Of a stretch of 64,000 bases of DNA, positions 1 to 64,000 are shown one piece after another. Source of the DNA: Rubrivirga sp. SAORIC476 (GTDB lineage Bacteria > Bacteroidota > Rhodothermia > Rhodothermales > Rubricoccaceae). The notes beneath the pieces are model-generated. The model ran no database searches. It saw only the letters and a program-made list of their open reading frames with translations, and was not told where the DNA came from. Every line of letters starts with the position of its first letter. Positions within the stretch are counted from its first letter, which is position 1. Location: NCBI RefSeq assembly GCF_002283555.1, contig NZ_MVOI01000003.1:980798-1044797 (forward strand), read 5' to 3'. The position numbers were made by a program, and so were the translations under genes.

Positions 1-1
1 G

Positions 2-463
2 TTCGGCTACGACGGCACCGCGCTGGCGGTCGTGGTGGACGGCGAGGGCACCGTCCGTGGCCGCATGACGCCGCACTCCGGCGACGACCTGTTCGCGCTC
101 GCGGGGCCTGTGCTCGCCGAGGTGGACCTCGCCTCGACAGTCTCCTGGGAGGGCGCCGACACGCTCGACGGCCTCACCGAGGCGGGCGGCGTGGTGGTGG
201 ACGTGAGCGAGGCAGGCGACCCGGTCCTCGACGCCGACCTCCACATCGCCGCCGACACCCTCGCCGCGCGCGACCTCCCCGCCGACCTCGGCACGCCGCT
301 CGCCTTCATCGGCCCCGACGCGGCCGAGGCGGCCGAGCGCGCCACCCGGTGGGGCTACGCGGCCGTCTTCGTCGCCGACGCCGAGGGCGACCTGACGCCG
401 GTCGAGCCCGAGATCCGACCCGCAACGGACCGGCCGATTCGTACGGGCGGCGTTCGGGGATAG
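2..463 (+). CDS. Unknown protein, 3' part only (5' end outside window)
   Basis: The frame is open from base 2 to a TAG at 461-463, so 153 residues of the C-terminus are visible and the start lies outside the window. I do not recognise the protein. The stretch VVVDVSEAG...LDADLHIAADTL...LAFIGPDAAEAAERATRWGYAAVFVAD has the alternating strand/helix rhythm of a rhodanese-like fold, but no catalytic Cys is present at the loop (IGPDA instead of CxxG), so a sulfurtransferase activity is not supported. Codon use is strongly GC3-biased as in neighbouring genes, which supports it being a real gene. Function unknown. Confidence 0.6.
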   Translation, partial: FGYDGTALAVVVDGEGTVRGRMTPHSGDDLFALAGPVLAEVDLASTVSWEGADTLDGLTEAGGVVVDVSEAGDPVLDADLHIAADTLAARDLPADLGTPLAFIGPDAAEAAERATRWGYAAVFVADAEGDLTPVEPEIRPATDRPIRTGGVRG

Positions 464-484
464 GCGGACGCGTCCCCTCATCCC

Positions 485-832
485 ATGGACTCCGTCACCG
501 AGCGAGCACGTCGGGCGGAGTCGGTCGCTGTCGCGCAGGCCGTCCTCCTCGGAGACCTCGACGCGGTTCGAGGGGCATGGGGGCTCAGCCGTCTTCGACA
601 CGACTGGGAGGCGGAGGACGACCCGGACTTCCTGTTCATGAGTGGCGTCGCGTCGGAGACCGACGGTTTCCCACTCGGCCCTGAGCGGTCGCACTGGCAT
701 CCGTCCGCACTCGCCAGGAACGATGCCGAGTTGGCCGAGGTCATCGCGTGGTGGGACGCGAGCGTGCGAGAGGCATGCCGCCGGATCGTGGATCGGTACG
801 GACCGACGGTACTGGGGCCTGTTGCGCGCTGA
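485..832 (+). CDS. Small conserved-looking hypothetical protein (possibly DUF2489-type)
   Basis: A 115-residue soluble, acidic, Trp-rich protein starts at ATG 485, 21 nt after the preceding stop, so it may be cotranscribed with the gene before it. It has no signal peptide or membrane segment. The pattern of a short helical N-terminus, an SRLRH segment, DPDFLFMSGVASETDGFP, then W and ALARND, resembles proteins I associate with the DUF2489 family, but that is recall and not a computed match. Function unknown; the base composition is slightly less GC-biased than in flanking genes. Confidence 0.55.
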   Translation: MDSVTERARRAESVAVAQAVLLGDLDAVRGAWGLSRLRHDWEAEDDPDFLFMSGVASETDGFPLGPERSHWHPSALARNDAELAEVIAWWDASVREACRRIVDRYGPTVLGPVAR

Positions 833-956
833 GTGCGTCCCCGGGTCGGCTGAGGGTTTCCTGAGGATCGGCCGGATGGCTCGCTGGCGAAGGATCCCCC
901 CTTCCGGTCTGGCTGCGGACGGGTCGATGTTGAGCCTCCCACCACAGCTCTGGCCC

Positions 957-1412
957 ATGACCTCCGACCTCCGCATCGTCGGCCTCTACGAAGACGCCGT
1001 CTCGACCTCTCACGCTGGCGACAGCATCACCTCCATCGTGCTGCGTCTCTCCGCCGCGCCCGACGAGGCCTGGGTCGAGGCCTTCCACCACGAGTGGGCG
1101 CTGACGAGTTACCCGCGCAAGCGCAACGCCCGCATCGGCGCGGTCAAGGTCCCCGGCACCGCCGACGCGCGGCGCGGGCTGGTGCTGTTCGCCTCCCCCG
1201 AGGACTACGTCGCCCACCACAAGCGGTACCTCGAGGACGCCGTGCTCCGCGCCAACGACCGCGTCCGCCAGAAGCTCGACCAGCGGGACGCCACCATCGC
1301 CGAGGCCGCCCGCACCATCCGCGAGATCAACCGGACGTACTACGGCGACGCGCCTCCCAGCCCGACGGTGCGGGCTGCGCCCGGCACGCCGATCGTCCGG
1401 CTGGCGGTGTAG
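957..1412 (+). CDS. Hypothetical protein, 151 aa
   Basis: ATG 957 is chosen because the sequence before it in the same frame is low-quality (Arg-rich, unlike protein), while from 957 the reading is well composed: MTSDLRIVGLYEDAV, a mixed alpha/beta segment, then a helical region rich in R, D and A (res ~85-130) with VRQKLDQRDATIAEAARTI. No signal peptide or recognised motif. It stands alone, 124 nt after the upstream gene and 12 nt before the 3' end of the convergent tRNA gene. Function unknown. Confidence 0.6.
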   Translation: MTSDLRIVGLYEDAVSTSHAGDSITSIVLRLSAAPDEAWVEAFHHEWALTSYPRKRNARIGAVKVPGTADARRGLVLFASPEDYVAHHKRYLEDAVLRANDRVRQKLDQRDATIAEAARTIREINRTYYGDAPPSPTVRAAPGTPIVRLAV

Positions 1413-1424
1413 CCGCACCCGAGG

Positions 1425-1507
1425 TGCCGGAGGCGGGACTCGAACCCGCAGGGCTTTCGCCGGCGGATTTTAAGTCCGCTGTGTTTGACCAGTTTCACCA
1501 CTCCGGC
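1425..1507 (-). tRNA. tRNA-Leu (anticodon UAA)
   Basis: On the minus strand the acceptor stem GCCGGAG (1507-1501) pairs with CTCCGGC (1432-1426), followed by discriminator A at 1425. The anticodon stem GCGGA/TCCGC encloses the loop CTTAAAA, giving anticodon TAA (reads UUA, Leu). A short variable arm CCGGCGAAAGCCCT typical of the long-variable-arm class precedes a T arm GCGGGTTCGAGTCCCGC. The 3' CCA is not encoded. In a GC-rich genome this reads a rare codon. It lies between convergent and tandem protein genes. Confidence 0.95.
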
Positions 1508-1566
1508 GGGGAGCCGCATCGGCGGCGGCGGTCCGGGCGTAAGCTACGCGCCCGACAACCGCCCCC

Positions 1567-2334
1567 ATGCCCGACCGTCTCCGCGACCACGCCCACGCCG
1601 TCGCCGCCCGCTCGCACGTCCCGTACGTGGGCCCCGGCGTCGGCGCGGCCGTGCTGCTGGCCGACGGCCGCTGGGTGGACGCCGCACGCATCGAGGTCGC
1701 CTCGTTCCCGCTGTCGATCCCGGCGCTCCAGGGCGCCCTCGCGCTGGCCCTCCTGGCGCGCACGACGGTCGTCGCCGTGGCCCGCAGCACGGCCTTCGCC
1801 CCTGCCGACCTCGGTGTGATCGCGGAAGCAGCGGGCGGCTCGTGGCACCTCGCCGCCCCCGACCTCGCCGTCCGCGACGAGGCCGACCTGCCCGCCGTGG
1901 GCGACCGGGTCGCGTCCGTCACCGAGGTGGGCGCCCTGACGGCCGAGGCGGGCGCCGCGCTCGCTCTCGAAGCCTCGCGTGCCGCCGTCGTCCCGGCCTC
2001 GGACTTCCCCGTCGGCGCCGCCGTCGTGGACGAGGCCGGGCGGGTCGTGCTCGGGGCCAACGTCGAGGTCCCGACGGATTGGACGCGCGGGCTCTGCGCC
2101 GAGCGGACCGCCCTCGTCGCCGCCGTCGCCGCGGGCCTCGGTCCGATCCGGACGCTCTACGTGGCCTGCGTCAAGGCGCCCGGCGGGACGCCCTGTGGCG
2201 GATGCCGGCAGGTGATCGCCGAGTTGGCCCCCGACTGCAGCGTCGTGCTCTGGCGCGACGGCGAGACGCCGGACCTCACGACGCCCGCCGCCCTTCTGCC
2301 CGGCGCCTTCGACGGCCGCGCGCTGGGGCGATGA
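1567..2334 (+). CDS. cdd: Cytidine deaminase, two-domain form with catalytic C-terminal domain
   Basis: This 255-residue protein converts cytidine/deoxycytidine to uridine in pyrimidine salvage. The catalytic domain is the second half: FPVGAA (148-153), LCAER with zinc ligand Cys177 and catalytic Glu179, and PCGGC with Cys210 and Cys213. The 33-residue Cys177-Cys210 spacing and the all-Cys zinc site match the short Bacillus-type enzymes. Residues 1-115 look like a second, decayed CDA domain (SHVPY..GVGAAVLLADG, then SIPALQ where CAERAA would be). Long enterobacterial enzymes (~294 aa) also pair an active and a broken domain, but with the active one first; here the order is reversed. ATG 1567 gives a normal N-terminus. 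Confidence 0.9.
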   Translation: MPDRLRDHAHAVAARSHVPYVGPGVGAAVLLADGRWVDAARIEVASFPLSIPALQGALALALLARTTVVAVARSTAFAPADLGVIAEAAGGSWHLAAPDLAVRDEADLPAVGDRVASVTEVGALTAEAGAALALEASRAAVVPASDFPVGAAVVDEAGRVVLGANVEVPTDWTRGLCAERTALVAAVAAGLGPIRTLYVACVKAPGGTPCGGCRQVIAELAPDCSVVLWRDGETPDLTTPAALLPGAFDGRALGR

Positions 2335-2509
2335 CGGCAACGACACGCTCTGAGTGGCGCGCTGGAGACCAGAGTAGCGTGTTGCGTACTGCGGCCAGCA
2401 ATCGGTCCCGTGATATGGAACACGCACCCTGTCCCCGGAACCCTCCGAGAGCGGAGGGGAATGCAATCCGGCCCCGTGCCCCCCGTTCCGCCGCTCTCCC
2501 CTCTCACTC

Positions 2510-4651
2510 GTGGACCTGACCTTCACCGTCTCCCCCGTCGTCCTGGCGGTCAGCGCCGTCGCCGCGGGGGCGCTCGCGTGGTGGAGCTACGGCCGGAGCA
2601 CGCCCGCCGTCTCGGGTCCCCGGCGGGTCGGGCTGGCCGCGCTACGGTTTGCGGCGCTCTTCCTGGTCCTGCTGCTGCTCGTGGACCCGGTCTGGCGACG
2701 CATCACGCGCACTGGCGAGCCGCCGCTGCTGGCCGTCCTCGTCGACGACAGCGAGAGCCTCCGCCTGGGGCCCGACGGCGCCACCCCGGCCGACCGCGTC
2801 CGCGCCGCCCTCGACGGCCTCCCCGCCGACGCCGCGCTCCGCTTCTACCGCTTCTCGTCCGACGCCACCCCGTCCGGCGCCGAGTTGCCCGGCGACAGCC
2901 TCACGTTCGCGGGCGAGCGGACCGACGTGGCCGCGGCCCTCTCGCGCGTCGAGGCCGACTTCGCCGGACGCAACCTCCGCGGCGTGGTGCTGGTCTCCGA
3001 CGGGCGTGTGACCGACGGGCGCAACCCGGCCTACCTCGCCGAGCGCTTCCCGGTGCCCATCCACACCGCCGTCGCGGGCGACAGCATCTCCTCGCGCGAC
3101 GTGCGGCTGGAGCGCGCCGTGACCAACGACGTGGCCCGTGTCGGCAGTCCGCTTCCCATCCAGGCAGGCCTCCGGGCGACGGGGTACGAGGGGCAGACGA
3201 CCGCCGTCACCGTCTCCTCGGGCGGCACCGTGCTCGCCCGCCAGACCGTCGCCGTGCCCGCCGACGGCGCCGAGGCGGTCGTCGATCTCAGCATCACGCC
3301 CACCGCGCCGGGCGTCCGCCGCTACACCATCGCCGTCGCGCCGCTCCCCGGCGAGGCGACGACGCGCAACAACAGCCGCACCGTCACGGTCCGCGTCCTC
3401 GACGACGACCGCCGCGTGCTGCTGGTCGCCGCCGGGCCCAGCCCCGACCTGGCCGCCCTCCGCGCGGTCCTCGACGCCGACGACTCCATCGACCTGACCG
3501 TCCGCACCCAACGGTCGCCGGGCCAGTTCTACGAGGGCGCCCTGCCCGACGCCGTGGGCCGGTTCGACCTGCTCCTGCTGGCGGGCTACCCCGGCGCCGC
3601 GGCCGACCCCGGCCAGTCCCAGCGCCTCGCCGAGGCGGTCGCGGGCGGCCTCCCGGTCGTCTTCGTGCAGACCTCGGCCACCGACCTGTCGCGCCTCAGC
3701 GCGGCCTTCGGCGACGTGCTGCCGGTGGCCGCGGCGCAGGTGCGCGGCGGCGCCGTCGAGGCGGCCCTGGCGCCGACCGCCGCGGGCGAGGCGCACCCCG
3801 TCTTCGATGGCCTGGGCGTCGCCCCCGCCCGCCTCAGCGCCCTCCCGCCGCTCGCCGTCTCCCCGACCCGCTGGGCGCTCCAGCCCGGCGCGCGCGTCCT
3901 CGCCACCGTCCGCCGCGGCACCGCGACGCTCGACGTGCCGATGCTCGCCCTCCGGCAGAACGGCGCTGTCCGCTCGGCGGCGCTTCTCGGCGCAGGCTCC
4001 TGGCGCTGGCGCACGCTCCCCGACGACCTCGACGACCTCCGGGGCGTCTACGGCACGCTCGTCGACCGGCTCGTCCGCTGGACGACCGCCACACGCGACC
4101 GGCGGCCCGTGCGCGTCCGCCCCGACCGCGCGCTGTTCGGCGAGCGCGACCGCGTCACGTTCACCGGCCAGGTCTACGGCGAGTCGCTCGCCCCCGTCGA
4201 CGACGCCCGCCTGGAACTGTCCGTCCGCGCCCCCGGCGGGGCCGTCGAGCGCGCGACGATGCGCCCGCTCGGCAACGGCCGCTACGTGGCCGACCTCGGC
4301 GTCCGCCCCCCCGGGGCCTACACGTTCACCGCCGAGGCCGCGCGCGGCGGCCAGCGCCTCGGCGACGACCGCGGCACCTTCGGCGTCGGTCGCCTGGCGG
4401 CCGAGTTCCGCGAGCCCGGCGCCGACCCGGCGCTCATGCGGCAGGTCGCGACCCGCTCCGGCGGCTCGGTGGTCGCCCTCGACACGCTCGGCGCGTTCGT
4501 GGACGGCCTCCGTCAGTCCGGTGCCCTCGCCGACCGCCCGCTCGTCCGCGAGGAGGAGACGCCGCTGCTCACCCTCAGTTGGCTCCTCGCCGTCGCACTG
4601 GGACTGCTCACCATCGAGTGGGTCTGGCGCAAACGGATCGGGATGGTGTGA
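2510..4651 (+). CDS. Membrane-anchored VWA-like / glutamine-amidotransferase-like protein, 713 aa
   Basis: GTG 2510 starts a protein with two N-terminal membrane helices (res ~8-25 and ~45-63), a long extracytoplasmic region and a last helix near the C-terminus (~688-706) followed by a short basic tail. Just after helix 2 the motif VLVDDSESLRLG resembles the DxSxS metal site of VWA domains, followed by a VVLVSDGRVTDG strand. Residues ~300-430 (RVLLVAAGPSPDL..LRAVLD, LLLLAGYPGA) look like a class-I amidotransferase-like fold. This order is usual for large Bacteroidota membrane proteins often encoded near MoxR/DUF58 genes, but none of those genes is next to it here. Role unknown; probably an envelope protein. 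Confidence 0.75.
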   Translation: MDLTFTVSPVVLAVSAVAAGALAWWSYGRSTPAVSGPRRVGLAALRFAALFLVLLLLVDPVWRRITRTGEPPLLAVLVDDSESLRLGPDGATPADRVRAALDGLPADAALRFYRFSSDATPSGAELPGDSLTFAGERTDVAAALSRVEADFAGRNLRGVVLVSDGRVTDGRNPAYLAERFPVPIHTAVAGDSISSRDVRLERAVTNDVARVGSPLPIQAGLRATGYEGQTTAVTVSSGGTVLARQTVAVPADGAEAVVDLSITPTAPGVRRYTIAVAPLPGEATTRNNSRTVTVRVLDDDRRVLLVAAGPSPDLAALRAVLDADDSIDLTVRTQRSPGQFYEGALPDAVGRFDLLLLAGYPGAAADPGQSQRLAEAVAGGLPVVFVQTSATDLSRLSAAFGDVLPVAAAQVRGGAVEAALAPTAAGEAHPVFDGLGVAPARLSALPPLAVSPTRWALQPGARVLATVRRGTATLDVPMLALRQNGAVRSAALLGAGSWRWRTLPDDLDDLRGVYGTLVDRLVRWTTATRDRRPVRVRPDRALFGERDRVTFTGQVYGESLAPVDDARLELSVRAPGGAVERATMRPLGNGRYVADLGVRPPGAYTFTAEAARGGQRLGDDRGTFGVGRLAAEFREPGADPALMRQVATRSGGSVVALDTLGAFVDGLRQSGALADRPLVREEETPLLTLSWLLAVALGLLTIEWVWRKRIGMV

Positions 4652-4690
4652 CCTCGCGCGCCTGGGCACCGAGCCCGAGCGAGCGCTTGC

Positions 4691-5029
4691 CTACCGCCGC
4701 GACGCGCGCCAGTGGCCGGCCACGCCCAGCACGGTGACCACCAGCGCGTACAGCATCGAGGCGGTGATCCACGACGGCCGCTCGCCCAGGTGACCCGTCA
4801 GCGCCAGCACTCCCGCGGGCAGGTAGAACATCAGCACGCGCAGGAAGCCGCCGACGGCGCGTCCCACGGCGAAGAGGGCCCGCACCAGCCCGTCCAGGCT
4901 CCACCCGGACAGCTTGCCGGGGATGCGCGCCACGCGCTCGACCGCCTCCACGATGCCGTCGTTGAAGTCCTCGGCGAAGTCCGCCGACCAGTCCCCGAAC
5001 GTCTCGATGGCGTGGATCAGGCGAGACAT
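4691..5029 (-). CDS. Small membrane protein, 112 aa
   Basis: Starts at ATG 5029 after a pyrimidine-rich leader without Shine-Dalgarno sequence. The N-terminal 45 residues are amphipathic (MSRLIHAIETFGDWSADFAEDFNDGIVEAVERVARIP), followed by a hydrophobic stretch (GLVRALFAVGRAVGGFLRVLMFYLPAGVLALTG) and a second membrane helix (ITASMLYALVVTVLGVAGHW) with a basic C-terminus. No family recognised. It is convergent with the VWA-like gene, stops 39 nt apart, and shares no operon with the signal peptidase genes downstream, 137 nt away on the same strand. Confidence 0.6.
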   Translation of the reverse strand: MSRLIHAIETFGDWSADFAEDFNDGIVEAVERVARIPGKLSGWSLDGLVRALFAVGRAVGGFLRVLMFYLPAGVLALTGHLGERPSWITASMLYALVVTVLGVAGHWRASRR

Positions 5030-5166
5030 CGGGAGAGAGGCGGACCGGGCTCAGTGAACCCACGGTATCGCTCCGCGCGCTCCCCGCCTGTATCCTCCCG
5101 ATGGACGGTGTACGGAGCGTGACAACACGGGACGAGGGACCGGATGCAGCCGCCTCCCCCCGAGCC

Positions 5167-6258
5167 CTACCGGCCCATCCCCCGTCCGATCCGGCCCCAA
5201 CGCGGGTGCCCGGCCTCATCGTCCCAGGAGAAGTACACCACGACTGCCTTCCCGATGAGGTGGTCGAAGGGCACGAACCCCCACGTCCGGCTGTCCGCCG
5301 AGTCGTCGCGGCTGTCGCCCAGCACGAAGTAGTAGTCCTGGCCGAACGTGTACGTCTCCGCGGGACGGCCGTCGATCAGGAAGCCGGTCGCTGTCCGCTC
5401 AGTCTGGCGTCCCTCGAAGCGCTCGATCGCGTCGCGGACGACCGGCCACGAGGCGTCGTCCAGCGTCACCGTCTGCCCGGCCGCGGGGACCACGACGGGG
5501 CCGTAGTCGTCCAGGCTGTAGCGGAAGGCGGCGGGGAAGCCAGCGCTGCCGTCGCCCGGCGGGCGCAGGTACGGCGCCAGCGACTCGACGCCGTCGGTCA
5601 GCGCGAGCGCGTCCGCCTCGGCGCGCGTGGCGGAGGCCACCCACACGCCCGGCCCGGCCCGCTGGACGCGCCCCCCGAGGCCGAGCGAGTCGAGCACGTC
5701 GGCGTCGGGCAGGCGCCCCTGCATCGCCCAGAGGCGGCGGCCGTCCACCGGCGAGGCGACCGCCTCGGCCCCCGCGTAGACCGTCTTGCCGCGAATCGCG
5801 ACGGTGTCGCCCGGCAGCCCCACGATCCGCTTGATGTAAGGAGTTTTGCGCCCGATCTCGGCCATCAGGTCGGGCGGGTAGTTGAACACCGTCACGTCGC
5901 CCCGGTCGGGGTCGTCGACGCCCGGCAGGCGCCGCCCGAGCACGCGCGCGCCGTAGTGCACCTTCGAGACGAGCACGAAATCGCCGATGAGCAGCGTGTC
6001 CTCCATCGAGGTGGACGGGATCCGGTACGCCTCGAAGCCGAGCAGCCGCAGCGCGAGCGCGAACAGCATCGCCGCGAGGATCACCCCGAGCCAGCCCCCC
6101 GCCGACGTGCCCCCGGACGAGGGCGCGGCTTCCGTGGCCGGTGCGGCCTCGCCTGCGACCAGCATGGCCCCCTTCTCGGGCAGCGACTCCTCGTCACCGG
6201 GCAGCGAGGACGGCGTCTCGCCAGGGGCGTCGGCGTCCGGCGGCAGGGGCGCGGTCAC
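5167..6258 (-). CDS. lepB: Signal peptidase I (second of a tandem pair)
   Basis: This enzyme cleaves Sec/Tat signal peptides at the outer face of the inner membrane. A low-complexity cytoplasmic N-terminus (1-54) precedes one membrane helix (55-73). The S26 boxes are present: catalytic Ser84 in IPSTSMEDTLLIGDF, catalytic Lys143 in YIKRIVGLPGD, and GDSRDDSADSRTWGFVP near residue 325. At 363 aa it is longer than many S26 enzymes because of an insertion of about 150 residues between the Lys box and the last box. It starts 2 nt after the stop of the upstream paralogue (6261), so the pair is surely cotranscribed. The C-terminus is proline/glycine-rich. Confidence 0.93.
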   Translation of the reverse strand: MTAPLPPDADAPGETPSSLPGDEESLPEKGAMLVAGEAAPATEAAPSSGGTSAGGWLGVILAAMLFALALRLLGFEAYRIPSTSMEDTLLIGDFVLVSKVHYGARVLGRRLPGVDDPDRGDVTVFNYPPDLMAEIGRKTPYIKRIVGLPGDTVAIRGKTVYAGAEAVASPVDGRRLWAMQGRLPDADVLDSLGLGGRVQRAGPGVWVASATRAEADALALTDGVESLAPYLRPPGDGSAGFPAAFRYSLDDYGPVVVPAAGQTVTLDDASWPVVRDAIERFEGRQTERTATGFLIDGRPAETYTFGQDYYFVLGDSRDDSADSRTWGFVPFDHLIGKAVVVYFSWDDEAGHPRWGRIGRGMGR

Positions 6259-6260
6259 GG

Positions 6261-7355
6261 CTACGGGATCGGCCGGAAGAAGCGCGACGGCCGCACGAAC
6301 GGGAACTCACCCTTGAACGACAGGAACGTGATCACCGCCTTGCCGACGAGGTGCGAGTGCGGCACGAAGCCCCAGTAGCGGCTGTCGACCGAGTTGTCGC
6401 GCGCATCGCCCATCGCCATGTAGTAGTCCTGCGTGAACGTGAACGTCGTCGCCACAGCGCCGTCGATCAGGATGCCGCCGTCGGTGCGCTCGACGCTGTG
6501 GCCCTCATGTCGGCCGATGGCGTCCAGGTAGACCGCGTCGATGGAGTCCGTCAGCGCGATGGTCATGCCCGCCCCCGGCACGACGCGCGGCGAGACGTGG
6601 TCCGGGTTGGCCCCGTACGTCGGGTCGACGGCGTCCTCGGGCTGGATCGACGGCTCGACGCGGGCGACGAGCGCGAGCGCTTCGAGGGCGTCCACCTCGG
6701 ACGGGGTCGCGAAGACCATGAACTGGCGGACGCCCGCCTCCGTCTGGCGGTCGGCCCCGACGAAGAGCTCGATCCCCATCTCCTCCAGCTGGCTCACGCT
6801 GGGCCGGTCGGGGCCCGTGGCCGTCACGAGCCAGCGCTGCTTCATGGTCGGCGCCAGCGGCACCGGCGTCCCGTTGATGTGGAGCATCTTGTCGAGCACC
6901 GCCAGCGTGTCGCCGGGCAGCGCCATGATGCGCTTGATGTAGGGCGCCCGCCGCTCGATGGGCACCGACGCCGGGATCACCCCCCGCTCCACGTCCACCG
7001 AGGCGGGGTAGTTGAACACGACCACGTCGCCGCGCTCGGGCTCGGCGAATCCGGGCAGGCGGACCTGCGGAAAGCGCAGCCCCGGCAGGTAGATGCCCGT
7101 CACTGGGATGCCGACCGTCTCGGGCGTCCGCGGCCCCCAGTGCAGCTTCGACACGATCAGGAAGTCGCCTACGAGCAGCGTGTCCTCCATCGACTCGGAC
7201 GGGATCCGGTACGGCTCGGCGATGAACGCGCGGACGATCAGGATGGCGACGATGGCCTTGACCCAGTACCAGACGTTCTCCTTGAACGTCGGACGGACGG
7301 GGGCCTCGCCGCGGCGGGCGGATCGAGACGGGCGGGAGCGGTCGGGCGTCGGCAC
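6261..7355 (-). CDS. lepB: Signal peptidase I (first of a tandem pair)
   Basis: A second S26 signal peptidase of 364 aa. A short cytoplasmic N-terminus is followed by a membrane helix (28-45), catalytic Ser55 in IPSESMEDTLLVGDF, catalytic Lys141 in YIKRIMALPGD and the GDARDNSVDSRYWGFVP box near residue 330. It carries a large insertion between the last two boxes, like its downstream paralogue, but the two proteins differ strongly elsewhere, so the duplication is old. ATG 7355 lies 19 nt below a promoter-like TAGCTTCC (minus strand, 7382-7375). Two peptidases may share the heavy load of lipoprotein-free exported and outer-membrane proteins; specificity differences cannot be read from the sequence. 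Confidence 0.93.
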   Translation of the reverse strand: MPTPDRSRPSRSARRGEAPVRPTFKENVWYWVKAIVAILIVRAFIAEPYRIPSESMEDTLLVGDFLIVSKLHWGPRTPETVGIPVTGIYLPGLRFPQVRLPGFAEPERGDVVVFNYPASVDVERGVIPASVPIERRAPYIKRIMALPGDTLAVLDKMLHINGTPVPLAPTMKQRWLVTATGPDRPSVSQLEEMGIELFVGADRQTEAGVRQFMVFATPSEVDALEALALVARVEPSIQPEDAVDPTYGANPDHVSPRVVPGAGMTIALTDSIDAVYLDAIGRHEGHSVERTDGGILIDGAVATTFTFTQDYYMAMGDARDNSVDSRYWGFVPHSHLVGKAVITFLSFKGEFPFVRPSRFFRPIP

Positions 7356-7374
7356 GGGGTCGGGGAAGGGGCCG

Positions 7375-7382
7375 GGAAGCTA
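7375..7382 (-). promoter_or_regulatory. Putative -7 promoter element (TAGCTTCC) for the lepB pair
   Basis: Minus-strand TAGCTTCC is close to the TAnnTTTG -7 element known from Bacteroidota and sits 19 nt upstream of ATG 7355. No clear -33 TTG was found at the expected distance, so the assignment rests on the -7 match and position. Confidence 0.4.
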
Positions 7383-7476
7383 CGGGGCGAGGGCCCGGTA
7401 CGAGGGACGCGGGGCAGAGGTACGGGGCGGGGCGGCCTCGGGCTCTCTCAGAAGACGAGCCCGGGACCTCGGCCCT

Positions 7477-8363
7477 CTATCGGTGGATGATCCAACGGTC
7501 GGACGGTGCCCGCGAACTCCACCGCGGCGGGCGGACGGTCACCGTGTACTCCTCGACGCCGTTGTAGCCGGTCTTGAACCACGCCTGTCGCTCGTACGAG
7601 TGGTAGTAGTCCAGCCACGGCACCGGGCGCGCGGCCGCGTCGAGGCGGGCCGAGAGCTCGGCCTTGATGGGCGGCAGCAGGTCGGCGTACTGCTCGTCGC
7701 TCGCGATCAGCAGCCCCGTCCCGAACGGCCCGTCGATGTCGAGCGCCAGCAGCGGGATCGAGTCGTTGACCACGAACCAGTACTCGAACTGGATGTACTC
7801 CGAGCCGCCGTAGCCGTAGCGCCGCTGGGCGTCGCCGTTGCGCGTCGGGCGGCCGAAGGCGGCCTGGAGACGGCCCCGCAGCGCCTGCGTGCCGGTCGTG
7901 TCCACGTAGAGGCCGCGGCCGGGGAGGGCGGCCTGCCAGTAGGTGTCGGCGTACTGTTCGAGGAAGCTGCCCTGCCCGTCCGGCTCCACCTTACGCCAGC
8001 GGAGCGTCGCCAACTGGGCGAGGCGGATCAGGCTGTCCGCCTTGGCCTCCTCCGCCTGCACGAGGCTGTCGCGGACGGCCTGCTCGGCGGCCTTGACGGC
8101 GAAAAAGGCCTGTGTCCAGCGGTCGACCTCCCCCACCTCGGCGAGCGCGCGGGGCGCCAGACGCGGCCCGCGCTCGGCGAGCACCTCCGCCATCCGCGCC
8201 TGCGTCCGCTGCTGCTGGAGGAGTTGCACCACGTCCTGCGCCTGCGGCGCGGGCACGACGGCCGAGGACAGAGGAACGAGCACAAGGAGGACGGCCCAGC
8301 GCAGCGCTCGGCGTCTCGGGCAGCGGCCTGCCCATTCCCCGTTTCCCATTCCTCGTTCCCCCA

Positions 8364-8364
<1 letters not shown>
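7477..8364 (-). CDS. Exported hypothetical protein coupled to lepA
   Basis: A protein of about 295 aa that I do not recognise. The ATG at 8364 overlaps the TAA stop of lepA in the form TAATG, which suggests translational coupling; an in-frame ATG at 8349 is the alternative. After a basic segment (RCPRRRALRW) comes a hydrophobic signal-peptide core AVLLVLVPLSSAVVPAPQAQ, so the mature protein is periplasmic or at the surface. It then has a helical region (~45-115, rich in A, E, R, L) and a mixed alpha/beta domain with aromatic clusters (YGYGGSEYIQFEYWF, WLDYYHSYERQAWFKTGYN). The first codons lie inside a 7-bp tandem repeat, so the N-terminal residues may be variable. Confidence 0.65.

Positions 8365-8365
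<1 letters not shown>
8331..8365. repeat. Five tandem 7-bp units (consensus CCCRTTC) at the lepA/next-gene junction
   Basis: On the plus strand the units are CCCATTC, CCCGTTT, CCCATTC, CTCGTTC and CCCCATT, in perfect 7-bp register. The tract covers the TAATG overlap of lepA and the following gene and encodes the first residues of the latter. Confidence 0.7.
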
Positions 8366-10160
<1,795 letters not shown>

Positions 10161-10196
10161 GGGGGCGGGTCGGTAGGCGTCGGTTTCGGGCAACGG

Positions 10197-10204
10197 TGAA
10201 AGTA
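10197..10204 (-). promoter_or_regulatory. Putative -7 element (TACTTTCA) for lepA
   Basis: Minus-strand TACTTTCA fits TAnnTTTG with one change at the last base and lies 36 nt upstream of the GTG at 10160. It is one of the arguments for the shorter LepA start. Confidence 0.4.
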
Positions 10205-10289
10205 CCGCCACACGTGCCGTCCCCCGCCGAAATCCCCGTGGGGACGACGCGCCGCTCCGGAGCCCGCCCGCCTCGGCGCCGAGTCGGGC

Positions 10290-10928
10290 CTACTCGGGAT
10301 TGGGCGCCCCGTAGCGCCGCCGCTCGACCCGCACGTCGTCGGGCGTCCGCTGCGACGGGTGCTCGGAAATCGTGACCACGTAGATGCCGTCGTACTCGAA
10401 GTCGCCGAGGTCCGCCATCGGCTCGCCGGTCAGCTCCGAGATCATGTGCGGGATCGTGTTGCTGTGGCCGACGACCAGCACGGCGTACGGGAAGCTGTCC
10501 GCAGCGATCTGGCGGGCCTGCGCGCGGACGGCCGCCTCGGTGTCCGGCCCCTCGATGGGCAGGACCGTGACCTCCCGGCCCTGCGCGGCGGCGATGGGCG
10601 CCGCCGTCGCCCGCGTCCGCGCGAACTGGGAGCTGTAGATGGCGTGGAGCCGTTCGCCCCCCAGCGCCTCTACGAGCGCCTCCGCGCGGGTCTCCCCCGC
10701 CTCGGTCAGCGGCGGATCGTCCGCGGGCGCCGTCGCTTTCTCGGCGTGGCGGACGAAGTAGATGCGCGTCGGCGGCGCGTCGAAGATCCGCTCCTCCGGC
10801 ACATCGACGGTGGGCGCGGGCAGCGCGTCGGCCACTTGCCGGGGCGGCGCGTCTACGGCCCGCTCGGACGGAGACGGCGCACACCCGGCGACGAGGAGGG
10901 CGAGGAGAAGACCGAGGCGGACGAGCAT
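10290..10928 (-). CDS. Lipoprotein of the histidine phosphatase (phosphoglycerate mutase-like) family
   Basis: ATG 10928 gives MLVRLGLLLALLVAGC, a classical lipoprotein signal with lipobox LVAGC, so the protein is lipidated in the envelope. The catalytic domain follows from residue ~50: YFVRHAEKA supplies the RH(A/G)E signature with the phospho-accepting His, YSSQFARTRATAAP the Arg pocket, and LVVGHSNTIPHM the second His. Family members remove phosphate from small molecules or proteins; the substrate is not deducible. 212 aa is normal for the SixA/PGAM-like branch. An earlier in-frame start at 10976 would put a non-signal sequence before the lipobox and is rejected. Confidence 0.82.
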   Translation of the reverse strand: MLVRLGLLLALLVAGCAPSPSERAVDAPPRQVADALPAPTVDVPEERIFDAPPTRIYFVRHAEKATAPADDPPLTEAGETRAEALVEALGGERLHAIYSSQFARTRATAAPIAAAQGREVTVLPIEGPDTEAAVRAQARQIAADSFPYAVLVVGHSNTIPHMISELTGEPMADLGDFEYDGIYVVTISEHPSQRTPDDVRVERRRYGAPNPE

Positions 10929-10969
10929 GGCGGGGCCAGGAAGGACGCCCCAGGATAGTCCCCCGAGCC

Positions 10970-11220
10970 TTACCACTCGAACACCGATGCGACCGCGACC
11001 TGAGGGCTGCCCAGATCCTTCCGGAAGGAGACGAACACCACGTACCGCCCCGGCTCGTAGACCGGCGGGTCGAGGCGGTAGATCGTGCAGCCCGGCGCGG
11101 GCGGCTCCATCCCCGCCGTCACCGAGGTCAGACGCGGCGGGGGGGACCGGCGAACATCTCCTCGGGGCCGAACAGGTCGCAGCCCGTGAGCAGGAGGGCG
11201 AGCAGAAGAAGGCGGTGCAT
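10970..11220 (-). pseudogene. Small lipoprotein gene interrupted by a frameshift in a C7 tract
   Basis: ATG 11220 opens MHRLLLLALLLTGC, a good lipoprotein signal, but the frame ends after 30 codons at 11128. The rest of a plausible protein continues in the next frame (PPRLTSVTAGMEPPAPGC, CTIYRLDPPVYEPGRYVVFVSF, ending VASVFEW) to a TAA at 10970. The switch point is a run of seven C on the minus strand (plus-strand G7, 11139-11145). One additional C would restore an 83-residue lipoprotein. This could be a sequencing error, a real decay or a phase-variable switch. Function unknown. Confidence 0.6.
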
Positions 11221-11324
11221 GGGCGTCGTCCGGATGCCGTGGCCTTCGTACCCGCCCCCAGGATCGGCCGCCATCCCTGGGGTCGGGGAATCCAGCATTG
11301 ACCACGCCTAACGCCCGCCGCTAC

Positions 11325-11332
11325 TAGCTTTC
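11325..11332 (+). promoter_or_regulatory. Putative -7 element (TAGCTTTC) directly before the sensor kinase start
   Basis: TAGCTTTC matches TAnnTTT and ends only 3 nt before the GTG start at 11336 (context TTTCGGCGTG). If used, transcription would begin at or within the start codon, giving a leaderless mRNA. Confidence 0.4.
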
Positions 11333-11335
11333 GGC

Positions 11336-14305
11336 GTGCTCTCCGCCCGCCTCCTCGTCACTGTCACCGTGGTCGCGGTGCTCGCCACGACCGGCACGGC
11401 CGCCCAGACCGGCGGGGTCGTCATCGACCGGACCGCCCTGACGCGTGCCGATGGGCTCCCCTCAGACTATGTGCTCGCCGTGTTCGAGGACCGGTGGGGG
11501 TTCGTGTGGTTCGGAACCGACGCCGGCATCGCCCGATGGGACGGCATGCGGGCCGTCACGTTCTCTGTCGACGACGGCCTTCCCCATCCGTACGTCACCG
11601 GCTTCGCCGAGACTGCCGACGGCACACTCTACGCCGGGACCCAAGGCGGCCTCGCCCGATGGACCGGCCCCGGCTGGGAGCGCGTCCCGACCCCGTTCGA
11701 GGACCCACTCATCGGGTACATCGGAACGGACGCCGAGGGGAGGCTGCTCGCCTCGGCCGGGGTTCAGCTGGGACGCCTGGAGGGCGACCGGTGGCGGATT
11801 TGGACGCCCGGCCCGGACATGCCCACTCGCCTCGCGCGCACGGCCGTCGTAGACCTCGGCAGAGACCGGCTTCTGGTCAGCGGGTTCTGGTCGGACACGC
11901 TCGCCGGAGCCATCCTGTCCCCCGTCGGCGACCGGTTCGAGGCGGCCTCGGTCGCGTTCGACGACGGCATCGACACGTCCGGATGGATCGGCGCGGCGGT
12001 AGGCCGGTGCGACCAGTACCTCACGCTGGCATCGCGCGTGGAGGGCCGAAGCGCCTGGGGGCCGGCCGAGATCGTGGGCGAGGGCTCCTCGCTCGTGCTG
12101 CGACTGCAGAGGGCCCTGCTCCCGACCCACTCAGACCCGCTCGACGAGATCCTCTGCAGCGAGGAGGCGACCTGGGGGATCGGGCGCGGCGGCCTGCGCT
12201 GGCTCGACGGGCCCGACGGCATCGCGCGGGTCGTGCAGACGCTCGCGACCAGCGCCGCGGCGGCACGCGACGGGGGCATCTGGGTGGGGACCTTCGGCGA
12301 CGGAGCGATTCGCATCCGCCCAACCCCGTTCGTGCGCCTCACCGATGAGGCGGCCCTGAGGCTCGCGCAGACGCCCGATGGCGCGGTGTGGGCGACCGGG
12401 CGACGACTCTGGCGGGTCGATCCAGACGGCGGATCGGCCGAGATCGCCTACCCGAACCCGACGCGGGCGCTGTCTGTGACCGACGGCGGCGCGATCCGGG
12501 TCGGCGGCCGGGTCGCCCTACTGGCGCCGCTGGCCGACTGCCCCCCGCTCATCAACCCCTCGGCCGCCCGGTCGAGCATCCGAGACAGCGGCTGGATCTC
12601 CGGGCTGACGGAGAGCGCCGATACGCTGTGGCTGGGGAGCTACCAGTTCGGCGTGCGGCGCTTTCGGCTGGGCGAGGGCAGCCCGGTAGAGATCGACACG
12701 CTGGGAACCGACGCAGGGCTCCCGACGCAAACCGTGGAAGACCTCCGCCGCGTGGCCGGGGAGTCCTGGGTGCTGACTCGGCTCGGCGCGGCGCGGCTGG
12801 TCGGCGCACGTGCCGAGGCGGTGGGCGTGGGCCAGGGCCTGCCCTCGTCGTCGGTGTTCTCCCTCCTGGGCGCGAGCGACGGGGCGGTCTGGTTCGGGAC
12901 CGACCGCGGGGTGGCCCGCCTCGGGCGCGGCGAGCACCGGGCCACCGCGATCTCGCACCCTCTGTTCGACGGCCGACGGGTGGTGGCCCTGTTCGAGGTG
13001 CCCGAGCACCCGGGCGCGGTCTGGGCGGTCACGGCCCGACACCTGCTCCGCGTCGCCGAGGGCCGGGCGACGGCCTTCGCCCCGCTGGCCATCGCCCCCG
13101 ATCAGACCATCGAGGACGCGCTTTACCACGCACCCAGCGGCCGCCTCGTGCTGGCGACCTCGGACGGCGTGCTCTCCGCACCGTTCGAGGCACTCGCCTC
13201 GGCCGCTCGCCGGACGCCGCGCGTGGCGGTGGCCGAGGCGACGGTCAACGAGCAGTCCGTCGCGCTCGGCGGGACGCCCGGCGCGGCTCGTCTGGAGCGG
13301 CTGCCCCCGGGCCCGCACCGTGTCGTGGTCCGCGCCGCGGCGTTCGGCCCCCGGGGGGCGTCGGTCGAGTACCGGTACGACGACGCGACGTGGCGCCCGG
13401 CCGCGGCCGATGGCTCGGTCGTGCTGCCGGACCTGGGGGCAGGCCTCCACCACGTCGAGATGCGAGCCGTCGCGCCGGGCGGCGCGCGCTCGGACGAGAC
13501 GGCGACGCTGGCGTTCGAGGTCCGCCCCCGGCTCTGGGAGCGACCGGCCATCCGCGTGCTCGGACTGCTGGGGGCGCTCGCGGCGCTCATCGGGATCGTC
13601 CGGTGGACATCGACGCAGCGCTACCGGCGCCGGCTTCGGGAGTACGAACTCGAGCGGCGGCTGCACGAGGAGCGACAGCGGATCAGCCAGGACCTCCACG
13701 ACCACGTCGGCGCGGACCTGTCGACCATCGTGTCGGGCATCGACCTCGTCCGGCTGTCGGCCGGGGGCGACGGCGGCCCGGCCATGAGCAACCTCGACCG
13801 CCTCGACGCGCACGCACGCCGCACCATGACGCGGCTGCGCGAAACCATCTGGGCGATCCACCGGGAAACCGTCACGGCCGAGGCGTTCTTGGACCGCGTC
13901 TGCACGCACGCCCGGGAGCGCGCCGCTCTCCATCCCGAGGCCCCCACGGTCGCCTGTGCCCTCGACGCCACCGACGCCGACCGGCTGCGGACCCTCACGC
14001 CTGCCCAGACCCTCCACCTCTACCGCATCGCGCAGGAGGCCATCGGCAACGCGCTCCAGCATTCGGGAGCGACTCGGCTCGGCGTGGTCGTCCGCGTGAC
14101 GCCGACCGCGCTCGTGCTGGAGATCGCGGACGACGGCCGGTTCGAAGCCAGCGCTCCGGGCGCGCTATCGGGGTACGGCATGAGCGGCATGCGCCGTCGC
14201 GCGGCCGAGGTCGGCGCGCGGCTCTGGCTGGAGACGGAGGCGGGCACGACGGTCCGCGTCGCGCTGCCACTCGCCCTCCCCGAACTCACCCGAGCTGGGG
14301 ATTGA
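11336..14305 (+). CDS. Hybrid-propeller sensor histidine kinase (two-component regulator propeller, YYY, HisKA_3)
   Basis: A 989-residue kinase with signal peptide (1-23, ending TAAQ), then a periplasmic beta-propeller built from Reg_prop repeats such as LPSDYVLAVFEDRWGFVWFGTDAGIARWDG and SSSVFSLLGASDGAVWFGTDRGVARL. A YYY-like Ig domain (~650-735) precedes one membrane helix (~744-762, IRVLGLLGALAALIGIV). The cytoplasmic part has the HisKA_3 box RISQDLHDHVGADLSTIVSGIDLVRL with the phospho-acceptor His, and a HATPase_c domain with IAQEAIGNALQHSGAT, DDGRF and GYGMSGMRRRA. Such kinases sense external polymers or other signals in Bacteroidota. The response regulator gene follows 47 nt downstream, so they form one two-component system. 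Confidence 0.92.
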   Translation: MLSARLLVTVTVVAVLATTGTAAQTGGVVIDRTALTRADGLPSDYVLAVFEDRWGFVWFGTDAGIARWDGMRAVTFSVDDGLPHPYVTGFAETADGTLYAGTQGGLARWTGPGWERVPTPFEDPLIGYIGTDAEGRLLASAGVQLGRLEGDRWRIWTPGPDMPTRLARTAVVDLGRDRLLVSGFWSDTLAGAILSPVGDRFEAASVAFDDGIDTSGWIGAAVGRCDQYLTLASRVEGRSAWGPAEIVGEGSSLVLRLQRALLPTHSDPLDEILCSEEATWGIGRGGLRWLDGPDGIARVVQTLATSAAAARDGGIWVGTFGDGAIRIRPTPFVRLTDEAALRLAQTPDGAVWATGRRLWRVDPDGGSAEIAYPNPTRALSVTDGGAIRVGGRVALLAPLADCPPLINPSAARSSIRDSGWISGLTESADTLWLGSYQFGVRRFRLGEGSPVEIDTLGTDAGLPTQTVEDLRRVAGESWVLTRLGAARLVGARAEAVGVGQGLPSSSVFSLLGASDGAVWFGTDRGVARLGRGEHRATAISHPLFDGRRVVALFEVPEHPGAVWAVTARHLLRVAEGRATAFAPLAIAPDQTIEDALYHAPSGRLVLATSDGVLSAPFEALASAARRTPRVAVAEATVNEQSVALGGTPGAARLERLPPGPHRVVVRAAAFGPRGASVEYRYDDATWRPAAADGSVVLPDLGAGLHHVEMRAVAPGGARSDETATLAFEVRPRLWERPAIRVLGLLGALAALIGIVRWTSTQRYRRRLREYELERRLHEERQRISQDLHDHVGADLSTIVSGIDLVRLSAGGDGGPAMSNLDRLDAHARRTMTRLRETIWAIHRETVTAEAFLDRVCTHARERAALHPEAPTVACALDATDADRLRTLTPAQTLHLYRIAQEAIGNALQHSGATRLGVVVRVTPTALVLEIADDGRFEASAPGALSGYGMSGMRRRAAEVGARLWLETEAGTTVRVALPLALPELTRAGD

Positions 14306-14352
14306 CCCTCTTCGGCTCCGGCCCGACTCTGTCTGCACCCTCCGACGCCCCC

Positions 14353-14988
14353 GTGTCCGTCCGCCTCGCCCTGGTCGAAGACCGCCCCGACGTCCGCCAG
14401 TTGCTCACCGAGCGGCTCGCGTTCTTCGACGACGTGGAGCTGGTGTCGGTGTCCGGGTCGGCGGAGGCGTTCTTCGAGCGGCTCCAGGACGCCGAGGCCG
14501 CCCCGGAAGTGGTCCTGATGGACATCGAGCTCCCCGGGATGGACGGGATCGAGGCGACCGGCCGCCTTCGGGAGTCGCATCCCGAGACGGAAGTGCTGAT
14601 GCTGACCGTGTTCGAGGACGAGGACCGGATTTTCGCGGCCGTCCAGGCCGGGGCGAGCGGGTACCTGCTCAAGGATGCGAGCGCGGGGCGCATCGTGGGA
14701 GCGGTACTGGAGGTGGCGCGAGGCGGCGCGCCCGTCTCCCCGCTGGTCGCGAAGAAGCTCCTCGGATGGATTCGAGGCGACGACTGCGAGGCGGTCGGCC
14801 TGACGGACCGCGAGCGCGACGTGCTGGGCCTGATCGTGGAGGGGCTGACGGAGGACGGCATCGCCGACCGGCTGTACATCAGCCCCCACACGGTCCGCAG
14901 TCACATCAAGAGCCTGTACCGGAAGCTGGAGGTCCACAGCCGCGCCGAGGTGGTGCGGGTCGCCTACGAGCGGCGGCTCATCCGCTAG
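14353..14988 (+). CDS. LuxR/NarL-family response regulator, partner of the upstream kinase
   Basis: GTG 14353 gives 211 aa starting VSVRLALVEDRPDVRQ. The receiver domain (1-120) has acidic pocket residues ED near the start, phospho-acceptor Asp in VLMDIELPGMDG, Thr in MLTVFEDEDR and Lys in YLLKDASAG. A linker leads to a LuxR HTH (~145-211: LTDRERDVLGLIVEGLTEDGIADRLYISPHTVRSHIKSLYRKLEVHSRAEVV). It is expected to be phosphorylated by the kinase at 11336-14305 and to bind DNA. Target genes are unknown; the exported protein gene immediately downstream is a candidate. Confidence 0.93.
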   Translation: MSVRLALVEDRPDVRQLLTERLAFFDDVELVSVSGSAEAFFERLQDAEAAPEVVLMDIELPGMDGIEATGRLRESHPETEVLMLTVFEDEDRIFAAVQAGASGYLLKDASAGRIVGAVLEVARGGAPVSPLVAKKLLGWIRGDDCEAVGLTDRERDVLGLIVEGLTEDGIADRLYISPHTVRSHIKSLYRKLEVHSRAEVVRVAYERRLIR

Positions 14989-15061
14989 CCCGATCCCCCG
15001 GATCCGGGGAGGGAAAGTGCGGGTCGCGCCCGGTAGCGTGGGGTGCACCCTCCGCTCCGCC

Positions 15062-15778
15062 ATGCGCTCCCTCCTCGCTGTCGCCCTCCTCGCCCTGCTC
15101 GCTCCGTCGGCCGCCGCCCAGTTCACGCCACCCGGCCAGTCGGAGGACATCCGGTACTGGGGGATTCACTTCGACTCGAACGCGCTCGCTCCCCTCGACC
15201 GGTATACCTCGATCAGCTACCGCGCGGACGGTGCGCGGCTCGTCCACTTCGACAGCCCGCTCCCGACGCTCCTCTACGGCATCCTCCTCCTCGCCACCGG
15301 CGACGAGGGCGAAGTGACCCGCACCAACGACCGGTTCGTGCCGCTGCCCATCGACGCCTGGACGGGAGCCACGTTCGTACCCACGCCCGTCGGGGAGGTC
15401 GGCCTCGGAGTCGACTTCGGCGGTGCAGGGATGACGGCCCGACCGGGCGTCTCCGACCTGGACCTGGTGCTCTACGCCGGCCCGAACGTGCTGTTCACGG
15501 CGCGCCCGGTAGAGAACCTCCACCTCGTCGGCCACGCCGCGTACCAGCTGATGGTCTCGCTGGGCGACGCGGAGAACGGGCTCGGCAACCGCCTGGTCGA
15601 GGTCGACCTGCAGGGGACGTACCCGCTCAGTGACCGGTTCGCGCTCTACGGCGGCGTCCACCTCAAGCGCTGGACGTTCCCCGACGGCCCGGCGGACGGC
15701 GCGCCGACGGTCGATTTCGGGACGAACGCGGTGTCGATCGGCATCAAGCTGTCGCCGGACTACCTGTTCGCCTTCTGA
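15062..15778 (+). CDS. Exported outer-membrane-like hypothetical protein, 238 aa
   Basis: ATG 15062 gives the signal peptide MRSLLAVALLALLAPSAAAQ; an upstream in-frame start at 15017 would bury it. The mature part alternates short amphipathic strands with turns (TGATFVPTPVGEVGLGVDFGG, LDLVLYAGPNVLFTARPVENLHLVGHAAY, NRLVEVDLQGTYPLSDRFALYGGVHLKRW) and ends in aromatic F (DYLFAF), the typical C-terminus of an outer-membrane beta-barrel. An 8- to 10-strand barrel is inferred. It follows the response regulator by 73 nt and may be a target of it. Confidence 0.65.
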   Translation: MRSLLAVALLALLAPSAAAQFTPPGQSEDIRYWGIHFDSNALAPLDRYTSISYRADGARLVHFDSPLPTLLYGILLLATGDEGEVTRTNDRFVPLPIDAWTGATFVPTPVGEVGLGVDFGGAGMTARPGVSDLDLVLYAGPNVLFTARPVENLHLVGHAAYQLMVSLGDAENGLGNRLVEVDLQGTYPLSDRFALYGGVHLKRWTFPDGPADGAPTVDFGTNAVSIGIKLSPDYLFAF

Positions 15779-15798
15779 GCAAGCCCGCCGGGCGCTCA
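15776..15798. terminator. Hairpin between convergent genes, candidate terminator
   Basis: TGAGC (15776-15780, overlapping the stop codon) pairs with GCTCA (15794-15798), enclosing a second stem GCCC/GGGC with a 3-nt loop. There is no T tract, as is usual in this GC-rich sequence. It lies between genes ending at 15778 (+) and 15831 (-). Confidence 0.4.
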
Positions 15799-15830
15799 AG
15801 GCAGGAGGCTCCGGGAGCGACACGACATCC

Positions 15831-16028
15831 CTACTCCTCGGCGTCCTCCCGGATGCCCTTCATCACGTTGACGGCCAGCAGCACGAGCCCGCCCGCCATC
15901 AGCACGCCCGAGAGCGGCGCCTGCCAGAGGCTCACGCTCCACCCGACCCACCACATCAGCAGGTTCACGACGGCGAGGCCGAGGCCGCCCGCGAGGAGCG
16001 CGAGGCCGAGTCGGTCGATGCGGGTCAT
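15831..16028 (-). CDS. Small two-helix membrane protein, 65 aa
   Basis: Starts MTRIDRLGLALLAGGLGLAVVNLLMWWVGW and contains two hydrophobic segments (res ~7-27 and ~33-54) separated by SVSLWQAPLSG, ending in a charged tail KGIREDAEE. No family recognised. It lies 52 nt downstream of the topoisomerase gene parE on the same strand and may share its transcript. Its size and helix pattern resemble small stress or envelope peptides, but no function can be given. Confidence 0.55.
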   Translation of the reverse strand: MTRIDRLGLALLAGGLGLAVVNLLMWWVGWSVSLWQAPLSGVLMAGGLVLLAVNVMKGIREDAEE

Positions 16029-16080
16029 ATCGGGGCTCCTTCGGGATGGCGTGAGGTACCGGCCCCCCGCAACAGTCGGT

Positions 16081-18018
<1,938 letters not shown>

Positions 18019-18089
18019 TGGGAACGCTGGGGGGACGCTTTCCCGCATGGTACTCACGCGCGGTGACAGCCGCGCGGCAGAGCCTCCGC

Positions 18090-18881
18090 CTACCGCCGAG
18101 CCCCGATCAGGACGGGAATCTCCTCCTCGATGGACTCGAGCAGATCGGCGCGGGCGGTGGCGAGGAGCGCGCTCGGCGTCCGGTCCTCCGCAGCCGAGAA
18201 CATCCTCGGCCGGATCGGCGCGCTTCCCCTCACCGTTCCTCGGGTGACGACCGTACCGGCCTGATCGTCCCACAGGACGAGCTCCCCCTCGATCACCACC
18301 GCGTCGTCGACCTTGGTGAGCCCGCCGAACTCCCCGGCAACGAACCCGCCCCTGACGAGCCCGAACCTCACGTCGTGGACGAAGAGGACGTAGTCGACCT
18401 CGGGACCGAAGGCCTCGACCGTCCCGGCGGCGATCGCGCGGACGGGGCTCGGCTTGTACGCATTCCGCGACCGGGCCACGACATACTGCATGACGCGGTA
18501 CGACTCTTCTGTCAGGGCCGCACCTTCGGGCAGCGTCCCGGTCTCGACCGAGGCCCACACGTCCGCCTCGCGGATCACGTCCCGGATCGCAGCCAGCGCC
18601 ACGTCCGGGTACGACTCCGCGTCAGTGCTGTCGAGGGGAACGAACGCTTCGACCTCCTCAATCTGGAAGGCCCCCACGTCCTCCCCGTAGATGGCCCTGT
18701 CTTCCTCGTACGGACCCGAGAGCGTTCCCCCACTCGCGCCCGCCTCGCCCGTGGAGACGATTAGCAGGGAGCGATCGCGAATGGGCTCGAAGTCCCCGAG
18801 TGGGTCGAACTGGCCGACCGTCTGGACCGACCCGCAGCCCGCAAGCAAAAGAACGACAACGACAAAAAGAGAGGCACGCAT
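18090..18881 (-). CDS. Lipoprotein of unknown function, 263 aa
   Basis: ATG 18881 gives MRASLFVVVVLLLAGCGS with lipobox LLAGC, so the protein is lipid-anchored. The mature part begins VQTVGQFDPLGDFEPIRDRSLLIVSTGE and holds two segments of mixed alpha/beta character with VDYVLFVHDVRFGLVRGGFVAG and VVIEGELVLWDDQAGTVVTRG, reminiscent of envelope lipoproteins that contain a lumenal beta-sandwich. I do not recognise a family. An ATG at 18899 is in frame but lies only 6 nt below a promoter-like element, which favours 18881. It is divergent from the DUF4139 gene. Confidence 0.72.
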   Translation of the reverse strand: MRASLFVVVVLLLAGCGSVQTVGQFDPLGDFEPIRDRSLLIVSTGEAGASGGTLSGPYEEDRAIYGEDVGAFQIEEVEAFVPLDSTDAESYPDVALAAIRDVIREADVWASVETGTLPEGAALTEESYRVMQYVVARSRNAYKPSPVRAIAAGTVEAFGPEVDYVLFVHDVRFGLVRGGFVAGEFGGLTKVDDAVVIEGELVLWDDQAGTVVTRGTVRGSAPIRPRMFSAAEDRTPSALLATARADLLESIEEEIPVLIGARR

Positions 18882-18904
18882 GTTCAACGAGTTCGGCATA
18901 GACT

Positions 18905-18919
18905 CGAAAGATACGTTTG
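18905..18919. promoter_or_regulatory. Divergent, overlapping -7 elements
   Basis: Plus-strand TACGTTTG (18912-18919) is a perfect TAnnTTTG. Minus-strand TATCTTTC (18913-18906) overlaps it by two bases and points towards the lipoprotein at 18881. Two polymerases could not occupy both at once, so the divergent genes may compete. Confidence 0.5.
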
Positions 18920-19014
18920 AAGGTCCGGGCCTTCGCGTGTCCGGAGGGTCCCGGATGTGTGGGGCCGTCCCCTGCCGACGCCCGCCGTGACCTGCTTGGC
19001 GAACGCAGCGGCCG

Positions 19015-19022
19015 TACCCTTC
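19015..19022 (+). promoter_or_regulatory. Putative proximal promoter element (TACCCTTC) for the DUF4139 gene
   Basis: TACCCTTC lies 20 nt upstream of ATG 19043; the same octamer precedes the gene at 41378. It is an alternative to the perfect TACGTTTG at 18912, which would imply a leader of about 120 nt. Confidence 0.3.
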
Positions 19023-19042
19023 CCCGCCTCCTCCTCGCGCCC

Positions 19043-21037
19043 ATGCTCCGCCTCGGTCTCCTCGTCGCCCTCTTTGTCGCCGCCCCCGCGTGGGCCCAGC
19101 CCGCCGCCGAGGTGCCGGTCGAGCGCGTCATCCTGTTCACGAGTGGCGTGGGCTACTTCGAGCACGGCGGGCGCGTCTCCGGCGACGCCGACGTGACGCT
19201 CCGCTTCGGGACCGAGGCGCTCAACGACGTGCTGAAGTCGCTCGTGGTGGAGGACCGCGGCGGGCGCGTGGCGGGCGTGGTGTACCCGACGCAGGCGCCC
19301 ATCGAGCGGACCCTCCAGTCGTTCGCCATCGACCTGTCGAACGGGCCGGGGCTGTCCAACATCCTGCGGCAGGTGCGCGGCGCCGAGGTCGAGGTCTCGA
19401 CACCCAGCGGCACGGTCCGCGGCACCGTCGTGGCCGTGGACCGCCAGACGCGCGAGGCGGGCGACACGGCCATCGAGGTAGACGTGCTCTCGCTGCTGAC
19501 CGCCGGCGGCCTGGTGTCGGTGCGCCTCGACACGGCGCGCGGCATCGCCTTCACAGATCCCGCGCTCCAGGCCGAGTTGGCAGGCGCCCTGGCCGCCCTC
19601 GCCGAGGACCGCGGCGGCGACCGCAAGCCGGTCCGCGTCCAGTTCCGGGGCCGCGGCGCGCGCGACGTGCGGATGGGCTACGTCATCGAGTCGCCGGTGT
19701 GGAAGACGAGCTACCGCCTCGTCCTGGCCGACGACGACGGCACGCTCCAGGGCTGGGCCCTCGTCGAGAACCCCACCGAGGCGGACTGGACGGACATCGA
19801 CCTGACCCTCGTCAGCGGGCGCCCGGTGTCGTTCGTGACGGACCTCTACACGCCGCGCTTCATCGACCGGCCGGTCGTGACGCTGGCCGACGACGCGGTC
19901 GTGCGGCCGGAGTCGTACGCCGCGGGCGCCCGGGAGCGGGCCGCCGCCCCTCCCCCCCCGCCCCCTGCGCCGGAGCCCGCGCGGATGGGGGCCGTCCTCG
20001 GCGCGCGGGGTGGACGGGCGGACGAGGTCGTCGTCATGAACGACGCGATGCCTCTCGACCCGACCGGCAGCGTCGTCGCGCAGGGGACGGCGGGCGACTT
20101 CGGGGAGCTGTTCGCGTACCGCCTCGGCTCCGTGACACTGCCCCGCCGGGGCTCCGCGATGCTGCCCATCGTGAGCGACGCCGTCGGCGTGGAGCGGCTG
20201 AGCATCTTCACCGGCGCCGCCGGTCGGCACCCGATGCGGGGCGTGCGGCTGACCAACACGACGGGCGCGAGCCTGCGCGGCGGCCCCATGACCGTTCTGG
20301 ACGACGGCTACGCGGGCGACGCGCTCCTCCCCGACCTGCCCGAGGGCGACGAGCGGCTGCTGACGTTCGCCGTGGACCAGGACGTGCTCGTGGACCCGTA
20401 CGCCGTGCCCGGCGCCGCCTCAGTGATCGAGACCGCCCGGCTGGTCGACGGCGTGCTCACGATCCAGCGGCAGGGGCGGACGACGCGCGGCTACCGCCTC
20501 GAAAACCGGGGCTCCCGACGCCGCGTGGTGCTCGTCGAGGCGCCCCGGCAGCCCGGCGCGCGCCTGATCGCGCCGACCGCCGCCGAGGAGTCGACGCCCG
20601 ACGCCTACCGCTTCCGCGTGCCGCTCGCGCCCGGCGCCACCGACTCGCTGGTGGTCACCGAGGCGCAGACGCTGAGCGAGCGGATCGGCCTGGCGTCGCT
20701 CTCGCCCGAGCGCATCCTGTCCCTCGCCCGCGCCGACGGCGAGATCCCGGCCGACGTGCGCGCCGCGCTCCGGCGGGCGGCGGACCTGCGCCGCGACCTC
20801 GCCGAGACCGAGCGCCGCGAGGTGGAGTTGCGGAACGAGCTGGCCACCATCGAGCGCGACCAGACCCGCATTCGCGGCAATCTGGAGGCCATCGACAACG
20901 ACACGGACTACGGCCGTCGCCTCCTCGCCACGCTCGACGAGCAGGAGACGCGCATCGAGGCCATCCGCGCCGAGCAGGCGGAGGTGCAGGCGCTCCTGAA
21001 CCGCCAGCGCGAGGCGCTCCGCATCTCGGTCCGGTGA
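19043..21037 (+). CDS. Exported DUF4139-domain protein, 664 aa
   Basis: ATG 19043 gives the signal peptide MLRLGLLVALFVAAPAWAQ. The N-terminal part (VERVILFTSGVGYFEHGGRVSGDADVTLRF..LNDVLKSLVVED) looks like the strand-rich N-terminal module seen with DUF4139 proteins. The central part (~200-560) has the family core: VRMGYVIESPVWKTSYRLVL, LQGWALVENPTEADWTDIDLTLVSGRP. A disordered, proline-rich loop with APPPPPPAPEP lies between. Residues ~575-660 form a charged coiled coil (LRRDLAETERREVELRNELATIERDQ). The biochemical role of the family is not established; location in periplasm or outer surface is inferred. The stop overlaps the next start (GTGA). Confidence 0.82.
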   Translation: MLRLGLLVALFVAAPAWAQPAAEVPVERVILFTSGVGYFEHGGRVSGDADVTLRFGTEALNDVLKSLVVEDRGGRVAGVVYPTQAPIERTLQSFAIDLSNGPGLSNILRQVRGAEVEVSTPSGTVRGTVVAVDRQTREAGDTAIEVDVLSLLTAGGLVSVRLDTARGIAFTDPALQAELAGALAALAEDRGGDRKPVRVQFRGRGARDVRMGYVIESPVWKTSYRLVLADDDGTLQGWALVENPTEADWTDIDLTLVSGRPVSFVTDLYTPRFIDRPVVTLADDAVVRPESYAAGARERAAAPPPPPPAPEPARMGAVLGARGGRADEVVVMNDAMPLDPTGSVVAQGTAGDFGELFAYRLGSVTLPRRGSAMLPIVSDAVGVERLSIFTGAAGRHPMRGVRLTNTTGASLRGGPMTVLDDGYAGDALLPDLPEGDERLLTFAVDQDVLVDPYAVPGAASVIETARLVDGVLTIQRQGRTTRGYRLENRGSRRRVVLVEAPRQPGARLIAPTAAEESTPDAYRFRVPLAPGATDSLVVTEAQTLSERIGLASLSPERILSLARADGEIPADVRAALRRAADLRRDLAETERREVELRNELATIERDQTRIRGNLEAIDNDTDYGRRLLATLDEQETRIEAIRAEQAEVQALLNRQREALRISVR

Positions 21038-21504
21038 GCGCCCCCGGCTCCGGCTTGCCCGAGGCGGGCGCCATGCCCGCCGCCTTCGCCGCCGCCTGGA
21101 TGGCCCGCGACGCCGACGCCCTCGCAGCCCTCTTCGAGCCCGACGCCGCGTTCGTCAACGTCGTCGGCCTGTGGTGGCACGACCGCGAGGCCATCCGCCG
21201 CGCCCACGCCTACGGCCTGGAGGTTCTCTTCCCCGACTCCACGCTGACCGTCGGGCGGACGACCGTCAAGCCGCTGTCCGACACCGTCTCCGTCGTCCAC
21301 GCGCGGATGCGGCTGACCGGTCAGTCTGCCCTCGGCGACGTGACCGAGCCGGGCGCGCGGCACACGATCTTCTCGTTCGTGATGCGGTGCGGCGCCGACG
21401 GTTGGCGGTGCGCCTCGGCTCACAACACGGACGTGGTGGCGGGCGCGGAGTCCCACATCCGCACCGAGGCGGGTGACCTGCGGCCGGCCGACTACCGGAC
21501 CTGA
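21034..21504 (+). CDS. SnoaL-like / DUF4440 protein (SgcJ/EcaC type), 156 aa
   Basis: GTG 21034 overlaps the preceding stop as GTGA, so translation is probably coupled. The sequence MPAAFAAAWMARDADALAALFEPDAAFVNVVGLWWHDREAIRRAHAYGL is the usual start of the NTF2-like cone fold used by SgcJ/EcaC-family proteins, followed by VSVVHARMRLTGQ and a C-terminal strand HTIFSFVMRCGADGWRCASAHNTDVV. No catalytic residues can be assigned with certainty; the name of the family is historical. No signal peptide. Its 3' end overlaps the convergent kinase gene by 13 bp. Confidence 0.78.
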   Translation: MSAPGSGLPEAGAMPAAFAAAWMARDADALAALFEPDAAFVNVVGLWWHDREAIRRAHAYGLEVLFPDSTLTVGRTTVKPLSDTVSVVHARMRLTGQSALGDVTEPGARHTIFSFVMRCGADGWRCASAHNTDVVAGAESHIRTEAGDLRPADYRT

Positions 21505-22820
21505 GGGTCGCCGTCGAGCGGCACGTCCACGCGCACTTCTGTGCCCGCCTCGGTGGCGAGGTCGAAGGTCCCGCCCAGCGTCGACGCCCGCTCCCTCATC
21601 GACGCCATCCCGAAGCCCGACGGCGCGCCGTCGCCCAGCACCGTCACAGGCGGGCGGAACGCGCCGTCGTCGCGGACCGACAGCGTCAGCCGCCCGTCGG
21701 CGCTCGTGAGGCGCACCGAAATCGTCTTCGCGCCGCTGTGCTTGACGGCGTTCTGCACCGCCTCCTGGCCGACCCGGTACAGGTGCAGCGCCGACGCCGC
21801 GGGCACGACGGCGTAGCGGTCGCCCGTCGCCTGCACGGCCGCGTGGATGCCCGACGCCCGCGCCCGCGCCTCGGCGAACCGACGGAGTTGGGCCGCCAGC
21901 GCCTCGACGGTCACCTCGCTCGCGTTGAGCACCCAGACGGTCTCGCGGAGCTGACGCATCGCCTCGCGCGCGTCCTCCTCCACCTCGCCGAGCACGCCCA
22001 CCGGCGCCTCCTCGCGGAGCCGGGCCAGTTCGATGCCCGCCAGCAGGGACGACAGTTGCGCGCCGACCGAGTCGTGCAGGTCGCGGCTGATGCGCGTCCG
22101 CTCCGCCTGCCGCTCGGCGGCGACGAGGCGGTCCTGAGTGGCGCGAAGCTCACGGAGCGTCGTCTCCAGCTCGGCGTTGGCGCGGCCCAGCAGGTGCGCG
22201 CTTTCCAGCGTTCGGTACGCCTGGCGGTACAGCGTCCGGTCCACCACCACTGCCAGCGCCACCACGACGAACGGAAACTCGACCCAGTCGGTCACGACCT
22301 CCACCGAGGTCCCATACAGGAGCGCGCCGACGACGATCAGGGGGATCGTCGCGAGGGCCGCCCACACGGTCGCGGGCGTGGGCGGGTGAACGAACGCAGC
22401 CACCATCAGCAGGGTGAACGCGTACAGGGGCAGCGCCGCCGCGTTCGGTTCGAACCAGATGCCGAACGCTCCGCCGAGCAGGATGAACCAGACCGCCAAC
22501 GCCCGCGACAGGCGGGCATCGTGCGGCGGGCCGAAGGGCGCACGCCGGTCCCACACGAGATACCCTCCGAGTGAGAGGACCGCTACCACCCGCCACACCA
22601 GGAGTCCGACGTGGTAGGCGGGAGCCTCGGCCCAGGCCCCTACCGTATAGCTGATGTACTCGTCGACGTAGAACAGCGGCAGGTTGACCAGCAGTCCGGC
22701 CCATGCCAGCACGCGCGCGCGGCGCCGCGCCTGGGCGGCGAGATCTCGCTCCACCACGTCGGAGACGAGCGTCGGGCCGTGGGGATGAACGGCGAAAGCG
22801 GACCGGAGGCGAGCGAGCAC
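21492..22820 (-). CDS. NarX-type sensor histidine kinase with multi-pass membrane sensor
   Basis: GTG 22820 starts a 442-aa kinase. Residues ~35-205 contain five to six hydrophobic helices (VLAWAGLLVNLPLFYV, YHVGLLVWRVVAVLSLGGYLVW, ALAVWFILLGGAFGIWF, LYAFTLLMVAAFV, TVWAALATIPLIVVGALLYG, FPFVVVALAVVVD), then a coiled coil, the HisKA_3 box RTRISRDLHDSVGAQLSSLLAGIELARL and HATPase_c motifs VGQEAVQNAVKHSGAKT, RDDGAF and GFGMASMRERA. The signal is unknown. No response regulator gene is adjacent, so it is an orphan in this window; the regulator at 14353 belongs to another kinase. Confidence 0.88.
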   Translation of the reverse strand: MLARLRSAFAVHPHGPTLVSDVVERDLAAQARRRARVLAWAGLLVNLPLFYVDEYISYTVGAWAEAPAYHVGLLVWRVVAVLSLGGYLVWDRRAPFGPPHDARLSRALAVWFILLGGAFGIWFEPNAAALPLYAFTLLMVAAFVHPPTPATVWAALATIPLIVVGALLYGTSVEVVTDWVEFPFVVVALAVVVDRTLYRQAYRTLESAHLLGRANAELETTLRELRATQDRLVAAERQAERTRISRDLHDSVGAQLSSLLAGIELARLREEAPVGVLGEVEEDAREAMRQLRETVWVLNASEVTVEALAAQLRRFAEARARASGIHAAVQATGDRYAVVPAASALHLYRVGQEAVQNAVKHSGAKTISVRLTSADGRLTLSVRDDGAFRPPVTVLGDGAPSGFGMASMRERASTLGGTFDLATEAGTEVRVDVPLDGDPQVR

Positions 22821-22839
22821 GGGCGCAACGAGGAACGGG

Positions 22840-22847
22840 GCAGACTA
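22840..22847 (-). promoter_or_regulatory. Putative -7 element (TAGTCTGC) for the orphan kinase
   Basis: Minus-strand TAGTCTGC lies 19 nt upstream of GTG 22820. Nearly the same octamer (TAGTCTGA) precedes the gene at 32144, and TATTCTGA precedes gpsA. Confidence 0.35.
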
Positions 22848-22948
22848 CCACACCTCATCACGCTCCTCACACCTCTTCGACGGGCCGGGCCGCCGCTGCC
22901 CTGTCTCCCCTGGCGCCGAGGCGGGCCGACTGGCGGGCACGGGCCGCC

Positions 22949-24268
22949 TCAGTCTCGCGCCGGGTCCACCCCGTTCGCTCCGACCGTCTCGAGAAAGTCT
23001 GCAGTGAGGGCGTACAGGTGGGCGAAGGCTTCCCAGTCGAGCGTCTCCGGCACATCGTCGAGAGCGTGGTAGGGCTGGGTGCCGTCCTTCGTGAGCAGGT
23101 AGAGCGCAGGCACGCCCTGCGCCGCGAACACGGCGTGGTCCGAGTTGGGCCGGTTGGACCGCGCCACCAGCGGCCCGAGGCCGAGGGTCTCGTTCACGGC
23201 CACCAATCGCTCGAACAGGTCCGGGTGGTCGCGGCCCCCGAACGCGACCAGCCCGTCCTCCCCCGACGCCGCCATGTCGAAGTTGAGCACGAACCGAACG
23301 GCCCCGAGACCGTCGCCGAACGCCGCCGCGAGCGCCTGCGCGCCCACCAGCCCGACCTCCTCGGCCCCCAGCGCGGCGAACACGACCGTGTACGGGAGCG
23401 GCTCGCGCGCCACCCGCTTGGCCAGCGCCAGCAGCAGCGCGACGCCGCTGGCGTTGTCGTTGGCGCCGGGGAAGTAGACCTCCGGCCCGAACGATCCGAG
23501 GCCGTCGTAGTGGGCCGTGACGAGCAGGACCGAGTCCGGCCGCACAGTGCCCGGGACCGCGCCCAGCACGTTGTAGCCGGTCACCGGCCGGTTCTGCTCC
23601 GCGTCCATGCGAAAGTCGACGGTCGCAGGCGAGGTCCACGCCTCCCGGCGGACGTGGAAGACGGGCAGCTTGGCATCATAGAACGAGGTCCCGAACAGCG
23701 GCGCGTCGACGAGGTGGACGACCGCGCTCGCGCCCCGGAGGAACGCGATCTCGTAGCGCGCGACTTCGGAGAGGTAGGCCTGGGGGACATTCTCGTCGCC
23801 GACGAGCGAATCCGGGACCGCGGCCGACAGTACCACGACGCGCCCCTCGACCGGGCGTCCCGCGTACGCATCGATCCCGGCCGGCGGCACGACGACGCCG
23901 CTCCCGACGTCGAGGGCACCCACCGCGGTGCCAGCGCCCGCCGCCGTACTCGGGTACGGGAGCAGGTCGGAGCCCAGGACGAGCGGAGTGCGGTCCATCG
24001 TCAGCACCGGCACGTCGGTCACGACGTCCGCCTCGTACGGGAACGGGTGGCGCCACGCCGGCCCGAGAGGCTGGAGACCCGCCGCCTCGAACCGGCCTTC
24101 CAGGAACTGCGCCGCGCGGGTCGCCCCGTCGAACGCGAAGCCGCGACCGTGGTACCGCGGCGCCGCGAGGGTGTCGACGACCGCGCGGGCGGCGTCGAGG
24201 TCGAGGTCCGCGGGCTGGGCGGCGAGGGCGACCGGCAGCAGCGCCAGGACCAGGAGGGCGACTCGCAT
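22949..24268 (-). CDS. Exported M28-family zinc peptidase
   Basis: A 439-aa protein with signal peptide MRVALLVLALLPVALAAQ. Residues ~90-220 look like a PA-type insertion. The M28 metal site is complete: His253 (TAHYDGLG), Asp271 (GANDNASG), Glu303 catalytic and Glu304 ligand (GAEEVGL), Asp331 (NFDM) and His401 (YHALDD). Members are aminopeptidases or glutaminyl cyclases; with this motif set an aminopeptidase acting on peptides in the periplasm or outside the cell is most likely. It starts 3 nt after the stop of the topoisomerase gene (24272), so both are probably on one transcript. Confidence 0.9.
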   Translation of the reverse strand: MRVALLVLALLPVALAAQPADLDLDAARAVVDTLAAPRYHGRGFAFDGATRAAQFLEGRFEAAGLQPLGPAWRHPFPYEADVVTDVPVLTMDRTPLVLGSDLLPYPSTAAGAGTAVGALDVGSGVVVPPAGIDAYAGRPVEGRVVVLSAAVPDSLVGDENVPQAYLSEVARYEIAFLRGASAVVHLVDAPLFGTSFYDAKLPVFHVRREAWTSPATVDFRMDAEQNRPVTGYNVLGAVPGTVRPDSVLLVTAHYDGLGSFGPEVYFPGANDNASGVALLLALAKRVAREPLPYTVVFAALGAEEVGLVGAQALAAAFGDGLGAVRFVLNFDMAASGEDGLVAFGGRDHPDLFERLVAVNETLGLGPLVARSNRPNSDHAVFAAQGVPALYLLTKDGTQPYHALDDVPETLDWEAFAHLYALTADFLETVGANGVDPARD

Positions 24269-24271
24269 GAG

Positions 24272-26620
<2,349 letters not shown>

Positions 26621-26643
26621 TTTTCGATGTCTGGGGGGATGCC

Positions 26644-26651
26644 GCAAGGTA
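26644..26651 (-). promoter_or_regulatory. Putative -7 element (TACCTTGC) for parC
   Basis: Minus-strand TACCTTGC is close to TAnnTTTG and lies 23 nt above ATG 26620; it also helps to exclude the longer start at 26668. Confidence 0.4.
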
Positions 26652-26720
26652 GCGTCCGCCGCTGACACCTTGCGTCATACCATCCACCTCGGGCCCTCTG
26701 GCGGGAGACCGGAGCGGGCG

Positions 26721-27209
26721 CTACGGCACCGTGACGAACGCGGTCGCCTCGCGGACCAGCGGCGCGGTGAACGTCCCCTCGGGGTACGCCCCCACGCGGT
26801 CCCACGTCCCGACGATGCGGCGGTCGTCCAGGCGCTCGCCCTCCAAGATGTAGAGGACCCCGCGGTCGTGGTCGTCGCCGCGGATGTCGCCATCGAACAA
26901 GTACAGGCGAATGCCTTCGCAGTCGACGCGGCCACGGACGGAGCCGCCTCCCTCGGGGAAGCGGTCGGAGGGGTCATCCAACTCCCACCGGCCGCTGAAG
27001 CCTCCACCGAGCGGGCACGGGTCGTCCGGGTAGACCACGTCGGAGCCGATGTAGGTGAGCCCGATCCGTCCGGTCGCGGGCGGCGTCCCCTCGACCCAGT
27101 CGAGCGAGAGGGCGTGCACGCTCAGGTAGGCGTCGTCGAAGGGGTCGCCGTCGCCGACCAGCGAACAGCCGGCCAGGGACAGGAGAGCGAGGGCGACGAG
27201 GGCACGCAT
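26721..27209 (-). CDS. Lipoprotein of unknown function, 162 aa
   Basis: MRALVALALLSLAGC is a lipoprotein signal with lipobox SLAGC. The mature protein is acidic and strand-rich (YLSVHALSLDWVEG, TGRIGLTYIGSDVVYPDDPC, FSGRWELDD, GSVRGRVDCEGIRLYLFDGDIRGDD), with two Cys that may form a disulfide. No family recognised. The leader is pyrimidine-rich (TTTCTCTTTC) with no Shine-Dalgarno sequence. It lies between parC and the AlbA_2-type gene on the same strand, about 80-100 nt from each. Confidence 0.7.
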   Translation of the reverse strand: MRALVALALLSLAGCSLVGDGDPFDDAYLSVHALSLDWVEGTPPATGRIGLTYIGSDVVYPDDPCPLGGGFSGRWELDDPSDRFPEGGGSVRGRVDCEGIRLYLFDGDIRGDDHDRGVLYILEGERLDDRRIVGTWDRVGAYPEGTFTAPLVREATAFVTVP

Positions 27210-27290
27210 GGGTTCACAGACGAAAGAGAAACGAGACTAGCCCCGCGCCGAGACGACGACAAGGTCATGCGCGCCTGCCCTGCGGTCCCG

Positions 27291-27959
27291 TCACGCGCCG
27301 TTCATCCCGACCGTGAACACGTCCTCGCCGCCCTGGCGCGGCTGGAGCGCCACGATGCCCGCGCGGGCCAGCATCACGAGCGCCTTGGACGCCTTCCACG
27401 GCGGCATCGTGGTCATGCGGGCGTACTCGCGGACGGTGATCTGCTCGTGGCGGTCGAGGTACTCGAGGAGCCGCCGCTCGGCGTCGCCGAAGGTGAACGT
27501 GACCGCGTCGCCGCGCCCCTCCGCCTTCATCAGCGCCACCGCCTCGCGGCTCGCCTCGACCGACTGGTCGGCCACGCGGACGAAGGCGCGCTGCTTGGGG
27601 AGCGTCCCGTCGGGGCGGCGGTCCGGCTTGAGCACGTGCGGGCGGTCCATCGAGGCCGGCACGTGGACCACGAGCACCTCGCGCGTGCGGCTGATGCGGA
27701 CCGGCTCGAAGCGGAGGTCGACGGGCGGCAGGATGCGGTCGGCGAGCGCAGTCTGGAGCGCGAAGAACTCCTCCTGAGCGTCCTTGACGCCGAGCACGGT
27801 CCCGTCGTCGTCGACGCCGACGAGCACCGTGCCGCCATCGGTGTTGGCGAGCGCGATCACCTCGCGGGCGATCCGCTCGGGGCGCGGCACGCGGTTCTTG
27901 AACTCCAGCGTCCGCCCCTCCCCCATCGCGGCCAGCCGCTTGACATCGTTGGAGGTCAT
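27291..27959 (-). CDS. AlbA_2 (Schlafen-like) domain protein with C-terminal winged helix
   Basis: A 222-aa protein. The N-terminal domain carries the AlbA_2 signature: EGRTLEFKNRVP, then REVIALANTDGGTVLVGVDDDGTVLGV, a putative nucleotide- or nucleic-acid-binding module. The C-terminal 75 residues (DAERRLLEYLDRHEQITVREYARMTTMPPWKASKALVMLARAGIVALQ) form a winged helix-turn-helix. Many AlbA_2 proteins are regulators with similar layout, but targets are not known. It precedes gpsA by 63 nt on the same strand in the downstream direction, so it may be the second gene of a gpsA transcript. Confidence 0.8.
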   Translation of the reverse strand: MTSNDVKRLAAMGEGRTLEFKNRVPRPERIAREVIALANTDGGTVLVGVDDDGTVLGVKDAQEEFFALQTALADRILPPVDLRFEPVRISRTREVLVVHVPASMDRPHVLKPDRRPDGTLPKQRAFVRVADQSVEASREAVALMKAEGRGDAVTFTFGDAERRLLEYLDRHEQITVREYARMTTMPPWKASKALVMLARAGIVALQPRQGGEDVFTVGMNGA

Positions 27960-28022
27960 CGAGGGTGCGTGGGGCGGTGAGCGTGGGCGGAGGAAGGGGC
28001 CGTGCCCTCCCCGACTCGGATC

Positions 28023-29066
28023 CTAGGCCTCCGTTCCGTCGAAGGCCGGGCCGAGGTGGGCGGCCTCCAACGTGGGGTCGCGCGCCATCAGTGCCAGGAC
28101 CGCCGACATCGGGTCGAGCCCCTCGAACAGGATCGCGTGGACGGCCTCCGTGATGGGCATCTCGACGCCGTGGCGCCGGGCCAGTTCGCGCACCGACTGC
28201 GTCGTGCGGACGCCCTCGACGACCATCGTCGAGTGACCGAGCGCCTCGGTGGTCGTCTCGCCCGACCCGACGCGCTCGCCGAAGGCGCGGTTGCGGCTGT
28301 GCCCGCTGAAGCACGTCACCACGAGGTCGCCCAGTCCGGCCAGCCCGGCGAACGTGTGGGCGTCGGCGCCCATCGCCAGCCCGAGGCGGGTGATCTCGGC
28401 GAGGCCGCGCGTGACGAGCGCCGCCTTGGCGTTGTCGCCCAACCCGAGCCCGTCGGCCATGCCCGCGGCGACCGCCATCACGTTCTTGACCGAGCCGCCG
28501 ATCTCGACGCCCACCAGATCGGTGTTGGCGTACACCCGAAGGGCCGGGCGCATGAACAGCGCCTGCACGAACGCCGCCACGTCTGCATCGGGGAACGAGG
28601 CGACGACGCTGGTCGGGCGGCCCAGCGCGACCTCCTCGGCGTGGCTCGGCCCGTACAGCACGCCGACGCGCGCCGGGTCGGCGGCGGGCAGCACCTCGCG
28701 GAGCACGCCGCTGGTCGTCAGCAGCGTCTCGTTCTCGATGCCCTTGGCGACCGAGATCACAGTCAGGTTGGGTGTGACGCGGTCGGCGAGCGGCGCCATC
28801 ACGCCGCGGACGGTCTGGCTGGGGACGGCGACGAGCCAGACGGTGGCACCGCCCAGTGCAGCGTCCAGGTCGGCCGTGACGGTGACCGAGGCGGGGATCG
28901 TGGCGCCGGGCAGGTACGGCGCGTTCTCGCGCGTGGCGGCCATCTCGGCGGCGGCCTCCGGGCGACGGGCCCAGAGCGCGACGGCATGCCCGCCGTGGGC
29001 GAGGCTGATGGCCAGGGCGGTGCCCCAGCTTCCGGCGCCGAGGACGGCGATGCGGGTCGGTGTCAT
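28023..29066 (-). CDS. gpsA: Glycerol-3-phosphate dehydrogenase [NAD(P)+]
   Basis: Makes sn-glycerol-3-phosphate from dihydroxyacetone phosphate for phospholipid synthesis. 347 aa. The Rossmann motif VLGAGSWGTALA is at the N-terminus; VISVAKGIENETLL, LYGPSHAEEVALG, IGGSVKNVMAVAAGMADGLGLGDNAKAALVTRGLAEITRLG and the SGHSRNRAFGERVG segment are all typical of GpsA, including the catalytic Lys in GSVKNV. The start ATG 29066 lies only 4 nt below a promoter-like TATTCTGA, so the mRNA may be leaderless. Confidence 0.95.
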   Translation of the reverse strand: MTPTRIAVLGAGSWGTALAISLAHGGHAVALWARRPEAAAEMAATRENAPYLPGATIPASVTVTADLDAALGGATVWLVAVPSQTVRGVMAPLADRVTPNLTVISVAKGIENETLLTTSGVLREVLPAADPARVGVLYGPSHAEEVALGRPTSVVASFPDADVAAFVQALFMRPALRVYANTDLVGVEIGGSVKNVMAVAAGMADGLGLGDNAKAALVTRGLAEITRLGLAMGADAHTFAGLAGLGDLVVTCFSGHSRNRAFGERVGSGETTTEALGHSTMVVEGVRTTQSVRELARRHGVEMPITEAVHAILFEGLDPMSAVLALMARDPTLEAAHLGPAFDGTEA

Positions 29067-29070
29067 GGCC

Positions 29071-29078
29071 TCAGAATA
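29071..29078 (-). promoter_or_regulatory. Putative -7 element (TATTCTGA) for gpsA
   Basis: Minus-strand TATTCTGA followed by GGCC and the ATG of gpsA. The 4-nt distance leaves no room for a ribosome binding site. Confidence 0.3.
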
Positions 29079-29117
29079 ACGGGGGGCGACGCGGGCGGCG
29101 TAGTCCGAACGGACCCC

Positions 29118-30119
29118 CTACGCCGCGACGACGCTCCCGATGGCGAAGGCGGGTTCGCCGAGCGCGCCGAGCACCGTCAGTGCCCGCTCGACGGCGTCCG
29201 GCCGCACGACCGCCACCAGGCCAACGCCCAGGTTGAACGTCCGGCGCATGTCCTCCTCCGGCACCTCGCCGACGTCCTGGATCAGACGGAACAGCGGCGG
29301 CACGGTCCACGCGTCCCAGTCCACGTCGAGCGCGAGGCCGTCGGGCACGATGCGGCTCGTGTTGCCGACCAGCCCGCCGCCGGTGACGTGGGCGAAGCCG
29401 TGCGCGAGGTCCTCGGCGATGAGGGCCTGGATAACGTCGAGGTAGCTCCGGTGGACCCGCAACAGCGCCTCGGCGACGGTCGCCCCGCCGAGCGCCTCGG
29501 GCGTGTCGCCTGCCACGAACCGCTCGAAGAGCACCTTGCGCGCCAGCGTGTAGCCGTTCGTGTGGAGGCCGGTCGACGGCAGCCCGAGCAGTACGTCGCC
29601 CGCCTCGATGGCGCTTCCGTCCACGATCTCGTCCCGCTCCACGACGCCCACGATGGTGCCCGCGAGGTCGTACTCGCCACGCGCGTAGAGGTCGGGCATC
29701 TCGGCCGTCTCGCCGCCGATCAGCGCGCAGCCGTTCTCGGTGCAGGCCGTCGCGAAGCCCTTCACGACCGCCTCGACCACGCTCGGCCGGATCTGCCCGG
29801 CGGCGAAGTAGTCGAGGAAGAACAGCGGCCGGGCGCCGCACACCGCGATGTCGTTCACGCAGTGGTTGACGAGGTCCTGCCCGACGGTGTCGTGCCGGTC
29901 GACACGTTGGGCCACCTTGAGCTTCGTGCCGACGCCGTCCATGGACGAGACCAGCACGGGGTCGCGGTACTGGTCCTTGTCGAGGGCGAAGAAGCCGCCG
30001 AACGCGCCAATGTCGGTCAGCACGCCGGGCGTGAACGTGCCCCGCACGTGACCCTTGATGCGGCGAACCGCCTCCTCGCCCGCGTCGATGTCGACGCCCG
30101 CTTCCTTGTACGTTGCCAT
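29118..30119 (-). CDS. purM: Phosphoribosylformylglycinamidine cyclo-ligase (AIR synthetase)
   Basis: Fifth step of de novo purine synthesis: ATP-dependent ring closure of FGAM to AIR. 333 aa, family-typical. N-terminus [22 protein letters not shown], then [50 protein letters not shown] and [16 protein letters not shown] are hallmark PurM segments. The gene is divergent from purE (the next-but-one step, acting on AIR) with a shared 208-bp control region, so coordinated purine control is likely. A PurR-like operator was not recognisable by eye. Confidence 0.95.
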
Positions 30120-30150
30120 CGGGGGTGCGCGCGCGGCGCGGTGTGAGCCC

Positions 30151-30158
30151 CGAAACTA
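30151..30158 (-). promoter_or_regulatory. Putative -7 element (TAGTTTCG) for purM
   Basis: Minus-strand TAGTTTCG lies 31 nt upstream of ATG 30119, within the purM/purE divergent region. Confidence 0.35.
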
Positions 30159-30327
30159 GGGAGGCCCGGCGCCAGGCGGCGTGGAGAGTGTGGACAGGTG
30201 CGGAGATGGCAGATAGCAGGCCCCCGCCCCGCCGACCTCGATGCCGAGGCAGACACGATCACGGCCCGACCGTCCCCCAGACCGGGCGCTGCGGTGCGAC
30301 CTTCCGACCCGTCCCCATTGTCCTGCC

Positions 30328-30839
<512 letters not shown>

Positions 30840-30843
<4 letters not shown>

Positions 30844-32144
30844 CGGACGACCGTCGCCGTCCGCGACACGACCCCACCGGCCTCGGTGGTCGCGCGGAGG
30901 ACGTAGACGCCTGCCGGGAGCGACCGAAGGTCCACCGGGATGCGCGTCTCGCCCGAGGCCACGGAGCCCGACCGGACCTCGGCCACCCGGCGGCCAAGCG
31001 CGTCGAACACCTCCACGGTGGTCGGCGACGAGGCGGTCAGGGTCACGGAAAACACGCCCACGGACGGGTTGGGCGCCACGCTCAGCGCAAAGGCGTCCGT
31101 GGTCGGGTCGAGCGCGACATCCGTCTGCCGGGGGTCCGCGGCGTAGGTGTAGAGGTAGCGCACCGAGGGCCGCCAGTCAGACGCTCCATCGGGGTACACC
31201 TCTTGCAGGTAGGAGGTCGGCCGGGAGAAGGGGTCGAGGTCCAGGGTCTTCCGGACCCTCGCCACCAACCCGCTGCCCACGCTCCGCGGGAGTTCCTGGA
31301 TGGCGACCGCCCGGCTCCCTTCGTTGGAGTAGGTCACCGTGTGACGCTCGACCAGCTTCCAGGTCGAGCCGTCCCGGTCGAACGCCTCGTGCAGGACGAT
31401 CCCGTAGGGCCCGTAGGCCATCGCCGTGCTGTCCGCCTCGACGTAGGCGCCCGCCGTCTCGTCGTAGTTCCGCGTGACGACGCTCGTCCGCCGCCCGTCG
31501 CCATCGAAGGTCGAGGCGGTCAGGCGGTACGGCGTGGCACCGGGCTCGGTCCGGAACCGGCACAGGATGCGGTTGCCCGCCGCGTCGAGGTCGCTCTCGA
31601 AGACGATGTCCGTCGCCCAGCCGCTGGCGTAGCGCTCGAACAGGTACCCGGCCAGGGTGCCCGCCTCGGTGTAGTCGTAAGCGTAGCGGCGGTTGGGGCC
31701 CCAGCCGGAACCGGTCCAGTCCTCCCGGGCCTCGTAGGTCGGGTACGGCGAGGCCCCGTAGCCCAGCGTGTCCCGCTGGTACGGTCCGCCGCCGGACGCC
31801 ATGTAAACGTGCTCCAGCATGCGTCCCTGGTCATCGAACGCGAACGTCTCGGCGTCCACGGGCGTCGGCCAGCCCGACCCGTCGCCGTCGGACCACCGGG
31901 AAAACAGCAGCGTGCCCGCCGTGCCGCCTTCGCTGGCGACGTACTCCCGGCGCGTATCGTTGACGAGCGCGGTCCCGTCCCAGTCCTGCTGGACGAAGAC
32001 CAGCCCCTGCGCCACGTTGTCGGCGGACGAGGATTCGAGGGCGTCGAACCGAAACGTCGCCGGACACCCGGACTGGGCGGACGACGGCGCCGCGATCAGG
32101 AGAGACAGGAAGAAGCCGGCCAGCAGAGAATGGCGAAGCAGCAT
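30840..32144 (-). CDS. Secreted protein with type IX secretion (T9SS) C-terminal sorting domain
   Basis: 434 aa. Signal peptide [24 protein letters not shown], then about 320 residues of repeated short units of the kind [26 protein letters not shown] / [30 protein letters not shown], resembling degenerate YD-type repeats. The last ~80 residues are a type A sorting domain: [62 protein letters not shown]. This targets proteins through the T9SS to the cell surface and is found only in Bacteroidota relatives, which supports the taxonomic call. Cargo function unknown. Confidence 0.88.
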
Positions 32145-32169
32145 GATGTAGGGGGAAGGGGGTGTGTGG

Positions 32170-32177
32170 TCAGACTA
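32170..32177 (-). promoter_or_regulatory. Putative -7 element (TAGTCTGA) for the T9SS-cargo gene
   Basis: Minus-strand TAGTCTGA, 25 nt above ATG 32144; nearly identical to the element before the kinase at 22820. Confidence 0.35.
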
Positions 32178-32239
32178 GCGCCTCCTCTCCACCCGTCGGG
32201 CAGTACAAACCTACCAGGGGCGCGATTTCGCCCTGTTTG

Positions 32240-34642
32240 CTATTCCAGCAACAGATCTGTCTCCCGATCCGCCGACAGACCAGAGATCCGGTCGCGGACC
32301 GTCACGGTGAGCGTGTACAGCCCCCGCTCCTGACCGGTCGCGTCGAGGAAGAGGTACACCGCGTCGTCGGCGCGGTCGCCCTGGACCTCGAAGGCCGACG
32401 AGACGGCCGCGCCGTCGCCGCCGAAGACGCGGCGCGCGAGGCGGCGGATGCCGGTGGACGTGTCCTTCGGCCGGAGGCTCGCCTCGACCTCGTAGTCGGT
32501 CCGCCCGTCGGTCATGCCGAGGCCGTAGGGCTCGAAGTAGAGGTAGACCGGGTCCCCGACGCGAAAGACGCCCCACGGGGCAGGCTGCACCGAGACGCCG
32601 TCGCGGAAGACGCGGCCGGGCACGGCGCGGTCGGCCTCCTGCGCGTCGTAGGCCAGCAGCACGTCGGAGAGCCGGAGGCCCGTGCCACCGAAGTCGGGCA
32701 CGTCGACGGCGCGGCGCTGGACGGCGCCCGTCTGGCCCGAGGCGGTCTCGAACTCCAGCGACACCTCGTAGCCGTCGCCCGGGCGGGCGCTCATCGGCTC
32801 GGTGCTGGTCCACAACCGCGTCTGGTCGAACGGCACGATCTGGGCGCCGCGGAGCCCATAGACGGTCCGCCGCCGTTCGATCAGCATCTCTCGGCCCGGG
32901 CCGATCAGGAACGCTCCCGTCTTGACGGTCACGTCCACGTCCTCCTGCACGCCCTCCGACGGGGTCTCGCTCTCGGAGACTGGGATCCCGTAGTTGACGT
33001 AGAGGTCCGTCCGGCCGCCCTCGCCCTTGAACGCGGCGACCCGGTACGGCAGTTCGACCGCGCGGCCGGGCGTCTGGAACGCGTAGCGCTCGGGCCGACG
33101 GCGCACCTCGGCCTGGGCGATCAGCGCGAAGTCCATCGCCGACGGGTTGCGAACCGACTGCAGGCCGTACACGTCCGCGGGCAGCGAGTACAGGCGGAAC
33201 TCGCCGGTTCGGTTCGGGTCCTCGAACACGAAGCGAACGCCGTCGCCGTAGTCCCACACGTTGAAGCGGTTGGAGAGGCCCACGCCCGCGGGCGCGTCCG
33301 GGTCGATGGCGAAGGCCTCGTCGCGCCCCGCGAACTGCTCGACGACGAGACCGAGGCCGCCCTCAATCACCACGTCGGTCTCGGGTGGCCCGTAGCGGAC
33401 GTGCAGCCGTCCACGCTCAGTCTTCCAGCCAGGCAGGTCGAGGTCGTCGGACCGGTACAGGAGGTCGGCGGTGACGAGGCGGGCGTAGTGCTCCGTGCGC
33501 CGCTCGTTGACGGTGTTGAGGTAGCGCGGGTCGCGGCTGGTCCAGTAGCGGTCCGAGAACCCGTCCGGGTCGGCCCGGAAGGCGTCCCACTCGTCGGGCG
33601 GCAGGATGAGGGTCAGGTCGGTGTAGGCCGCGCGGGTCTCGCCGTCCATGTAGTCGAGCGCGCGGCTGAAGGCGATGTCCGCGGCGTCGTACTGTCCGAG
33701 ACGATGGTTGACCAGCCCGGCGTAGAGCCACATCCCCGCGTCCTCGGGGAACTGGACGTACATCTCGGCGAGGTCGGGCAGCGCCTCCTCGAAGCGCCCC
33801 GAGAGGGTCGCGAGGCGGACGACGTGGTCGTACACCGGTCGACGCCGCGGGTCCGAGGCGAGCGCCTGCCGGAGGTGGCCGATGGCCCGGTCGTACGACG
33901 CCTGCGCGCGGGGCGCGTAGTCGGTCACCGACACGCCGCGGCGCCGCAGCTCCTCCACGTCGAACCGGTCCTGGATGTCCTCGCCGAACTGCCCTTCGAG
34001 GGCTCCCTCGATTCCCCCTCCGAAGCCGCCGAGACCCGACTCCTCGGAGGCGATGGGGATCTCCACGACCCGCCCGCCCTCAGCGGCCGAAGCGGCCTCC
34101 ACGTTGGGTTGCGACACCTCCTCCCGCTGCCGCTCTCCGACGGAGCGGTAGGCCAGCCCCGGCAGCTTGATCGCGTTCCGGTACTGGTAGTAGTCGACGA
34201 TGGCCTGCACGCCCAGCTCCTCGTGGGCGTACGCGTTGGTGGAGTCGATGGCGAGCAACTGGGCGGCGATCTCGCGACGCCGACGCTGGCGGAACATCTC
34301 CTGGAAGAAGTTCCACGCCGCCCCCCGGTACTGCTCCAGGTTGGCGACCAGGTAGACCATGTTCTGCGGGTCGAGCGCGACCGCGGCCTCGATCTCGCGC
34401 CCCGCGCGTGCCTCGTCGCGGGCCGGGTTGCGCGTGTCGTACAGGACACGGCCGAGCAGGTAGTGCGCCTCGGCGTTGTCGGGGTCCTGGTCGACGACGC
34501 GGCTCAGGATGCGGACGGCGTCGTCGAATCGCGCCTCGCGGTACGCCTCGCCGCCCCGCTCGAGCGCGCCTGTGTCCTGGGCCGAAACCGGGATCGCGGT
34601 GGCGAGGAGCAGGACGACGACGAGAGAAGCGAAGGCGCGCAT
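32240..34642 (-). CDS. Exported GWxTD-domain protein with TPR-like N-terminus, 800 aa
   Basis: Signal peptide MRAFASLVVVLLLATAIPVSAQ. Residues ~28-330 are helical repeats of TPR type (ALERGGEAYREARFDDAVRILSRVVDQDPDNAEAHYLLGRVLYD; AIGHLRQALASDPRRRPVYDHVVRLATLSGRFEEALPDLAEMYV). The GWxTD domain follows: RYWTSRDPRYLNTVNERRTEHYARL, then GWKTERGRLHVRYGPPE, where the name-giving Asp is Glu. The C-terminal half is strand-rich (~500-800). The domain is common in Bacteroidota and Acidobacteria exported proteins of undefined role. It is last in the long minus-strand cluster that begins at ffh. Confidence 0.85.
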   Translation of the reverse strand: MRAFASLVVVLLLATAIPVSAQDTGALERGGEAYREARFDDAVRILSRVVDQDPDNAEAHYLLGRVLYDTRNPARDEARAGREIEAAVALDPQNMVYLVANLEQYRGAAWNFFQEMFRQRRRREIAAQLLAIDSTNAYAHEELGVQAIVDYYQYRNAIKLPGLAYRSVGERQREEVSQPNVEAASAAEGGRVVEIPIASEESGLGGFGGGIEGALEGQFGEDIQDRFDVEELRRRGVSVTDYAPRAQASYDRAIGHLRQALASDPRRRPVYDHVVRLATLSGRFEEALPDLAEMYVQFPEDAGMWLYAGLVNHRLGQYDAADIAFSRALDYMDGETRAAYTDLTLILPPDEWDAFRADPDGFSDRYWTSRDPRYLNTVNERRTEHYARLVTADLLYRSDDLDLPGWKTERGRLHVRYGPPETDVVIEGGLGLVVEQFAGRDEAFAIDPDAPAGVGLSNRFNVWDYGDGVRFVFEDPNRTGEFRLYSLPADVYGLQSVRNPSAMDFALIAQAEVRRRPERYAFQTPGRAVELPYRVAAFKGEGGRTDLYVNYGIPVSESETPSEGVQEDVDVTVKTGAFLIGPGREMLIERRRTVYGLRGAQIVPFDQTRLWTSTEPMSARPGDGYEVSLEFETASGQTGAVQRRAVDVPDFGGTGLRLSDVLLAYDAQEADRAVPGRVFRDGVSVQPAPWGVFRVGDPVYLYFEPYGLGMTDGRTDYEVEASLRPKDTSTGIRRLARRVFGGDGAAVSSAFEVQGDRADDAVYLFLDATGQERGLYTLTVTVRDRISGLSADRETDLLLE

Positions 34643-34761
34643 CAGACAGAAGGAAGGCCGGGAATCAACGCCCCACGGGGGGGCGGAGTTGTGCCGGGGA
34701 CGAGCAGTGCCCCAACGTGCGCCTCGGGCGGCGCGCGGTCAAGGCACGACGGGCGCCCCCT

Positions 34762-35217
34762 CTACCGCTCCTTCATGATGCGGTCGAGCCGACGCTTCGA
34801 CTCCCGATCGTTGATCGTCTGCCGCTTGTCGACGGTCTTCTTGCCGCGGCCAAGGGCGAACGACACCTTCGCCTTCCCCCCCTTGAAGTAGAGCTTCAGC
34901 GGGACGATGGTCATGCCCTTCTGCTCGGTCCCCTTGCGCAGCTTCTCGATCTCGGCCTTGTGGAGCAGCAGGCGCCGCATCCGCCGCGGCTCGTGGTTCG
35001 CGTACCCACCCATCTCGTAGGGCGGGATCGTGCAGTTGACCAGGTCGACCCCGGTGCGGCCGAGCTTGATGAACGCCTCGGCGAGTTGAGCCGACCCCTG
35101 GCGGAGCGACTTGACCTCCGAGCCGGTCAGCACGATGCCGGCCTCGAAGTGGTCCGTGAGCTCGAAGTCGTACCGCGCGCGGCGGTTGGTGACGATCGTC
35201 TGGATGCCGTCGGCCAT
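34762..35217 (-). CDS. smpB: SsrA-binding protein SmpB
   Basis: Binds tmRNA and delivers it to stalled ribosomes in trans-translation. 151 aa. Typical segments: RRARYDFELTDHFEAGIVLTGSEVKSLRQGSAQLAEAFIKL, the central IPPYEMGGYANHEPRRMRRLLLHKAEIEKL, and the basic C-terminal tail VSFALGRGKKTVDKRQTINDRESKRRLDRIMKER that inserts in the mRNA channel. It follows the MqnA-like gene by 108 nt. The tmRNA gene itself is not in this window. Confidence 0.96.
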   Translation of the reverse strand: MADGIQTIVTNRRARYDFELTDHFEAGIVLTGSEVKSLRQGSAQLAEAFIKLGRTGVDLVNCTIPPYEMGGYANHEPRRMRRLLLHKAEIEKLRKGTEQKGMTIVPLKLYFKGGKAKVSFALGRGKKTVDKRQTINDRESKRRLDRIMKER

Positions 35218-35325
35218 GCGGGGTCAGAGGGAGAAACGCGGAGGGGAGCCCCGTGAACGCCAGCAAGGGCGGACCGGGTTCACGGCATCGGTGCACGGAC
35301 CGCCTACCAGCCGCCGTCCCACGAT

Positions 35326-36090
35326 CTACGCGTCCTCGTCCTCCTCGTCGTCGTCCGGGTCGGAGGGCAGCTCCAGGTACGGAATCGGCGGGACCTCGGA
35401 GAGGGTGCCGGTCGCGAAGAGGTAGTCCGCGAGCTGGTCGAGGCCGTCGGTGGCGTAGCCGTCGAGCGTCAGCTGGTAGGCGCCCACGCCGTCGTGGAAG
35501 AGGGCTTCGTTGACCGGTGCCTCCTGCGCCGCGGCGCGGAGCCGAAGCCCGTCGACGGCGCTCAGCGTGCCCTCCAGCGCGGCGAGCAGGCCCCACGGGT
35601 ACGGGCGGAGCGTCAGGTCGGTCCACTCCTGGCCGGGGTCCAGCACGAAGGCGTTCGACGGGACCTCGTCCTCGTAGTCGACCAGCGCCGCCGAGGAGGT
35701 CCGCAGCACGTCTGCGAGCGGCGTGGCGGGATCGCTCAGGGCGAACGCGGCCGTCGAGCCGTAGTGCTCGCGCAGCACGAGCTGGGTGAGGAGCGCCTCC
35801 TGCGCGTCGCGCGGGTCGAAGGCGATCGTCTCGATGGCATCCAGCTGACTACCGACGACCAGCCGCCGACGGGGGCTGCGCTCGCCGGCGAGCACGATGC
35901 CGGGGACCACTTCCAGGCCCGTGTATCCACGCAGCACGTCCAGCGTCGGAACAAGCGCGAGGTCCGCGCCGCCACTGTCGAGCGCCGGGCGCGCCTCGTG
36001 CGGCTCGATCTCCACCACCTCGGTCACGAGGTCCGCCAGAGCGGACGCGAGGGCCCGGGCGGGCGGGACAGGCCAGATGGCGAGACGCAT
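35326..36090 (-). CDS. Diverged MqnA/MqnD-family (periplasmic-binding-fold) protein
   Basis: 254 aa without signal peptide. The layout MRLAIWPVPPARAL, LDSGGADLALVPTLDVLRGYTGLEVVPGIVLAGERSPRRRLVV, IETIAFDPRDAQEALLTQLVL and EWTDLTLRPYPWGLLAAL follows MqnA/MqnD, the futalosine-route menaquinone enzymes. However, the usual N-terminal YxNxxPL segment is missing and the tail is acidic (DPDDDEEDEDA). The genome also encodes the classical Men route in this window, so a role in menaquinone synthesis is doubtful. It is embedded between rplS and smpB on the same strand. Most likely a repurposed paralogue; ligand unknown. Confidence 0.6.
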   Translation of the reverse strand: MRLAIWPVPPARALASALADLVTEVVEIEPHEARPALDSGGADLALVPTLDVLRGYTGLEVVPGIVLAGERSPRRRLVVGSQLDAIETIAFDPRDAQEALLTQLVLREHYGSTAAFALSDPATPLADVLRTSSAALVDYEDEVPSNAFVLDPGQEWTDLTLRPYPWGLLAALEGTLSAVDGLRLRAAAQEAPVNEALFHDGVGAYQLTLDGYATDGLDQLADYLFATGTLSEVPPIPYLELPSDPDDDEEDEDA

Positions 36091-36171
36091 GGGGTGGGCA
36101 AGGGGCTGGGTGAAGGGGAACGGAGCGTGAGGCTCGGTGCCTCTCGCCCGGTGCCCCCTGCCGCGCGCCCT

Positions 36172-36525
36172 TTACTTGCGGCGACGCTCGGTGATGCGGG
36201 CCGCCTTGCCGCGGAGGCCGCGGAGGTAGTAGAGCTTCGCCCGGCGGACGCGGCCGTAGCGGACCACCTCCAACTTGGCGATGCGCGGGCTCGCGAACGG
36301 GAAGATGCGCTCCACGCCCACGTTGCCCGAAATCTTGCGGACCGTGAACGACTCGGCCACGCCGCCGTTCTGGATCGCGATCACGACGCCCTCGAAGAGC
36401 TGGATGCGCTCCTTGTCGCCCTCGATCACGCGCACGTGAACGCGGACGGTGTCGCCGGCGGCGAAAGTGGGAATGTCGTCGCGGAGCTGGGTGGCCTCCA
36501 CGAGGCCCATGAGGTCGGTCGCCAT
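36172..36525 (-). CDS. rplS: 50S ribosomal protein L19
   Basis: 117 aa from ATG 36525 ([50 protein letters not shown]). The rest is diagnostic: [59 protein letters not shown]19 sits at the 30S-50S interface. An in-frame ATG at 36561 would add a non-homologous leader and is not used. The gene ends the rpsP-rimM-trmD-rplS set, in the order conserved across bacteria. Confidence 0.97.
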
Positions 36526-36622
36526 GATCGGTTCGGTCTGGGTTGGGTGCGCGCCAAACATGTCGCGGGCGCGAACAGGGAAGGTAGGGAGCGGCTCGGG
36601 CCAAACGCGGCCCTGGCGCCGT

Positions 36623-37333
36623 CTACGGGGATTCTTCGCCCGCCGCGTCCGCGTCGGGCAGGAGGTCGGGTCGGCGGGTGCGGGTGCGGTCGAGCCGCTG
36701 CTCCTCGCGCCACGCCAGAATGGCCCCGTGGTCGCCCGAGCGAAGCACGTCGGGCACGTCGAGGCCGCGGAACGACGCCGGGCGCGTGTAGCTGGGCGCG
36801 TCCAGCAGGCCGTCCTGGAACGAGTCGCTGAGCGCCGAGCCCGCGTCGCCGAGCACGCCCGGCACCAGCCGCGCGATCGCGTCGATCAGGATCAGCGCCG
36901 GGAGTTCGCCGCCGGACAGCACGAAGTCGCCGACGGAGATCTCGCGCGTGACGAGCACGTCGCGGACCCGCTGGTCGATGTTCTTGTAGTGACCGGCGAT
37001 CAGCAGTAGCCGACCGGTCAGCGACAGCTGGTTGGCCATCGGCTGATCCAGCGTCTCGCCGTCGGGGGTCAGGAAGATGACCTCGTCGTACGGGCCGTGC
37101 GCTTCGGTCAGCGCCTCGACGCAGGCGAACAGCGGCTCGGGCTTGAGCACCATCCCCCCCATCCCGCCGTACGGGATGTCGTCGATCTGCCGATGCTTGC
37201 CCGGCGCCCAGTCGCGGAGGTCGTGGACCGCCACCTCGACGAGCCCCTTGTCCTGGGCCCGCTTCAAGATGGAGTGCTCCAGCGGACTCCGGACGAGGTC
37301 GGGCAGCGCGGTGACGAGGTCGAATCGGATCAT
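36623..37333 (-). CDS. trmD: tRNA (guanine37-N1)-methyltransferase
   Basis: Methylates G37 of tRNAs that read CNN/CGG codons, preventing frameshifting. 236 aa with SPOUT trefoil-knot motifs: [87 protein letters not shown] and [22 protein letters not shown]. The C-terminal ~25 residues ([21 protein letters not shown]) extend the usual fold. The leader just before ATG 37333 contains 7-bp repeats. Confidence 0.97.
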
Positions 37334-37340
37334 GACGGGA

Positions 37341-37361
37341 GGGACACGGGAGGCGGGAGAC
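37341..37361. repeat. Three tandem 7-bp units (GGGANRC) before trmD
   Basis: Plus-strand units GGGACAC, GGGAGGC and GGGAGAC run directly upstream of the minus-strand trmD start (37333); a partial unit ACGGGA follows at 37335-37340. The sense-strand leader is therefore strongly pyrimidine-rich. Confidence 0.55.
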
Positions 37362-37408
37362 GACGCGCAGAGGAGCTCGGCCCACGCACCTTGGCTCCCT
37401 CCATCCCT

Positions 37409-37963
37409 CTACTCGTCGAACAGCCCCTCGGGCGGGCGGACGTAGAGGCGACGCGCGGCGAGATCCAGGCGGACCACGAACTCTTCCACGTCGGGCAGCA
37501 GCACCTGGCTCTTGCCGGGCCGGTCGATGGCGAAGAGGAGTTGCGAGCCGTCGTAGAGGTCGCTCACCGTGCCGAAGGGCTCGTCCGCCTCGGTGCCGTC
37601 CTCGGCCACCTCGACCACGTCGAGGCCGATCAGGTCGTGGAGGTAGGCCTGCCCCTCGTCGAGCGCGGGCAGGTCGTCGGGGTCAGCGAAGAGTTGCTCG
37701 TTGCGGAGCGCCTCGGCGGCCTCCAGCGAGTCGACCCCCTCCAGCGACAGCAGCACGACCGTGCGCCCCTTCGGGTACTGGAAGCGGACGCCCTCCACGA
37801 CCACCGGCCGCGCCTCGGCCTCGGAGGCGCCGAGGTAGAGGGTCTCGAGGTCGGCGAACCGCTGCGGGTCGTCGGTCTCGGGCACCACCTTCATCTCGCC
37901 GCGGACCCCGTGGGTCTTGCCTACGCGGCCCATCAGGAGCAGTCGGTCGGGGTCGATGGCCAT
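37409..37963 (-). CDS. rimM: Ribosome maturation factor RimM
   Basis: Helps 30S maturation around protein S19 and the 16S 3' domain. 184 aa from ATG 37963: RLLLMGRVGKTHGVRGEMKVVPETDDPQRF, a typical RimM N-terminus; the PRC-barrel part has EALRNEQLFADPDDLPALDEGQAYLHDLIGLDVVE and GKSQVLLPDVEEFVVRLDLAARRLYV. An upstream in-frame ATG (38008) adds a basic stretch and is less likely. It sits between rpsP (76 nt away) and trmD (75 nt away) as in most bacteria. Confidence 0.95.
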   Translation of the reverse strand: MAIDPDRLLLMGRVGKTHGVRGEMKVVPETDDPQRFADLETLYLGASEAEARPVVVEGVRFQYPKGRTVVLLSLEGVDSLEAAEALRNEQLFADPDDLPALDEGQAYLHDLIGLDVVEVAEDGTEADEPFGTVSDLYDGSQLLFAIDRPGKSQVLLPDVEEFVVRLDLAARRLYVRPPEGLFDE

Positions 37964-38039
37964 CGGATCGTCGGAGAGGCTCAGAAAAAACGGGCGGGAC
38001 CGGCGCATGGCCGACCCCGCCCGGAGGGAGCGTGCGAGG

Positions 38040-39146
38040 CTACGCCTTGAGGGACTCGACGTAGGCGTCGAAGCCCTCCGTGTCGTCCTTGGCGAGGAAG
38101 CCCGCCTGGGTCGGCCAGGTCTCCTCGTTGCCCGCGGTCGTGGACCCGGCCTCGGTGATGATCTCCTGGAGGCGCTCCACGGTCGTCTCGGCGAGCGCCG
38201 CGAACGTCGTGATGCCCGCGCTGGCGAGGATCTCCGAGTACTTCGGGCCGATGCCGTTGACGGTGGTCAGCTTGTCGGCCTCGGAAGCGGGGGCCTCCTC
38301 GGCAGCGGGAGCCTCCTCGACGGCCGGGGCGTCCTCGGCGGCAGCGGCGTCGGTCTGGTCGGCGACCTCCCCGCCCGTCTCGTCGGCCACGGCCTCCGGG
38401 GTCTCGGCCTCGACGGCGGGCTGCTCCTCGGCGGCGTCCGGGGCTTCCTCGGCAACGGCCTCGGGGGTCGCCTCTGCGACGGCCTCCTCGGCGGCTTCGG
38501 GCGTCTCGTCCGGGGCGGCCTCGGCGACCGGCTCCTCGGCGGGTGCCTCCTCGGCCGCGGTCTCCTCGGCAGCCGGGGTGGCGTCGGCAGCCTCCGTGAG
38601 GGCCTCCGAGTCGGCGGCGGCGGCGGCGGCCTCGGCGCGGGCGGCCTCGGCGGCGGCGCGCTCCTCGGCCTCGGCGGCCTCGCGCTGGGCCTGGAGTTCG
38701 GCCTCGCGCTCGGCGCGGGCCTTGGCGAGCTCGGCGGCGCGCTCCTTGGCGGCGGCCTTCTCGGCCTCCAGCGCCTCGGCGCGGCGCTCGGCGCGCGTCT
38801 TCTTGCCGGTCGAGGCGGCCTTCTCGGCGCGACGCGCCTTGAACTCCTCCACGGCCGTCTCGATCTCCTCGGCGGACGCACCCGCGCGAGTCATCGACCA
38901 GCGCATGAGGATGCCCTCCTTCTGGAGCAGGTTGCGGACCGTGTCGGACGGCTGGGCGCCCTGGCCGAGCCAGTACAGGATGCGGTCGGCGTTGAACTTG
39001 ACGCGCGCGGGCTCAGCGACGGGCTCGTAGCGGCCGAGGTCCTCGATGAAGCGACCATCGCGGGGCGAACGGGCGTCGGTAGCGACGAGGCCGAAGACGG
39101 GATGCTGCTTCCGCCCCATGCGGCGGAATCGGAGCTTGACGGACAT
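38040..39146 (-). CDS. rpsP: 30S ribosomal protein S16 with coiled-coil, acidic linker and HhH extension
   Basis: The first ~85 residues are normal S16 (MSVKLRFRRMGRKQHPVFGLVATDARSPRDGRFIEDLGRYEP, ADRILYWLGQGAQPSDTVRNLLQKEGI), but the protein is 368 aa against the usual 80-110. Residues ~95-180 form a highly charged, Ala-rich coiled coil with basic patches. Residues 180-290 are an Ala/Glu/Pro-rich acidic linker. Residues 290-368 are a helix-hairpin-helix module (LTTVNGIGPKYSEILASAGITTFAALAE) ending TWPTQAGFLAKDDTEGFDAYVESL, a module type also appended to ribosomal protein L21 in Bacteroidota. The extension has no stop or compositional break, so it is not a frameshift artefact. Confidence 0.93.
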   Translation of the reverse strand: MSVKLRFRRMGRKQHPVFGLVATDARSPRDGRFIEDLGRYEPVAEPARVKFNADRILYWLGQGAQPSDTVRNLLQKEGILMRWSMTRAGASAEEIETAVEEFKARRAEKAASTGKKTRAERRAEALEAEKAAAKERAAELAKARAEREAELQAQREAAEAEERAAAEAARAEAAAAAADSEALTEAADATPAAEETAAEEAPAEEPVAEAAPDETPEAAEEAVAEATPEAVAEEAPDAAEEQPAVEAETPEAVADETGGEVADQTDAAAAEDAPAVEEAPAAEEAPASEADKLTTVNGIGPKYSEILASAGITTFAALAETTVERLQEIITEAGSTTAGNEETWPTQAGFLAKDDTEGFDAYVESLKA

Positions 39147-39157
39147 TGCGGGTGGGT

Positions 39158-39237
39158 GTTGAAAGTTGAAGGTTGAAAGGTTGAAGGTTGGCGGTCAGTT
39201 CGAACGCTCGAACCTTCCACGTCTCAACCTTCACACG
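39158..39237. repeat. GTTGAAR 7-bp tandem tract with inverted partners between ffh and rpsP
   Basis: Plus-strand units GTTGAAA, GTTGAAG, GTTGAAAG, GTTGAAG and GTTGG run from 39158 to 39191. Opposite-orientation copies (AACCTTCCA at 39211, TCAACCTTCA at 39224) can pair with them, enclosing a perfect hairpin GTTCGA-acgc-TCGAAC at 39198-39213. The region fills almost all of the ffh-rpsP gap and is AT-richer than its surroundings. Confidence 0.65.
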
Positions 39238-39242
39238 ACGGG

Positions 39243-40595
39243 CTAGCGGCCCGCCAGGAGTTGGCTTGCGTCGACGGGACGGCCCTTGCCCTGGAGCTTG
39301 GACATCGTCTTCATCATCTTCTTCATCTCGCGGAACTGCTTCAGGAGCGCGTTCACGTCCTGCACCTCCATGCCGGCGCCCTTGGCGATGCGACGGCGGC
39401 GCGAGCCGTTGATCTGCTCCGGCGCCGCCCGCTCGAAGGGCGTCATCGACTGGATGAGCGCCTCGATGTGGCGGAAGGCGTCGTCGTCGACGTCGATGGC
39501 CTTGATTTGCTTGCCGACGCCGGGGATCATGCCCAGGAGGTCCTTCAGGGACCCCATGTTCTTGATCTTCTGGAGCTGGTCGTAGAAGTCCTGGAGGTCG
39601 AAGTCCTGCGTCCGGAACTTGCGCTGCAGCTTCTCGGCCTCCTCGGCGTCGAACTGCTCCTGCGCCTTCTCGACGAACGACACCACGTCGCCCATGCCGA
39701 GGATGCGCTGCGCCATCCGGTCGGGATAGAACTCCGTCAGCGCGTCGAGCTTCTCGCCGGTGCCGGCGAACTTGATCGGCTTCTCGACGACGCTGCGGAT
39801 CGAGAGCGCGGCCCCGCCACGCGTGTCGCCGTCCAGCTTCGTCAGCACGACGCCGTCGATGTCGAGGCGGTCGTTGAACGCCTTGGCCGTGTTGACCGCG
39901 TCTTGGCCCGTCATCGCGTCGACGACGAACAGGATCTCGTCGGGCTCGGTGGCGGCCTTGATCGCGACCACCTCGTCCATCATCGCCTCGTCCACGTGCA
40001 GGCGACCGGCGGTGTCGATGATGACGGTGTCGCGGCCCATCCGCTTCGCCTCGGCGACGGCCTTGCGGGCCACGTCGACGGCATCCTTGAGCGGGACGCC
40101 GTCCTCGCCGCGGATCGAGAAGACGGGCACCTTGACCTGGGCCGCGAGCGTCTCCAGCTGGTCGACGGCCGCCGGGCGGTACACGTCGGCCGCGGCGACC
40201 ATCGGGCTGCGGCCCTTCGACTTCAGGAAGTGCGCCAGCTTGCCGACGAAGGTGGTCTTGCCCGCGCCCTGGAGGCCCGCCACCAGAATCACCGTCGGCG
40301 GCTTCTTGGCCTGGTTGAGGTCCACCTGCACGTCGCCGAGCAGGTACACCAGCTCGTCGTAGACGTGCTTGACGAACTGCTGGCCGGGGTTGACAGCCTG
40401 AAGGACCTTCTCGTCGGTCACGTGCGCCTTCACCTTGTTGGTGAAGTCCTTCGCGACCTGGTAGTTGACGTCAGCGTCGAGGAGAGCGCGGCGGACCTCG
40501 CGCATCGTCTCGGCGATGTTGAGGTCGTTGATGCGCCCCTCGCCCTTCACGTTCTTGAGGGCGGCGTCGAGCTTGTCGGACAGCGTATCGAACAT
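39243..40595 (-). CDS. ffh: Signal recognition particle protein Ffh (SRP54)
   Basis: GTPase that delivers signal-bearing ribosomes to the membrane. 450 aa from ATG 40595 (MFDTLSDKLDAALKNVKGEGRI). N domain 1-95; G domain motifs GLQGAGKTTFVGKLA (G1), DVYRPAAVDQL, DTAGRLHVDE (G3), TKLDGDTRGGAALS (G4) and KFAGTGEKLDALTEFYPDRMAQRILGMGDV (G5). The M domain is Met-rich with the RNA-binding GSRRRRIAKGAGMEVQDVNALLKQF. It heads the ffh-rpsP-rimM-trmD-rplS cluster and has a long leader with a hairpin. The ffs RNA gene is not here. Confidence 0.97.
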   Translation of the reverse strand: MFDTLSDKLDAALKNVKGEGRINDLNIAETMREVRRALLDADVNYQVAKDFTNKVKAHVTDEKVLQAVNPGQQFVKHVYDELVYLLGDVQVDLNQAKKPPTVILVAGLQGAGKTTFVGKLAHFLKSKGRSPMVAAADVYRPAAVDQLETLAAQVKVPVFSIRGEDGVPLKDAVDVARKAVAEAKRMGRDTVIIDTAGRLHVDEAMMDEVVAIKAATEPDEILFVVDAMTGQDAVNTAKAFNDRLDIDGVVLTKLDGDTRGGAALSIRSVVEKPIKFAGTGEKLDALTEFYPDRMAQRILGMGDVVSFVEKAQEQFDAEEAEKLQRKFRTQDFDLQDFYDQLQKIKNMGSLKDLLGMIPGVGKQIKAIDVDDDAFRHIEALIQSMTPFERAAPEQINGSRRRRIAKGAGMEVQDVNALLKQFREMKKMMKTMSKLQGKGRPVDASQLLAGR

Positions 40596-40633
40596 TCGGA
40601 GGTGCCGGGTGGGACGGGAGGGGTCACAGCGAA

Positions 40634-40650
40634 TGCCAGGGAATCTGGCA
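40634..40650. other. Perfect inverted repeat (hairpin) in the ffh leader
   Basis: TGCCAG (40634-40639) and CTGGCA (40645-40650) can form a 6-bp stem with a 5-nt loop, 38 nt above the ffh start on the minus strand. With the promoter at 40747-40740 it would be inside the 5' UTR. Confidence 0.45.
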
Positions 40651-40739
40651 GGCCGCGCAGGCGGGGCGGGGTCGCGGGGTGCCGAAGCGTCCACCGGTGC
40701 GGCCGTAGCCCTGCCCGGGTGTCCGGGACGAGGCGACGA

Positions 40740-40747
40740 CAAAGGTA
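40740..40747 (-). promoter_or_regulatory. Perfect -7 element (TACCTTTG) for the ffh cluster
   Basis: Minus-strand TACCTTTG fits TAnnTTTG exactly and lies 144 nt upstream of ATG 40595, giving a leader of about 140 nt. Confidence 0.5.
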
Positions 40748-40860
40748 GGGAGCCCGCCCCCCGGAGCCAGTGAAGGGCAGGTGGATCCGGTGGTGGATGA
40801 AAATGGCCTTTCGGAGAAGGGCATGACGGGACAGATTGCGGTCTCGCTCCTGTGTCCCGC

Positions 40861-41331
40861 ATGCCTCTCCTGCCCCGCCTCGGCGTCGCCGCCGCCCTGC
40901 TCGGCCTCATGCCCCTGCTCGGCTCGACCGGGTGCGACGTCTCGGGCGACCTGGCCTGCACCGAGATCGGCTGCTCGGACGGCTACACCGTGTCACTCGT
41001 CGCCGCCGATCGCTTCCCGGACGGCGTCTACGAGATCGCGATCAACGGCGACAACACGCCCGAGGGGTGCCGGTTCGAGGTCGTGGACGGGCGCCTGCTC
41101 GACGACGAGACCTGCAACGCCGCCTACGGCATCGGCCCCACGTTCCCCACGCCCGAGGCGGTCGGCATCACCTACCCGACGATCACGTCCGAGATCGAGA
41201 TCGTCGTCTCGCGGGACGGGGCGGTGATCGAGCGCCTCGCGACCACGCCGGTGTACGAGACGATCCAGCCCAACGGCCCGGACTGTGACCCCGCCTGTCG
41301 GGTCGCGGGCGCCGAGTTCTTCGTGGACTGA
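40861..41331 (+). CDS. Cysteine-rich lipoprotein of unknown function, 156 aa
   Basis: MPLLPRLGVAAALLGLMPLLGSTGC carries a lipobox-like GSTGC, followed by DVSGDLACTEIGCSDGYTVSLVAADRFPDG. Besides the lipidated Cys there are six others (ACTEIGC, GCRFEV, ETCNAAYG, DCDPACR), suggesting disulfides and a periplasmic or surface position. A strand-rich region ITYPTITSEIEIVVSRDGAVIERLATTPVYETIQPNG follows. No family recognised. A GTG three codons upstream (40852) is an alternative start. It is divergent from ffh. Confidence 0.68.
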   Translation: MPLLPRLGVAAALLGLMPLLGSTGCDVSGDLACTEIGCSDGYTVSLVAADRFPDGVYEIAINGDNTPEGCRFEVVDGRLLDDETCNAAYGIGPTFPTPEAVGITYPTITSEIEIVVSRDGAVIERLATTPVYETIQPNGPDCDPACRVAGAEFFVD

Positions 41332-41366
41332 GCGCCGGATACCGTCCGCGGGCCGGGCGCTCGCCG

Positions 41367-41374
41367 TACCCTTC
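41367..41374 (+). promoter_or_regulatory. Putative -7-like element (TACCCTTC) touching the start of the dioxygenase-family gene
   Basis: TACCCTTC ends 3 nt before ATG 41378 (context CTTCGGCATG), almost the same layout as at 11325 before the sensor kinase (TTTCGGCGTG). Confidence 0.3.
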
Positions 41375-41377
41375 GGC

Positions 41378-42637
41378 ATGGACCGCGACCCCTGGTGGGC
41401 CTTCGCCCTCGACCCCGACACCCGCGCCGACCTGGACGCGAACCGCCTCCGCGCCGCCGACGGCACGCCGCTCGTCAACCCGCCCGGTCCGGACGGACGT
41501 CTGGGCCTCGACTACGCCGGCTACCTCGGCCTCGGCGCGCTGCTCGGCGCGGGCACCCCGGCGTCGTCGGTGCCCGACGAGCGGGCGTTTGTGATCGTCC
41601 ACCAGTTGTGCGAGGTCGTCTTCAAGCAGATGACGTTCGACCTGGCCGTCGTCACGGCGACGTTCGAGGCGCTCCTCGCGCGGCCCGAGGCGGAGCGGAC
41701 GGCGCTGGCCCTGGCCGAGGGCGAGGTGGACCAGGACTCGGACGCGGCGGCCTTCTGGCGACCGGCCATCACGGCCTCGAACCGCCTCCGCCACGCGGCC
41801 CGCCGCCTCCTGCCCCCCATCATGGAGCTGATGGGCACCGGCGCGGCCGACGACGTGCTGTTCTCGCGCGTCGAGTTCGGGCTGTTCCGCGAGCACCTCG
41901 TCCCGTCGTCCGGCTTCCAGGCGGCGCACCTGCGGCTGATTCAGCGGGCGCTGGGCAAGGGGCCTGTGCTCGACCTGCGCGTCTTCCCCGGCGACACGTT
42001 CAGCCGCCACTACACGGGCTCGCCGTGCGGCCACGTGGCGCTGGCCGACCCGGTGGTCCTGCGGGGCGGGGCCGAGTCGGCCTCCCCCTCTCCGTCGTCG
42101 CCGGAGCATCAGGCCGCGCGTCTGGACGGCGCCGCGCACGCGCTGCTCGCCAGCCTCCCCCGCCTCGGCGCCGACCTGCCGCCGCCGCCCTCGGTCCGCC
42201 GCATCCACGCCGACGACGTGGACCGCGCCGTGGACCGCTTCCGCGCCACGCTCGGCCTGGCGGCCGACACCGCGCCCGACCGCGCCCACGCCGCGCAGGC
42301 CGTCGAGGCGTTCCGCTCCGACCTGGACGCCGCGGCGTCCGCCGAGAACGCGCGGCGCGACGAGATGACGACGGCCCGGCAGGGCGCCTACTACCTGCAG
42401 GCCCGCGCACCGAAAAGCGCCCTCGCCCACATCCTCGCCCGCGTCGTCGCCACCGACGACGCACTCCACGCGCCCTCCGACGGCACCTTCCTGACGGTCC
42501 ACCGCCGCACCGTCCGCCGCCACGTCGCCGACGACTCGGGCACGGGCGGCGGCGGGATGCCGTACCTCGTCACGAGCCAGCGCTACCTGCTGCCCCTCTT
42601 CCCCGCGCTCGCCGCCTGGCAGGATCTCGAACTGTGA
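41378..42637 (+). CDS. Tryptophan 2,3-dioxygenase-family heme protein, 419 aa
   Basis: Contains the family core LDYAGYLGLGALLGAG and DERAFVIVHQLCEVVFKQMTFDL (distal-site His75), a SSGFQAAHLRLIQRALGKG segment, and near the C-terminus FLTVHRRTVRRHV...GTGGGGMPYL. His375 stands 13 residues before GTGG, the spacing of the proximal heme ligand and substrate-binding Thr in known TDOs. The protein is ~140 residues longer than ordinary TDO because of inserts in the middle (~215-330). No other kynurenine-pathway gene is nearby, so the substrate need not be tryptophan. The stop overlaps the next start (TGATG). Confidence 0.75.
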   Translation: MDRDPWWAFALDPDTRADLDANRLRAADGTPLVNPPGPDGRLGLDYAGYLGLGALLGAGTPASSVPDERAFVIVHQLCEVVFKQMTFDLAVVTATFEALLARPEAERTALALAEGEVDQDSDAAAFWRPAITASNRLRHAARRLLPPIMELMGTGAADDVLFSRVEFGLFREHLVPSSGFQAAHLRLIQRALGKGPVLDLRVFPGDTFSRHYTGSPCGHVALADPVVLRGGAESASPSPSSPEHQAARLDGAAHALLASLPRLGADLPPPPSVRRIHADDVDRAVDRFRATLGLAADTAPDRAHAAQAVEAFRSDLDAAASAENARRDEMTTARQGAYYLQARAPKSALAHILARVVATDDALHAPSDGTFLTVHRRTVRRHVADDSGTGGGGMPYLVTSQRYLLPLFPALAAWQDLEL

Positions 42638-43494
42638 TGCGCCTCTCGCTCGCCTTCCTCGCGCTCGCCCTTGCGGCGGGCTGCACCACGGCGCCCCCCG
42701 CCTCGGCGCCGAGCCAGCCCGACCCGCTCGTGCCGATGCTGCCGCCTGCCGACAGCGCCGAAGCCGCGGCGACGATCGCCGAGGTAGAGGCGCTCCCTGC
42801 CGACCTCTTCGAGGCGGCGACGTTTACGGGGAGCGACGGGACGGCTCTCCCGTATCGCCTGCTGTCGCCCCCGGCCGTGGCGTCGGGCGAGCGGGTGCCG
42901 CTGGTGGTCGTCTTCCACGGCGCGGGCGAGATCGGGACCGACAACCTCCGGCAGATGGACCGCTTCCCGAAGACCTGGGCGCGGCCCGAGATCCGAGAGC
43001 GGTTTCCAGCCTTCGTCGTCGCGCCGCAGATGCCCGAGCGGTCGGCGCTCTACAGCGGCCCTGCCGAGACGCCCGGCCGGTTCTCCCGCCCCGGCCCGCC
43101 GCTCGCGACCGCGCTGGAGCTGCTCGATTACCTGATCGCGCGCCTGCCCGTCGACACCACCCGCGTCTACGCCGTTGGCTTTTCGATGGGCAGTTCGACG
43201 ACCTGGAACGCGCTCGCCCTCCGGCCAGACCTGTTCGCGGCGGCCGTCCCCATCGCGGGCGTCCCCAACCCGGCCCAGGCCGATGTCGTGGCGCAGACGC
43301 CCGTCTGGGTCGTCCACGGGACGGCCGACACGGCCAACCGCATCGTGCCGGACCGCACGATGGTCGGCCTCCTCCGCCGACGCCCCAAGGCGGAGGTCCG
43401 CTTCTGGCCGGTCGACGGGCTCTGGCACGCGGTCCCGCCGCGCCTGCTGGCCGGGACGGAGTTGATGGAGTGGCTGTTCGCGCACCGGCGCTGA
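42637..43494 (+). CDS. Lipoprotein alpha/beta-hydrolase (esterase / PHB-depolymerase-like)
   Basis: ATG 42637 shares its A with the TGA of the dioxygenase-family gene (TGATG), so translation is coupled. MRLSLAFLALALAAGC is a lipoprotein signal with lipobox LAAGC. The hydrolase fold from ~65 shows LPYRLLSPP...VPLVVVFHGAGE, nucleophile Ser in GFSMGSS, acid in WVVHGTADTANR and His in VDGLWHAVPP. 285 aa fits the esterase-D/PHB-depolymerase branch. It should act on esters outside the inner membrane; pairing with the dioxygenase-family gene suggests a joint pathway for an aromatic or ester compound, which is inference. Confidence 0.85.
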   Translation: MRLSLAFLALALAAGCTTAPPASAPSQPDPLVPMLPPADSAEAAATIAEVEALPADLFEAATFTGSDGTALPYRLLSPPAVASGERVPLVVVFHGAGEIGTDNLRQMDRFPKTWARPEIRERFPAFVVAPQMPERSALYSGPAETPGRFSRPGPPLATALELLDYLIARLPVDTTRVYAVGFSMGSSTTWNALALRPDLFAAAVPIAGVPNPAQADVVAQTPVWVVHGTADTANRIVPDRTMVGLLRRRPKAEVRFWPVDGLWHAVPPRLLAGTELMEWLFAHRR

Positions 43495-43503
43495 GCCGTG
43501 CGC

Positions 43504-43869
43504 CTACCGCCCCTCGCGCTCGCGGATCAGGTCGATCGTCTCGACGGCGTGGCGGAGGTGCGGGATCACGATGCTGCCGCCGACGACCAGCGCCACGTTC
43601 ATGGCGTCCATCATCTCGTCGTCGGAGAACCCCGCCTCGGCGCACTGTTCGAGGTGGTAGTCGATGCAGTCGTTGCAACGGAGCACGGCGCTGGCGACCA
43701 GCCCGAGCAGTTCCTTGGTACGGCCGTCGAGCGCGCCGTCGCGGTAGGCGGCCGTGTCGAGGTTGAAGAAGCGCTTGACGCCGAGGTGCGAGCCCTCGTC
43801 CAGGATGCGCGCGTTCATGCGCGACCGGTAGGCGTCGAAGCGGTCGAGGCGGGTTTCTGAGGTGTCCAT
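43504..43869 (-). CDS. Carboxymuconolactone-decarboxylase / AhpD-like protein
   Basis: 121 aa from ATG 43869. It has the AhpD signature C-x-x-C...H: Cys65-N-D-Cys68 with His72 (VLRCNDCIDYHLEQC), and FFNLDTAAYRDGALDGRTKELLGLVAS plus VALVVGGSIVIPHLRHAVE. The paired Cys suggests thiol-peroxidase-type redox chemistry rather than decarboxylation. The N-terminal RLDRFDAYRSRMNARILDEG is conserved in the close family, which supports the start at 43869. That start overlaps the start of the divergent ligase gene inside the palindrome CATG. Confidence 0.85.
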   Translation of the reverse strand: MDTSETRLDRFDAYRSRMNARILDEGSHLGVKRFFNLDTAAYRDGALDGRTKELLGLVASAVLRCNDCIDYHLEQCAEAGFSDDEMMDAMNVALVVGGSIVIPHLRHAVETIDLIREREGR

Positions 43870-44446
43870 GAGCGGAGCGAACGATGTAGCGGCGGAGAAA
43901 GCGGCGTGGCGGCGTCGGTTCCGTGCGCTTCGCGCGGAGACCCCGCCCGGCCCCCTGGCCGACGCCTCCGCGCAGATCGTCGCGCGCCTCCGGGCACTCC
44001 CCGAGGTGGCGACCGCGCGGACAGTCCACCTGTTCTGGCCGCTGCCTGGCGAGGTCGACCTCCGCCCGCTGGCCCGGTCACTTCGCGCCGAGGGCCGCAC
44101 CGTCGTGCTGCCCGCCGTCGTCGGCCCGCGTGCCCTCGCCCAGCGCGTGTTCGAGGGCGACGAGAGGCTGACGGATGGACCATGGGGTCTGAAGGAGCCG
44201 GCCCCGGACGCGCGCTCGTGCCATCCTCGCGACCTGGACGTGGTCCTCGTGCCCGGCCTTGCCTTCGGCCGCGACGGCAGCCGCCTCGGCTATGGCGGCG
44301 GGTTCTACGACACCTTCCTCGCGGAGACGACGGCCCTCCGCGTCGGCGTGGGCCTCCAGTCGGCGCTGGTGGCGACCGTCCCTACCCTCCCCCACGACGC
44401 CTGCCTCGACACCGTCGTCACCGAGGGGGACGTGGTGAGGGTGTGA
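43868..44446 (+). CDS. 5-formyltetrahydrofolate cyclo-ligase
   Basis: Converts 5-formyl-THF to 5,10-methenyl-THF using ATP. 192 aa. Typical family segments: AAWRRRFRALRAETPPG at the N-terminus, HLFWPLPGEVDLRPLARSLRAEGRTVVLPAVV, then the ATP/Mg site DVVLVPGLAFGRDGSRLGYGGGFYDTFL. Starts at ATG 43868; GTG 43862 is an alternative. The only possible starts lie within or next to the start of the minus-strand AhpD-like gene, so its promoter must be inside that gene. A pyrimidine-rich, non-Shine-Dalgarno context precedes it. Confidence 0.9.
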   Translation: MSGANDVAAEKAAWRRRFRALRAETPPGPLADASAQIVARLRALPEVATARTVHLFWPLPGEVDLRPLARSLRAEGRTVVLPAVVGPRALAQRVFEGDERLTDGPWGLKEPAPDARSCHPRDLDVVLVPGLAFGRDGSRLGYGGGFYDTFLAETTALRVGVGLQSALVATVPTLPHDACLDTVVTEGDVVRV

Positions 44447-44564
44447 GGCGCAGGGAGCGACGTCTCGCCCGAGTCGGTCATGTCCTGGCGCCCCGTTCCC
44501 GCGCGGCACCCATGCCTTCTGGACTCCTCCGATTTTTCCCCTCGGGGGCCCGACCGGTCTCCTG

Positions 44565-44572
44565 TATCTTCC
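44565..44572 (+). promoter_or_regulatory. Putative -7 element (TATCTTCC) for ppiD
   Basis: TATCTTCC lies 109 nt upstream of ATG 44682 and would give a leader of about 100 nt that contains two hairpins (44582-44606 and 44617-44642). Confidence 0.4.
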
Positions 44573-44581
44573 CTGCCCCTT

Positions 44582-44642
44582 CGAGCCGGCCGTCTGCGTC
44601 GGCTCGTTGTGGTTCGGGCGCCTCCGATTTTGGAGCGGCGCC
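44582..44642 (+). other. Structured leader of ppiD: two successive hairpins
   Basis: CGAGCCG (44582-44588) pairs perfectly with CGGCTCG (44600-44606). Next, GGCGCCTCC (44617-44625) pairs with GGA-GC-GGCGCC (44632-44642), with a 2-nt bulge and loop GATTTT. The start codon is 40 nt further. Role unknown. Confidence 0.4.
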
Positions 44643-44681
44643 GACTGATTCCAGAGACAGCACCCGCGGAGGCGGAGCGAC

Positions 44682-46760
44682 ATGGGAGTGATGAACAGCA
44701 TTCGGGAGCGCGCAGGCGGCTTCCTCGTCGGCGTTCTGGTGATCGCCTTCGGCGGCCTCTGGGCGCTCCAGGACTCGGGCGCCTTCGACGCCGTCGGCAT
44801 GGGCCCGGACGGGCGCACCATCGGTGAGGTGGACGGCATCGCCATCGAGGGCGAGCTCTACAACCGCGCCGTCGAGCAGCAGCTCGACGCGTACCAGGCC
44901 CAGGGCCTCGAGGTGACCGGCTCGCAGCAGCGCCAGATCGAGGACCGCGTCTTCGACAGCTTCGTCGACAACGCGCTCGTCGAGCGCGAGATGGACCGCC
45001 TCGGCGTCCAGGTGACCGACGAGGAGGTCTTCGCCCTCATCACGGGCGACACCCCCGACCCGCTCATCGCGCAGGTCTTCCCTGACGGCAACGGCGGCGT
45101 CGACCGCGCGGCGCTCCAGCAGGTGGTGGAAGACCCGAACGGCGAGTTCACCGACCAGCTCCAGGCCATCGAGGAGCAGGTCCGCCGGAACCGGCGCCAG
45201 GCCAAGCTCTCGGCCCTCATCACGGCCTCCACGCGCGTGACGCCGGGCGAGGTGCGCGACGAGTTCATCCGCCAGAACCGCCAGGCCTCCGCCGAGCTGG
45301 TCGGCCTCCGCTACGCCGCCGTCCCGGACGACCAGATCGAGGTCTCCGACAGCGACTACCGGAGCTACTACCGCGACAACATCGAGGACTACGAGCGCGA
45401 GGCGTCCTACTCGATCGAGTACGTCGGCTTCGCCAAGGACCCCACCGCCGCCGACTCGGCGCGCGCCACCGACGAGCTCGACACGATGGTGGACGGCTTC
45501 CGCACCGCGGCCGACCCGCTGGCGTTCGCTCGACGCAACTCGTTCGGCGCTGCCGCCGAGCCCGAGTTCATCGGCGCGGGCGACCTGCCCGCCGAGCTGG
45601 CGACGGCCGTCTACAGCGACCTCACCGAGGGCCGCGTGGTCGGGCCGGTGGTGGCCGGCGACCAGGCCTACCTCGCCCGCATCGTGGGCGTCCAGCCCGG
45701 CGACGCCACGTCGGTCCGCGCCCGCCACATCCTGTTCCCGGCCGGCGCCGAGGCGCAGGCCCGCGAGGTGCAGGCCCGCATCGAGAGCGGCGAGATCTCC
45801 TTCGCCGACGCTGCGCGCCAGTACTCGACCGACCAGAGCAACAAGAACCAGGGCGGCGACCTCGGCTGGTTCGGCGAGGGCCGCATGGTGCCCGAGTTCG
45901 AGCAGGCCGCCTTCGCCGCGCCGACCGGCCGCGTGACCGGTCCCATCACGACGTCGTTCGGCCTCCACCTGATCCTCGTCGAGGCACGGGCCAGCCAGGA
46001 GGTCCAGCTCGTCCAGATCGCACGGCCCGTCGAGGCGGACTACGCCCGCGTGCTCGGCGAGGCCGAGGACTTCGCGGCGTTCCTCGTGCTTGAGGACCGC
46101 GACTTCGCCGAGGAGGCCCAGGAGCGCGGCATCGCGCCGACGCCGGTCGAGATCCAGGAGGGCCAGGCGCAGGTCCCGGGCCTGGAGCTCGGCCGCGACT
46201 TCTTCCGCTACCTCCGCCGCGCCGACATCGGGCAGGTCTCGGAGCCGTTCGACGCGGGCACCAGCTTCGTGATTGCGCGCCTCGTCGAGCGCCGCGAGGC
46301 GGGCCCGGCGCCGTTCGAGGACGTCCAGGGCCAAGTCGAGGCGGCCGTCATCACGGAGAAGAAGAAGGCCGTCCAGATGGCCGCGCTCCGGGAGGCCGTC
46401 GCAGGCGCGTCGTCGCTCACGGCCATCGCCTCGGCGGCGGGCGCGGAGGTGACCTCCGCCGACAACCTGTCGATGGCGGCAGGCGTGATCCCGGGCTACG
46501 GCGTCGAGCCGCGCGCCGTGGGCGCCGTGTTCGGCCTCCGGCCGGGCCAGCAGAGCGGCGTCATCGAGGGCGACCAGGCCGCCTTCGTCGTCCGCACGAC
46601 CGCGCTGGTCGGCGGCACCGACGCCGAGTTCACCGACATCGCCCGCGAGCAGCTCGCCGAGCAGCTCCTCCAGCGCAAGCGCTCGCGCGTGCTGCAGGCG
46701 TGGCTCGAAGGCCTCCGCGAGGACGCCGACGTGGAAGACTTCCGCAACGACCTCCTCTAA
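44682..46760 (+). CDS. ppiD: PpiD-type membrane-anchored peptidyl-prolyl isomerase / chaperone
   Basis: 692 aa. One N-terminal membrane helix (GFLVGVLVIAFGGLWAL, ~13-29) anchors a periplasmic SurA-like chaperone region (~45-210: EIDGIAIEGELYNRAVEQQLDAY-type sequence, FVDNALVEREMDRLGVQVTDEEVFALI). A parvulin rotamase domain (~340-435) shows SVRARHILFPAG, FADAARQYSTDQSNKNQGGDLGWFGEGRMVPEFEQAAF and GPITTSFGLHLILVEA. It helps folding of exported and outer-membrane proteins at the Sec translocon. One of the few genes here with a purine-rich GGAGG upstream (about 12 nt before ATG). Confidence 0.92.
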   Translation: MGVMNSIRERAGGFLVGVLVIAFGGLWALQDSGAFDAVGMGPDGRTIGEVDGIAIEGELYNRAVEQQLDAYQAQGLEVTGSQQRQIEDRVFDSFVDNALVEREMDRLGVQVTDEEVFALITGDTPDPLIAQVFPDGNGGVDRAALQQVVEDPNGEFTDQLQAIEEQVRRNRRQAKLSALITASTRVTPGEVRDEFIRQNRQASAELVGLRYAAVPDDQIEVSDSDYRSYYRDNIEDYEREASYSIEYVGFAKDPTAADSARATDELDTMVDGFRTAADPLAFARRNSFGAAAEPEFIGAGDLPAELATAVYSDLTEGRVVGPVVAGDQAYLARIVGVQPGDATSVRARHILFPAGAEAQAREVQARIESGEISFADAARQYSTDQSNKNQGGDLGWFGEGRMVPEFEQAAFAAPTGRVTGPITTSFGLHLILVEARASQEVQLVQIARPVEADYARVLGEAEDFAAFLVLEDRDFAEEAQERGIAPTPVEIQEGQAQVPGLELGRDFFRYLRRADIGQVSEPFDAGTSFVIARLVERREAGPAPFEDVQGQVEAAVITEKKKAVQMAALREAVAGASSLTAIASAAGAEVTSADNLSMAAGVIPGYGVEPRAVGAVFGLRPGQQSGVIEGDQAAFVVRTTALVGGTDAEFTDIAREQLAEQLLQRKRSRVLQAWLEGLREDADVEDFRNDLL

Positions 46761-46769
46761 GGCTCAGGC

Positions 46770-46793
46770 CCCTGACGACCCGAACGGTCAGGG
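46770..46793. terminator. Bidirectional terminator hairpin between ppiD and menE
   Basis: CCCTGAC (46770-46776) and GTCAGGG (46787-46793) form a perfect 7-bp stem with a 10-nt loop in the 38-nt gap between convergent genes. There is no T run, but the position fits a terminator serving both sides. Confidence 0.6.
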
Positions 46794-46798
46794 TCCCT

Positions 46799-48178
46799 CT
46801 ACTCCGTCGCCCGGCTCTCCGCATCGCGCGTGAGGGCCGGGCGATTCGGTTTCATCCCCTCCGCCCCGCCCCACGCATGGAAGGCGACGGGCACCATAAA
46901 GCCGGGGAGCGTCTGCCGAAGCGCCTCGGCCAGTTCCGCCGGGTCGGGGGCGTCCCCTCGGGTGGTGCGGACGAACGCGGCCGGGCGGGCACCGAACTCG
47001 GCGTCGGGCACCGGCACCACGACCGCCTCGGCGACGGCGTCGAGCGCCAGCAACGCCGCCTCGATGGCTTCGGGACGCACGTTCTCGCCGCCGGAGACGA
47101 ACTGGAGATCGCGTCGGCCCGTGACCACCAGCCGCCCCTCGGCGTCGAGGTGGCCGAGGTCGCCGGTGGGGTGCCACTCGGGCGCGGGCCGGAACGCGTC
47201 CGGGTCGAGCCTCCCGACGAACCGCGTGGGGCCGGAGACCTCGATCTCGCCCGCGTCGGTGATGCGGAGGGCGCGGTAGGGCAGCACCCGGCCCGAAGTG
47301 GACAGCGTCGCGCGGCCGGTGCGGGGCGTCGTGGCCGTGATGGTGGAGGTCATCTCCGTCATGCCGTACGACGTGACGACGGGCACGCCGGCCTCGGTGG
47401 CACGGTCGAGGAGGTCGGCCGGGATCGCGCTGCCGCCGAGGAGAACCGCCTGGAGCGACGACAGATCGGCCCCCGCGTCCAGCAGGCGACGAAGCTGGGT
47501 GGCGACGAACGAAGCGTGGGTCGGGCGGAGCGTCGCGACGCGGTCGGCGAGCGGCATCGCCCGCGGCGGCGCGGCCAGCGTCGCGCCCGCGAGCGCGCAC
47601 CGCATCACCACGCCCAGCCCGCCGACGTGGTAGAGCGGCAGGTCCAGCAGCCACCGGCTTCGGTCCGTCACCTCCAGCGCCTCGATCACGCCTCGCGCGC
47701 TCCACACGTGGTTGCCGACCGAGTGGACGATGGCCTTCGGCGTGCCCGTCGACCCGGACGTGTGGACGACCGTAAGCCACCGGTCGAGGGCGATGGCTGG
47801 GAGGCCGGGCGCGCGTGCCTGGGAGCCCGCGCGCCCCTCCGCCAGCGGACGCGTCTCGACGCCCGCCACCTTGGCATCGGCGCGGACCGTGTCGAGGCCG
47901 AGGCGGCCGAGCGCGTCGGCGACCGCGGTGTCGGTCCAGCGGGTGGAGAGCGGGACGAGGAGGCGCCCGGCGCGGAGGGCGGCCAGCACGAGCACGACGA
48001 GGTCGGGCGAGGTCTCAGCGCGGACGGCGACACGCCCCGGCCCGTCCGCCAATCGGGCGGCGGCTCTGCCCACGCGGGTGTCGAGGTCGGCCCACGTCCA
48101 CGTCTCGGCGCCCGTCACGAGCGCGGGCGCGTCGGGCCGCGTCTCGGCGTGTTGGCGGACGGGGTCGGGGAGCGTCAC
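46799..48178 (-). CDS. menE: o-Succinylbenzoate-CoA ligase
   Basis: Activates o-succinylbenzoate with CoA in menaquinone synthesis. 459 aa from GTG 48178, which overlaps the menC stop as GTGA. AMP-binding motifs: VHTSGSTGTPKAIVH, YGMTEMTSTI, the HPTGDLGHLD core and VTGRRDLQFVSGGENVRPEAIEAAL. The last catalytic Lys is expected in GMKPNRPAL near the C-terminus. It is the fifth gene of the menB-unknown-menA-menC-menE operon and ends just before a bidirectional terminator. Confidence 0.92.
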   Translation of the reverse strand: MTLPDPVRQHAETRPDAPALVTGAETWTWADLDTRVGRAAARLADGPGRVAVRAETSPDLVVLVLAALRAGRLLVPLSTRWTDTAVADALGRLGLDTVRADAKVAGVETRPLAEGRAGSQARAPGLPAIALDRWLTVVHTSGSTGTPKAIVHSVGNHVWSARGVIEALEVTDRSRWLLDLPLYHVGGLGVVMRCALAGATLAAPPRAMPLADRVATLRPTHASFVATQLRRLLDAGADLSSLQAVLLGGSAIPADLLDRATEAGVPVVTSYGMTEMTSTITATTPRTGRATLSTSGRVLPYRALRITDAGEIEVSGPTRFVGRLDPDAFRPAPEWHPTGDLGHLDAEGRLVVTGRRDLQFVSGGENVRPEAIEAALLALDAVAEAVVVPVPDAEFGARPAAFVRTTRGDAPDPAELAEALRQTLPGFMVPVAFHAWGGAEGMKPNRPALTRDAESRATE

Positions 48179-49308
48179 AGGTCGATGCGGGTGAGGCGGT
48201 CGAGGCGGACGGGGTTCGGAGCGAGCACGTCGGCCACGTTGACCGTCGGCCCGGCGAGGGACAGCGGGCGCTCCAGCACGTCGTCGGCGAGCCAGCGGTA
48301 CGTGTCGAGCCCGGCGGGCGTGTCGCCCAGCGCCGCCGCCAGCGCGACGAGGTGGCGCATCCCGACGCCGCTCTCGAACGTGCTGCTCACCACCGCCGGC
48401 GTCTCCCGCCCTGCACGGAACCGAAGGAAGACCGGATCGGCGAGCACCACGGTGGGCTTGACGACGAACGCCGCCGCCTCGGTGAGGAGCCGCGACCGAC
48501 GGGTGGACAGCTCTCGGAGCGACTCGTCGAGGGCGAACGGAAGCCCGGTGCGGCGGGCGAGGTCGGGCAGGCGGCGCCAGTCGGCCAGCGGCTCCTCGAC
48601 GTACGCGACCGGGACCTCGCCCAGAGCACGGGCGAAGGCGACGGCCTCCTCCATCGACCACGCCCGGTTCGCGTCGAGGCGAAGCCGGGTGGGGCCGAGC
48701 ACGCCTGCCACCTGGCGCACGAGGGCCGCGTCCGCTTCGGGCGCTCGTCGGCCGACCTTGAGCTTGGCGGCGGGCCAGCCCTCGGCCGCGATCCGCCCGG
48801 CGGCCGGGAGAGGGTCATCCCCCGAAAGCAGCGCATTCAGGGAAACCAGCGGCAGCGTCGACATGTGCCGCGTCGCGGCCGGACGCATGGTCCACCCGTA
48901 GACCCGAGCGAGCGACCACCCGAGGTGCTGGGCGGAGAGGTCCCTGACCGCCTGCGTGACGGCCCACAGAAGAGACGGCGGACGCGGCAGCGCTCCGCGT
49001 CCGGCCGGACGGCGTACACCCCCCTCGTACGAGAGCGTCAGGCCGTCCAGGCGGGCATCGCGCTCGCGGAAGATGCGAAGCTCGGTCGGGAGCTCAGCCA
49101 GGACATCGTCGAGCGTGTCGTCCGAGTAGCCGGGAAGCGGCGCGGCCTCGCCCCAGCCCTCTGTCCCGTCGGCCGCCGTCACCCGCAGCAGGATGCCCTC
49201 GCGCTCGGTGTGGGTGCCCGACGGCAGCACGAGGGGCGCGACGAGCGGGAGCCGGTACCGAAACGCGTCCGCCCCGACGAGGGGGACGCCGCTCACGTGA
49301 GCACCCAT
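48175..49308 (-). CDS. menC: o-Succinylbenzoate synthase
   Basis: Enolase-superfamily enzyme that dehydrates SHCHC to o-succinylbenzoate. 377 aa. N-terminal capping part (FRYRLPLVAPLVLPSGTHTEREGILLRV, GWGEAAPLPGYSDDTL) and barrel motifs: KLK in AAKLKVGRRAPEAD, metal ligands in RLRLDANRAW, YVEEPL and FALDES, and VVKPTVV with the second Lys. Two starts are possible: ATG 49308, overlapping menA by 16 nt, or GTG 49296, overlapping the menA stop as GTGA, the same arrangement as at the menC-menE junction. I give the longer one. Confidence 0.92.
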   Translation of the reverse strand: MGAHVSGVPLVGADAFRYRLPLVAPLVLPSGTHTEREGILLRVTAADGTEGWGEAAPLPGYSDDTLDDVLAELPTELRIFRERDARLDGLTLSYEGGVRRPAGRGALPRPPSLLWAVTQAVRDLSAQHLGWSLARVYGWTMRPAATRHMSTLPLVSLNALLSGDDPLPAAGRIAAEGWPAAKLKVGRRAPEADAALVRQVAGVLGPTRLRLDANRAWSMEEAVAFARALGEVPVAYVEEPLADWRRLPDLARRTGLPFALDESLRELSTRRSRLLTEAAAFVVKPTVVLADPVFLRFRAGRETPAVVSSTFESGVGMRHLVALAAALGDTPAGLDTYRWLADDVLERPLSLAGPTVNVADVLAPNPVRLDRLTRIDL

Positions 49309-50246
49309 CCGAGCGCGAACACGACCGAGTAGAGGAACAGCAGCCCGGCCGTCTTGCCCAGCAGCGGGTTGAGGACGGCCGGGGCGGTGGCCGTCGCGAG
49401 CGTCCGTGTCAGCCGACGGCCGAGAAGCGCCGCCAGCACCGACGCGGCGAGGATGCCGGGGTGGTCGCGGGCGACGAGGTAGAGCGACGCCGGGACCACG
49501 ACCGCGCCCGAGATGCAGGCGTTGTAGAGCCGGACGCCGGCTGGCCGCCCGAAGCGCACGACCAACGTCCGCTTGTCCGCCACCCGATCCTCCTCCACGT
49601 CGCGGACGTTGTTGGCGAGCAGAATGGCCGTCGCGAGGAAGCCCGGCCCCAGGCCTGCGATGGGGACCCACAGCGGGAGTGCCAGCGCCTGCACGTAGAA
49701 CGTGCCCGCCACCGCGACCGGGCCGAAGAAGACGAGCACGAAGAGATCCGCGAGGCCGGTGTAGGCGAGCGCGTAGCGGCCCTTCGTGTACGCGTAGCCG
49801 CTCGCGATGGCCGCCAGCCCGAGCGCCAGGATCGGCCACCCGCCGCGGACGATGAGGTAGATGCCCGACGCGAACGCCAGCCCGAAGGCGACCGCCGCCG
49901 CCGTCCGCATCTGGCCGGGCGTGACGAGGCCCGCCGCCGTCGCCCGGAGCGGCCCCTTGCGCGCCTCGGTGTCCGCCCCGCGGACGAAGTCCTCGGCGTC
50001 GTTGGAGAAGTTGGTCCCGATCTGGATGAGCACGGCGCCGAGCAGCGCGCACGCCGCCGCGAGCGCGTGGAACCCGCCTTGCTCGACGGCCAGCGCCACG
50101 CCGACCAGCACCGGCGCGATGGCGGCGGGCAGCGTCTTCGGACGGGCGGCGTCCAGCCACAGCCACAGCCCCGCCCGCCTCGGCGGCTCGGGCGGCGAGG
50201 TCACCGAGGCGGAGGCGCCCGCTGGCGTCGGCGTCAGGTCAGCCAC
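49293..50246 (-). CDS. menA: 1,4-Dihydroxy-2-naphthoate polyprenyltransferase
   Basis: Integral membrane prenyltransferase that joins DHNA to the polyprenyl chain, giving demethylmenaquinone. 317 aa, about eight to nine membrane helices. The two Asp-rich motifs are present: GTNFSNDAEDFVRGADTEARKGPLRA and LLANNVRDVEEDRVADKRTLVVRFG. A 25-residue cytoplasmic Pro-rich N-terminus precedes LWLDAARPKTLPAAIAPVLVG. Starts inside the 3' end of the preceding small gene (13-bp overlap), so translational coupling is likely. Confidence 0.94.
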   Translation of the reverse strand: MADLTPTPAGASASVTSPPEPPRRAGLWLWLDAARPKTLPAAIAPVLVGVALAVEQGGFHALAAACALLGAVLIQIGTNFSNDAEDFVRGADTEARKGPLRATAAGLVTPGQMRTAAAVAFGLAFASGIYLIVRGGWPILALGLAAIASGYAYTKGRYALAYTGLADLFVLVFFGPVAVAGTFYVQALALPLWVPIAGLGPGFLATAILLANNVRDVEEDRVADKRTLVVRFGRPAGVRLYNACISGAVVVPASLYLVARDHPGILAASVLAALLGRRLTRTLATATAPAVLNPLLGKTAGLLFLYSVVFALGWVLT

Positions 50247-50578
50247 AAGTCGAGGCGGTCGAGGAGGGCGTCCACCTGGGCGCGGTGGCGGCGCTTGAAC
50301 AGGAGCGGCAGCGCGCCCTCGGTGGCCCCGGGCACGTCGGCGATGAGCCCCATCGGCCGCGTGCGGATGGTCACCTTGTCGCGGAATGGGTTGCGCTTGT
50401 GGCGGACCTCCTCCAGGTCGGTCAGCTCGAACCGGAACGTCTGGGCGCCGCGGTCGAACATGCCGAACACCTTGACCTGGACCTCGATCACGAGTTCGTC
50501 ACCGTCCACGTGGATCGCGCCGCGGCCTTCGGAAAAGCCGCCGTGGACGTCGCCGGTCGAGAACGGGATGCTCAGCAT
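50234..50578 (-). CDS. Small hypothetical protein in the men operon, possibly PH-like fold
   Basis: 114 aa, soluble, strand-rich: IPFSTGDVHGGFSEGRGAIHVDGDELVIEVQVKVFGMFDRGAQTFRFELTDLEEVRHKRNPFRDKVTIRT, ending in a helix RHRAQVDALLDRLDLWLT. Seven strands followed by one helix resemble a bacterial PH-like domain, but this is inference from pattern only. It lies between menB (90 nt upstream) and menA (13-bp overlap) and so is part of the operon; whether it acts in menaquinone synthesis is unknown. Its leader is made of 7-bp GGTACNN repeats. Confidence 0.7.
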   Translation of the reverse strand: MLSIPFSTGDVHGGFSEGRGAIHVDGDELVIEVQVKVFGMFDRGAQTFRFELTDLEEVRHKRNPFRDKVTIRTRPMGLIADVPGATEGALPLLFKRRHRAQVDALLDRLDLWLT

Positions 50579-50579
50579 G

Positions 50580-50607
50580 GGTACGGGGTACGTGGTACAG
50601 GGTACAC
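50580..50607. repeat. Four tandem 7-bp GGTACNN units before a men-operon gene
   Basis: Plus-strand GGTACGG, GGTACGT, GGTACAG and GGTACAC run in perfect register and end 1 nt from the minus-strand start codon at 50578. The tract replaces any ribosome binding site. Confidence 0.75.
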
Positions 50608-50668
50608 CGACACCGGCAGGGCGACACCCGTACCGCGCACCGTGTGCCTCGTACCCGCCCAGAGGGCG

Positions 50669-51565
50669 CTACGGCCGATAGCCGTCGGCGTCGAAGTTCG
50701 GGGGACGGCGGTCGAGGTAAGCGTTCTTGCCCTCCTGACCCTCCTCGGTCATGTAGAACAACATCGTCGCGTGCCCCGCCAGTTCCTGGAGGCCCGCGCC
50801 ACCGTCCTCGTCCGCGTTCGCGGCGGCCTTGATCATGCGGATGGCGATGTTGGAGTTGGCCAGGATCTCGCGGCTCCACTGGACCGTCTCGCGCTCCAGC
50901 TCCGCCAGCGGGACGACCGTGTTGACGAGGCCCATGTCGAGCGCCTCCTGCGCCGAGTACGGGCGGCACAGGAACCAGATCTCGCGCGCCTTCTTCTGGC
51001 CGACCATCCGCGCGAGGTGGCTCGTGCCGTAGCCCGCGTCGAACGACCCCACCTTGGGGCCGGTCTGCATGAACTGCGCGTTGTCGGAGGCGATGGTGAG
51101 GTCGCAGACGACGTGCAGCACGTGCCCGCCGCCGACCGCCCAGCCGTTGACGGCCGCGATGACCGGCTTCGGCATCTTGCGGATCCGCGTCTGGAAGTCG
51201 AGCACGTTGAGGCGCTGCGTGCCGGTCTCCTTGCCGTCGGTGATCTCGCGGTAGCCGTGGTCGCCGCGGATGCGCTGGTCGCCGCCGGAGCAGAACGCCT
51301 TGTCGCCCGCCCCAGTGAGCACGAACACGCCCACCGACGGGTCGTCGCGGGCGTCGTCGATGGCGGCGATCATCTCGGTCACCGTCGTCGGGCGGAACGC
51401 GTTGCGGACCTCCGGGCGGTTGATGGTGACGCGGGCGATCCCGGCCGTCTCGGTCCCGGGCGCCCCCTTCTCGTAGACGATGTCCTCAAAGTCGCCGACG
51501 GACACCCACTCGAAGGGGCCGGTGACGGTGGGGCGGTCGGTCGTGTGATGCGGACGGGTCGGCAT
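50669..51565 (-). CDS. menB: 1,4-Dihydroxy-2-naphthoyl-CoA synthase
   Basis: Crotonase-fold enzyme that closes the second ring of the naphthoquinone. 298 aa. Diagnostic stretches: [138 protein letters not shown]. It is the first gene of the men operon and divergent from a GntR-family regulator, 206 bp apart. Confidence 0.96.
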
Positions 51566-51741
51566 GGAGCGCAGAGGGCGGGGGAGTCTTGCGGAGCCAA
51601 CGCGGCGCCCCGGCCATTGCTCCCGGCGGCGGTCGCGCCGTGCGGGCCTTCGCCGGATCCGCGACGTCCTGGCCTCTGCGGTACGCCTCGGCCTGTCTCA
51701 CCGACCCGCTCCGATGCGGGCATGCGGGGCCCGGGGCGACC

Positions 51742-51749
51742 TACCTTCA
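51742..51749 (+). promoter_or_regulatory. Putative -7 element (TACCTTCA) for the GntR regulator
   Basis: TACCTTCA is close to TAnnTTTG and lies 22 nt upstream of GTG 51772, followed by a pyrimidine-rich leader (TCCCCCCCGCCGTTTTCCTCC). Confidence 0.4.
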
Positions 51750-51771
51750 CTCCCCCCCGCCGTTTTCCTCC

Positions 51772-52572
51772 GTGCTCACGTTCCGCCCCGGCGCTCCCCG
51801 CCACGAGCAACTCTCGGACTGGCTCCGCGACCGCATCCGCGCGGGCCAGATGGCGGTACACGATCAGCTCCCGAGCGAGGCCGAGCTCGGCGAGCTCTCC
51901 GGCGTGAGCCGCATCACGGTGCGCCGGGCGCTGGCGACGCTGGAGAACGAAGGCCGCATCTACCGCCGCCAGGGGCTGGGCTCGTTCGTCGCGCCGCCGC
52001 CGCTGCCCCAGGGGCTCGTCCGGCTGACCGACTTCGCGCAGGACATGGAGCGGGCCGGGCTGACGGCGTCGAGCCGGGTGCTCCACCAGGCGCCCGAGGC
52101 GGCGGCGCCCGCGGTCGCCGAGGCACTCGGCATCGAGGTCGGAGCGCCGACGGTCCGCCTCGACCGCCTCCGCCTCGGCGACGGCGCGCCTGTGGCACTG
52201 GACCGGACGTGGCTGCCGCCGTTTTACGCCCAGTTTCTGGAAGGCCACGACCTGACCGCAGAGACCATCTACCGGGTTCTGGAGCGCGACTTCCAGATCC
52301 CCGTCCTCCGCGGCCACTACCGCATCGAGGCGGGCCTGGCCGGGGCGGCCGAGGCCGAGCCGCTGGGCATCCCCGAGGGCGCCCCCCTGCTCGTCGTCGA
52401 GCGGACGAGCTACACGGCGGGCGAGCGGGCCGTCTACACGCAGCGCCGCTACTACCGCGCCGACCGGGTGGCCTTTGACTTGGAGTTGGCGCGGACCGAC
52501 GCGCCCGGCGGCGATGGCGAGGAGGGCATGCCGCTCCGCGAGTTCGAGCCCGTCTTCAAGACCACGGAGTGA
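51772..52572 (+). CDS. GntR-family transcriptional regulator (HutC/UTRA type)
   Basis: GTG 51772 gives 266 aa. The N-terminal winged HTH is textbook GntR (RPGAPRHEQLSDWLRDRIRAGQMAVHDQLPSEAELGELSGVSRITVRRALATLENEGRIYRRQGLGSFV). The C-terminal UTRA domain (VRLTDFAQDMERAGLTASSRVLHQ, VRLDRLRLGDGAPVALDRTWLPPFY, HYRIEAGLAGAAEAEPLGIPEGAPLLVVERTSY) binds a small effector. Divergent from menB, so regulation of the men operon is possible but unproven. The stop overlaps the next start (TGATGG), so it forms a transcription unit with the two genes downstream. Confidence 0.92.
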   Translation: MLTFRPGAPRHEQLSDWLRDRIRAGQMAVHDQLPSEAELGELSGVSRITVRRALATLENEGRIYRRQGLGSFVAPPPLPQGLVRLTDFAQDMERAGLTASSRVLHQAPEAAAPAVAEALGIEVGAPTVRLDRLRLGDGAPVALDRTWLPPFYAQFLEGHDLTAETIYRVLERDFQIPVLRGHYRIEAGLAGAAEAEPLGIPEGAPLLVVERTSYTAGERAVYTQRRYYRADRVAFDLELARTDAPGGDGEEGMPLREFEPVFKTTE

Positions 52573-53465
52573 TGGAGCCTGGACGTCGGCCCCGTGTCGG
52601 GCATCTCGTCGGCCCGCTGCTGGGGCTGGCGGAGCGCGCGTTCGACCGCGTCGAGCACGCGTGGGAATCGGCCTGGACGCGGCGGCGGACGGCCGACCTG
52701 CTGGTGGTGCTCTTCGTCGGCGCCCTGGTGGCCGTCGAGCTGCGGCGGCGCGGGTGGCTGCCCGAGGGGCTGGCCGAGCACGTCTCGACGAGCCACTTCG
52801 CCGCGCTGGGGACCGTGTTCACGGCGCTGCTGCTGGTCGAGACGGTCGCCCTCGTGCTCGCCCTGGCCGACTCCGTGGCGGGGTCCGTCGGCAAGCAGTT
52901 CGAGCTGTTCTCGCTGATCCTGCTGCGCGACGCGTTCAAGGCGCTCGGCCACCTCGGCGAGCCCGTGGTGTGGGCCACCGCCCAGGAATCGATCCTGAAG
53001 GCGCTGACCGACGGCGCGGGCGCGCTGGCGGTGTTCGCGGGCGTGGTCCTCTACGACCGCCTCCAGCGGCACCGCCGCATCACGAGCGACGAGGCCGAGC
53101 AGGCGCGTTTCGTGGCCGCCAAAAAGGCCGTCGCGCTGGCGCTCCTCGCCGCCCTCGCCGTCGCGGGCCTGGACGACGCTTGGCGCTACCTCGGCGGCTC
53201 CGACCCGTACCCCTTCTTCGACTCCGTCTTCACGGCCCTCATCTTCGCCGACGTGCTGCTGGTGCTCGTGTCGCTCCGCTACACGTCCACCTACGCGGTC
53301 GTCTTCCGCAACGCGGGCTTCGCGCTGGCGACGGTCGTGCTGCGCCTCGCACTCGTCGCGCCGACCCTGCCCGGCGTGCTGCTGGGTGTCGGCGCGACCG
53401 CGTTCGTCCTCGCCCTGGCTTGGATCTACGCCCGGACGCCCCTTCTCCCCCCGGACCATGCCTGA
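52572..53465 (+). CDS. Multi-pass membrane protein of unknown function, 297 aa
   Basis: ATG 52572 shares a base with the GntR stop. Six or seven hydrophobic segments: LLVVLFVGALVAVEL, FAALGTVFTALLLVETVALVLALA, GALAVFAGVVLY, ALALLAALAVAGLDD, SVFTALIFADVLLVLVSL and VVLRLALVAPTLPGVLLGVGATAFVLALAWIY. The loop KQFELFSLILLRDAFKALGHL is amphipathic and rather conserved-looking. The helices around VFTALLLVE and SVFTALIFADVLLVL look like two internal repeats. No family recognised. It overlaps the methyltransferase by 8 bp. Confidence 0.7.
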   Translation: MEPGRRPRVGHLVGPLLGLAERAFDRVEHAWESAWTRRRTADLLVVLFVGALVAVELRRRGWLPEGLAEHVSTSHFAALGTVFTALLLVETVALVLALADSVAGSVGKQFELFSLILLRDAFKALGHLGEPVVWATAQESILKALTDGAGALAVFAGVVLYDRLQRHRRITSDEAEQARFVAAKKAVALALLAALAVAGLDDAWRYLGGSDPYPFFDSVFTALIFADVLLVLVSLRYTSTYAVVFRNAGFALATVVLRLALVAPTLPGVLLGVGATAFVLALAWIYARTPLLPPDHA

Positions 53466-54066
53466 CGCCGACTTCTGGAACGCTCGCTACGCTGCGCCGG
53501 GCTGGGTCTACGGGGAGGCCCCGAACGCGTTCGTGGCCGCGCACGCCGACCGGATCGAGGCTGGCGCGGCCGTCGTCGAGGTGGGCGCGGGCGAGGGGCG
53601 GAACGCAGCCTTCCTGTCGCATCGGGGCTACACCGTGACGGCGGTGGACGCGTCCGCGGAAGGCCTCGCCAAGATCGCCCGCCTGCCCGGCGGCGACGCC
53701 GTCGAGACGGTCGTGGCCGACGTGACGACGTGGGCGCCCGGCCGCGTCTGGGACGCCGCCGTCACGACGTTCCTCCACCTCGCTCCCGCCGACCGCCCGG
53801 CGCTGTACCGTTGCCTCCAGCAGAGCGTCCGCCCCGGCGGCCTCGTCCTCGCCGAGTGGTACCGTCCCGAGCAGCGCGCCCGCGGCTGGCACGGCGGCCC
53901 GCCCGACGCCGCCTGGATGCCGACCCGCGCCGAGCTGGCCGACGCGTTCCCAGAGACCGGCATCTCGATGCTGGAGGAGGCAGATGTGGACCTCGACGAG
54001 GGGTCGGGGCACCAGGGACCGGGCGCGGTGGTCCGGCTGATCTGGAAGCGGCCAGAGGCGAGCTAG
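53458..54066 (+). CDS. Class I SAM-dependent methyltransferase
   Basis: 202 aa from ATG 53458, overlapping the end of the membrane-protein gene by 8 bp. Contains DFWNARYAAPGWVYGEAPNAFVA, the SAM-binding VVEVGAGEGRNAAFLS (motif I), VTAVDASAEGL with the acidic ribose ligand, and VTTFLHL, a pattern typical of the TehB-like/thiopurine-type branch. The substrate is unknown. It ends with a CTAG shared with the convergent DUF2892 gene, leaving no room for a terminator. Confidence 0.88.
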   Translation: MPDADFWNARYAAPGWVYGEAPNAFVAAHADRIEAGAAVVEVGAGEGRNAAFLSHRGYTVTAVDASAEGLAKIARLPGGDAVETVVADVTTWAPGRVWDAAVTTFLHLAPADRPALYRCLQQSVRPGGLVLAEWYRPEQRARGWHGGPPDAAWMPTRAELADAFPETGISMLEEADVDLDEGSGHQGPGAVVRLIWKRPEAS

Positions 54067-54266
54067 CGCGAGCGTCGGGTCGAGAGCCCGAACGGCAGGT
54101 ACAGCGGGCAGGTCCCGATGAAGCTCGTCGCGATGAAGATGACCGCGAGCACGCCGAGGACGAGGGCGACGGTGCCACTCAGCACGCCGGTGACGTAGAG
54201 GATGGCGATCAGGACGGCGACGGCGACGCGGAGGCCGCGGTCCAGGGAGCCCATGTTCTTGACCAT
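54063..54266 (-). CDS. DUF2892 (YgaP-like) small membrane protein, 67 aa
   Basis: ATG 54266 starts MVKNMGSLDRGLRVAVAVLIAILYVTGVLSGTVALVLGVLAVIFIATSFIGTCPLYLPFGLSTR. The DRxLR start, two helices and the TSFIGTCPLYLPFG end are the DUF2892 signature, found fused to or beside rhodanese domains. It lies downstream of the sulfur-module genes on the same strand (200 nt from the TlpA gene), and a second DUF2892 gene is inside the module at 57597. Likely a membrane partner in sulfur handling. Confidence 0.85.
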   Translation of the reverse strand: MVKNMGSLDRGLRVAVAVLIAILYVTGVLSGTVALVLGVLAVIFIATSFIGTCPLYLPFGLSTRRSR

Positions 54267-54466
54267 GACAGACGGGGTGGGTGGACGGCAGCATACGCCG
54301 CAGCCTCTCGCGCGCCCGGCGGCATCGGAGCGTCGCGCCGACGGGGAATCCTCTACACCCTCCCCCTCGGTCGTCTCGCCGAGGCGGGCGCTCGGCTGCC
54401 GGGAGGCGCCCGTGTCGGCTCGCGCCTGCCCGCCCCCTGGCCGCTCCCGTCCAGCCGGAGGCAGAG

Positions 54467-55039
54467 CTACCGGAGTGGGAGTCCACCGCGCTCCCGCGCC
54501 AGCCGCTTCAGAACGGGCCGCAATGCCGGCTCCAGCAGCAACCCCTCGTGCCGCATCCGGACTCGCCCGGCGCGGTCGATCACCAGCGTCGTCGGCAGCA
54601 CGGGCGCGTCGATCTGTTCCCCGCGGACGGTCGCAGCCAGGAGCAGCGGGTACGTCACGCCGTAGCGCGCCGCGAACGGGGCGACGGCGCCCGGGTCCTC
54701 GTCCACGGAGACGCCGAGGAACTGGACGTCGCCCGCGAACTCGGACGCGAGGTCGACGAAGCCCGGCGTCTCGACCACGCACGGCGGGCACCAGGTCGCC
54801 CACACGTTCACCACCACGACCTGCCCGGCGAAGTCACCGAGGCGGACGGTCCGGCCATCGAGGTCGTCGGCCACGAGGGCGGGCGCCGGGCCGAGGTCGG
54901 GCAGCCGATAGTCCGGCGTGTAGCGCCACACGACCACGCCGATCAGCGCCGCCAGGGCCACCCAGTAGGCGATGGAGCGCCAGCGTTGCCCCCCAGGGGA
55001 CGCCCAGCGGGTGCGCCAGCGATCGGCAGGGGGGCTCAT
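54467..55039 (-). CDS. TlpA-family thiol:disulfide oxidoreductase
   Basis: 190 aa from ATG 55039, overlapping the upstream stop as ATGA. A basic N-terminus, one membrane anchor (~24-38), then a thioredoxin fold facing the periplasm: LDGRTVRLGDFAGQVVVVNVWATWCPPCVVETPGF with the redox pair Cys84-PP-Cys87, GVSVDEDPGAV, cis-Pro in DAPVLPTTLVIDRAGRV. It reduces or shuttles thiols outside the cytoplasm. It is the last member of the minus-strand sulfur module. Confidence 0.9.
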   Translation of the reverse strand: MSPPADRWRTRWASPGGQRWRSIAYWVALAALIGVVVWRYTPDYRLPDLGPAPALVADDLDGRTVRLGDFAGQVVVVNVWATWCPPCVVETPGFVDLASEFAGDVQFLGVSVDEDPGAVAPFAARYGVTYPLLLAATVRGEQIDAPVLPTTLVIDRAGRVRMRHEGLLLEPALRPVLKRLARERGGLPLR

Positions 55040-55848
55040 GGGCTGTCCCGGGATACGCCCGCCTCGAACGGCGTGCGCAGCATCCCCGCGACCGACTGAT
55101 GGGCGGGGCCGTCGAATCCGGTGAGCCCGAGTTCCACCTCGTGCAGCGCCTCGCGGCGCCGGAACGAGCCGAACAGGCGGTCCCACACCGAGAGCATCGC
55201 CGAGTAGTTCGAGTCTGTCTCCGGCTGCCACCGGCTGTGGTGGACCTTGTGCATCGCGGGCGTCACGATGACCTTGCTGACGATCGCCTCGAGGCGCGAC
55301 GGCAGCGCGATGTTGGCATGGTGGAACTGGACGACGGCGAACATCAGCGTTTCGTACAGCACCAGTTCCCACGCCGTCACCCCGAGCACCACGATGAGCG
55401 GGATCCGGAGGAGCGACGACAGCACGATCTCGCCCGTGTGGAAGCGGCTCGCCGTCGTCACGTCCATCTGGGCGTCGGAGTGATGGACGCGGTGGAAGCG
55501 CCACAGGAACGGCACGCGGTGGTTCATCCGGTGCCACGCGTACGTCCACGCGTCCAGCAGGAGCACCGCCAGCCCGGCATGCGCCCAGCCCTGGAGGTCG
55601 CCGAGGCGGAGCAGGCCGAGCCCGCGCGCCTCGGCGTAGGACGCCGCGGCCACCCACAGACTTGCGAACACGACGGCCACGAGCACGCTGTTGACCGCGC
55701 CCAGGACGAGGTTGCGCAGCAGGTGACGCCCCCGCTCCGTCCGCTCCCGGAAGAACGGGTGGGCGCCTTCGAGCAGCAGCAACACCACCAGCCCCACGAG
55801 CGCCGCGCTCGCCTGGGTGGCCTGAAGCAGATCGAGCAGCGCGGGCAT
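55036..55848 (-). CDS. Sterol desaturase / fatty-acid hydroxylase-family protein
   Basis: 270 aa integral membrane di-iron protein. Histidine boxes: HRMNH (106-110), HRVHH (119-123), HH at 176-177 and HKVHH (200-204), with four membrane helices before and between them. Family members hydroxylate or desaturate lipid chains or sterols. It sits 3 nt after the rhodanese stop and overlaps the TlpA gene start by 4 nt, so it is cotranscribed with the sulfur genes; why is unclear. Start at ATG 55848. Confidence 0.88.
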   Translation of the reverse strand: MPALLDLLQATQASAALVGLVVLLLLEGAHPFFRERTERGRHLLRNLVLGAVNSVLVAVVFASLWVAAASYAEARGLGLLRLGDLQGWAHAGLAVLLLDAWTYAWHRMNHRVPFLWRFHRVHHSDAQMDVTTASRFHTGEIVLSSLLRIPLIVVLGVTAWELVLYETLMFAVVQFHHANIALPSRLEAIVSKVIVTPAMHKVHHSRWQPETDSNYSAMLSVWDRLFGSFRRREALHEVELGLTGFDGPAHQSVAGMLRTPFEAGVSRDSP

Positions 55849-55851
55849 GGG

Positions 55852-56202
55852 CTATGCCGTCTTGGCTCCGGCCGACACCAGCCCGCCGATGCCGCCGATG
55901 TTGACGGCGCCCGCGTGTCCCATCTGGCGGAGCGCCTTGGTGGCCTGGCCGGACCGGTTGCCGGACCGACAGTAGAGGTACACCGGTCCGTCGGCGGGCA
56001 GGTCGAGGGCCGCGACCTGACTCTGGAACGTCGGCGACATCACGTCCACGTTGACGGCGCCTGCGAGGTGGCCGGACGCGAACTCGCCCGGCGTGCGGAC
56101 GTCGAGCACTGGGGCTTCGGAGTCGCCCTGAGCGACGAAGTCGGCGGCGGACATCGAGGTGCCGTCGGGGGTCGGATTGAGGAGGCGGGAGAGGAACGAC
56201 AT
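55852..56202 (-). CDS. Stand-alone rhodanese domain protein
   Basis: 116 aa. Rhodanese fold with DVRTPGEFASGHLAGAVNVDV and the active-site loop C78-R-S-G-N-R-S, which carries the persulfide; the loop type fits GlpE-like sulfurtransferases. No signal peptide, so cytoplasmic. It lies 207 nt after the TauE/SafE-rhodanese gene. Its leader is a C/T tract (CTCTTCTTCTCCGTCTCTC-type) with no Shine-Dalgarno sequence. Confidence 0.9.
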   Translation of the reverse strand: MSFLSRLLNPTPDGTSMSAADFVAQGDSEAPVLDVRTPGEFASGHLAGAVNVDVMSPTFQSQVAALDLPADGPVYLYCRSGNRSGQATKALRQMGHAGAVNIGGIGGLVSAGAKTA

Positions 56203-56386
56203 GGGGGCAGCAGACAGCGAGTGAGAGACGGAGAAGAAGAGCGGACAGGGCGCGCGGAGAGAGCGACCGGCTCGGCCGGGGACTTCAGGAGGTCGAGCAG
56301 GGCGCGCGCGGGGTGCCGGTCGGCGACCCGAAGATCGCCTGCCAGGCCGAGGCCTCAGGTCGTCACCGGCGGGTGGAGCGCGTCGT

Positions 56387-56408
56387 CCTCTGGCGTGAGG
56401 GCCAGAGG
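56387..56408. terminator. Hairpin right after the TauE/SafE-rhodanese stop
   Basis: CCTCTGGC (56387-56394) and GCCAGAGG (56401-56408) form a perfect 8-bp stem with a 6-nt loop, beginning 2 nt below the minus-strand stop codon. No T run. It may end or attenuate the upstream half of the sulfur module and fits the 207-nt gap that follows. Confidence 0.5.
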
Positions 56409-56409
56409 G

Positions 56410-57591
56410 TCAGTCGTGGGAGGGAGGCTCGGTGGCGAGCCCGACGGCGGCGAGGGCGTCGAAGCCACCGGCGTTGAAGAGGCGGGAGAACCCGAGACGG
56501 GCGAGGCGCTGGGCAGCCTGCCCGGCACGAGCGCCCGAGCGGCAGTAGAGGACCATCGGCCGGTCGACGTCGAGCGCCGCCTGTGCCCGTGCCTCGAAGT
56601 CGGGCGCGTTCACGTCCAGCACGAGCGCCCCTGCGAGGCGCCCGGAGGCGGCGACCTCGGCGGGCGTGCGCACGTCCACCACCACCGCCTCGGGCGTCGC
56701 GTCGAGGTAGGCGGCCGTCTCGGCAGGCGACAGGCGCCGCACCTCCACGGTGTCGCTCGCGATGGCGCCCGGTGCCGCGACGACGGCCCCAGCGGACATG
56801 GGGGCCGCCTGCGCGTCCTCGATCCCGAGCGCCGCCGGGCCCTCCTTGCCGAGGATGAACACGCCCATGACCACGAGGAAGACCGCGAAGCCGCGCTTGA
56901 GCTGCCCCTGCGGCACCCGCTGGCTGAGCGCGTTGCCCACGAACGACCCCGCGATGCCGATGGCTGCGAAGAGGCCGATGAGCTGCCAGTCCACGTGCTG
57001 GCCCGTCTCGGCGAGCACGTCGGTGTACTTGAAGAAGCCCGCCGCGCTCTTGGCCGCGATGATGAGCAGGCTCGTGCCCACCGCCAGCCGCATCGACAGC
57101 CCGCCCAGGAGCACGAGCGCAGGCACGATCAGGAAGCCGCCGCCGACGCCCACGAGGCCGGTGAGAACGCCGACGAGGAGGCCCTCGATGCCGATCAGCC
57201 AGAGCGGCTGGCGCTCCCGCTCCTCACCCTCCGGCACCTCCTTCCGGCCGCGGAACATGAGCCCGGCGGCCAGGATCATCACGACGGCGAAGAGCGCGAG
57301 TTGGACTGCGCCGGGGATCCACTTCGCGAGCGCGGCCCCGCCGTAGGTCCCGACGATGCCGGGCACGCCGAAGTAGAGCACCGAGTGCCAGTCGACCAGC
57401 TTCTGGCGCGCATACGGCACGGCGCCGACGGCGGCGATGGCGCCGACGATGGCGAGGCTCTCGGCGATGGCCACCTTGTCGGGCTGCCCCGCGAGGTACA
57501 CGAGCACCGGAACGGTGAGGATGGAGCCGCCGGAGCCGAGGAGGCCGAGGACGAGGCCGATGGCGACGGCGCCGAGGAGGGCGTAGAGCAT
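56410..57591 (-). CDS. TauE/SafE (TSUP) transporter fused to a rhodanese domain
   Basis: 393 aa. Eight membrane helices (1-250) with the internal-repeat motifs of TSUP proteins: LGSGGSILTVPVLVYLAG and GVGGGFLIVPALVLLGG. After a 45-residue linker a C-terminal rhodanese domain (~285-393) shows VVVDVRTPAEVAASGRLAG and loop C350-R-S-G-A-R-A. TSUP proteins move sulfite, sulfonates or other sulfur anions; the fused cytoplasmic sulfurtransferase suggests transport coupled to persulfide transfer. 5 nt downstream of the DUF2892 gene, so one transcript. Confidence 0.9.
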   Translation of the reverse strand: MLYALLGAVAIGLVLGLLGSGGSILTVPVLVYLAGQPDKVAIAESLAIVGAIAAVGAVPYARQKLVDWHSVLYFGVPGIVGTYGGAALAKWIPGAVQLALFAVVMILAAGLMFRGRKEVPEGEERERQPLWLIGIEGLLVGVLTGLVGVGGGFLIVPALVLLGGLSMRLAVGTSLLIIAAKSAAGFFKYTDVLAETGQHVDWQLIGLFAAIGIAGSFVGNALSQRVPQGQLKRGFAVFLVVMGVFILGKEGPAALGIEDAQAAPMSAGAVVAAPGAIASDTVEVRRLSPAETAAYLDATPEAVVVDVRTPAEVAASGRLAGALVLDVNAPDFEARAQAALDVDRPMVLYCRSGARAGQAAQRLARLGFSRLFNAGGFDALAAVGLATEPPSHD

Positions 57592-57596
57592 GGAGG

Positions 57597-57815
57597 TCAG
57601 GACGGCTCGCGCGGCGCGCGGGCGTCGGAGGGGGGCGGGAGAATGCAGCGGTTGCTGAATCCGGTCAGGAGAGGGGCCAGCGCGAGCACCGCACCCACGC
57701 GGCCCGGCCAGGTCCCGAAGGACATGAGGCCCCAGGTGAGGAGGCTCGCCCCGACGGCGACCCGGGCGAGGCGGCCCATGTCGGAGCCGATGAAGCGGAG
57801 GAAGGCATCGATCAT
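57597..57815 (-). CDS. DUF2892 small membrane protein, 72 aa
   Basis: MIDAFLRFIGSDMGRLARVAVGASLLTWGLMSFGTWPGRVGAVLALAPLLTGFSNRCILPP: amphipathic start, two helices and the PLLTGFSNRC end characteristic of a DUF2892 subgroup seen beside rhodanese/TSUP genes. Between the MBL-rhodanese gene (49 nt) and the TSUP-rhodanese gene (5 nt). The single Cys could face a persulfide donor. Membrane partner in sulfur handling by association. Confidence 0.8.
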   Translation of the reverse strand: MIDAFLRFIGSDMGRLARVAVGASLLTWGLMSFGTWPGRVGAVLALAPLLTGFSNRCILPPPSDARAPREPS

Positions 57816-57864
57816 GACGAGCAGGAAGAGGTGCCCTGCCTACGCGAGGCGGAGGCCCAGGCGG

Positions 57865-59328
57865 TCACGCCGCGGCCGAAACGGCGGTGCCGGTCTCGAC
57901 GGCGTGCGCCTCCGCGTAGGCACCGAACGCCCCGTTGACGTAGCGCACGTCGTAGCCTTCGCGGACGAGGAAGGCACTCGCGGCGGCCGCCCGCGCGCCC
58001 GAGGCGCAGTGGACCAGCAACGTCTTGCCCTCCGGGATCCGCTCGGCCAGGTACGCCGGCAGGCGCGTGTACGACGCGTTGACGGCTCCCGGCACGTGCC
58101 CCGAGGCGGCCTCACTCGCGTAGCGCACGTCCACCACCACCACGCCGCTCTCGTCCTTCCGTCGCGCCACGTCCTCGAACGTGATCTCGGGGATGGACGC
58201 CGTCGGGCCGCCGTCTTCGACGTAGCGCTCCAGCGTGTCCGGGGTCGCGTAGCCGACGACGTTGTCGTAGCCGATGCGGACGAGGTCGCGGACGGCCGTC
58301 TCGACATCGGCCGCCTCCGTGAGGAGCACGATCGGGGTCGTCTCGTCCGTCATGAGCGAGCCCACGACGGCGCTGAAGCTCTTGTTCATCGGCGCGTAGA
58401 GCGCCCCGGGGACGTGCGTCGCCATGAAGGCCGAGCGGTCGAGGCGGGTGTCCACGATCAGGGTCTTCGCGTCCTCGGCCGCCTCGGCCAGCCCGCGGGC
58501 AGTGAGCGCCTGCGGCGTCGGCAGAGCGCCGAGGAGCGGGACGCCGTCCCGGTTGTCGCGCTTCATCCGCGCGAAGTACATCTGGGGCTCCGGCTGGCCG
58601 TCCAGGATGGCCTCGACGAAGGCGTCCTCTCCTCCATCCGCGGCGGCGAGCGAGGCGTTGTAGAGCTTCTCGTAGCCGACGGTCGTCGTCGGGACGGCGC
58701 CGAGCGCCTTGCCGCACGCCGAGCCGGCGCCGTGCGCAGGCCACACCTGGACGTAGTCCGGCAGCGCGCGGAAGGTGGGCAGCGAGTGGAAGAGCGTCCG
58801 CGCGGCGTCCTCCTGGACGCCATGCATCCCGGCGGCCTGCTCCAGCAGGTCCGGGCGGCCGAGGTCGCCGACGAACACGAAGTCGCCCGTCGCGACGCCG
58901 ATGGGCGTGATCGCGCCCGATCCGCGGTCCACGACGACATAGCTCAGGTGCTCGGGCGTGTGGCCCGGCGTGTGGACCGCGGTCACGTCGATGTTGCCGA
59001 CCGCGAACGTGTCGCCGTCGCGCAGGAACGTCACGTCGTAGTCTCCCCCCTGGGCCCAGGCGGACGGCCAGCCGGCCTCGTCGCCCTCAGCGGAGAGGTA
59101 CAGATGCACGCCGTGCCGGTCGGCGAACTCGCGGGCGCCCGACAGGAAGTCAGCGTGGATGTGCGTCTCGGCGACCGCCGTGATGGTGAGCCCCTCGCGC
59201 GCCGCGGCGGCGAGGTACTGGTCGATGTCGCGGAGCGGGTCGATGATCAGGGCCTCGCCCGTCTTCTGGCAGCCGACGAGGTAGGCGTACTGGGCGAGCT
59301 TGGGGTCGGTGTACTGGCGAAACAGCAT
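57865..59328 (-). CDS. MBL-fold persulfide dioxygenase-like protein with two rhodanese domains
   Basis: 487 aa. The MBL domain (1-~260) resembles ETHE1/SdoA: TH56-I-H58-A-D60, HTPGHT with His123, VGDLGRPDLL with Asp155 and PAHGAGSACGK with His199; the expected ligands of the single iron are present. The first rhodanese domain (~280-370) lacks a catalytic Cys (VLLTEAADVE at the loop); the second (~385-480) has Cys441 in HCASGARA. The product should oxidise glutathione or protein persulfides to sulfite. Cytoplasmic. Preceded by a promoter-like region with GTATAC at 59365. Confidence 0.9.
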   Translation of the reverse strand: MLFRQYTDPKLAQYAYLVGCQKTGEALIIDPLRDIDQYLAAAAREGLTITAVAETHIHADFLSGAREFADRHGVHLYLSAEGDEAGWPSAWAQGGDYDVTFLRDGDTFAVGNIDVTAVHTPGHTPEHLSYVVVDRGSGAITPIGVATGDFVFVGDLGRPDLLEQAAGMHGVQEDAARTLFHSLPTFRALPDYVQVWPAHGAGSACGKALGAVPTTTVGYEKLYNASLAAADGGEDAFVEAILDGQPEPQMYFARMKRDNRDGVPLLGALPTPQALTARGLAEAAEDAKTLIVDTRLDRSAFMATHVPGALYAPMNKSFSAVVGSLMTDETTPIVLLTEAADVETAVRDLVRIGYDNVVGYATPDTLERYVEDGGPTASIPEITFEDVARRKDESGVVVVDVRYASEAASGHVPGAVNASYTRLPAYLAERIPEGKTLLVHCASGARAAAASAFLVREGYDVRYVNGAFGAYAEAHAVETGTAVSAAA

Positions 59329-59441
59329 GGGGAGGAGAGGCTGAGGCCGTCGGACGACGACCGAGTATACAGTGTTATGACAAGCTGATTCCGACGGGCG
59401 GCGACGTCTGCAGGGCGATCCCCGTCAGGCGTGCGGGGGCG

Positions 59442-60044
59442 TCAGTGCGGAAGGTGGTCGCGGAGGAGGGCGTAGGTCCACGTGCCACCGAGGGCGGCCA
59501 CGAGCGCCGCAGCCATCACCGAGATCCCGCCGCCGAGCAGCGCCACGAGCGGCCCCGGGCACGCACCCAGGAGGGCCCAGCCGAGCCCGAAGGTGATGCC
59601 GCCCATCCAGTAGCGCGCGCCGGGCACCCGGGACGTGCCCCACTGCTTTGGGGACAGTTCGATCGGCTCGCCGTGGACCGTCGTCAGGCCGAGGCGCCGG
59701 ATCACCCAGAGCGACAGCGCCGCCGTGGCCACCGCCGAGCCGATGATGCCGAACATGTGGAACGACTCGAAGCGGAACATCTCGTAGATGCGAAACCACG
59801 AGATCACCTGGCTCTTGGTGAACACGAGCCCGAGGCCGGCGCCCATCAGCCCGTAGATCACAAGCGCGAGCGGCGCGTTGCCCTCGGCGAGCGCGCGGTC
59901 TCGAAGGCCGGCCGGGACCTGCTCCACGTCGACGCACTCGTCCGGAAGGTCGACGTGCGGCGGCGCGGTGATGACGTAGTCCGACAGCGGAGGTGGCGCG
60001 GCGGAACGGTCCGCCTCGGTCGGTCGGGGAGCGTGCGTACTCAT
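59442..60044 (-). CDS. YeeE/YedE-family membrane protein (half-channel B)
   Basis: 200 aa, about four membrane helices after a 50-residue hydrophilic N-terminus. Segments LALVIYGLMGAGLGLVFTKSQV and ITFGLGWALLGACPGPLVALLGGG contain the ACPGP motif of the sulfur-transporting YeeE/YedE family; thiosulfate passes such channels via Cys residues. It follows 3 nt after the first half-channel gene, so the two likely form one unit. Leader pyrimidine-rich. The gene ends 113 nt before the MBL gene. Confidence 0.85.
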   Translation of the reverse strand: MSTHAPRPTEADRSAAPPPLSDYVITAPPHVDLPDECVDVEQVPAGLRDRALAEGNAPLALVIYGLMGAGLGLVFTKSQVISWFRIYEMFRFESFHMFGIIGSAVATAALSLWVIRRLGLTTVHGEPIELSPKQWGTSRVPGARYWMGGITFGLGWALLGACPGPLVALLGGGISVMAAALVAALGGTWTYALLRDHLPH

Positions 60045-60047
60045 GGG

Positions 60048-60629
60048 TCAGGCGAGGAGGAGCGGGAGGAGGAGGTGGGTCACGAGGAGCCCCCCGACGA
60101 AGAAGCCGACGACGGCGACGAGCGAGGGGACCTGCAAGTCGGCGAGACCGGAGATGGCGTGGCCGGACGTGCAGCCGCCCGCCCAGCGTGCGCCGAACCC
60201 GACCAGGAAGCCGCCGCCGATCACCATCAGCGCGCCGATGGGGGTCGCCAGCGCGGCCCACGAGATGAGTTGGGTCGGGACGAAGCCCGACACGTCCGTC
60301 ACGCCGAGGTCGGCCAGCGCGGCCACGGTCGAGGCGGAGAGCGCCATCGGCGCCGACGGGTCCGAGAGAACCCGGATCCCGATCAGCCCGCCGACGGCGA
60401 TCCCCGCGGCGAAGACGAGATTCCAGGTGCCCGCCGAGCGCCAGTCATACTGAAAGAAGCGCGGCTTCGACGAGGCCGGCACCGGGAGCGCAGCGCAGGC
60501 GTGGCGGAGGTTGGCCGAGAGGCCGAACACCTTGCCGCCGAAGACGAGCAGGGCGGGGACGAGCAGCCCGATGAGCGGGCCGGCCACGTACCAGGGCCAG
60601 GGATCTTGGACAGGAGGCATGGTTGTCAT
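60048..60629 (-). CDS. YeeE/YedE-family membrane protein (half-channel A)
   Basis: 193 aa from ATG 60629 (ATG 60620 is an alternative). Helices PWYVAGPLIGLLVPALLVFGG, NLVFAAGIAVGGLIGIRVL, ATPIGALMVIGGGFLVGFGARWAGGCTSGHAISGLADLQVPSLVAVVGFFVGGLLV. The motif GGCTSGHAISG is the hallmark Cys site of sulfur-compound channels. First gene of the minus-strand sulfur module, divergent from the ArsR-type regulator with a dyad between them, so its expression is probably controlled by persulfide status. Confidence 0.87.
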   Translation of the reverse strand: MTTMPPVQDPWPWYVAGPLIGLLVPALLVFGGKVFGLSANLRHACAALPVPASSKPRFFQYDWRSAGTWNLVFAAGIAVGGLIGIRVLSDPSAPMALSASTVAALADLGVTDVSGFVPTQLISWAALATPIGALMVIGGGFLVGFGARWAGGCTSGHAISGLADLQVPSLVAVVGFFVGGLLVTHLLLPLLLA

Positions 60630-60653
60630 GACGTGTTTCGATGACCACGATAC

Positions 60654-60673
60654 AACCCGGCAGTTGCCCGGTT
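60654..60673. promoter_or_regulatory. 20-bp dyad, candidate operator of the ArsR-type sulfur regulator
   Basis: AACCCGGCA (60654-60662), spacer GT, TGCCCGGTT (60665-60673): 9-bp arms with one mismatch, 25 nt above the start of the first YeeE gene. It overlaps a promoter-like TATCGTGG (minus). A further half-site AACCGGACA lies at 60740-60748, near the regulator start. Confidence 0.5.
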
Positions 60674-60779
60674 CCGACTGACATCGACAAAGGGCGTGTG
60701 AATCGAGATCTGAAGCATCCAAGACGGACCACCCCACACAACCGGACAGGCGTACGCCCCAGCGAGGTATACTGCGTGC

Positions 60780-61082
60780 ATGGACGCCCCTGTACCCCCT
60801 GACCTTCTCGCGGACGCGGCCGAGCGGTTCCGACTGCTCGGCGACCCGGTCCGCTTGCACCTGCTCAACGTGCTCCTGGAGTGCGGCGAGGCGGCCGTTC
60901 AGGACCTCGCCACCGCGACCGGCCAGAGCCACCAGAACACCTCGAAGCACCTCCGCAAGCTGGCCGACGGCGGCCTCGTGGGGTGCCGGCGCGAGGGGAT
61001 GCATGCCTTCTACCGGGTGACGGACGCGAGCATCCCGGGGCTGTGCCTGCTCGTGTGTGGGGCCCTGCGCGACCGCTCCTAG
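60780..61082 (+). CDS. ArsR-family regulator with paired cysteines (SqrR/BigR-like persulfide sensor)
   Basis: 100 aa. Winged helix: RFRLLGDPVRLHLLNVLLECGEAAVQDLATATGQSHQNTSKHLRKLADGGLVGCRREGMHAFYRV. Cys35 (in LLECGE) and Cys89/Cys93 near the C-terminus (LCLLVCGAL) are placed like the two cysteines that form a tetrasulfide bridge in SqrR/BigR; there is a further Cys69. The gene is divergent from the YeeE-MBL-TSUP module. It should repress the module until persulfides accumulate. The stop shares CTAG with menH on the other strand. Confidence 0.88.
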   Translation: MDAPVPPDLLADAAERFRLLGDPVRLHLLNVLLECGEAAVQDLATATGQSHQNTSKHLRKLADGGLVGCRREGMHAFYRVTDASIPGLCLLVCGALRDRS

Positions 61083-61819
61083 CCCGAGCCGTCTCCGCCC
61101 AGCCCCTGCCGCAGAACCGCTGCCAGGGCCTCCGGTCGCTCGGCGAGGAGCCCGTGCGCCACGTCCGGCAGGACGACCTCCCGGACGGCCCCCGCCTCGG
61201 CCATCGCGCGCGCGAGCCCGACGAACTTGGCATCCCGTTCCCCGACCACGGCCCAGGTCGGCGCGGCCAGGGAGTGGAGTGCGTCCCAGTGGCTCGGCTG
61301 CGCGCCCGTTCCCATCCCGGCCAGCGAGCGACCGGCCTCGGCAGGATCGACATGCGCGATCCGGTCGGCCGTGAGCCGCTGACGGAGCGAGTCGGGCAGG
61401 TCGAACAGCGGCATCCGGTACCAGCGATCGAGGAAGCCCGCCGGGTCGGCGGCGAGGTCGGCGGCGCGAGCCGCGTCGAGCGCACGGCGCGCCTCCCGCT
61501 CGGCCTCGGTGCGGAGGCCTGGCGAGGCCGAGACCAGCACCAGCCGTCGGACTGCCTCGGGGTGGGTCACGGCCAGGTGCAGCGCCAGCCGCCCCCCCAT
61601 CGAGTAGCCTACCACGTCCGCGGGTTCGCCGAGGCGGGCGCGGAGCCGCGCCGCGGCGCCGTCCATCGAGTAGGCGTCCTCACCGAGACCGACCGCCGTT
61701 CCGTGTCCCGGCAGGTCGGGCGCGTCCACGGCCCAGTGGGGCGGCAGGTGCGCCCGGACGACATCCCAGTCGGCGCCGCGTCCGAGGAACCCGTGGAGCA
61801 GAAGGAGGGGCGAGGACAT
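61079..61819 (-). CDS. menH: MenH-like alpha/beta-hydrolase (SHCHC synthase)
   Basis: 246 aa from ATG 61819: SSPLLLLHGFLGRGADWDVVRAHLPPHWAVDAPDLPGHG, nucleophile Ser in VVGYSMGGRLALHLA, RMPLFDLP-type lid, acid near VVGERDAKFV and His in LPDVAHGLLAERPEAL. This residue pattern matches 2-succinyl-6-hydroxy-2,4-cyclohexadiene-1-carboxylate synthase. menD lies upstream on the same strand, 259 nt away, which strongly supports the assignment. An in-frame ATG at 61849 is less likely. Confidence 0.85.
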   Translation of the reverse strand: MSSPLLLLHGFLGRGADWDVVRAHLPPHWAVDAPDLPGHGTAVGLGEDAYSMDGAAARLRARLGEPADVVGYSMGGRLALHLAVTHPEAVRRLVLVSASPGLRTEAEREARRALDAARAADLAADPAGFLDRWYRMPLFDLPDSLRQRLTADRIAHVDPAEAGRSLAGMGTGAQPSHWDALHSLAAPTWAVVGERDAKFVGLARAMAEAGAVREVVLPDVAHGLLAERPEALAAVLRQGLGGDGSG

Positions 61820-62077
61820 CCAGAAACGGCGGGGCGGCGATGTCGGCATCGAGCCCCCAGCGCGTTCGAGTGCGAGTCGAGCCGGAGCGGCCGGTAGCCG
61901 TTCTACCTCTCGGCAGCCGTCTCTCCATACTACGCCCTGGGGCCTCTCGGGCGTCCTGCCTCGGAGCTGGGATCCACTGGTTTCATCGTCCGGGCCGGGG
62001 TTCGAACGTCCGCACCGACGAGCGGCCGATGCAGGCGCGAGCCAGGTGTGCAGGCTGTCTGCGTTCAGGCACTCGCG

Positions 62078-63847
62078 TCAGACGGCGTCGTCGACCGCCT
62101 CGGCGACCGCGCGGGCAAGGTCCCGGCGGAGCGTCGCCTGCTCGACCCGGTCCGTCCGCACCTCGATCAGCGCTGAGCGGCCCGAGGCGACGGCCTCGGC
62201 GAGGGCGGTCTCGAAGGCCGGGAGCGTTGTCGGCTGGTGGTAGGCGAGGCTGACCTGCCGGGCGGCGTCGGCGAACCCGAGGCCGTGGGGCGTCCCGAAG
62301 AGGCGCTCGAAGGTGTCGGCATCGAGCGCGCCCGGCCGGGCGACCGGCAACTGGTGGAAGATGCCGCCCCCGTCGTTGTTGATCGCGACGACCACGACCG
62401 GCGGCCCGTCGCGGAGGAGCGCGAGGCTGGTCTGGTCGTGGAGCAGCGCCAGGTCACCGATCAGGAGCGCCGTCGGCAGGCCGCGCCCGCGGGCGAACCC
62501 CGCCGCCGTGGCGACCGTCCCGTCGATGCCGCTCGCGCCGCGGTTGGCGGCCACGGTCACCCCGCGCCCGTCCGCCTCGGCGAACGCGTCGAGGTCGCGG
62601 ACAGGCATGGACGCCGCGACCACGAGCCCGGCACCCTTGGGCAGCGACCGCGCCAGCGTGCGCGCGACCTGGGGCTCGGACAACCCGGAATCGTCGAGGG
62701 CCGCGTTCGCTGCCGCCCGCGCCGCGCCGCAGGCCGCCGCCCATCGCGCCCGCCACGCCTCCGGCGACGGCCCTCGGTCGACCTGCGCGTGCAGCGCGTC
62801 CGCCAGGGCGAGGGCCACCGGACCGGTGGGCGCCACGAGGCGGTGCGTCACACGGTGGTCCGGGTCGATCCGCTCGGCGCGCGGGTGGACGTGGACGTAC
62901 AGCGCGGGCCGGGCGTCGGCGATCCAGCGGGCGAGGCGCTTGGAGGTCGGCCGCCCGCCGAACTGAAGGACGGCCTCGGGCGGCTCGGCGCGCAGGCGGT
63001 CGCTGAGGAGCGCGAGGTCGGCCGCGGTGCCGTCGCGGCCGAGACGGGCGCCCGAGAGCAGATCCGCCACGAGCGGCCACCCGAGGCGCTCGGCGATCTC
63101 GGCGGCGGCGGGCGCCGTGTCGGTGTCGGTCACGTCGAGCGGCCCGAGGACGACGAGACCGCGCGCGACCGTGTCGAGGCGGTGCGCGAGGTCGCCCACC
63201 TCGGGGCGGCTCGCGGGATGGAGGCGGCGTGTGTAGGGATCGCGGCCCTCCTCCCAGTCGCCGAGGCGGGCGAGGAGGGCGCTCGTGTCGACGCCGTCGG
63301 GCGTCGGGGCGAGGGGCTCGCGGAACGGGCCGTTGAGGTGCACCGGCCCGCCGTCCAGTGCCCGCGCCACGGCCTCGGCGACGGTCGTCAGCACGAACGC
63401 CGGGTCCACGTCGGCCGAGGGCGTCCCGAGATCGGCCTCCCAGCGGGCGACGGTCGAAAACAGGCCGGGCTGGCGGACGGCCTGGTTGGCGCCGGTCTCT
63501 CGCAGCTCCGGCGGCCGGTCGGCGGTGAGCAGCAGCAGCGGCACGCCTGCCTGCCGGGCCTCGACGGCGGCGGGCAGCAGGTTGGCGACGGCCGTCCCGC
63601 TGGTCGTGATGACGGCCGCCGGGCGGCCCGTGGCCTTCCCCCACCCCAGGGCGGCGAACGCGGCGGCGCGTTCGTCCCAATGCACGAGCACCTCGGCGCG
63701 GGGGTTCAGCGCCGCCGCGACGGCCAGCGGCGTGCTCCGGCTGCCCGGGCAGACCGCGAAGAAGGTCGTCCCCTGGCGGACCACCTCCTCGACGAGCAGC
63801 GCGGCCCAGAGGTGGTTGAGATTGGGGCGGTCGAGGTGGGGCGGCAC
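62078..63847 (-). CDS. menD: SEPHCHC synthase (2-succinyl-5-enolpyruvyl-6-hydroxy-3-cyclohexene-1-carboxylate synthase)
   Basis: ThDP enzyme that joins isochorismate and 2-oxoglutarate. 589 aa. N-terminus NHLWAALLVEEVVRQGTTFFAVCPGSRSTPLAVAAALNPRAEV, the catalytic Glu region HWDERAAAFAALGWGKATGRPAAVITTSGTAVANLLPAAVEA, PLLLLTADRPPELRETGANQAVRQ, and the ThDP-binding GDLALLHDQTSL with NNDGGGIFHQLPVA. Placed next to menH and not in the menB-A-C-E operon. menF (isochorismate synthase) is not in the window. Confidence 0.96.
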   Translation of the reverse strand: MPPHLDRPNLNHLWAALLVEEVVRQGTTFFAVCPGSRSTPLAVAAALNPRAEVLVHWDERAAAFAALGWGKATGRPAAVITTSGTAVANLLPAAVEARQAGVPLLLLTADRPPELRETGANQAVRQPGLFSTVARWEADLGTPSADVDPAFVLTTVAEAVARALDGGPVHLNGPFREPLAPTPDGVDTSALLARLGDWEEGRDPYTRRLHPASRPEVGDLAHRLDTVARGLVVLGPLDVTDTDTAPAAAEIAERLGWPLVADLLSGARLGRDGTAADLALLSDRLRAEPPEAVLQFGGRPTSKRLARWIADARPALYVHVHPRAERIDPDHRVTHRLVAPTGPVALALADALHAQVDRGPSPEAWRARWAAACGAARAAANAALDDSGLSEPQVARTLARSLPKGAGLVVAASMPVRDLDAFAEADGRGVTVAANRGASGIDGTVATAAGFARGRGLPTALLIGDLALLHDQTSLALLRDGPPVVVVAINNDGGGIFHQLPVARPGALDADTFERLFGTPHGLGFADAARQVSLAYHQPTTLPAFETALAEAVASGRSALIEVRTDRVEQATLRRDLARAVAEAVDDAV

Positions 63848-63901
63848 GGGCGGAGGGAGGAGTCCGGGACGGTACGCAGGGGGAGCGGCGCGGAGCCCAC
63901 G

Positions 63902-64000
63902 CTACCAGAAACGGACCGGCTCCACGCCATGCGCCTCCAGGTACGGCTCCAGCCGCCGCGACAGCTCGGCGTAGTGGTGGGACGGCACGGCCGGGTAGAG
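63902..64000 (-). CDS. 3' end of a membrane di-iron protein? (partial, 32 residues visible)
   Basis: The minus-strand frame is open from the window edge to TAG at 63904-63902 and reads LYPAVPSHHYAELSRRLEP...LEAHGVEPVRFW. The LYPxVP start and the following helix resemble the C-terminus of fatty-acid desaturases and carotenoid ketolases/hydroxylases, where HHLYP-type boxes occur just before this point. Too short for certainty; the preceding sequence would decide it. It is upstream of menD on the same strand by 54 nt but does not look like menF. Confidence 0.45.
   Translation of the reverse strand, partial: LYPAVPSHHYAELSRRLEPYLEAHGVEPVRFW

Follow-up and report, generated by a model that had tools for sequence, protein, structure and literature searches.

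A helix-hairpin-helix module at the end of bS16 in Rubrivirga is portable and has changed carriers among ribosomal proteins

The rpsP gene of Rubrivirga sp. SAORIC476 encodes a bS16 of 368 aa in which the ribosomal core is followed by a long tail ending in a helix-hairpin-helix (HhH) module. Is this tail real, where else does its module occur, and what might a ribosome gain from carrying it? The gene lies in a window (the whole stretch of DNA that was analyzed) of 64,000 nt, at 980,798-1,044,797 of the forward strand of contig NZ_MVOI01000003.1 (GCF_002283555.1). The features to which we refer are as follows:

39243..40961, minus strand: ffh (SRP54), upstream neighbor of rpsP; the true start is probably inside the ORF
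38040..39146, minus strand: rpsP, bS16 with C-terminal extension; ATG start, 368 aa
38898..39146, minus strand: bS16 core, residues 1-83 (Ribosomal_S16 / TIGR00002; AlphaFold pLDDT about 86-97)
38586..38897, minus strand: predicted Ala/Glu/Arg-rich helical region, residues 84-187 (helices 92-113 and 118-187; AlphaFold)
38283..38585, minus strand: predicted disordered Ala/Glu/Pro linker, residues 188-288 (charge and AlphaFold)
38043..38282, minus strand: portable HhH module, residues 289-368 (Pfam, alignments, fold, dN/dS)
38160..38273, minus strand: helix-hairpin-helix part of the module, residues 292-329 (HHH_5 match; GIGPK hairpin)
38043..38129, minus strand: C-terminal part of the module, residues 340-368 (NEETWxxQAxxLA...; outside HHH_5 coverage)
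37409..38008, minus strand: rimM, downstream neighbor of rpsP in the canonical operon
36623..37333, minus strand: trmD, operon neighbor of rpsP
36172..36561, minus strand: rplS (bL19), operon neighbor of rpsP

The neighbors stand in the usual order around rpsP, ffh-rpsP-rimM-trmD-rplS, which confirms the identity of the gene. After rplS, in the same direction, come smpB and a menaquinone-biosynthesis (VitK2_biosynth) gene (34762-35217 and 35326-36090, minus strand), and a tryptophan 2,3-dioxygenase-like protein is encoded at 41285-42637 on the plus strand, with a best Pfam stretch that covers residues 74-129 only. The rpsP product matches Ribosomal_S16 at residues 9-67 (E 2e-23; PF00886 82 bits, curated cut-off 27) and TIGR00002 with 103 bits (cut-off 45), and a single PF00886 match in the genome indicates that it is the only S16. 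A sequence-only reading of this DNA had already reported a 368-residue S16 with a long tail, and the ORF, the Pfam matches, the operon order, and the relatives described below all bear this out.

The tail consists of a rod, a string, and a folded end. An AlphaFold model built with nine S16 sequences has a confident core, a helix at 92-113, and a single straight helix at 118-187 (pLDDT 91-98 to about residue 180), followed by disorder to about residue 296 and then by short helices up to the C-terminus. The sequence-only reading had placed a coiled coil at residues 95-180. Residues 118-178 are, however, 48% Ala and 44% Glu/Lys/Arg with only 5% bulky hydrophobics and no heptad pattern, which rules out a classical coiled coil; an Ala-rich single α-helix fits better for the modeled 118-187 segment. 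An excess of i to i+4 salt bridges, the sign of an ER/K helix, was not significant in this helix. The rod comprises about 70 residues and measures about 105 Å, and the linker, about 100 residues, has a contour length of about 390 Å. The net charge over residues 179-288 is −37, with no Lys or Arg. The charged long helix, the acidic linker, and the HhH end described previously thus hold up under AlphaFold, charge, and Pfam.

The helical region by itself is a familiar feature: relatives' S16 proteins have counterpart extensions, and long S16 helices are common across the phylum and in solved Bacteroidota ribosomes. The extended Bacteroidota bS16 model (NCBIfam NF011094; PDB 7jil, 9i5v), a core with a long Ala/Glu/Lys helix, matches residues 1-178 of our protein. 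Unlike our protein, bS16 of that type stops where the helix ends and lacks both the long acidic linker and the HhH module. A different acidic tail is seen in another family of the order, where one S16 (L031, genome G027) closes with a series of near-identical DDSDE repeats.

The module at the end of the linker matches HHH_5 (PF14520) at residues 292-329 (E 5e-9, 37 bits, curated cut-off 27) and DUF4332 (PF14229) at residues 293-347 (E 7e-6, 26.7 bits, curated cut-off 23.2), and it may belong to COG3743. Its second part reads NEETWxxQAxxLA...xxYvexL. In the carrier alignments, W58, Q61, and A62 are invariant, and the ExW..QA segment of other tails is present in the S16 module. Folded alone from a single sequence, the S16 tail gave six helices at low confidence (pLDDT 63), and a Foldseek search with this model returned no significant structural match.

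Among 30 relatives, the HhH module ends S16 in seven genomes (G000, G002, G003, G005, G006, G008, and G001, where a contig end cuts the gene and the tail is retained). All seven carriers belong to one family; the S16 module is absent from genus g2 of that family (G004, G007) and from the other families of the order. Purifying selection acts on the module: its dN/dS within the genus (0.32-0.46) is close to that of the core (0.23-0.31), whereas the helix has 0.59-0.77 and the linker 0.45-0.73. Because the tail is common to the genomes of the genus and family and is under purifying selection, it is neither a chance product nor an assembly error, and a frameshift fusion is rejected on the same grounds; a decaying read-through would be expected to look different. 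The survey of relatives that had been proposed as a check came out in favor of the tail. When a genome-contig collection was scanned with the full-length S16, none of the 21 S16 genes recovered had the HhH, and module scans of viral collections gave almost no matches.

The sequence-only reading had also linked the module to Bacteroidota L21. A profile search shows that the same module does occur on Bacteroidota L21, yet the L21 of this genome ends without an HhH, which rules out a tail common to its S16 and L21. The second carrier is instead uL16: a search of the genome with the tail alone gave S16 first and uL16 (44% identity) second, followed by a LapA-like membrane protein with a divergent HhH. 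The only two strong carriers in G000 are thus both ribosomal proteins, a result with a chance probability of about 2e-4 for 55 ribosomal genes among 4000. Each of the nine genomes of the family has the uL16 module, which the other families lack.

We extended the profile scan to 114 genomes of the order and 395 of the phylum and read the matches. The full C-terminal module is found on seven ribosomal proteins of both subunits, namely bS1, uS2, bS16, uL16, bL17, bL21, and bL27, with L21 carriers inside this order as well (L127, L165). For L16, S2, L27, L17, and L21, an NCBIfam match to one example per carrier confirmed the name; bS1 and the ActC-like and carbohydrate-binding-like carriers were recognized from sequence and are named on that assumption. 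Non-ribosomal carriers in the phylum are short transmembrane proteins, carbohydrate-binding-like proteins, and an ActC/NrfD-like membrane subunit. Two genomes with a module at the C-terminus of bS1 (L200 and L201, in G258 and G170) also have it on bL27, on the ActC/NrfD-like subunit, and on transmembrane proteins with two tandem copies. Small AMPK-CBM-like (glycogen-binding-like) proteins also end in the module (L186, L190, L191, L206), and among the carrier groups only theirs has a net charge above zero, about +6.5 per 85 aa.

Beyond the phylum, alphaproteobacterial L21 and NuoE end in a related variant. Three tandem modules end RpoC (β′) in two planctomycete genomes, G474 (a Pirellulaceae MAG; L272, L276, L280) and G480 (a Mariniblastus MAG; L273, L277, L281), and in the order of G474 this arrangement is limited to 1 of 97 genomes. 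We named these L21, NuoE, and β′ carriers by recognition and presume the names to be correct. The module is therefore not special to S16; it is portable, sits on seven ribosomal proteins, and changes carriers.

The changes can be followed in a tree of 71 modules, rebuilt without long branches, in which the modules are short and inner branches weak. The 20 S16, L16, and L17 modules of this lineage group in a single clade (98/90), apart from the 51 others, and the uS2 copies cluster with bL21 copies of another family (95/95); copying from one ribosomal gene to another would produce both groupings. In a six-protein species tree, family f10 is sister to this family (98/100), within which the genera pair as (g1,g2) and (g3,g4). 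Placed on this tree, the carriers are L17 only in f10; L17, L16, and S16 in g4; L16 and S16 in g3 and in g1, the genus of the window; and L16 only in g2. The S16, L16, and L17 copies thus share an origin and their carriers have changed, as observed in two families only and hence from few independent events. The bL17 proteins of g1 and g2 (L255, L259, L266, L270) have no HhH and retain a conserved terminal peptide, HPDxxQGA...TGEPxP...R, which comes after the module in bL17 of G006 and f10. This pattern fits loss of the module in place from g1 and g2 bL17, the alternative being independent insertion.

Several known systems resemble this arrangement in part. The bL21 with a C-terminal HhH (NCBIfam NF008915/NF008916, PRK12278) resembles S16 in having a C-terminal module of the same kind behind a flexible linker, and differs in that its carrier is L21; the S16 tail matches this model at residues 259-353 (E 2e-8) with 34 bits, far under the cut-off of 193. 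The uS2 with a C-terminal HhH (NCBIfam NF008966, PRK12311) is a small-subunit carrier of a related module, to which the S16 match is weak (22 bits). The best PDB sequence matches are the Dinoroseobacter RC-LH1 protein-O (8yy9 chain O, E 3e-11) and NuoE (9wqv chain a, E 5e-8), tails of alphaproteobacterial membrane complexes with the motif RVSRDxWVxQA where ours has NEETWxxQA. The protein-O tail has a flexible linker and is invisible in the cryo-EM map, and its function has been described as obscure (PMC12079452). The NCBIfam "sunset domain" variants of S2 and L17 (NF051451, NF051448) are another case of a domain appended to more than one ribosomal protein; their matches stop short of the model ends, and the two domains are probably different.

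A module-profile search of the PDB found no ribosomal chain better than the HhH of uS13 itself, and a literature search, with most subscription journals outside its scope, found neither the module on ribosomal proteins nor the "sunset domain." The NCBIfam L21 and S2 models and the protein-O and NuoE tails are already known. For the S16, L16, L17, L27, and S1 carriers and for the carrier switching we found no description, which we take as weak evidence that they are new.

What, then, would the module do? We put at about even chances the reading that it is a portable interaction domain, displayed on a stalk, by which the ribosome is tethered to some other component of the cell, a protein being the likeliest. 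Tethers are usually built this way, with a folded and constrained domain at the end of a long disordered string. On S16, a rod followed by a disordered acidic linker would let the module reach far from the 30S body and search a large volume. As carriers lie on both subunits and change over time, position does not appear to be the point; what would be required is that the ribosome carries the module, at whichever site. In this lineage, the module has sat on bL17, uL16, and bS16 and was copied among these genes. We infer that the module binds something, that its target is a protein and not nucleic acid, and that tethering is the benefit. The earlier suggestion that the tail reaches from the 30S to RNA, DNA, or another protein accordingly stands as the best reading of its reach, with its "RNA, DNA" part less likely here on account of acidity, the retained GIGPK lysine notwithstanding.

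Candidate partners may include the HhH-like C-terminal domain of the RNA polymerase α subunit, an HhH-module membrane protein, or other copies of the module. The first is bound by NusA AR2, an acidic double-HhH that also binds SuhB (PMC6614801). AR2 and our module are both acidic C-terminal HhH domains, with AR2 sitting on a transcription factor. Their likeness is only a hint, with no significant match in sequence or fold (HMM 19 bits, E 0.014; Foldseek E 3.8 on the pLDDT-63 model). AR2 is a precedent showing that a domain of this kind can bind proteins, not evidence of homology.

We weighed four other explanations against the tether. That the module binds nucleic acid is unlikely in our estimate, although much about it invites the idea: the HHH_5 and DUF4332 matches, the triple copy on RNA polymerase β′, and a Halomonas PHA synthase with an H3TH (COG3743) match at the place where a relative has a histone-H1-like one (PMC8686332). 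The GIGPK lysine, typical of DNA-binding HhH motifs, also speaks against a protein target, being kept in 5 of 6 S16 proteins and in nearly all other carriers; it is lost, however, from uL16 and from the bL17 of this lineage. Nucleic acid is a less likely target in this lineage because of the charge of the linker (−37), of the S16 module (about −9 over the last 80 residues), and of the uL16 module (−15); the bL17 module is strongly acidic as well. The charges of DNA-binding HhH domains encoded in this genome span +5.5 to −5.9 per 85 aa, so that mild acidity by itself excludes nothing. We rate as rather improbable a self-association of the kind known from SAM domains, in which copies on different ribosomes, or on a ribosome and a membrane-anchored HhH protein, would bring about clustering or recruitment to the membrane. 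Up to three copies per ribosome (G006) and weak, non-significant matches to the SAM-domain fold are consistent with it, as is the phylum-wide co-occurrence of ribosomal and membrane-anchored copies (14 of 24 genomes compared to 15 of 371), a contrast that shared ancestry confounds. In this family, however, the membrane copies belong to another subtype with only a divergent HhH, and both partners are net acidic, which would oppose binding.

An improbable alternative is that the tail aids assembly or stability of its own ribosome, folding back on rRNA or neighboring proteins at a fixed site. In C. acnes ribosomes, the bS16 extension is docked on uS4 and bridges the lower body and the shoulder, close to where mRNA enters (PMC10085706). 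By analogy, the S16 helix may run to uS4 here too, and the wide occurrence of such helices in the phylum speaks for this alternative. A disordered linker of about 100 residues nevertheless separates helix from module, and the diversity of carriers, seven on both subunits, disfavors any site-specific ribosomal role. We consider it more doubtful still that the module is a nearly neutral passenger, spread by recombination between Ala/Glu-rich tails and tolerated with no ribosomal role. Repeated gains and losses and unrelated carriers such as NuoE and the ActC-like and carbohydrate-binding-like proteins would suit a passenger, but purifying selection on the module and conservation of the uL16 copy in 9 of 9 family members argue against it. 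So does the retention of at least one tailed ribosomal protein in every genome whose carriers were read, a persistence that could reflect slow decay instead of selection.

Building on the tether reading, we tentatively suggest, as a possibility to which we give less weight than to the tether itself, that ribosomes are labeled by a docking domain whose placement is free. Selection would keep the label on the ribosome and not on one protein, and the label would hop (between L17, L16, and S16 here and between L21 and S2 in another family), forming a common adaptor that ties ribosomes to RNA polymerase, to the membrane, or to other ribosomes.

The interest of this locus is raised by the portable module and its changing carriers, beyond S16 itself. 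Lineage-specific ribosomal extensions are usually studied protein by protein, and here one folded module is found on seven. Because it stays on the ribosome while its carrier changes, presence on the ribosome can be told apart from occupancy of a given site. Respiratory, photosynthetic, and, rarely, RNA polymerase subunits end in the same module, and one answer would therefore explain several orphan tails.
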